From the IMG/VR virus record IMGVR_UViG_3300030333_001316, positions 1 to 24,607 of that record: DNA of 24,607 nucleotides, one strand, 5' to 3'. This document shows, in pieces, positions 1-24,607 of the stretch. The notes under the pieces are model-generated. The model had not been told where the DNA came from. It did no database searches and worked only from the letters and a program-made list of their open reading frames with translations. The DNA comes from a virus. The translations under genes and the position numbers were made by a program. Numbering within the stretch: position 1 is the first letter of the stretch; every line of letters starts with the position of its first letter.

Positions 1-1
1 T

Positions 2-376
2 CTAGCAATAAGCGTAATAGAAAAATTTACAGGTAAACATGATCGTGCATCTAAATTAGAAGAACTTGCTAAACAAGGTGGTGGTTTAGATCCAGCAACT
101 TTGCCAAGTGCTTTTGGAGGTATTGGTGTAGGTATGTTTGGTACAGGCACAGATGATAGAGCAAGAGCAGGGTATTCATATGAAATGGCTGTAGCTCAGG
201 CAAAGAAAAATTTAAGTATGTATGCTAACATGGCGATGTTTAATAGCTTTATTCAATCCTCACCAAATGACCTAGCATTAGAATCAAGCCAAATAGGTGG
301 TGGAACTGCTACTATTAAAGAATCAATAGAGGGACAGATTCCTGACGGATTATATCCGGGAGAAAACACAACATAG
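2..376 (+). CDS. C-terminal part of an unidentified phage (probably virion) protein, 5' truncated
   Basis: The reading frame is open from base 2 of the window to the TAG ending at 376, so the true start lies upstream. An in-frame TTG at 101 is a possible internal start, but the codons before it read as normal protein. The visible 124 residues are Gly/Ala-rich, with an Ala-rich stretch containing YEMAVAQAKKN that could be helical, followed by a polar tail. I do not recognise a domain. It ends 10 bases before the next gene, which has the RBS TAGGAG. Its place just upstream of two tail-type proteins suggests a virion or tail component; this is inference only. Confidence 0.6.
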   Translation, partial: LAISVIEKFTGKHDRASKLEELAKQGGGLDPATLPSAFGGIGVGMFGTGTDDRARAGYSYEMAVAQAKKNLSMYANMAMFNSFIQSSPNDLALESSQIGGGTATIKESIEGQIPDGLYPGENTT

Positions 377-386
377 GAGAATAATT

Positions 387-965
387 ATGGCAGAAGCAAA
401 TTTATCAGTTTTATTAAGAAATGGAATACATGATGATGATGGAGGGGCAGGAGCCGCTACTATTTATTATGCATTAAAATGTGAAAATATTACCATTAAC
501 TATGGTCGTACTCCTATTCAAATAGCAATACCTCAAAATACACCAGATATAGTAGATTTAGGTATAGTAAGACCAACTGTATCAATAAGTGGTTTAATTG
601 ATGCTGTGGGAGGAGATCCTAGTAATACCAATAATGGTAGTGCTAGTATTTCAACTGCTGGAATGGCTTCATTTAATTATACATTTAATAGTGATACAAT
701 TACATATTTTATTCCATATAAAAATGCTTTAGAAGATTTTATAGCAAGTGAATTATTTACAGATGACTCACCTTTAGAAATTCAAATAGGAGATCCAACA
801 CAACCAATAAGTAGTGGAGTAAATGAATCTACAGGTGGTGCAATATATAAAGTAGCAGTGCAAAGTGCTAACTTTTCTCATGTTCCTGCAATGGAAGATA
901 GATATTCATTTGCAATACAATTTGTGGCAACGGCAGCACAACATGTGACGTTCCCATCATCATAG
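387..965 (+). CDS. Probable phage tail/virion structural protein
   Basis: This is a 192-residue protein. ATG at 387 follows TAGGAGAATAATT, which supplies a ribosome site. The protein is rich in Thr, Ile, Ser and Asn and should be mostly beta-strand. A middle segment (roughly residues 45-75, containing VRPTVSISG) and a closing segment near residue 165 (FSHVPAMEDRYSF) look like the beta-sandwich style of tail tube or baseplate-hub adaptor proteins. There is no signal peptide, membrane segment or catalytic motif. It sits 9 bases before the long tail protein and was probably co-transcribed with it. The assignment to the tail rests on composition and neighbours, not on a recognised family. Confidence 0.6.
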   Translation: MAEANLSVLLRNGIHDDDGGAGAATIYYALKCENITINYGRTPIQIAIPQNTPDIVDLGIVRPTVSISGLIDAVGGDPSNTNNGSASISTAGMASFNYTFNSDTITYFIPYKNALEDFIASELFTDDSPLEIQIGDPTQPISSGVNESTGGAIYKVAVQSANFSHVPAMEDRYSFAIQFVATAAQHVTFPSS

Positions 966-974
966 GAGATATAG

Positions 975-3900
975 ATGACACAAGCAAATAAAAAAGTAGA
1001 GCTTTATTATCGTATAGGAGATAATCCTAACTTTAGTGGTACAGATCAATGGTTAAGAGCAGAGACTCAAGAAGGTGCTAATGCAGTAACTTATTTTGAA
1101 TATGAACATTCATTACATAAACCTGCAGAGGCTAGGGTTACATTAATAAATAGTATTCCAAACTTTAGAGCTGCTGATATAGATAGTAAAAGTGGTAAAT
1201 TAAGTATATTAGCTTCAGGTGATGATGCTGCTACTAATAGTGATTTATTTACTGACTTTATGAGAGTGCAATTAATAGATGCTCATAGTAAAGTAGTATA
1301 CTTATCTGGAAGAATATATGACGTGGAAGCTGAATACAATAGGCTTGAGGGACATACAGTAAAATTAATTGTTAAAGATGATTTAGAAATACTTAGAGGT
1401 ATATATGTAAATGAGGTTGGCGATACTCCATATAACGGATCCACAGCTAGATCAACCATAATTAAAGATGAATTGATAGGAGATGATAATTTTGATACTC
1501 CTTCTGAACTGGCTTTACCTTTTGATTTTTCTGATCCTGATAAATTTGAGACTTCTTCAAATAATTTTAATGGGAGTGGTACTTTAAAATATGGCACATC
1601 TAATTCTTCTATGTTACAAGAAATATCTCATCTAGCAACTCAAGATCCATCTAGTGCGACAAGTGATACAGTTGTTGAAAACGCAGGATATGATTTCTAT
1701 GTGGATGCTAATGTGGGTAGAACTACAGATACAGATGTAGATAATGCTGGTGCTGATACTAGAACACCTTCTAATGCACATTTTAATTATTTTAAACGTG
1801 GAACCAGACCAGCTGGTAGCAGTAGTGTATCAACTTACGGACTAACTGTGCAATTTCCTACAACATCTTTTACTAAAACAGGTCAAAAATTAGCAATGTT
1901 AGAAAATTTTGATTTTGATAGACCTAAACATGAAACCTTTACAGATGCTACAATCACAGGTATAATTACTGGAGGTAAACCAGCCACCAAAAACTTTGAA
2001 ATTCTTGATGTAGCAAGTATTAGTGGAACATTTACTTGGACTAATTTAGCTTTTAGTGAAACTGATATTAGTCCTGATACAGCTAATGCTAACGATGTGA
2101 CAGCTCAAGCAGCTGGAACAGATTTTGCAGAAACCTTAAACTTATTAAATGCAGATGGTTCTGGCACTCCTGTGGCAGTAGCCCGAATCCAGTATCAAAG
2201 TAAAGCCACTGGGAGTGGTCAGATAATGGTATCTGATATAAATAGTAATTTTCCAGAAGGATCTACACAAGTGATGCTAAAGGGAGCTTCAAGTAATACA
2301 ACTTGTTTATTTACCCCTAACACAGGCAGATTAAGAGAAAAATTAAACACTAAAAGAACATATAAAATGCAATATGGAACTTATGAAAGGTTTGATGACT
2401 TTAGAACATTAGTTTATAACATATTAAAAAAAGGTGGTAGGAATAATATTATTAGAGGTTCTTTTAGTATAGCACAATATCCATATATACATCATACTTT
2501 TACTCCTTCAGGATCTTCTGATACAGTTACAGCAGCTCTTTCATCGGGTAATCCTAAACTTTATGGTATGAGAACTGGTATGCCAATAGGTATATTAAAT
2601 TCTTCTGGGACTTTCTTAGAATATTATAACTATGCTTCAGCAGTAGGAACTAATTCTGTGGCTGTTGCTTCTGTGCCACAAGATAAGAGTGGTAATACAA
2701 CTAAAAATTTTAGCACAGGTAGTATATCAGCTAGGTTTTATGTACCAGTAAGAGCTGGAGATATGATTCATGTAGAGAATCCAATAGAAGCAATTGATGG
2801 AGATTTCTTAGTAACTAAAATAGTATATACTGAAGGTATAGGAGCTATGAACGCTAGACTAGAAGTAGTGGGTAAAGATGATGCACTAGGTGGAAAAGGT
2901 CCTAAAATTACATTTACTCCTGTATCTCAAGACTTTAATACAGATGCGGAGCATATAGAAGAAAGAAATAAAAACTTTTCTTTTCCTGTGGATAGTTCTA
3001 ATAATCAAATAAAATTTAGTGCCACTGATAACAACACAGTAGCATGGACTACGGGACCTTTAAAAATAGGAGATGAGACATATGCAATTAGTGCCGCAAA
3101 CACAGGTGATATGACTGCATATGATCCAAGTAATTCTTATAATACAACATATAAAATTTATTTTGACTCTAGAGCAACAACATCAATACAAGTTGTTAGA
3201 GCTGATGGATGGGAAAATGTAGCAGTAGGACCAACAGTAACTGAATTAGGATGGGCAAGAGCTGACACAGATAGTGATGGTAGTGCTGAATTTGAAATTA
3301 TAGGAAATCCTGATGGATCTTTAATTGGTGGTAGTAGAGAAATACATAATAAGGGTAATAAAATCATAATTGATAGAGATGGTATTACCATGAAAAGCAC
3401 AACTACAACTGATACAAATATTACTTTTGCAAATGCAAGTGGATCTGTAGGAAGAATAATAACAGCAGGAAGTGGTAGTAATCAATATTTTGCTCTTGCT
3501 GGTTCAGATGGAAGTAATAATACTCAAAGAATTTATATAGCTAAAAAAGATGATACAATAGGTGGTCATAGTGCAGTAGTGATGTTTGATGGTGTTGCTG
3601 AATTCAATGGTAATGTATTCTTTGATGCCAATGCAACTGTGGCTAGTACATTGACTGTATCATCAAGTTTACAGGGTGGGGGATCTGGTAGTAGTATAGG
3701 AACAGGTTCAGTAGATACATCATTCGCCAAAATACTTATGGGTAGTGGGACTAATGCTGCTCCATCATATTCTTTTTCTGCAGATGATGATACAGGAATC
3801 TATAGGCACGGAACAAATATATTAGGTATTGCATCTGCTGGATATTATGCAGCCGCTGCTTTCGCAACCAGTTCCGTTAATGGCACATTATACGCTTATA

Positions 3901-4445
3901 ATTTTGCTTTTCTAGATGATGTAAGTGTTTTTCTACAATCAGATGGTTCTGAAAGGATGTTATTCTATTCTAATGATACCCATGAAATAACTTTTTCATC
4001 AGGTATATTTCCTGCTACAGACTCATCTTCAGGAACTGCAGGAGAAAGTCTAGGATCAGCATCAAGTGTGTGGTATTTAATACATGGATATGCAATGTTT
4101 TTACATAATACTGCATCTTCAACAGGAACAGATTTAATTGTAACTTCTGGAAAACAGATAATGCTTAAATCCAGTTCCAAAAAAGTTAAGAAAAATATAA
4201 AAGGTTTGACTTTTGATTATTCTAAATTAGATAAATTAAGACCTGTTAGTTATAATTATATATATGATAATGCCCCAGATATTGGATTAATTGCTGAAGA
4301 AGTTGAAGAACTTTATCCTGAATTAATCAACTATGACGATAAAGATGAACCTCAATCAGTAAAATATAGTGCTTTAACAGTTGTATTATTGAAAGAGGTT
4401 CAAGAATTAAGGAAAGAAATAAACGAATTAAAGGAGAATAAGTAA
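975..4445 (+). CDS. Long tail/baseplate protein with C-terminal endosialidase-type chaperone (Peptidase S74)
   Basis: This is an 1156-residue protein, the largest here. Residues 1-145 look like a hub-type beta domain (SLHKPAEARVTLIN, then VQLIDAHSKVVYLSGRI), and about 580-640 has another hub-like segment (AGDMIHVENPIEAIDGDFLV). The middle is Ser/Thr/Gly/Asn-rich and probably fibrous. Residues 1066-1156 match the intramolecular chaperone of endosialidase and tail fibres: SSKKVKKNI aligns with the usual SDRRLKKNI. That keeps the Ser1067/Lys1072 dyad used for self-cleavage, followed by IGLIAEEVEELYPELI and a C-terminal coiled coil (LLKEVQELRKEINEL). In known members this domain helps trimerise the fibre and then cuts itself off. 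The combination of hub-like and fibre-like parts suggests a central tail or host-contact protein. The end domain is sure; the hub part is tentative. Confidence 0.85.
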   Translation: MTQANKKVELYYRIGDNPNFSGTDQWLRAETQEGANAVTYFEYEHSLHKPAEARVTLINSIPNFRAADIDSKSGKLSILASGDDAATNSDLFTDFMRVQLIDAHSKVVYLSGRIYDVEAEYNRLEGHTVKLIVKDDLEILRGIYVNEVGDTPYNGSTARSTIIKDELIGDDNFDTPSELALPFDFSDPDKFETSSNNFNGSGTLKYGTSNSSMLQEISHLATQDPSSATSDTVVENAGYDFYVDANVGRTTDTDVDNAGADTRTPSNAHFNYFKRGTRPAGSSSVSTYGLTVQFPTTSFTKTGQKLAMLENFDFDRPKHETFTDATITGIITGGKPATKNFEILDVASISGTFTWTNLAFSETDISPDTANANDVTAQAAGTDFAETLNLLNADGSGTPVAVARIQYQSKATGSGQIMVSDINSNFPEGSTQVMLKGASSNTTCLFTPNTGRLREKLNTKRTYKMQYGTYERFDDFRTLVYNILKKGGRNNIIRGSFSIAQYPYIHHTFTPSGSSDTVTAALSSGNPKLYGMRTGMPIGILNSSGTFLEYYNYASAVGTNSVAVASVPQDKSGNTTKNFSTGSISARFYVPVRAGDMIHVENPIEAIDGDFLVTKIVYTEGIGAMNARLEVVGKDDALGGKGPKITFTPVSQDFNTDAEHIEERNKNFSFPVDSSNNQIKFSATDNNTVAWTTGPLKIGDETYAISAANTGDMTAYDPSNSYNTTYKIYFDSRATTSIQVVRADGWENVAVGPTVTELGWARADTDSDGSAEFEIIGNPDGSLIGGSREIHNKGNKIIIDRDGITMKSTTTTDTNITFANASGSVGRIITAGSGSNQYFALAGSDGSNNTQRIYIAKKDDTIGGHSAVVMFDGVAEFNGNVFFDANATVASTLTVSSSLQGGGSGSSIGTGSVDTSFAKILMGSGTNAAPSYSFSADDDTGIYRHGTNILGIASAGYYAAAAFATSSVNGTLYAYNFAFLDDVSVFLQSDGSERMLFYSNDTHEITFSSGIFPATDSSSGTAGESLGSASSVWYLIHGYAMFLHNTASSTGTDLIVTSGKQIMLKSSSKKVKKNIKGLTFDYSKLDKLRPVSYNYIYDNAPDIGLIAEEVEELYPELINYDDKDEPQSVKYSALTVVLLKEVQELRKEINELKENK

Positions 4446-4636
4446 TGCCAGATTTAACAGTAAGTTTTACAGATGCTCAATGGACAAGAATTGTAGCTGC
4501 ATCAAGCTATATCAAAAATGGTCCCGGTTTAAGTGGAGATGTAGATGAGGCTTTTTTAGTGGAACGGTTTAAAAAAGATATAGCAAATATTGTACAAAGA
4601 TACGAGCATGATACCGCATCAGTTGATGACTTCTAA
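4445..4636 (+). CDS. Small acidic protein of unknown function, tail-gene neighbour
   Basis: This is a 63-residue protein. Its ATG overlaps the stop of the tail protein (TAATG), with the RBS AAGGAG inside the upstream gene, so the two are translationally coupled. It also ends in TAATG shared with the next gene. No domain is recognised. The protein looks helical in its second half (VERFKKDIANIVQRYEH) and has no cysteine and no membrane segment. Its position makes a tail-associated or accessory virion role possible, but there is no direct evidence for that. Confidence 0.65.
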   Translation: MPDLTVSFTDAQWTRIVAASSYIKNGPGLSGDVDEAFLVERFKKDIANIVQRYEHDTASVDDF

Positions 4637-5016
4637 TGAGGCTTGACACCAAAGTAATTAAATATAGGAATCAAAATCCTTTTATGTCAACACGTCAAAT
4701 TGCAAGAGAGGTGGGAGCTTCTGTAAGTTGGGTGCATAATATATTAAAGACAGCTAACTTACCCACAAACCCACCTAAAAAGAAAAAAATTACTTATATC
4801 TGCCCAGAATGTAAAGAACTTGTTAATGCTAGACGTAAATTCTGTAGTGAGAAATGTAAATACAACTATAGAAATCCTCTACTTACTTGTCATTATTGCC
4901 ACGCAAAATTCAGAAGATCTAGGTCAAGAGTAATAGCAGCCATAAAAAGAGGCTGTGATCACATATATTGTGACCAAAAATGTACAAATAGAGCAAAAAG
5001 AGATAAAATTACTTGA
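4636..5016 (+). CDS. Helix-turn-helix plus double zinc-knuckle protein
   Basis: This is a 126-residue basic protein overlapping the previous gene by TAATG. Residues about 18-37 (STRQIAREVGASVSWVHNIL) read as a helix-turn-helix like those of resolvases and Sigma-70 region 4. Two cysteine clusters follow: C56-x2-C59 with C70-x3-C74, and C85-x2-C88 with C107, C112 and C116. The spacing resembles treble-clef or MYM-type zinc fingers. The C-terminus is rich in Arg and Lys. It probably binds DNA or RNA. Its stop codon lies inside the -35 box of the promoter at 5013. It could be a regulator of that promoter, or a degenerate homing-type DNA-binding protein; neither is shown. Confidence 0.75.
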   Translation: MRLDTKVIKYRNQNPFMSTRQIAREVGASVSWVHNILKTANLPTNPPKKKKITYICPECKELVNARRKFCSEKCKYNYRNPLLTCHYCHAKFRRSRSRVIAAIKRGCDHIYCDQKCTNRAKRDKIT

Positions 5017-5042
5017 CACGCCTACCCCAAATATGATATAAT
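5013..5042 (+). promoter_or_regulatory. Sigma-70-type promoter (P1) with extended -10, upstream of structured RNA and hsp20
   Basis: A perfect -35 box TTGACA lies at 5013-5018 and a perfect -10 box TATAAT at 5037-5042, with an 18-base spacer. A TG at 5034-5035, one base before the -10, makes an extended -10. Transcription should start near 5049, where the long closing helix of the RNA element begins. The whole 30-base unit is identical at 25 positions to the promoter at 21979. The -35 box overlaps the stop codon of the upstream gene. Confidence 0.85.
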
Positions 5043-5048
5043 TAATAA

Positions 5049-5182
5049 TGTATTAAGGAATAATATTAATATTCTGGAGTAGCCCTTGACTACAACTGAG
5101 AGTATCAAGGGCAAGAGAGGAGAAACTCAGAACTTCTCTCTAATACATAATAAGAATTAGTAATAATTATTCCATTAATACA
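5049..5182 (+). ncRNA. Structured RNA: long closing helix, three-way junction, two hairpins with complementary loops
   Basis: This lies at the expected start of the P1 transcript. Helix 1 pairs 5049-5064 with 5166-5182, broken only by a single bulged A at 5174. It continues through 5065-5068/5161-5164 (one bulge, A5165) and, after an internal loop, 5071-5075/5153-5157. Helix 2 pairs GCCCTTGA (5082-5089) with TCAAGGGC (5105-5112), and after a bulged C pairs TAC (5091-5093) with GTA (5102-5104). It closes an 8-base loop. Helix 3 pairs 5115-5122 with 5133-5140 (8 pairs, one G-U) and closes a 10-base loop. Loop 2 contains CTGAG (5096-5100) and loop 3 contains CTCAG (5126-5130), which are exact reverse complements and can kiss. 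Paired positions vastly exceed what AT-rich spacer would give. I know no family that fits. It could be a leader regulator of hsp20 or a free RNA. Confidence 0.75.
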
Positions 5183-5193
5183 ATGATACGGAT

Positions 5194-5232
5194 GGGGAGA
5201 TGCAGATAAATCATTGGATTACTGCACTCCCC
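5194..5232 (+). promoter_or_regulatory. GC-rich hairpin in the hsp20 leader, possible pseudoknot
   Basis: GGGGAG (5194-5199) pairs with CTCCCC (5227-5232) and, after a bulged A at 5200, TGCAG (5201-5205) pairs with CTGCA (5222-5226). An inner AATC/GATT helix (5209-5212/5217-5220) is possible. Alternatively, loop bases ATCATTG (5210-5216) are the exact reverse complement of CAATGAT (5181-5187) just upstream, giving a pseudoknot. No T-run follows, so it is a poor terminator. TCTCT (5233-5237) can pair weakly with the 3' part of the hsp20 ribosome site at 5252-5260, so a role in translation control is conceivable. Confidence 0.6.
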
Positions 5233-5261
5233 TCTCTATAAATTAATTATTAGGAGGAGAT

Positions 5262-5672
5262 ATGACAATAGCAACGAAAACAGCTGACCCTTTTGACATT
5301 TTTGCAGACTTTTTTAGTGATAAGTGGGTGGGTTCGACAATCCACAAGTATCCATTGGATGTAATTGAATCAGATACAGGGTATGAAGTCAAAATTTCAC
5401 TACCGGGTGTAGAAAAGGGTAACCTTTCTGTAACCTTAGATAAAGACACTTTAATAATAGAAGCAACAACTTCTGAAACTAAGAGTGATAAGAACAAATA
5501 TTTATACAGAGGTATAAAGACAGGTTCTTATAAAAAACATATTTCAGTAAAAGATTATGGTGTAGATTCTAAGAAGATTAGCTCTAGCTACAAAAATGGA
5601 ATCTTAACTATAACTTTACCTAAACATAAAGAAGCTAAACCTCAAACAATACAAGTAGCCATGGAGAGTTAG
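5262..5672 (+). CDS. hsp20: Small heat-shock protein, Hsp20/alpha-crystallin family
   Basis: This is a 136-residue protein starting at ATG 5262 after the strong RBS AGGAGGAG. The alpha-crystallin domain covers about residues 27-127. It includes ISLPGVEKGNLSVTLD, the central FERxF-like region replaced by YLYRGIKTGSYKKHI, and the family signature YKNGILTITLPK at 110-121. A C-terminal IxV (TIQV, 129-132) matches the tail motif that bridges subunits in oligomers. Known members hold unfolding proteins in a refoldable state without ATP. Phages carrying hsp20 are known in marine waters, where it may protect virion assembly. It is the first gene after P1 and its structured leader, and lies 3 bases before the sigma factor. 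Identification is firm; regulation through the leader is inference. Confidence 0.95.
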   Translation: MTIATKTADPFDIFADFFSDKWVGSTIHKYPLDVIESDTGYEVKISLPGVEKGNLSVTLDKDTLIIEATTSETKSDKNKYLYRGIKTGSYKKHISVKDYGVDSKKISSSYKNGILTITLPKHKEAKPQTIQVAMES

Positions 5673-5675
5673 CAA

Positions 5676-6209
5676 ATGGAGATAAACGATGAATTGATTA
5701 GGCAATGGGAACCTAAGATTCATAAAATGCTCCAAACATCGTATGTAGTAGGGTATGATCGAGAAGATTTAGCACAAGAACTTAGAATCGCTATTATGAA
5801 AGCGGCTAAGGCATATAAAGCAGACAGAGGTAGCATCTTTCATACCTACTTACATACCACGATGGTAAACACGATCAGAACTTTAATCAGTAAGGCACAG
5901 AAAAAGCCTATGACTGTAAGCTATGATGAAACATTTTTAGACTATGAATCTGATTTCTTACCTGATTTTATAGCAAAAGCTATTGGATATGAGGAAGAAT
6001 GGGAATTATTAGAACTAAAAGATGAATTATCAAAGTTTAATTTATCTGAACGTGAGAAAAGATTTGTTGAGTTAAGATTAGAAGGTTGGACTATGGATGA
6101 GATATCTGATGATATTGAGAAATCTGCATACAGAGTGCGTCAAAATCTTAGAACAAAGGTAGAGAAGATATTTTATGGTCAAGAGAACAAAGAAGAAGAG
6201 TCAATATAA
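5676..6209 (+). CDS. Phage-encoded sigma-70-family RNA polymerase sigma factor
   Basis: This is a 177-residue protein with ATG at 5676, 3 bases after hsp20. Residues 25-80 fit sigma region 2: DREDLAQELRIAIMKAAKAY, then YLHTTMVNTIRTLI, the -10 recognition and core-binding helices. Residues about 118-165 fit region 4: LSEREKRFVELRLEGWTMDEI as the turn before a recognition helix with RVRQNLRTKVEKI. The length is in the range of compact sigma factors without regions 1 and 3. It would redirect host RNA polymerase to phage promoters, probably later in infection. The promoters visible here are of host sigma-70 type, so its target sites are not obvious in this window. It overlaps the next gene by 35 bases. 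Confidence 0.85.
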   Translation: MEINDELIRQWEPKIHKMLQTSYVVGYDREDLAQELRIAIMKAAKAYKADRGSIFHTYLHTTMVNTIRTLISKAQKKPMTVSYDETFLDYESDFLPDFIAKAIGYEEEWELLELKDELSKFNLSEREKRFVELRLEGWTMDEISDDIEKSAYRVRQNLRTKVEKIFYGQENKEEESI

Positions 6210-6606
6210 TTCAAACGATTTATTTAAAGAATTTGAAGCATTATATTCTAAGCAATATAAAAAAGAATATAAGCCTAGAAACTTTATTGGTAATGAAATG
6301 AAGTCTTTAAAAAATCTTTTGGATAAATATTCTGTATATGAGATACTATCAGCAATGTATAATTGTGTAGTTAGAAACCCTGATAGTATTTCTGTTAACT
6401 ATTTTGCAAATGGTATTAAGTATTATCTAACAGACTACGATCCGCAATTGTATTGGTCTGTTGTATCCTCTCCAGATCCTAATATGAAAAAGAAATGGAG
6501 AGCTTTTACTATTTTAAATTCTAAATGGTTACCTACTGCGACAGATAAGAAAAGATTAAAAGCACTAGAAGAGCAATTACAAGGAGCTATAAATGAGGAG
6601 AAGTAG
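6175..6606 (+). CDS. Protein of unknown function downstream of the sigma factor
   Basis: This is a 143-residue protein, rich in Lys and Tyr. Its ATG at 6175 lies within the last 35 bases of the sigma gene, in another frame. A basic N-terminus (MVKRTKKKSQ) is followed by a mostly helical body (LLDKYSVYEILSAMYNCVVR, then ISVNYFANGIKYYL). A helical body of this sort, ending in an acidic tail, is common among phage replisome or helicase-loader proteins. It sits just before the helicase module, but no family is recognised and the loader idea is speculation. Its end (TAG at 6604-6606) lies 10 bases before the -35 box of promoter P2. Confidence 0.7.
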   Translation: MVKRTKKKSQYNSNDLFKEFEALYSKQYKKEYKPRNFIGNEMKSLKNLLDKYSVYEILSAMYNCVVRNPDSISVNYFANGIKYYLTDYDPQLYWSVVSSPDPNMKKKWRAFTILNSKWLPTATDKKRLKALEEQLQGAINEEK

Positions 6607-6616
6607 AAAAGGGGGG

Positions 6617-6646
6617 TTGACAAGGACCCACACAAAAGTGTATAAT
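6617..6646 (+). promoter_or_regulatory. Sigma-70-type promoter (P2) at the head of the replication module
   Basis: A perfect TTGACA lies at 6617-6622 and TATAAT at 6641-6646, with an 18-base spacer. TG directly abuts the -10 (6639-6640), so it is not a classical extended -10. The expected start, about 7 bases past the -10, falls at 6653, the A of an ATG. A transcript beginning there would therefore be leaderless for the first small gene and would carry helicase, primase, SSB, polymerase and recombination genes. The spacer has little similarity to the promoters at 5013 and 21979. Confidence 0.75.
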
Positions 6647-6652
6647 AATAAT

Positions 6653-6829
6653 ATGAATAATATATATAGAGTTATAAGTATACATAACAAAACTAAACAT
6701 ATAACTATTATTGGAACATATGATTGTATTAATGCAGCTAAATTAATGGCAGATGATCTAGCTAATAAAGATGTTAAGTGTTATGTACATGGAGATGACA
6801 GTAGAGTTTTACACATAGCAGGAGAGTAG
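6653..6829 (+). CDS. Small protein of unknown function at the head of the replication operon
   Basis: This protein has 58 residues if started at ATG 6653, the predicted P2 start site. A longer version begins at ATG 6593 with a good RBS (AAGGAG at 6581-6586), but its first 20 residues are encoded by the promoter itself and look unlike protein. I prefer 6653. The protein reads as one small alpha/beta fold: a strand (IYRVISIH), a second strand (ITIIGTYD), a helix (AAKLMADDLANK) and a final strand (VKCYVHG). No family is recognised. One base separates its stop from the helicase ATG, which suggests translational coupling. Confidence 0.65.
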   Translation: MNNIYRVISIHNKTKHITIIGTYDCINAAKLMADDLANKDVKCYVHGDDSRVLHIAGE

Positions 6830-6830
6830 A

Positions 6831-8084
6831 ATGGAAAGTTATGAATACATAGAGTCTGGGATATTACTTAACTTAAATGATAAGGAATCTCTCAAAAAAT
6901 TTAAACACTCAGCAAAGGATTTTGCTAAACATGGGGAAGCATTTAAATTCATAAATAAACATTTTGATGATTATGGTACATTTCCATCATCAGATACTTT
7001 AGTAGAAAATTATCCGACAATAGATATTACTGCTAACAGTCTTAATTTAGATTACGCAATAGATTCTTTCAAGAACCAAGTATTATTTAGAACTATTGTA
7101 TCAGCATTTCAATCTAACAAAGAGTTATTGAAAGAAGATGCTAAAAAAGCCTTAGCACATATACAATCTAACTTAAATGATATTGAAGTTGTCTATGATG
7201 AAGATGTAGTTACTTATGATACATTAGCAGAAGAAAGATATACTGAGTGGCAAGAGAAAAGTAAGAAAAGAAAAATGGGAGAAGGTATGATGGGTATCCC
7301 TACTCCTTTCAAGTCATTAAATAAAACAGGTGTTGGATGGATGCCGGGAGAACTTATAGCAATGTTTGCAAGACCTACAGTGGGTAAGACATGGATGTGT
7401 ATCCAAGTCGCTGCAACTGCAATGATGCATGGACATAAGACATTGTTAATCTCTACTGAGATGCCTACAAGTGCTATTAGTTTAAGAGCTGATGTAGTGT
7501 TAGCTAAGATGATGGGATATAATTTCTCACACTCTGCTCTTAGAACAGGTAGACCAATAGACGAAGATAAATATAAAGAGTTTTTACAAAAACTAAATGG
7601 TAGACCACTATTAATATGTGATCACATACAAGGGGAAAGTAGTATCTCACTAGAAAGTATTGCTAGTTTGATTAGAAAACACTCTCCTGAGTTGGTTGTA
7701 TTAGATGGTATATACTTAGTTTCATCAGGCGATGGTAGAAAAGCAATGTGGGAGCAATCTCATTCATTGTTTTATGGTATGAAAACTCTAGCTCTTAGCA
7801 CTAATACTCCTGTATTCGTATCAACACAAGCAACTAGGGAAGCTGCAAATATGTTTGAGCCACCTAGAGCAGATCAAGTAGCCTTTGGAGATGCGTTAAT
7901 TCGTTCTGCAGATGTTGCTATGGCAATGTGTAGAGTAGAGGATGAAGAAGATAAGAGATTAATTCAATACCAAAAATACAGAGATGGGGTTCTCGGATCA
8001 GATATCTCTATAATGGACTGGAAAGTCGATACAGGACATATAGAAGAGACTGAGGAAGACATTTTTAACAACGGAGACTTTTAA
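6831..8084 (+). CDS. dnaB: Replicative DNA helicase, DnaB/RecA-fold family
   Basis: This is a 417-residue protein. The RBS AGGAGAG precedes ATG 6831. An N-terminal helical region (1-150) resembles the primase-interacting part of DnaB. The ATPase core starts near 160. Walker A is ARPTVGKT at 180-187; the leading Ala is normal for DnaB, which has ARPSMGKT. Next come LLISTEMPTSAISLRADVVL (H1a-type), Walker B with VVLDG (Asp292), and VFVSTQATREA as the sensor region. It would unwind the fork ahead of the family A polymerase, with the primase two genes downstream. It is somewhat shorter than bacterial DnaB (about 470). The C-terminus is acidic. Family call is firm; it might also be called gp4-helicase-like. 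Confidence 0.92.
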   Translation: MESYEYIESGILLNLNDKESLKKFKHSAKDFAKHGEAFKFINKHFDDYGTFPSSDTLVENYPTIDITANSLNLDYAIDSFKNQVLFRTIVSAFQSNKELLKEDAKKALAHIQSNLNDIEVVYDEDVVTYDTLAEERYTEWQEKSKKRKMGEGMMGIPTPFKSLNKTGVGWMPGELIAMFARPTVGKTWMCIQVAATAMMHGHKTLLISTEMPTSAISLRADVVLAKMMGYNFSHSALRTGRPIDEDKYKEFLQKLNGRPLLICDHIQGESSISLESIASLIRKHSPELVVLDGIYLVSSGDGRKAMWEQSHSLFYGMKTLALSTNTPVFVSTQATREAANMFEPPRADQVAFGDALIRSADVAMAMCRVEDEEDKRLIQYQKYRDGVLGSDISIMDWKVDTGHIEETEEDIFNNGDF

Positions 8085-8093
8085 GGAGGCGAT

Positions 8094-8285
8094 ATGAAAG
8101 TTCTAGGAATGATCATGAAATATTACGGTCTTTTCAATAAGTATTCAGATGTGATACCTGAAGTGGTACAACTTGTAGATACTGCAGTAAAAGCAGTAGA
8201 AGATAAGAAAATCACTAAGGCAGAACAGAGTGCTTTGATGAAAGAGTATTGGAACGTGATTAATAAAATAAAAGAGGCTAAATAG
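8094..8285 (+). CDS. Small helical protein of unknown function between helicase and primase
   Basis: This is a 63-residue protein. A strong RBS (AAGGAGG) precedes ATG 8094, which is 9 bases past the helicase stop. The protein looks like two or three amphipathic helices (VIPEVVQLVDTAVKAVEDKK, then KAEQSALMKEYWNVINKIKE). The segment DKKITKAE resembles the loop found in small phage proteins near holins and tails. There is no clear membrane helix. The gene is placed between helicase and primase, so a helicase-loading or primase-tethering role is conceivable. Its function is unknown. Confidence 0.65.
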   Translation: MKVLGMIMKYYGLFNKYSDVIPEVVQLVDTAVKAVEDKKITKAEQSALMKEYWNVINKIKEAK

Positions 8286-8287
8286 TT

Positions 8288-9148
8288 ATGAATTGGGCAC
8301 AAGTATTATTAGAAAATGGAATAGATGTACCTGTTGAACACGATGAGTTTTCAATTAGGTGTCCTTTCCACAATGATAGTGTAGCTTCGTGTTCAATAAA
8401 TACTGAGAAAGGCGTATGGATTTGTTTTGCAGGTTGTGGAGCAGGTTCATTAGAGAGTTTCTTAAAAAGATACTTAAGATCTGATGCTATTGATATAACA
8501 AAGTTATTGCTTGAAAGCCAAGCTAACTTCAGTGTTGATATATTTGATGATCTAGAGGAGACTATCAAAGGTAGACCTGAGTATTTTATGGAAGCTGATA
8601 CATCTAGATTCCCAATATGGGCATATGATAGAGGTTTTACAGAAGAAACTTTAAAGAAGTGGGGATGTGGAAGCACAGAGTATAATGATTTAGTTATACC
8701 AATACATGATATAGATGATAGACTTGTAGGATCTGTTACTAGAAGGACAAATGCAGTCCCAAAGTATATGTATTCTAAAGGTTTACAAAAGTCTAGAGTC
8801 ATGTTTGGAGCTAATAAATTAGAAGGACATCATAAATACATTTGTATTACTGAAGGTTCTTTAGATACTATGTGGCTAACACAAAATGGATATCCAAGTG
8901 TTGCAATTTTAGGGGCAACCATGTCCAAAGCACAATTGGATATACTGCGATCATTACGAACAGAGGAATATATCTTATGTTTTGATAATGATGCAGCAGG
9001 ACAAAAGGCGATATCAAGAGCAATGCTTGACATATCGACCAGTTTTATGGTATCATATATAAAGATGCCAAAGAAATATAAGGATGTACAAGATGTACGT
9101 TCCGAGGCATTACTCAAAGAAGTAATAGCAAAACGACATTATTGGTAA
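8288..9148 (+). CDS. dnaG: DNA primase, DnaG type (CHC2 zinc finger and Toprim)
   Basis: This is a 286-residue protein. ATG at 8288 follows the previous stop by 2 bases. A CHC2-type zinc finger is visible: C25-x2-H28 and C46-x3-C50. The Toprim part begins near residue 180 with ICITEGSLDT (Glu189), then VAILGATMS, and LCFDNDAAG with Asp233/Asp235, the metal-binding residues. There is no C-terminal helicase-binding domain, so it is much shorter than bacterial DnaG (about 580) and close to a stand-alone phage primase. It would make RNA primers for PolA on the lagging strand. The zinc finger and Toprim motifs are certain; whether it needs a partner is not known. Confidence 0.93.
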   Translation: MNWAQVLLENGIDVPVEHDEFSIRCPFHNDSVASCSINTEKGVWICFAGCGAGSLESFLKRYLRSDAIDITKLLLESQANFSVDIFDDLEETIKGRPEYFMEADTSRFPIWAYDRGFTEETLKKWGCGSTEYNDLVIPIHDIDDRLVGSVTRRTNAVPKYMYSKGLQKSRVMFGANKLEGHHKYICITEGSLDTMWLTQNGYPSVAILGATMSKAQLDILRSLRTEEYILCFDNDAAGQKAISRAMLDISTSFMVSYIKMPKKYKDVQDVRSEALLKEVIAKRHYW

Positions 9149-9161
9149 AGGAGGATTTACT

Positions 9162-9848
9162 ATGTCAGGAATAGCAAAAATTTTGCAAAAACGTGAAGCA
9201 ATACTAAATCCATCAGAAAATCAATCTCTAGGAAAAGAGATTTGGTTCAAAGATGGAGATCAAGCATTTCTTACTCCAGTTGCTTCAGGAGAAGAAGGGG
9301 ATGCATTATTAGATGAAATCTATCTGTATACATACAGGTCAGGAAACCGATGGATTAATTTATTATCGGATGATTCAGTAGACACAAGCTCTGTACCATC
9401 TGATTCTAGACCATCACACAAGTTTGCTTTTTGGGCATATGTCCACGAAATCATACACTCTGAAAAGAAAATGGATGATTGGGAGGAAGTAGAAGGTCCA
9501 GCAGGCAAGAAAATGTACAAGCAAACTGTTAACGATTTCAAAGTTGTACCTTTAGGCTTCGGAAGAAGTGACTATATTTGGAACCAACTTGTAGATATCT
9601 ACAATGATTGGGGTAAATTAGACAAAGGTGTAATTAGAATTAAAAGAACAGGTGCAGGTATGTATGACACCTCATACACTATCGCAGCTACAAGTAGAGA
9701 TACAGTTGTACCTGAAGATAGAAAAGCTGAAATTAGCGAATTACCATCTATCAAAGATTACTACATGGATAGATATGGTAACGCACCTGAAGGCGATAAC
9801 GAAGTTGCTACATTTAGCACTGATGATACAGAGGATGACTTATTTTAA
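9162..9848 (+). CDS. Probable single-stranded DNA-binding protein
   Basis: This is a 228-residue protein with the RBS AAGGAGG before ATG 9162. A beta-rich core (about 60-170) contains FWAYVHEIIHSEKK and the run VIRIKRTGAGMYDTSYTI, as in phage SSB-like OB-fold proteins. The C-terminus is strongly acidic and ends DDTEDDLF, which matches the tail that recruits partners to SSB (bacterial SSB ends in DDDIPF). It lies between primase and polymerase, the usual place for a replisome SSB. It should coat unwound single strands. No cysteine cluster like T4 gp32's is present. Assignment rests on tail, fold and position, so it is likely but not proven. Confidence 0.75.
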   Translation: MSGIAKILQKREAILNPSENQSLGKEIWFKDGDQAFLTPVASGEEGDALLDEIYLYTYRSGNRWINLLSDDSVDTSSVPSDSRPSHKFAFWAYVHEIIHSEKKMDDWEEVEGPAGKKMYKQTVNDFKVVPLGFGRSDYIWNQLVDIYNDWGKLDKGVIRIKRTGAGMYDTSYTIAATSRDTVVPEDRKAEISELPSIKDYYMDRYGNAPEGDNEVATFSTDDTEDDLF

Positions 9849-11819
9849 ATGATAATCAAAGATCAAAATACATTTAATGAGATACTTCCTACGCTGGATA
9901 ATCATTCAGTTGTGGTGGATGTAGAGACAAATGGTTTTGATTCCTATGGTATACATCAAATATGTGGAATCGGAATCGGATTTGGTAACAACTCAGACTC
10001 GTACTACTTCCCTTTCCGACACCAACATGTAGGAACTAACCTTCCTAGCGAGTGTTTGGCAGCCTTAATTGCGTGGCTCAATAAATCCAAACACCTTGTT
10101 GGTTATAATATCAAATTTGATCTCCGATTCCTCGAAAAAGAAGGTTTAGTGGTAGAAGATAAAGAATTAGTAGATGTACTTACTATGGTAAGACTAACAG
10201 AACCATCTACTGTCAAAGATCTAGATCTTACTAACACTATAAAAAGAAGCTATGGAGAAAGTCATGCTAGTTATGATATAGAAACTAAGAAACTCTTAAG
10301 GTCTAATAAGTGGCATAAGGACTTCTCTATGGCTCCTGTAGACGTTTTAGGACCTTACTGTGAGAAAGATGTCATCTATACAGCTAAACTGTACAATGAC
10401 AGGGCGAAATTGATTAAAGAATCAAATCAAAATGACATTTGGAAGATGCAGATACAGTTAACTAAGGTATTATATGCTATGGAAGGGCGTGGCATCAAGA
10501 TAAATAACACTTATGTTAAAGAAACTATGGCTCAAATAGAAGATCGGAAGTCTGAGATAGAAAGTAGAGTCATAAATCTTGCAGGTAAGGAATTTAATCT
10601 AAATAGTACGCAACAATTAGGCGAAATACTTAATGAAAGAGGTATAACATCGCCTGAGAAGACTGCAAAAGGGCAACAATCATGGAATGAGGCAGCGTTA
10701 GTACAAATAAATGATCCTATCGCAGGATATGTAAGACAATATAGAGCTTTAGAGAAGTTAAGGTCTACATATTTAGAGCCTTTCCTAGAATTAGATGAAT
10801 TACATACTACTTTTTGCAATTGGGGTACATTGACAGGCAGATTGTCGTCTAGAAATCCTAATTTACAGAATATTCCTAGAAATCATTTCAATTTAGTTGA
10901 CAAACAGCTATCTGAAGCCGATAAACAGGAGCTAAAGGGTAGAATTAACGCTACACTAGCAGCGAAAGGGCAAACAAGTAGAGTAGAAGGACTAAGTGAT
11001 GAGGTGTTAAACACTTGGACATTCGTTGGGAATGAATCTTTTGATAAATCTCAAGAGGGACAGATAGCAATTAGAAATATATTTGTACCTAGAGAAGATT
11101 ATTCACTTATATCTTTTGACTATTCACAAATGGAAGTTAGAGTATTCCTAAGCTATCTACAAAACGAAGAAGTAAATCAAATGCTTACAAAGTCTAATGT
11201 AGATTTTCATGGAGAAGCTGCAAAACTTGCATTTAATGTTACAGAAGATGATGATACATTTAAGATGTTTAGACAAACTGCTAAAAGTATTACCTTTGGA
11301 ACTATATATGGCATAGGTAATCAGAAGTTGGGTATACAATTAGGTGTACCATCACAAGAAGCGGCAGATTATAAGAAAAGATACTTTGATGGGATCAAAG
11401 GTTCTAGAGAGTTCTTCAACGCAGTAGTTAGAAAAGTAGAATTACTAGGACAGATTAAAAATAAATATGGTAGAGTATATAAAATACCTAAGAACTTAGG
11501 TTACAAAGGTATAAATTATCTAGTACAAGGTACAAGTGCTGACATTCTTAACGAAAGAATGATACAAGTACATGATTTATTAGAAAATTTTAAGAGTAAT
11601 TTATTATTACAAGTGCATGATGAAATAATATGTGAGATACATAAGGATGAAATAGAGCTATTACCAAACTTAATTAGAGATGTGTTAGTAGAGAATACTC
11701 TACGCATACCTTTAGAAGTTGACATAGAGTTATGTGAGCCATCATGGGCAGTAAAGAAAGATTATGCATATACATTATATCATGAAAAAGAATTAGTACA
11801 TAGTATAGATTGGAGCTAA
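9849..11819 (+). CDS. polA: DNA polymerase I, family A, with 3'-5' exonuclease
   Basis: This is a 656-residue protein whose ATG directly follows the previous stop. The 3'-5' exonuclease domain starts at once: DVETNGF (Asp24, Glu26), then LVGYNIKFDLRFLE, and YCEKDVIYTAKLY. The polymerase domain holds motif A FDYSQMEVRVF (Asp424), motif B RQTAKSITFGTIYG (Arg475, Lys479, Phe483, Tyr487), and motif C LQVHDEI (His590, Asp591, Glu592). The 5'-3' exonuclease domain of bacterial Pol I is absent, as usual in phage replicative polymerases. The residue equivalent to E. coli 762 is Phe (483), the ancestral-type residue. It works with the helicase, primase and SSB upstream. Catalytic residues are complete and the function is sure. 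Confidence 0.97.
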   Translation: MIIKDQNTFNEILPTLDNHSVVVDVETNGFDSYGIHQICGIGIGFGNNSDSYYFPFRHQHVGTNLPSECLAALIAWLNKSKHLVGYNIKFDLRFLEKEGLVVEDKELVDVLTMVRLTEPSTVKDLDLTNTIKRSYGESHASYDIETKKLLRSNKWHKDFSMAPVDVLGPYCEKDVIYTAKLYNDRAKLIKESNQNDIWKMQIQLTKVLYAMEGRGIKINNTYVKETMAQIEDRKSEIESRVINLAGKEFNLNSTQQLGEILNERGITSPEKTAKGQQSWNEAALVQINDPIAGYVRQYRALEKLRSTYLEPFLELDELHTTFCNWGTLTGRLSSRNPNLQNIPRNHFNLVDKQLSEADKQELKGRINATLAAKGQTSRVEGLSDEVLNTWTFVGNESFDKSQEGQIAIRNIFVPREDYSLISFDYSQMEVRVFLSYLQNEEVNQMLTKSNVDFHGEAAKLAFNVTEDDDTFKMFRQTAKSITFGTIYGIGNQKLGIQLGVPSQEAADYKKRYFDGIKGSREFFNAVVRKVELLGQIKNKYGRVYKIPKNLGYKGINYLVQGTSADILNERMIQVHDLLENFKSNLLLQVHDEIICEIHKDEIELLPNLIRDVLVENTLRIPLEVDIELCEPSWAVKKDYAYTLYHEKELVHSIDWS

Positions 11820-11820
11820 C

Positions 11821-11997
11821 ATGGATGTTAAATTAAAGAAAGGCGAAACATTTGAAAAGATGTTAAGACGCTTTAGTAAGAAAGTACAAAAAGATGAGTT
11901 GATAGATACTTATAGGAAGAAGCAAGTCTTTGAACCTAAAAGTGTAAAGCGACAACAACAAAAAGCAAACAAATTAAGAAAAAGTAGGGAATCATGA
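11821..11997 (+). CDS. rpsU: Ribosomal protein bS21 homologue
   Basis: This is a 58-residue protein with ATG at 11821, just after the polymerase, preceded by GGAG at about 11811-11814. It ends in an ATGA overlap with the next gene. The sequence starts MDVKLKKGETFEKMLRRFSK and carries the S21 pattern: a short strand (VKLKKGE), an ExxF helix with LRRF, a KK run, then a basic region YRKKQVFEPK. The tail is full of Lys, Arg and Gln and lacks the long C-terminal extension of E. coli S21 (71 residues). S21 joins the 30S subunit and helps messages with Shine-Dalgarno sites start translation. Phage-borne S21 is known from marine viruses and may swap onto host ribosomes. The family match is clear by eye. 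Confidence 0.92.
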   Translation: MDVKLKKGETFEKMLRRFSKKVQKDELIDTYRKKQVFEPKSVKRQQQKANKLRKSRES

Positions 11998-12317
11998 ATC
12001 TACACGATAAATTAACTGAATACTTAGAGCCGAGTGAAGAATCGGTTATGTTATATGATGAGTATGAAGATGCTTTTATTGGACTAGGATATAAACAATT
12101 TAGAGGTCCAGTAGCAGTTTATGATGCATCAAAGTGCATAGACATACTAACAGAACAATTTAAAGAAGATCCTGATTACGATGGAGATGAAATGGATGCT
12201 TTAGAAATGGCAGTGGAGTATTTTGATTACAATACAATGGGTGCGTGGTATGGAGAAGATACACCAGTCTTTGTAACAGCTACTTTAGAAGAAATAGAAA
12301 ATAATATAGGAGAATAA
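11994..12317 (+). CDS. Acidic phage protein of unknown function
   Basis: This is a 107-residue protein whose ATG at 11994 overlaps the S21 stop (ATGA). It is strongly acidic. A motif of the form YDASKCIDILTEQFK, followed by a helical segment (ALEMAVEYFDYNTMGAWYGEDTPVF), recurs in small proteins of many phages. No function is established that I can name. There are no membrane segments and only one Cys. It ends 1 base before the DUF3310 gene and belongs to the same cluster of nucleic-acid and host-take-over genes. The function is unknown. Confidence 0.75.
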   Translation: MNLHDKLTEYLEPSEESVMLYDEYEDAFIGLGYKQFRGPVAVYDASKCIDILTEQFKEDPDYDGDEMDALEMAVEYFDYNTMGAWYGEDTPVFVTATLEEIENNIGE

Positions 12318-12318
12318 T

Positions 12319-12699
12319 ATGACAGCAGGATGGATAAATCCAAAAGCTCCTTATGACTTTACACAAGGAGAATGGAAAGATTACAAGAACAACTATCCAA
12401 ATTTATCATGGTCTGAATATAGACAAATGAAAGATTGGGATGTAGAAAACAGAATGGCGAAAGCACATAACAAAAAGTATAGCTTTATAGAAGCATACAA
12501 TAATCCAATTGATCCTGAACATTATCACTCTGCTATAGAGCCATGGGACTTTATACATGCAAATAAACTTGACTTTGCACAGGGAAATGTGATAAAATAT
12601 ATATGTAGGTATAAAAATAAGAATGGTATTGAAGACCTAAAGAAAGCAAAACAATACATAGAAATGTTAATTGATAAGGAGCAAAATGAAAATAAATAA
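12319..12699 (+). CDS. DUF3310-family phage protein
   Basis: This is a 126-residue protein. TAGGAGAATAAT precedes ATG 12319. The second half (about 55-120) carries the DUF3310 pattern: PEHYHSAIEPWDFI, FAQGNVIKYICRYKNKNG and IEDLKKAKQYIEMLI. This domain is widespread in phages and has been described as a nucleotide-kinase-like family; its true role is not settled. The N-terminal 50 residues (GWINPKAPYDFTQGEWKDY) form an added region with many aromatics. It overlaps the following HNH gene by 14 bases. The family call is good; the function is uncertain. Confidence 0.85.
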   Translation: MTAGWINPKAPYDFTQGEWKDYKNNYPNLSWSEYRQMKDWDVENRMAKAHNKKYSFIEAYNNPIDPEHYHSAIEPWDFIHANKLDFAQGNVIKYICRYKNKNGIEDLKKAKQYIEMLIDKEQNENK

Positions 12700-13528
12700 T
12701 GTAGAGATAAATAACGCAAGAGATGTATTTATTTTTTTTAAAGAGAAAGCTATATCCATAGGTAACCCATTACCACAGGATTTATGGAACATGGATTGGC
12801 AAACTTATACCTCTGGTCGTAGGGGTAAAACAAACGGGCATGAAAGAGTACATAGGGTGTATAAAAAAATGCAGTTGCTTTGGGAGAAACATGGCACTTT
12901 TGATTTACAAAAATGTGAGAATCCGTCTTGTGATGTTACAGCGTTTCCGGCATACTATGCTTTTTTTCGAGATGCTCAACATGAAGGTGGTTGGCTTATT
13001 GTTTTTCAAGGTGATATAATTAAAGCTACTGGAAATCCTAGACAAAAAAATTATAATGGAGAAGAAATTATGTGGCTAGAATTTGATCATATAAATCCTA
13101 AAACTAAGAAAAATGAAATGTCCCAAATGATTCAAAGGAATGAGCTTAAAAAAATATTAAAAGAAGATGATTTGTGCCAACTATTGTGTTTTCTTTGCCA
13201 TAGAGATAAAACTAAAGCAGAAGCTACTTTTTCATATAAAGGAAAACCTGAACTTCCATATGATGAAGCAGTTAGATTAATAAAAGAATATGTAAAACCT
13301 TTAAATAGAATTCATTTTGCTCCGGGTACAATACATAAAAATAGATATGGTAAAGGAGCATTAGACGAAGCTATAGAAAAAGCTAGAGCTAATGGTGATA
13401 TGGCGTTATACGATGACTTAAAACGTATACCTAGAAATCCATACGCTACATATAAAGAACGTGGAATAGATGTATCAAAGTTTTGGCGTGCTGTTACAGG
13501 TAATATAAGTTCAAGAGAGGGTAGATAA
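12686..13528 (+). CDS. HNH-type endonuclease-like protein
   Basis: This is a 280-residue protein starting at ATG 12686, after the RBS AAGGAG (12676-12681); a TTG at 12671 in the same frame is less likely. A zinc-binding HNH fold is indicated: C77-x4-C82 and C158-x2-C161 as the two zinc pairs, plus the conserved LEFDH (Asp134-His135) and CHRDK (His162) residues. HNH nucleases cut DNA. In phages they act in packaging, homing or defence. The coding sequence has more T-runs and AAA/TTT codons than its neighbours, hinting at separate origin, and it interrupts an otherwise compact gene string. It is probably a free-standing homing or recombination endonuclease; the exact role is open. Confidence 0.8.
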   Translation: MKINNVEINNARDVFIFFKEKAISIGNPLPQDLWNMDWQTYTSGRRGKTNGHERVHRVYKKMQLLWEKHGTFDLQKCENPSCDVTAFPAYYAFFRDAQHEGGWLIVFQGDIIKATGNPRQKNYNGEEIMWLEFDHINPKTKKNEMSQMIQRNELKKILKEDDLCQLLCFLCHRDKTKAEATFSYKGKPELPYDEAVRLIKEYVKPLNRIHFAPGTIHKNRYGKGALDEAIEKARANGDMALYDDLKRIPRNPYATYKERGIDVSKFWRAVTGNISSREGR

Positions 13529-13529
13529 A

Positions 13530-13667
13530 ATGGCGAGACGTAATTGGAGAAAATGCTACGACTGTGGCATAAAGATAAATGTAAAGAAACAAGCAAAGTC
13601 TGGACATGATTATGATTGTACAGCTTGCTATTTAAAAGAGCGAAGGAGAGCTAGAAGAGATGGCTAA
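13530..13667 (+). CDS. Small zinc-ribbon protein
   Basis: This protein has 45 residues. ATG at 13530 comes 1 base after the HNH stop, with the AGAGAGGG run upstream as a possible RBS. The stop at 13665-13667 overlaps the start of the next gene (13660) by 8 bases. Two CxxC pairs are seen, C9-x2-C12 and C30-x2-C33, the spacing of a zinc ribbon. The rest is strongly basic (ARRNWRK at the start, KERRRARRDG at the end). It probably binds nucleic acid or a protein partner. It may be a fragment or partner of the HNH gene, but it is a plausible gene in its own right. The function is unknown. Confidence 0.65.
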   Translation: MARRNWRKCYDCGIKINVKKQAKSGHDYDCTACYLKERRRARRDG

Positions 13668-13881
13668 AATAGGCGTAAAATTAGGATTCACTTATAGAGT
13701 AGGAGACCTAAATAACAATCAATATGGAAGAATAGATCTAGATATACATGATATAGATACTGATCTTCCTTTAGATGAACAACTTACTAAATCAAAAGAT
13801 TATGCAAATAAGATATTTGAAACAGTAAAAGAACAAGTAGATACAAACTTAGATAAGATTTTGGAGGAAACTGATGAGTGA
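13660..13881 (+). CDS. Small protein of unknown function
   Basis: This is a 73-residue protein whose ATG overlaps the end of the zinc-ribbon gene by 8 bases, with the RBS GGAGAG upstream. It has an N-terminal beta part (KIGVKLGFTYRVGD, then GRIDLDIHDID) and a C-terminal helix (SKDYANKIFETVKEQVDTNL). The C-terminus is acidic. The beta start followed by one long helix resembles small phage proteins next to RecA genes. No named family is recognised. It overlaps the MazG-like gene by 8 bases. Confidence 0.7.
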   Translation: MAKIGVKLGFTYRVGDLNNNQYGRIDLDIHDIDTDLPLDEQLTKSKDYANKIFETVKEQVDTNLDKILEETDE

Positions 13882-14122
13882 GATGACTAGAGCACAAGTT
13901 TTAGAAGATGTTCTAAAAGAACGAGAAAGACAGGACTCCATGTATGGTGACCAGACTAAACATTCAGATATGTATTGGAATGTGATTGCCACAGAAGAAA
14001 ATGGAGAGGTAGCTAGAGCAATATGGGAAGAAGATGATGGACACATGTATGAAGAAATTATACAAGCATGTTCTGTTTACTTTGCATGGGCAGAAGCTAT
14101 AAGAGCTAGAGGTGACAAATGA
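13874..14122 (+). CDS. MazG-like nucleotide pyrophosphohydrolase-related protein
   Basis: This is an 82-residue protein with the RBS TTGGAGGAAAC before ATG 13874. The pattern VLEDVLKERERQDSMYG, then WNVIATEENGEVARAI and ACSVYFAWAEAIR, follows the MazG-like helical fold of small phage proteins. The metal-binding acidic pair EENGE (residues 40-44) fits, though the second motif is poorly kept. Full MazG hydrolyses ppGpp or dNTPs to nucleoside monophosphates, and phage copies may alter the stringent response or nucleotide pools. This one is a single short domain. It overlaps the RecA gene by 4 bases. The family is likely; the substrate is unknown. Confidence 0.7.
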   Translation: MSEMTRAQVLEDVLKERERQDSMYGDQTKHSDMYWNVIATEENGEVARAIWEEDDGHMYEEIIQACSVYFAWAEAIRARGDK

Positions 14123-15060
14123 AAGATACAGCAGAAAAAGCAATACAAGATTTACTAAAAGATAAGAATCTTAACTTAACTATGGGCGACAGTAATGTAT
14201 TTGACTATGGTAGAATACCTTTTGGTATACCAGCATTAGATACTTTAACAGGTGGTGGCATACCAAAGAAAAGAATGACCTTAATATATGGTCCAACTAA
14301 CGTAGGTAAGTCATACTTATCATCTCAGATAGTTGCACAAGTACAGAAACAAGGTGGTAGAGCAGCTTGGATAGATACAGAACTATCATGGGATGCTGAT
14401 TGGATGAGTAAATGTGGTATAGATGCAAGTAAAGTAATAGTAGGACAACCATCAAGTGGTGAACAAGCTATGGATTCTATAAAAGCATTAGCTACATCAG
14501 GTGAGTTTGATGTAATTGTATTAGATAGTATAGCAGGTTTAGTCCCTGCTCAGAATATGGATGAAGACTTTTCGTTTAGTCCTATGGCATGGCAAGCAAG
14601 ATTTGTTAACTCATCATTACCAAGACTATTACCTAGTCTCCACAATGGTACAGCTTTAGTATGTATCAATCAAGTAAGAGCTAGTATGGGACCTGTTGCA
14701 TTAGAAAACATGCCGGGTGGTAAAGCTCAAACTTACTTCGCTCATTTCTTACTAGAAGTTAGAAGAAACGGGTGGATTGAAGAATCTGGTGAGAAAGTTG
14801 GCTTTGATATGCAAGTAAGACTAAGAAAGACTAAAGTAGGTGGACAAAACTGGAAGTCTGCTGCAGTTCCTTTCAGAGTTGATGGTGGTATAGATATACT
14901 GGAAAGCTACATAAGAGAAGCTATTGAACAAGGATTTATCAAAAAGGCAGGAGCATGGTATACATATGAAGATGTCAAAGCTCAAGGTATGAATGGTCTT
15001 AAACAGATCTTTATAGATACACCTGAGTTAGAGGAGCAACTTATAAATGACATTTCCTAG
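14119..15060 (+). CDS. recA: RecA/UvsX-type recombinase
   Basis: This is a 313-residue protein, a little shorter than RecA (350). ATG at 14119 overlaps the MazG-like stop (ATGA). The core ATPase is complete: Walker A GPTNVGKS at 58-65, GRAAWIDTE (the catalytic Glu region), Walker B VIVLDS (Asp136), ALVCINQVRASMGP (loop with the ATP-sensing Gln) and VRLRKTKVGGQNWKSAAVPF. The C-terminal part (IREAIEQGFIKKAGAWYTYE) matches the end of the RecA core, with no long regulatory tail. It would coat single strands and pair them with homologous DNA for repair and recombination-dependent replication, with SSB and RuvC-like resolvase in the same module. Identification is firm, though it could equally be labelled UvsX-like. 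Confidence 0.93.
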   Translation: MKDTAEKAIQDLLKDKNLNLTMGDSNVFDYGRIPFGIPALDTLTGGGIPKKRMTLIYGPTNVGKSYLSSQIVAQVQKQGGRAAWIDTELSWDADWMSKCGIDASKVIVGQPSSGEQAMDSIKALATSGEFDVIVLDSIAGLVPAQNMDEDFSFSPMAWQARFVNSSLPRLLPSLHNGTALVCINQVRASMGPVALENMPGGKAQTYFAHFLLEVRRNGWIEESGEKVGFDMQVRLRKTKVGGQNWKSAAVPFRVDGGIDILESYIREAIEQGFIKKAGAWYTYEDVKAQGMNGLKQIFIDTPELEEQLINDIS

Positions 15061-15355
15061 AGATTATACTGAACAAGAAATGAAGGTAGCAGAAGTTCTA
15101 GATACAACAGGACTTAGATACGAAACTCAAGCTCCATTTGGTAAATATACTGTAGATTTCTATATAGCAGAAATAGATACAGTTGTTGAAGCAGATGGAG
15201 TCATGGGGCATTTAAGAAAAAAAGATAGACAAAGAGATGCTGATTTAAAAGAAATGGGTGTAGAACATATTATTCATATTAGGTCAACTACTAAAAGTAA
15301 TATTAAGGAGGAAGTATGGCAGGCATTAAACAGCTTGGAAAAAAAGCAAACGTAA
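15047..15355 (+). CDS. Very-short-patch-repair/DUF559-like endonuclease domain protein
   Basis: This is a 102-residue protein that starts 14 bases before the RecA stop. It has the PD-(D/E)XK-type pattern of VSR and DUF559 proteins: YETQAPFGKYTVDFYIAEI with Asp37, VVEADGVMGHLRKKD (Glu48, Asp50, His55), and then RDADLKEMGVEHIIHI. Known relatives nick DNA at mismatches or are components of restriction-type systems. Here the gene sits between RecA and a second nuclease, which suggests DNA processing. It overlaps the next gene by 40 bases. The fold assignment is good; the exact activity is not known. Confidence 0.75.
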   Translation: MTFPRDYTEQEMKVAEVLDTTGLRYETQAPFGKYTVDFYIAEIDTVVEADGVMGHLRKKDRQRDADLKEMGVEHIIHIRSTTKSNIKEEVWQALNSLEKKQT

Positions 15356-15993
15356 GAGGTGTACAAGATAGATGGTTATTAAAAGCTATAGATCAACATC
15401 TTACTAAAAAGCAAAACCCTCCAAGAAAAGGTGTATTCTTTCCATCATCAGTTTCTAATCCTTGTGATAGGTTTGTATTTATGGCATATAATGGACTACT
15501 AGAATCTTCTACAATAGATGGCACTTTGGCTAGAATATTTGATAATGGTGGATTTCTGGAAGAACGAATAAATAAATACTTTACAAGCATGGGTATATTA
15601 GAAGGTAGAGAAATATCTTTGAAAAGCACTATGCCACCAATATCAGGTCGTATGGACTTTTTAATTAGACATGAAAAATATGGGCAAGTGCCTGTAGAAT
15701 TAAAATCTATAAATGCTAGAGGGTTTGAGAATTTAAAAGAAGCGAAACCTGAACATATTCTACAATTACATACTTACATGAACTTATGGAATGATACTCA
15801 CAAATCAACACCTGTAACACATGGAATTGTATTGTATGAAAATAAGAATGATCAAAAATTAAAAGCATTTTTACAAGAACTTAGTCCCAAAATTTGGGAT
15901 GACATATTAACTAGACTACTTAATATTATGGGAATGGCAACCATACCTGAGAAATGTACAGGAGATAAGTGGTGTAAATGTAAGGAGGTTTAA
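15316..15993 (+). CDS. PD-(D/E)XK exonuclease with Cas4/RecB-like cysteines
   Basis: This is a 225-residue protein. The RBS AGGAGGAAGT precedes ATG 15316. Catalytic motifs are SGRMDFLI (Asp114), PVELKS (Glu128-Lys130) and QLHTY (Gln150-Tyr154), the RecB/Cas4 nuclease pattern. One cysteine (C50) before the core and three near the end (C214, C220, C222, the last two around WCKC) could bind an iron-sulfur cluster, as in Cas4 and AddB-type nucleases. It would resect DNA ends for RecA-driven recombination. No CRISPR array or other cas gene is near, so this is not a CRISPR component. The nuclease fold is likely; the cluster is inferred from cysteine placing. Confidence 0.8.
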   Translation: MAGIKQLGKKANVRGVQDRWLLKAIDQHLTKKQNPPRKGVFFPSSVSNPCDRFVFMAYNGLLESSTIDGTLARIFDNGGFLEERINKYFTSMGILEGREISLKSTMPPISGRMDFLIRHEKYGQVPVELKSINARGFENLKEAKPEHILQLHTYMNLWNDTHKSTPVTHGIVLYENKNDQKLKAFLQELSPKIWDDILTRLLNIMGMATIPEKCTGDKWCKCKEV

Positions 15994-16490
15994 TGGAAGA
16001 CGAGAAATGGACTCCAATAAAAGCTCTAGGAAGAGCTAGAAAATCGATTAGTGAATTAGCTATTAATGAATTAGTGATTGACAAATCTGATAAACCTGAA
16101 TTAATGTTTTCACAAGTATACAATGCTAACAATGAAAAGTTAGAAGAATTTTTAGTGATGTATAGTGGATACAAAGCATATTTAGAAACAGAGATTGCAA
16201 AAAGAGAATCAGAAAGAAATGCTTTAGAAGCAGCTTTTGAAGAAGGTTACTCTAAAGCAATGTATACTTTGTATCAAGAAAGAGAGAATGAAGGTAAAAA
16301 GAAACCTGTAAAGGATGAAATTAGAGGTGAGATTTTTAGTAAATATCCGGGACTTGAAAACAGGAGAAAAGAAATAATAGAGAAAGAGATAGCTGTAAAA
16401 GAACTATCAGGACTATTGAATACATATACAACTGCATATAATACTATAAGTAGAATTGTAGCCTTACGAACATATGGGGGTGAGAAATGA
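15993..16490 (+). CDS. Coiled-coil protein of unknown function
   Basis: This is a 165-residue protein. The RBS AAGGAGG precedes ATG 15993, which overlaps the nuclease stop (TAATG). Residues about 45-80 and 105-140 are strongly helical and charged (YLETEIAKRESERNALEAAF; RKEIIEKEIAVKEL), fitting a coiled coil or helical bundle. No catalytic motif and no cysteine is seen. It lies between the Cas4-like nuclease and the RuvC-like resolvase and overlaps the latter by 4 bases, so it may serve recombination, but no family is recognised. Confidence 0.7.
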   Translation: MEDEKWTPIKALGRARKSISELAINELVIDKSDKPELMFSQVYNANNEKLEEFLVMYSGYKAYLETEIAKRESERNALEAAFEEGYSKAMYTLYQERENEGKKKPVKDEIRGEIFSKYPGLENRRKEIIEKEIAVKELSGLLNTYTTAYNTISRIVALRTYGGEK

Positions 16491-16954
16491 TACTCGGATT
16501 AGATTGTTCATCAAGAGCCATACATGGTGCTGTTGTAGATGAAGATGAAAACTTAGTAATGCAATTTAGGACAGAGAAACCTAACAACAAAGATGAATTT
16601 AATACTAGATTCTTAAATATTGTTGATAATTTTGCAAAGATATTAAGTAAAATAAATATAGAAAAGGCTTTTGTAGAAGCTGCAATTTATATACAAAACC
16701 CAAAATCCACAATTGAAATAGCTAGGGTTGTAGGTGGCGTTCAAATAACATGTCATAAAAATCAAGTACCTTGTCAATTAGTAGATAATACAAAGTGGAA
16801 AAAAGAAATAGTAGGTAAAGGCAACTGCTCTAAAACACAAATTATGGAATTTGCTGTAGATAAATGGGGGGATGTCTTTTTAGAACAAGATTATGCTGAT
16901 GCAGCTTGTATTGCATTATATGGATTAAAGGAGAGTAAAGATGGGAATTCCTAG
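16487..16954 (+). CDS. RuvC-like Holliday junction resolvase
   Basis: This is a 155-residue protein, close to RuvC's usual 170. It starts in the ATGA overlap with the previous gene. The RNase H-fold acidic residues are in place: LGLDCSS (Asp6), FVEAAIYI (Glu64) and DYADAACIA (Asp135, Asp138), against Asp7, Glu66, Asp138, Asp141 of E. coli RuvC. It should cut four-way DNA junctions, clearing branched replication intermediates before packaging. The nearby terminase is the likely next step. It lacks obvious RuvA/RuvB partners. It overlaps the next gene by 14 bases. Confidence 0.85.
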   Translation: MILGLDCSSRAIHGAVVDEDENLVMQFRTEKPNNKDEFNTRFLNIVDNFAKILSKINIEKAFVEAAIYIQNPKSTIEIARVVGGVQITCHKNQVPCQLVDNTKWKKEIVGKGNCSKTQIMEFAVDKWGDVFLEQDYADAACIALYGLKESKDGNS

Positions 16955-17441
16955 AGGATATAAGAAAACTAGCGATGATATGAAATTTTATTATTCATCA
17001 CCTAGAAAGCAGAAGAAAACTAAACCTAAAGACAGTCTACCTAAAGGCATGACTGCAAAAGAATTTAAAGAGAAATACGCCAAAGTAGTTTGGTGTGATT
17101 ACTATGCTTGTATACATAACGAATCACCAGAGGGAGCAAGTAGAAAAATAGGAACTATATTAGAAAATCCTAACTATGAACCTCTAGGTACTAAAGATGA
17201 ATCTTGGAAAGGTGTATGTAACAAGAAAGAAATAGGTATAAGATTTAAAACAATCACAGGGACTGGTAATTTAAAACATAAAGTTCCAGAATGTTTCAAT
17301 GCTGCATCTAATAAAACAGGTAGAATGGATATGAGTAGATTAATGCAGGGTGGATCTGCAATAGGTGGTAGTATAGAATCACAAAGTGGTGATCAAGGTT
17401 ATACAAATTATTCCTTTGGTTCTAAATGGGAGGGTAAATAA
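16941..17441 (+). CDS. Cysteine-containing protein of unknown function before the terminase
   Basis: This is a 166-residue protein whose ATG overlaps the RuvC-like stop by 14 bases, with AAGGAG upstream. The start is basic and Pro/Lys-rich (SSPRKQKKTKPKDSLP). The core carries conserved-looking Cys and Trp residues: VVWCDYYACIHN, then SWKGVCNKKEIGI, then PECFN. The tail is Gly/Ser-rich (MQGGSAIGGSIESQSGDQGY) and probably unstructured. The four cysteines could bind a metal. No family is recognised. It ends in a one-base overlap with the small terminase. Confidence 0.65.
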   Translation: MGIPRGYKKTSDDMKFYYSSPRKQKKTKPKDSLPKGMTAKEFKEKYAKVVWCDYYACIHNESPEGASRKIGTILENPNYEPLGTKDESWKGVCNKKEIGIRFKTITGTGNLKHKVPECFNAASNKTGRMDMSRLMQGGSAIGGSIESQSGDQGYTNYSFGSKWEGK

Positions 17442-17944
17442 TGCCTAAAAACTATCCTGAAGAAGTAAAACTAGCTGCTCTTGAATTATTTTTAGATAAT
17501 AAAACAGGGGAACAAATAGCTACAATTGTAAATCAAGAGTTTGATCTTGAATTAAAAGCTCCAACGATATATGCTTGGGCGAAAAAGTATGATTGGAAAA
17601 GTGAAAACGCTTCTATGACAACAAAAGCAAAAGAGATAGTTAAAGAGAAACAAAGTCAAAGAATAGCTAGATTACAAAGTGAACACTTAGATTCTTATGA
17701 AAAGATGCGAAAGAAAGCTGAAGCTGAATTAGAACTCTTAGATTTTGAAAGAGCTTTTGAAGCAGTTAAAGCTATGGATATTGGTATACAAGGTGAAAGA
17801 AAAACCATGGAAGGTATGGTAAACTTACAGTTTGTACAAGATGTTCTAAGTGTATTAGTAGAAGAAATAACAGATCCAGACGTAATAACAAAAGTTGCAA
17901 ATAGATTGCGAAGATTAGTTGCGGAGCGAGACGACATTGAATAA
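17441..17944 (+). CDS. terS: Probable terminase small subunit
   Basis: This is a 167-residue protein. The N-terminal 50 residues form a helix-turn-helix of the terminase small-subunit type (EEVKLAALELFLDNKTGEQI, then PTIYAWAKKYDWKS). A long charged helical region follows (about 65-150), fitting the oligomerising domain of ring-shaped small terminases. It is directly followed by the large terminase, overlapping it by 8 bases. It would recognise the packaging site and load the motor. HTH type and position support the call; the low conservation of small terminases keeps it below certainty. Confidence 0.8.
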   Translation: MPKNYPEEVKLAALELFLDNKTGEQIATIVNQEFDLELKAPTIYAWAKKYDWKSENASMTTKAKEIVKEKQSQRIARLQSEHLDSYEKMRKKAEAELELLDFERAFEAVKAMDIGIQGERKTMEGMVNLQFVQDVLSVLVEEITDPDVITKVANRLRRLVAERDDIE

Positions 17945-19586
17945 GAAAGATGAATTAGTTACATTTGATGATGCCTTTAGTAAATTAGCTGAAGGTATTA
18001 CTACAGGTAATACATCATATCAAGTTGGTAGTTTCTATGAGTTTCTTAGAGATACATGGTCACAAAGTTTTGATAATCCTGAATACTTTAATGCTTGGCA
18101 TGTTGGTGTTCTTGCCGATGATATTGAAGATTGTCTAGAAAAAGGTCTAAATTATGTAGCAGTGTTACCACGTTTTCATTTTAAATCTACTATTTTAGGG
18201 CATGCTTTCAGTGTTTGGAGACTATTGAAAGCTAAAAGAGACATGTCTATACTTTATTTATCTTATAGTGATGGTATGGCAAGATATCATTTACAAGAAA
18301 TAAATAAAACAATAAATAGAAATCCACAATTGTTGGATATGATGGACAACCGATCTCCAAAAGCAGATTACTCATTTAGATACCATGTAAATAAAAAACC
18401 AGTAGAAATCATGCATGGTGGATTATTCTCTTTCAAAAGAGGTATGCATGTTAATGGTGCTTTAATTGCTGATGACGTATTGAGAGATCCTGAAAACCCT
18501 CTTAACACAGGTCAGATAACTAAGGTTGAAGATCATTTTATGACAGAAAGTTTATTCATCCCACTAAAAGGTGTACCTGTAATTGTACTAGGTACTCCAA
18601 TGATGCCGGGAGACTTACTGAGTAATTTACAAAAAGATGACAGATTTAAATCAAGAGTGTTGCCAGCGTTAGATCCAACACCAGATAGAAGAGTATTGAT
18701 GCCAGAACTATACAGTGAGAAGTGGCTACTAGATCAACAAAAAGCAAGACCTAAGTCGTTTGCTTCAGAGTTTTTGCTAGTACCTCACTTCGCAACTGAA
18801 GCATATTTTAGTGAAGAGGACATTATGAAATGTGAAGATGAAACACTAAAAAGCTATTCTGCACATCAAACTTTTAAAACTGAAGCAGGTGACCAATTGT
18901 TTGCAGGATTTGATGTAGGTAAAAAGAGACACCCATCTCATCTAGTTATATTTAGAAGAAGGGGTGATAAAATAGAACAAGTACATCAATCTTGGTTAGA
19001 TGGATGGAGCTATTCAGATCAGATACAATATTTGAATGAAATAGCTGAAAATTATAACTTAGAGAAAGGTTACATAGATAATACAAGAGGGGAACTAGAA
19101 GATAGAGGATTAGATCATGTCTGGCACTCTATGACATTCTCACAGAAAAGTAAACGAACTATGGCTCAGATTTTTGAAGAATATGTATATTCTGATAATC
19201 TAACCTTAATAAAAGATGAAAGACAGAAACAACAAATATTATCTGTTAGTAATGACCTTAAAGCACCAGAGACTCCGATGGGGCATGGAGATGCGTTCTT
19301 CTCGATAGCTATGGCATTACAAGCAGCTTACGAAACAACCCTTTACAGATACGAAAGTTTAGGTAGTGCTACTGATTGGCTAGAGGCAGTATCACCTGAA
19401 GAAAAAAATACTGTAAAAGAACAAAGTAAGCTACCTGACCTGTCAAAATGGACAGGAAATGAGTATAATAATAAGACAGATAAAATACAAAAAGCCCCGA
19501 ACCCAAACTGCGATGAGATGGTTTGTATGCCGAGCTTTTGGGTAGAAGAAAGAAATTTATGTCTGTACTGTGGGTACAGAGGATAG
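17937..19586 (+). CDS. terL: Terminase large subunit, ATPase and nuclease
   Basis: This protein has 549 residues from TTG 17937, with GGAG at 17923-17926; TTG 17919 in the same frame is the other option. The ATPase has a terminase-type Walker A (LPRFHFKST, Lys83), Walker B IADD (Asp179-Asp180) and VIVLGTPMMPGD as motif III. The RNase H-type nuclease has Asp326 (FAGFDVGKK), a middle acidic stretch near 386 (NTRGELEDRG) and Asp452 (GHGDAFFS). It cuts concatemers and pumps DNA into the prohead. A C-terminal cysteine group, C-x4-C and C-x2-CGYRG, resembles a zinc ribbon and is unusual. TerL normally sits next to the portal; here NrdJ and two small genes intervene. Confidence 0.93.
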   Translation: MNKKDELVTFDDAFSKLAEGITTGNTSYQVGSFYEFLRDTWSQSFDNPEYFNAWHVGVLADDIEDCLEKGLNYVAVLPRFHFKSTILGHAFSVWRLLKAKRDMSILYLSYSDGMARYHLQEINKTINRNPQLLDMMDNRSPKADYSFRYHVNKKPVEIMHGGLFSFKRGMHVNGALIADDVLRDPENPLNTGQITKVEDHFMTESLFIPLKGVPVIVLGTPMMPGDLLSNLQKDDRFKSRVLPALDPTPDRRVLMPELYSEKWLLDQQKARPKSFASEFLLVPHFATEAYFSEEDIMKCEDETLKSYSAHQTFKTEAGDQLFAGFDVGKKRHPSHLVIFRRRGDKIEQVHQSWLDGWSYSDQIQYLNEIAENYNLEKGYIDNTRGELEDRGLDHVWHSMTFSQKSKRTMAQIFEEYVYSDNLTLIKDERQKQQILSVSNDLKAPETPMGHGDAFFSIAMALQAAYETTLYRYESLGSATDWLEAVSPEEKNTVKEQSKLPDLSKWTGNEYNNKTDKIQKAPNPNCDEMVCMPSFWVEERNLCLYCGYRG

Positions 19587-19599
19587 GAAGGAGATCACA

Positions 19600-21477
19600 T
19601 TGGTCACGCAATTAACACAACAAGCAGAAACAGTCGCATCAAGTCGATACTATTTAAAAGACGAAAACAACGAAGTCATTGAAACAGCAGATGATATGTT
19701 TGAACGAGTAGGTCAAGCAATCGCAAAAGTGGACATGGAACTCTATGGTAAGCTAGCTGCTGATGCAGCACTAACAGCTGTGGACTTTACAGAGATGATG
19801 AAGAGTTTAAAATTTATACCTAACTCACCCACATTGATGAACGCAGGAACTGAACAAGGAACTTTATCAGCATGTTTTGTTCTACCTCTAAAAGATAGCA
19901 TGGAAGATATTATGAAGACAGCTCATGATATAGCTATGGTACAAAAGTTTGGGGGAGGAACAGGATTTGCTCTTAGTGAACTAAGACCAAGAGGTGACCG
20001 AATAAAGACAACTCATGGTATTGCATGTGGTCCAATACAAGTATTACAGACACTATCTAGGGTATCATCTATGATTACTCAAGGTGGTAAAAGAGATGGT
20101 GCTAATATGGCAGTGATGTCAGTATACCACCCAGATATATTAGAGTTTATTGATTGTAAAAAAGTTGAAGGTGAAATACATAACTTTAACATTTCAGTAG
20201 GGGTAGATGCAGACTTTATGAAAGCAGTAGAAGCTAATCTTAAATACCCATTGATCAATCCAAAAAGCAAACAAGTAGTGGGTGAATTAAATGCTAGAGA
20301 AGTATTTGATAAAATAGTATATGGAGCTTGGAGAAATGGTGAACCGGGCATGATATTCTTAGACAATGTAAACAAAGATAATCATGTAAAAGCAGAATAT
20401 GGCGAAATGATTGCTACAAACCCTTGTGGTGAACAACCTTTATTAGGAAATGAGTCATGTAACTTAGGTTCAATTAACTTAGCAAAGTTTTATCATGATG
20501 ATCATAATGATGTTGATTGGAGAGAATTAGAAAAAACTGTAAAAAGATCTGTACATTTCTTAGATAATGTAATAGATGCTAACAAATATGCAACCCCTGA
20601 GATAGAAAAAATGACTAAATCTACAAGAAAAATAGGTTTAGGCGTAATGGGATTCGCAGATCTGCTAATTCAGCTGAAAATTAAGTATAATAGTATAGAA
20701 GGGCGTAAATTAGGTAAAGATATTATGTCCTTTATAAGAGACAAAGCTGATGCAGAGTCTAAAAAAATAGCTAATGAAAGAGGTACTTTTCCTGCATGGA
20801 ACGAAAGTGACTATGGAGAAGATGAAAAATACAGAAATGCTTGTAGATTAACAGTAGCTCCAACAGGAACTATCTCTATGTTAGCAGATACTTCTAGTGG
20901 TATAGAGCCTACATTTGCTCTAGCTTGGAAAAAGTCAAACATACTAGAAGGACAGACTTTGTATTATGTAAATAAATACTTTGAGGCAGATGCTAAAAGG
21001 CATGACTTCTACTCAGAAGACTTGATGGAGCATTTATCTCAAGGTGGTTCTTTACAAACAAGAGAAGATGTGCCACCATGGGCGAAGGATATATACATCA
21101 CTGCTCCTGAGATATCTGCTGAAGATCATGTAGAGATGCAAGCAGCTTTCCAAGAGGATTGTGATTCAGGTATATCAAAGACAATTAACTTCCCTAATGA
21201 GGCGACTATTGCTGATGTTGAAGCTGCTTATGTACATGCTTGGAAACTAGGTTGTAAAGGTATTACAGTCTACAGAGCTGGTAGCAGAGAGATTGAAGTC
21301 TTGGTAAAAGGAACCGAAGAAAAAGAAGAAAACGATAGCACAGAACAAATGAGTTTCTTTGATATGGTTGAGACACCAGAACCAGCATACGATTGCTGTG
21401 AGTCTCCTAATATCGCTATGGAATCTGGATGTGAAACTTGTAAAGTCTGTGGATGGAGTATGTGTCATGTCGCGTGA
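19600..21477 (+). CDS. nrdJ: Adenosylcobalamin-dependent (class II) ribonucleotide reductase
   Basis: This protein has 625 residues with start TTG 19600, 6 bases after AAGGAG (19588-19593); GTG 19570 in frame is less likely. The class II sequence is clear: FIPNSPTLMNAG, TLSACFVLP (Cys92), QGGKRDGANMAV, HPDILEFIDCK, the active site NPCGEQPL (Asn274, Cys276, Glu278), NESCNLGSINL (Cys287), APTGTISMLAD and a C-terminal cysteine cluster ending CKVCGWSMCHVA. The enzyme makes deoxyribonucleotides using vitamin B12 and needs no oxygen or second subunit. It supplies dNTPs for phage replication. Its position between terminase and portal is unusual, as in most phages it lies with replication genes. There is no cobalamin riboswitch in front. 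Confidence 0.95.
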   Translation: MVTQLTQQAETVASSRYYLKDENNEVIETADDMFERVGQAIAKVDMELYGKLAADAALTAVDFTEMMKSLKFIPNSPTLMNAGTEQGTLSACFVLPLKDSMEDIMKTAHDIAMVQKFGGGTGFALSELRPRGDRIKTTHGIACGPIQVLQTLSRVSSMITQGGKRDGANMAVMSVYHPDILEFIDCKKVEGEIHNFNISVGVDADFMKAVEANLKYPLINPKSKQVVGELNAREVFDKIVYGAWRNGEPGMIFLDNVNKDNHVKAEYGEMIATNPCGEQPLLGNESCNLGSINLAKFYHDDHNDVDWRELEKTVKRSVHFLDNVIDANKYATPEIEKMTKSTRKIGLGVMGFADLLIQLKIKYNSIEGRKLGKDIMSFIRDKADAESKKIANERGTFPAWNESDYGEDEKYRNACRLTVAPTGTISMLADTSSGIEPTFALAWKKSNILEGQTLYYVNKYFEADAKRHDFYSEDLMEHLSQGGSLQTREDVPPWAKDIYITAPEISAEDHVEMQAAFQEDCDSGISKTINFPNEATIADVEAAYVHAWKLGCKGITVYRAGSREIEVLVKGTEEKEENDSTEQMSFFDMVETPEPAYDCCESPNIAMESGCETCKVCGWSMCHVA

Positions 21478-21700
21478 TAGAACTTTTAGTATTTTTACTA
21501 ATATAATAGAGAAAGCAAAAAAGAAAAAATCTACAGTGAATCAAGCTGGTAATTACACTAAGCCTACTATGAGGAAACGAATGTTTGCTTCTATCAAGGC
21601 TGGTAGTAAAGGTGGTGCTCCCGGACAATGGTCTGCTAGAAAAGCACAATTACTTGCACAAAGATATAAGAAAGCTGGTGGAGGATATAGGAAGAAATAA
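21467..21700 (+). CDS. Small basic protein, possibly DUF5872-like
   Basis: This protein has 77 residues when started at ATG 21467, which overlaps the NrdJ end and follows GGAG at 21455-21458; a longer in-frame start at 21359 lies fully inside nrdJ and is unlikely. It is strongly basic, with a recognisable run KPTMRKRMFASIKAGSKGG followed by PGQWSARKAQLLAQRYKK and a Gly-rich end. From memory this pattern occurs in small proteins of phages and some large DNA viruses (DUF5872), but the name is not certain. It probably binds DNA or RNA. A one-base overlap couples it to the next gene, which looks like the other half of the same pattern. Confidence 0.7.
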   Translation: MSRDRTFSIFTNIIEKAKKKKSTVNQAGNYTKPTMRKRMFASIKAGSKGGAPGQWSARKAQLLAQRYKKAGGGYRKK

Positions 21701-21975
21701 TGGCTAAGACTGAAGGACAAAGATCTCTTAGCAGATGGACTGATCAAGATTGGGATTACGTTACTGCTAGAGATAAAAAGAAACCTAAAAGTAAAAGAGG
21801 TAGATATTTACCTAAAAAAGTACGTCAGAGTCTAACTGCGTCACAAAAAGCTGCTACTAATCGTAAAAAACGAAAAGCTGGTGGTGTAGGTAGTCGTGCT
21901 AAATATTCAAAAAAAGTAGCAAGTAGAGTTGGAGCAATCAGCAAACTCTTAAATTATGTAAAAGGACTTAAATAA
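21700..21975 (+). CDS. Small basic protein, companion of the preceding gene
   Basis: This is a 91-residue protein whose ATG overlaps the previous stop by one base. Rich in Lys, Arg and Ser, it includes SLSRWTDQDWDYVTARDKKK and KSKRGRYLPKKVRQSLT, followed by KAATNRKKRKAGG. This lysine-rich small-protein type occurs beside the preceding one in other phages as far as I recall. The two may form a DNA-compacting or packaging pair, or be fusion partners in other genomes. It ends 3 bases before the -35 box of promoter P3. The function is unknown. Confidence 0.7.
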   Translation: MAKTEGQRSLSRWTDQDWDYVTARDKKKPKSKRGRYLPKKVRQSLTASQKAATNRKKRKAGGVGSRAKYSKKVASRVGAISKLLNYVKGLK

Positions 21976-21978
21976 TAC

Positions 21979-22008
21979 TTGACAAAGCTACGTCAAATAT
22001 GATATAAT
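21979..22008 (+). promoter_or_regulatory. Sigma-70-type promoter (P3) before the portal genes
   Basis: A perfect TTGACA lies at 21979-21984 and TATAAT at 22003-22008, with an 18-base spacer and TG one base before the -10 (extended -10). Compared with the promoter at 5013, 25 of 30 bases are the same, including an identical 15-base run ending in the -10 box and CTAC at spacer positions 4-7. The expected start is near 22015. The RBS AGGAGG lies at about 22029-22034 for the gene at 22040. It would drive portal and later virion genes. Confidence 0.85.
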
Positions 22009-22039
22009 AGAGTAAAGTATAGAAAACAGGAGGTCAATT

Positions 22040-22492
22040 ATGGCTATTGGAAGTTTATTAAGAGACAGAGATATACAGTATGTTGCAATCAAAGATGATG
22101 CAACTAAAACATGGAGAATACTAGATACATGGAGCCCAGCATTAAAGGATTTTGATTCTGAGGATGATATTCCAGATGATAGCCCCGCAGTATCTATTAT
22201 AACAGAAGCTGCATTTATTGCATTGATTAAGGAAGCAACTCGTTTAGGTGTATTAGAAAATGCTTCTTTAGGCGGTGGTGAAGTAAATGATGAAGATTTA
22301 CTTGCATTAGAGCGTGAAAATCAAGAATTACACGAAAAACTGTCGAAAATGGAAGAAAATGTAGTAAAATATAAAGAGGAACCAAAAAAACCTCAATACT
22401 CAGAAAATTATGCGATAAAGGATAGAGCTATTCAAGCTATTATAAATCTTGCAGGTATGGCTGATGTAGAAAAAATAAGTGAGGATAAATAA
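22040..22492 (+). CDS. Acidic protein of unknown function preceding the portal
   Basis: This is a 150-residue protein, first gene after P3, with RBS AGGAGG upstream of ATG 22040. The N-terminal 70 residues contain a small mixed fold (YVAIKDDATKTWRILDTW, then AAFIALIKEATRLG). A coiled coil follows (LLALERENQELHEKLSKMEE) and a helical, lysine-rich end. There are no cysteines and no signal peptide. It lies 2 bases before the portal gene. It may be a portal-associated or head-assembly protein, possibly scaffolding, but no family is recognised. Confidence 0.7.
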   Translation: MAIGSLLRDRDIQYVAIKDDATKTWRILDTWSPALKDFDSEDDIPDDSPAVSIITEAAFIALIKEATRLGVLENASLGGGEVNDEDLLALERENQELHEKLSKMEENVVKYKEEPKKPQYSENYAIKDRAIQAIINLAGMADVEKISEDK

Positions 22493-22494
22493 TT

Positions 22495-24156
22495 ATGGCA
22501 AAACTATCAGAATTTCTTCCAGATGTTCCAGAGGTTGCTAAAACAATTGCTAGTTTAAACGAACAAATTAACATGTTGCAGTTGTCAAAAGCAGCAGGTG
22601 ATACCGGACAAGCTCCGACTATCGGTCTTGATCATGTTGTAAACACATGGGTCAGACATCAGATGGCATATCGTCAACAACTTGTAATGGATTTACAGAC
22701 TATTACTTATTCTGTACAAGAAATACGAGGTCCGTTGACACATATCACAGGTGAAGTATTTAGACGTGGTATGAAGATAAAACCTAAAGTAAAAGATCCT
22801 GATAAATCACAATTAGTAAGATTTAGTAAGTTCCTCACTGATTCAAACGTATTTGACCAAAGTCTTGAAGAAGTTTTAAGACAATTTCACTATGATTTAA
22901 ACTCTATTGATGATGCCTTTTTGTATTTAGCAAAAGAATATGAAGAACTACCTAACGGTAAACTAGGTGCAAAAGTAAAAGAAATCAGAAGGCTGAACCC
23001 TGCTCTAGTAGAATTTGACTTAGATGCGGCAGGTCTACCTAAAAATGCACATTTTATTTGTCCTATAGACAGAACTGATGTAGCTGAAGAACCGGGTAAC
23101 TCTAAAAAAGGTTACAAGAGAATACCTGCAATGTACAAATATTACCACAGAAACCAACACATGTACTTAGCAGATTCAGAAGTAATACATCTATCTAAGT
23201 TCTCACCATCTGAAACTTATGGATGGTCACCTATATTAACAGTATTTGAAAAAGCTCTAACACTTATAGGTATGGATAAAAACTTATACCGATACTTCTT
23301 TGAAAGAAAGATGCCTGCTTCTATGATCATGGTAACTACTGATGATCCTGAAAGTTTAAGAAGGGAAAGAGCACATATAGCGGCTCAAACAAGACTTGAT
23401 CCTAACTTTATACCTATGGTAGCAGTATCATCAAGAAACAATAGAGGTAGAGTTGACATGGTAAGATTGTTCCACACATTACAAGAGATGGATTACTTAC
23501 CAGTAAAACAAGAAATAAGAGAAAGAATTGCATCTATGTGGGGAGTATCTCCGACATGGCAAGGAACACCTGAAGCATTTGGTGGATTATCAAGCACTAC
23601 ACAGAACTTAACAGTGATGAGTAGAGTAGTAGAATCAGATCAAAGACTATTCCATGAAAAAGTATTCCCAGAATTGTTAAAAGCGTTTGGTGTAACTGAT
23701 TATGAAATAGAATTACCTAGACCTGAAGAAAAAGCAGATGCGACTATAATCTCTCACACTCAACAAAAAGTAGCTATGGCAAGTCAATTAAGTCAATTAG
23801 GATTTAATGTTGAATTAAAAGATAAAGATGAGACTGATTTATTAGAAATTGAATTTGTAGTGAGTGGTGAACCTGTTCCAACTGCTAAGATGCAAGGTGA
23901 ACAACAAGCTATGCAGTTAGAACAACAGCAACAACAGATTGAACAAGCTAAACAACAAGCTGAAATGGCTCAGATGCAAGCAGTTCTTCAAGAAGAATCT
24001 GAAGAGCCTACAGGCGAAGATGATGTTGAAAAGATGGAGAAAGGATATCCATTTAAAAACCTAGATGATTTCTTAGACTATGATCCTGAAGAAAAATCAG
24101 AAGATGATGAGTATTCTCATATCGAAGAAGTCGATGATGAAGAACATGATGACTAG
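22495..24156 (+). CDS. Portal protein
   Basis: This is a 553-residue protein with ATG 22495 just after the previous gene. Typical portal features are EIRGPLTHITGEVFRRGMKI near residue 75, then an alpha/beta core (EVIHLSKFSPSETYGWSPIL near residue 230) and a helical region with FFERKMPASMIMVTTDD. Next comes the stretch WGVSPTWQGTPEAFGGLSST before the C-terminal crown. The tail is Gln-rich (QAMQLEQQQQQIEQAKQQAE) and then very acidic, with a likely coiled coil. Portals form a 12-mer ring at one capsid corner, through which the terminase pumps DNA and to which the tail attaches. The identification rests on length, motifs and the place after terminase; the family call is good. Confidence 0.85.
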   Translation: MAKLSEFLPDVPEVAKTIASLNEQINMLQLSKAAGDTGQAPTIGLDHVVNTWVRHQMAYRQQLVMDLQTITYSVQEIRGPLTHITGEVFRRGMKIKPKVKDPDKSQLVRFSKFLTDSNVFDQSLEEVLRQFHYDLNSIDDAFLYLAKEYEELPNGKLGAKVKEIRRLNPALVEFDLDAAGLPKNAHFICPIDRTDVAEEPGNSKKGYKRIPAMYKYYHRNQHMYLADSEVIHLSKFSPSETYGWSPILTVFEKALTLIGMDKNLYRYFFERKMPASMIMVTTDDPESLRRERAHIAAQTRLDPNFIPMVAVSSRNNRGRVDMVRLFHTLQEMDYLPVKQEIRERIASMWGVSPTWQGTPEAFGGLSSTTQNLTVMSRVVESDQRLFHEKVFPELLKAFGVTDYEIELPRPEEKADATIISHTQQKVAMASQLSQLGFNVELKDKDETDLLEIEFVVSGEPVPTAKMQGEQQAMQLEQQQQQIEQAKQQAEMAQMQAVLQEESEEPTGEDDVEKMEKGYPFKNLDDFLDYDPEEKSEDDEYSHIEEVDDEEHDD

Positions 24157-24164
24157 GAGATAAG

Positions 24165-24607
24165 ATGACTTGGTTTGAAAAACAAGGTAGAGAAGGTCTA
24201 GTTCCCAAGAAAATTACTGAAACTGTACGCCCAAAGCAAGGTCAAACTTACGAAAGACTAACTACAGTTTATGTAAAACCTGAAGTTCCTGAGTTCGTTA
24301 ATGATTGGTTAAAGAACTTTGATTCACAGGTTCCCGTATATTTAGTAGGTGGTTCTGTAAGAGACAGCATATTAGGTAAGGCTCCAAAAGATATAGATGT
24401 AATTACATTTAAACCTAAAGAAGATATAGAGACTAGATTAAAAACATCTGATACTAAATTTTATCAAGGTGGTAAAAACCTACCTAATTTAGTTACAGCT
24501 AATTTAGGCAATAATCAACTTATAGATATTATTAGTGTAGATGGGGATATAGAAAGTGAATTAGTTAGAAGAGACTTTACTATAAATGCTATGGCACAAA
24601 GACCAGA
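24165..24607 (+). CDS. CCA-adding enzyme/poly(A) polymerase head-domain protein, 3' truncated
   Basis: ATG at 24165 follows TAGGAGATAAG, and the frame stays open to the window end (147 whole codons). Residues 1-55 are an extension of unknown kind. From 58 on the nucleotidyltransferase fold is clear: YLVGGSVRDSILGK (62-67 GGSVRD), KDIDV with the metal-binding Asp76 and Asp78, and RRDFTINAMA (135-144). This is the class II tRNA nucleotidyltransferase pattern, which adds or repairs the CCA end of tRNA. The C-terminal part is missing, so length and further domains are unknown. It lies where a head protease often follows the portal. It may repair tRNAs during infection or be reused in the virion; that is inference. 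Confidence 0.85.
   Translation, partial: MTWFEKQGREGLVPKKITETVRPKQGQTYERLTTVYVKPEVPEFVNDWLKNFDSQVPVYLVGGSVRDSILGKAPKDIDVITFKPKEDIETRLKTSDTKFYQGGKNLPNLVTANLGNNQLIDIISVDGDIESELVRRDFTINAMAQRP

Follow-up and report, generated by a model that had tools for sequence, protein, structure and literature searches.

A new structured RNA with a three-way junction directly upstream of hsp20 in phages without a close cultured relative

Organization of the hsp20 locus

The analysed stretch of viral DNA, referred to here as the window, is the 24,607-nucleotide IMG/VR record IMGVR_UViG_3300030333_001316. Between a zinc-finger-like gene (4636–5016) and the small heat-shock gene hsp20, it contains a structured RNA that we call element A. 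The locus is organized as follows.

5013–5042, + strand: sigma-70-type promoter, TTGACA-18-TATAAT with extended −10 (TATGATATAAT), from a phage-wide promoter family; consensus match 12/12
5049–5182, + strand: element A, structured leader RNA with a three-way junction; kept in five alleles
5049–5076, + strand: closing helix P1, 5' arm, 28 pairs with 5151–5182; two pairs with compensatory double changes
5079–5081, + strand: junction-closing helix, 5' strand, 3 bp with 5144–5146; C-G in three alleles, A-U in two
5082–5112, + strand: hairpin P2 with bulged C5090 and loop AACUGAGA, from folding
5096–5100, + strand: CUGAG of the P2 loop, candidate kissing sequence 1; complement of 5126–5130
5114–5141, + strand: hairpin P3 with loop AAACUCAGAA, from folding
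5126–5130, + strand: CUCAG of the P3 loop, candidate kissing sequence 2; complement of 5096–5100
5151–5182, + strand: closing helix P1, 3' arm with bulged A5174, from the fold and the allele alignment
5194–5232, + strand: hairpin B, core GGGGAG/CUCCCC, on the hsp20 side of the leader
5252–5257, + strand: Shine-Dalgarno sequence AGGAGG of hsp20, read from the sequence; outside elements A and B
5262–5672, + strand: hsp20, alpha-crystallin small heat-shock protein (Pfam PF00011, E 2e-19; phrog_432)
5676–6209, + strand: sigma-factor-like protein (PF04542, E 1e-10), the gene after hsp20; no terminator found in between

The −10 element of the promoter is preceded by TG. The complete consensus match places the predicted start of transcription at about 5049, which is the first paired base of P1, in agreement with the original prediction that the RNA begins where this promoter would start it. 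Seven related phage records contain 21 matches to the pattern TTGACN{10,20}ATGATAWAAT, against none for the reversed control. A second copy of the promoter family (21979–22008, 85% identical over 33 bases) drives the gene at 22040, the leader of which is short and unstructured. Neither a terminator-like site (including the region after hairpin B) nor a convincing short reading frame was found in the hsp20 leader. The search for Hsp20 in prokaryote genomes returned a single relative with 40% identity.

Fold of element A

The minimum free energy of element A is −43.1 kcal/mol, compared with −20.7 ± 3.6 kcal/mol for dinucleotide shuffles (z −6.2), none of which was equally stable among 200; the z-score of the entire leader to 5270 is −7.3. 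The fold reproduces the anatomy described in the original prediction: a closing helix in which one A is bulged, then a three-way junction carrying two hairpins whose loops contain CTGAG and CTCAG. Since the junction is closed by the 3-bp helix 5079–5081/5144–5146, its linkers are 0, 1, and 2 nucleotides long. Hairpin B, which had been overlooked, is a second conserved hairpin with compensatory changes of its own. Searches of Rfam at gathering and relaxed thresholds gave no family for element A, only chance matches of the eukaryotic snoRNA type and a weak match to caiA, in line with the earlier remark that no family with such a sequence was known. The literature search found no paper on this RNA. 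Element A is a real, new structured RNA family with a narrow distribution.

Complementarity of at least five nucleotides between the loops of P2 and P3 arose in 11 of 20,000 loop shuffles and is therefore unlikely to be due to chance, so that the proposed ability of the loops to pair holds as a 5-nt complementarity. CUGAG and CUCAG are unchanged in all five alleles; because the loops are invariant, covariation provides no test of the kissing contact. The two sequences may pair inside a single RNA or across two copies, or may bind another partner.

Conservation and compensatory changes

Related contigs were collected from IMG/VR by a protein scan and a DNA pattern scan. The full element A is present in the window and in about eight to nine related contigs, which together represent five distinct alleles including that of the window. 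Every carrier has one copy per record, located directly 5' of hsp20, and a scan for the promoter with P1 and a scan for hairpin B both returned the same ten contigs only. All five alleles fold at −43 to −46 kcal/mol, whereas equally diverged random mutants fold at about −24 to −30 kcal/mol; mutants carrying the same 15–16 substitutions were as stable in 0–6 of 1000 cases. Between the most diverged alleles, random mutants lose 13–20 kcal/mol and the real alleles lose nothing. The comparison of L002 to L008 on its own is not significant (100 of 1000 mutants).

In the alignment of alleles, 97.9% of the pair cells are standard pairs. Double-sided changes are found at six pairs: hairpin B has three, P1 two, and the junction one. 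Shifting the helices by 1–3 columns leaves at most one such pair. Compared with L002, the window has one additional pair in P3, due to matched insertions in both strands. Where one side alone has changed, the result is mostly a G-U pair on the + strand. In each of the five alleles, folding is also more favourable for this strand than for the opposite one, by 1.7–6.8 kcal/mol. The covariance model scores 145–154 bits in homologues, which are the same ones that were used to build it. Because the alleles are few and represent two main lineages, they record a small number of independent compensatory events. The original prediction had named drift of the stems without compensation as evidence against the RNA; the homologues instead keep the stems, with compensation at the six pairs. 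These comparisons indicate that the structure of element A is under selection.

The counterpart of element A in L002 (4376–4507) differs at 17 of 134 positions (87% identical), whereas the flanks are near 99% and the sigma-like gene 99.6% identical. The allele was therefore probably exchanged by recombination, and the related phages are mosaic at several further places. The swap of an allele inside nearly identical flanks, together with the loss of the interior of the element in L010 and L011, is what might be seen if element A were a palindromic mobile DNA element with P1 as its terminal inverted repeats and no role as RNA. However, a single genomic site was found in all searches, and the compensation and G-U bias indicate an RNA, which makes a mobile element extremely improbable. 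A gene of the window at 12671–13528 is not aligned in the close relatives G001, L001, and L008; it contains an HNH-like stretch recognized by eye, has no Pfam match, and perhaps encodes a homing endonuclease.

A pattern scan for the loops only returned 29 more contigs, none of which was convincing against the covariance model (best E 5), and many of these form a plain CTGAG/CTCAG stem. An unrelated short hairpin with such a stem is present in L089, L090, L091, L107, and L113, and is nearly identical across several contigs. Among annotated phages, the search by DNA gave chance AT-rich matches only, and the search by the sigma-like protein gave no match.

Leaders of hsp20 in related phages

L010 and L011, whose hsp20 is about 90% identical to that of the window, still have hairpin B, the promoter, and an 8-bp stem from the outer end of P1, but lack the interior junction domain at this site. 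The contigs L012–L017 and L018–L021 have the same promoter and gene with a short, unrelated leader, the hairpin of which starts near +2 in the former group and near +3 in the latter. The first paired base is thus +1 in the window, +1 in L010, +2 in L012, and +3 in L018, which was equalled in 0, 0, 3, and 12 of 500 shuffles; the stem in the L018 leader is weak (z −1.6). In L022, which lacks hsp20, the promoter and leader are also absent, and the preceding gene runs into the sigma-like gene. Elsewhere in these phages, the short leaders that follow promoters are unstructured, and some long stretches in such positions do fold. The leader of the promoter at G001:9174 in L047 is long and has a stem near +1, with a sequence unrelated to element A. 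In L010 and L012, the zinc-finger gene and the hsp20 promoter are separated by a small cysteine-rich reading frame, which resembles a zinc ribbon by eye and is missing in the window.

Because a 5' stem is present in every type of hsp20 leader, and short leaders elsewhere are unstructured, the constant feature is the paired 5' end, not the junction. As judged from the leaders compared, the junction domain is an elaboration confined to one clade. Of the roles originally suggested for the RNA, that of a regulator of hsp20 is supported.

Comparison with packaging RNA and the purine riboswitch

Element A shares paired ends, a three-way junction, and two pairable loops with the packaging RNA of phage phi29 (RF00044), and a three-way junction with loop–loop complementarity with the purine riboswitch (RF00167). 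The RF00167 model did not match the window, while it did match control genomes, and the linkers of the junction are too short for the purine core, as had been anticipated from the junction. The RF00044 model gave no match at E 10, in one of the searches without a positive control among its genomes. Membership of both families is rejected by these tests, and the resemblance in outline remains.

The similar outline and the complementary loops speak for an oligomerising RNA with loops kissing between copies, which would be a scaffold or take part in DNA packaging. The analogy fails on several counts beyond the lack of a sequence or model match. The phage encodes a portal protein and an ordinary large terminase of the phrog_38 type rather than a packaging ATPase dependent on such an RNA, and element A lies 12 kb from the terminase and in front of hsp20. 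The junction domain is dispensable in the close relatives L010 and L011, and the RNA was not found in an 81-kb relative; the records of relatives may be incomplete, so its absence elsewhere in their genomes is not fully proven. A role of this kind is, in our estimate, hardly probable at all. The portal protein (22495–24156) has its nearest annotated relatives, at about 26% identity, in the haloarchaeal tailed viruses HVTV-1, HCTV-1, and HCTV-5; despite this, the promoters and ribosome sites of the phage look bacterial. The structured RNAs manA, wcaG, and PhotoRC-II of marine cyanophages also lie beside host-like genes; however, element A matches none of these Rfam models.

Possible function of the leader

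Element A and hairpin B may form the 5' untranslated leader of an mRNA carrying the hsp20, sigma-like, and helicase genes. A message that starts base-paired would offer no single-stranded 5' end to the pyrophosphohydrolase or to 5'-end-dependent nucleases, and would be longer-lived; hairpin B would be a second barrier 5' of the ribosome site. It has been shown that RNase E and RppH are slowed by a base-paired 5' end, and that bla mRNA is stabilised by an added 5' hairpin (PMC3997798). The stabilising 5' stem-loops of ompA, papA, and aprE resemble element A in having few or no unpaired 5' bases, a long mRNA, and a free Shine-Dalgarno sequence, and in the window the stem begins at +1, itself a predicted position, with the Shine-Dalgarno sequence outside the stem. 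By contrast, those leaders are simple hairpins, whereas element A has 134 nt, a junction, and complementary loops, and is followed by hairpin B. In the clade of the window, the 5' stem would have been expanded to a three-way junction that a loop–loop contact possibly locks. This expansion would make unfolding of the leader more difficult and could provide a binding site. The free Shine-Dalgarno sequence, the lack of a terminator-like site, and the stem from the first base make shielding the simplest account. We consider a cis-acting leader that shields the mRNA of hsp20 and the replication operon from 5'-end-dependent decay to be the best explanation, held with about even confidence.

Since a plain hairpin suffices for shielding, this account leaves over the junction and the invariant loops, and these features, together with the above-chance complementarity, are what a sensing leader would explain. 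The junction and kissing loops would then be a receptor for a phage or host protein, Hsp20 itself, or a small molecule, altering the translation or decay of hsp20 mRNA. A precedent is IbpA of Escherichia coli, which acts through the 5' UTR to repress the mRNA that encodes it, and in which Arg93 is irreplaceable (PMC10474464). However, Arg93 aligns with a glycine, Gly88, that does not vary among seven phage proteins; this weakens autoregulation of the IbpA type, though the phage protein may bind in a different way. Elements A and B form no alternative fold hiding the Shine-Dalgarno sequence, no riboswitch of Rfam was matched, and the junction domain is lost from L010 and L011; we give sensing a confidence well below even. 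Leaders of the ROSE type are found on proteobacterial small heat-shock genes, and they and the IbpA-bound leaders share with elements A and B a multi-hairpin architecture in front of an hsp20-family gene. An RNA thermometer of this type is nevertheless very unlikely here, because the Shine-Dalgarno sequence lies outside the structure. It has modest predicted pairing with the coding sequence, and warming from 4 to 42 °C raises its unpaired probability gradually, from 0.22 to 0.37. A well-folded unit from +1 with exposed complementary loops could also be processed from the leader as a discrete RNA acting in trans on other RNAs or proteins. Against this stand the missing terminator-like site, antisense matches to the window that are no longer than those of shuffles, and the single copy always directly 5' of hsp20, and we regard it as unlikely.

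Within the shielding account, an added role of the junction and loops, as a harder nuclease roadblock or as a site for a protein or ligand, is likely but unproven. More speculatively, and only as a tentative proposal, a 5'-terminal three-way junction locked by a loop contact may block 5'-dependent nucleases or sense a protein. Such leaders would be a new class in phages and, in bacteria, the counterpart of the junction RNAs with which other viruses resist nucleases.

Element A is a compact, evolutionarily supported structured RNA without an Rfam entry, in phages without a close cultured relative. Its natural variants, with the full junction, the 8-bp stub, or unrelated hairpins, provide a ready-made comparison series. 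If sensing is its function, element A would be a new regulatory RNA; if shielding is, it would show that phages build elaborate 5' structures with which their messages outlast the mRNA decay of the host.
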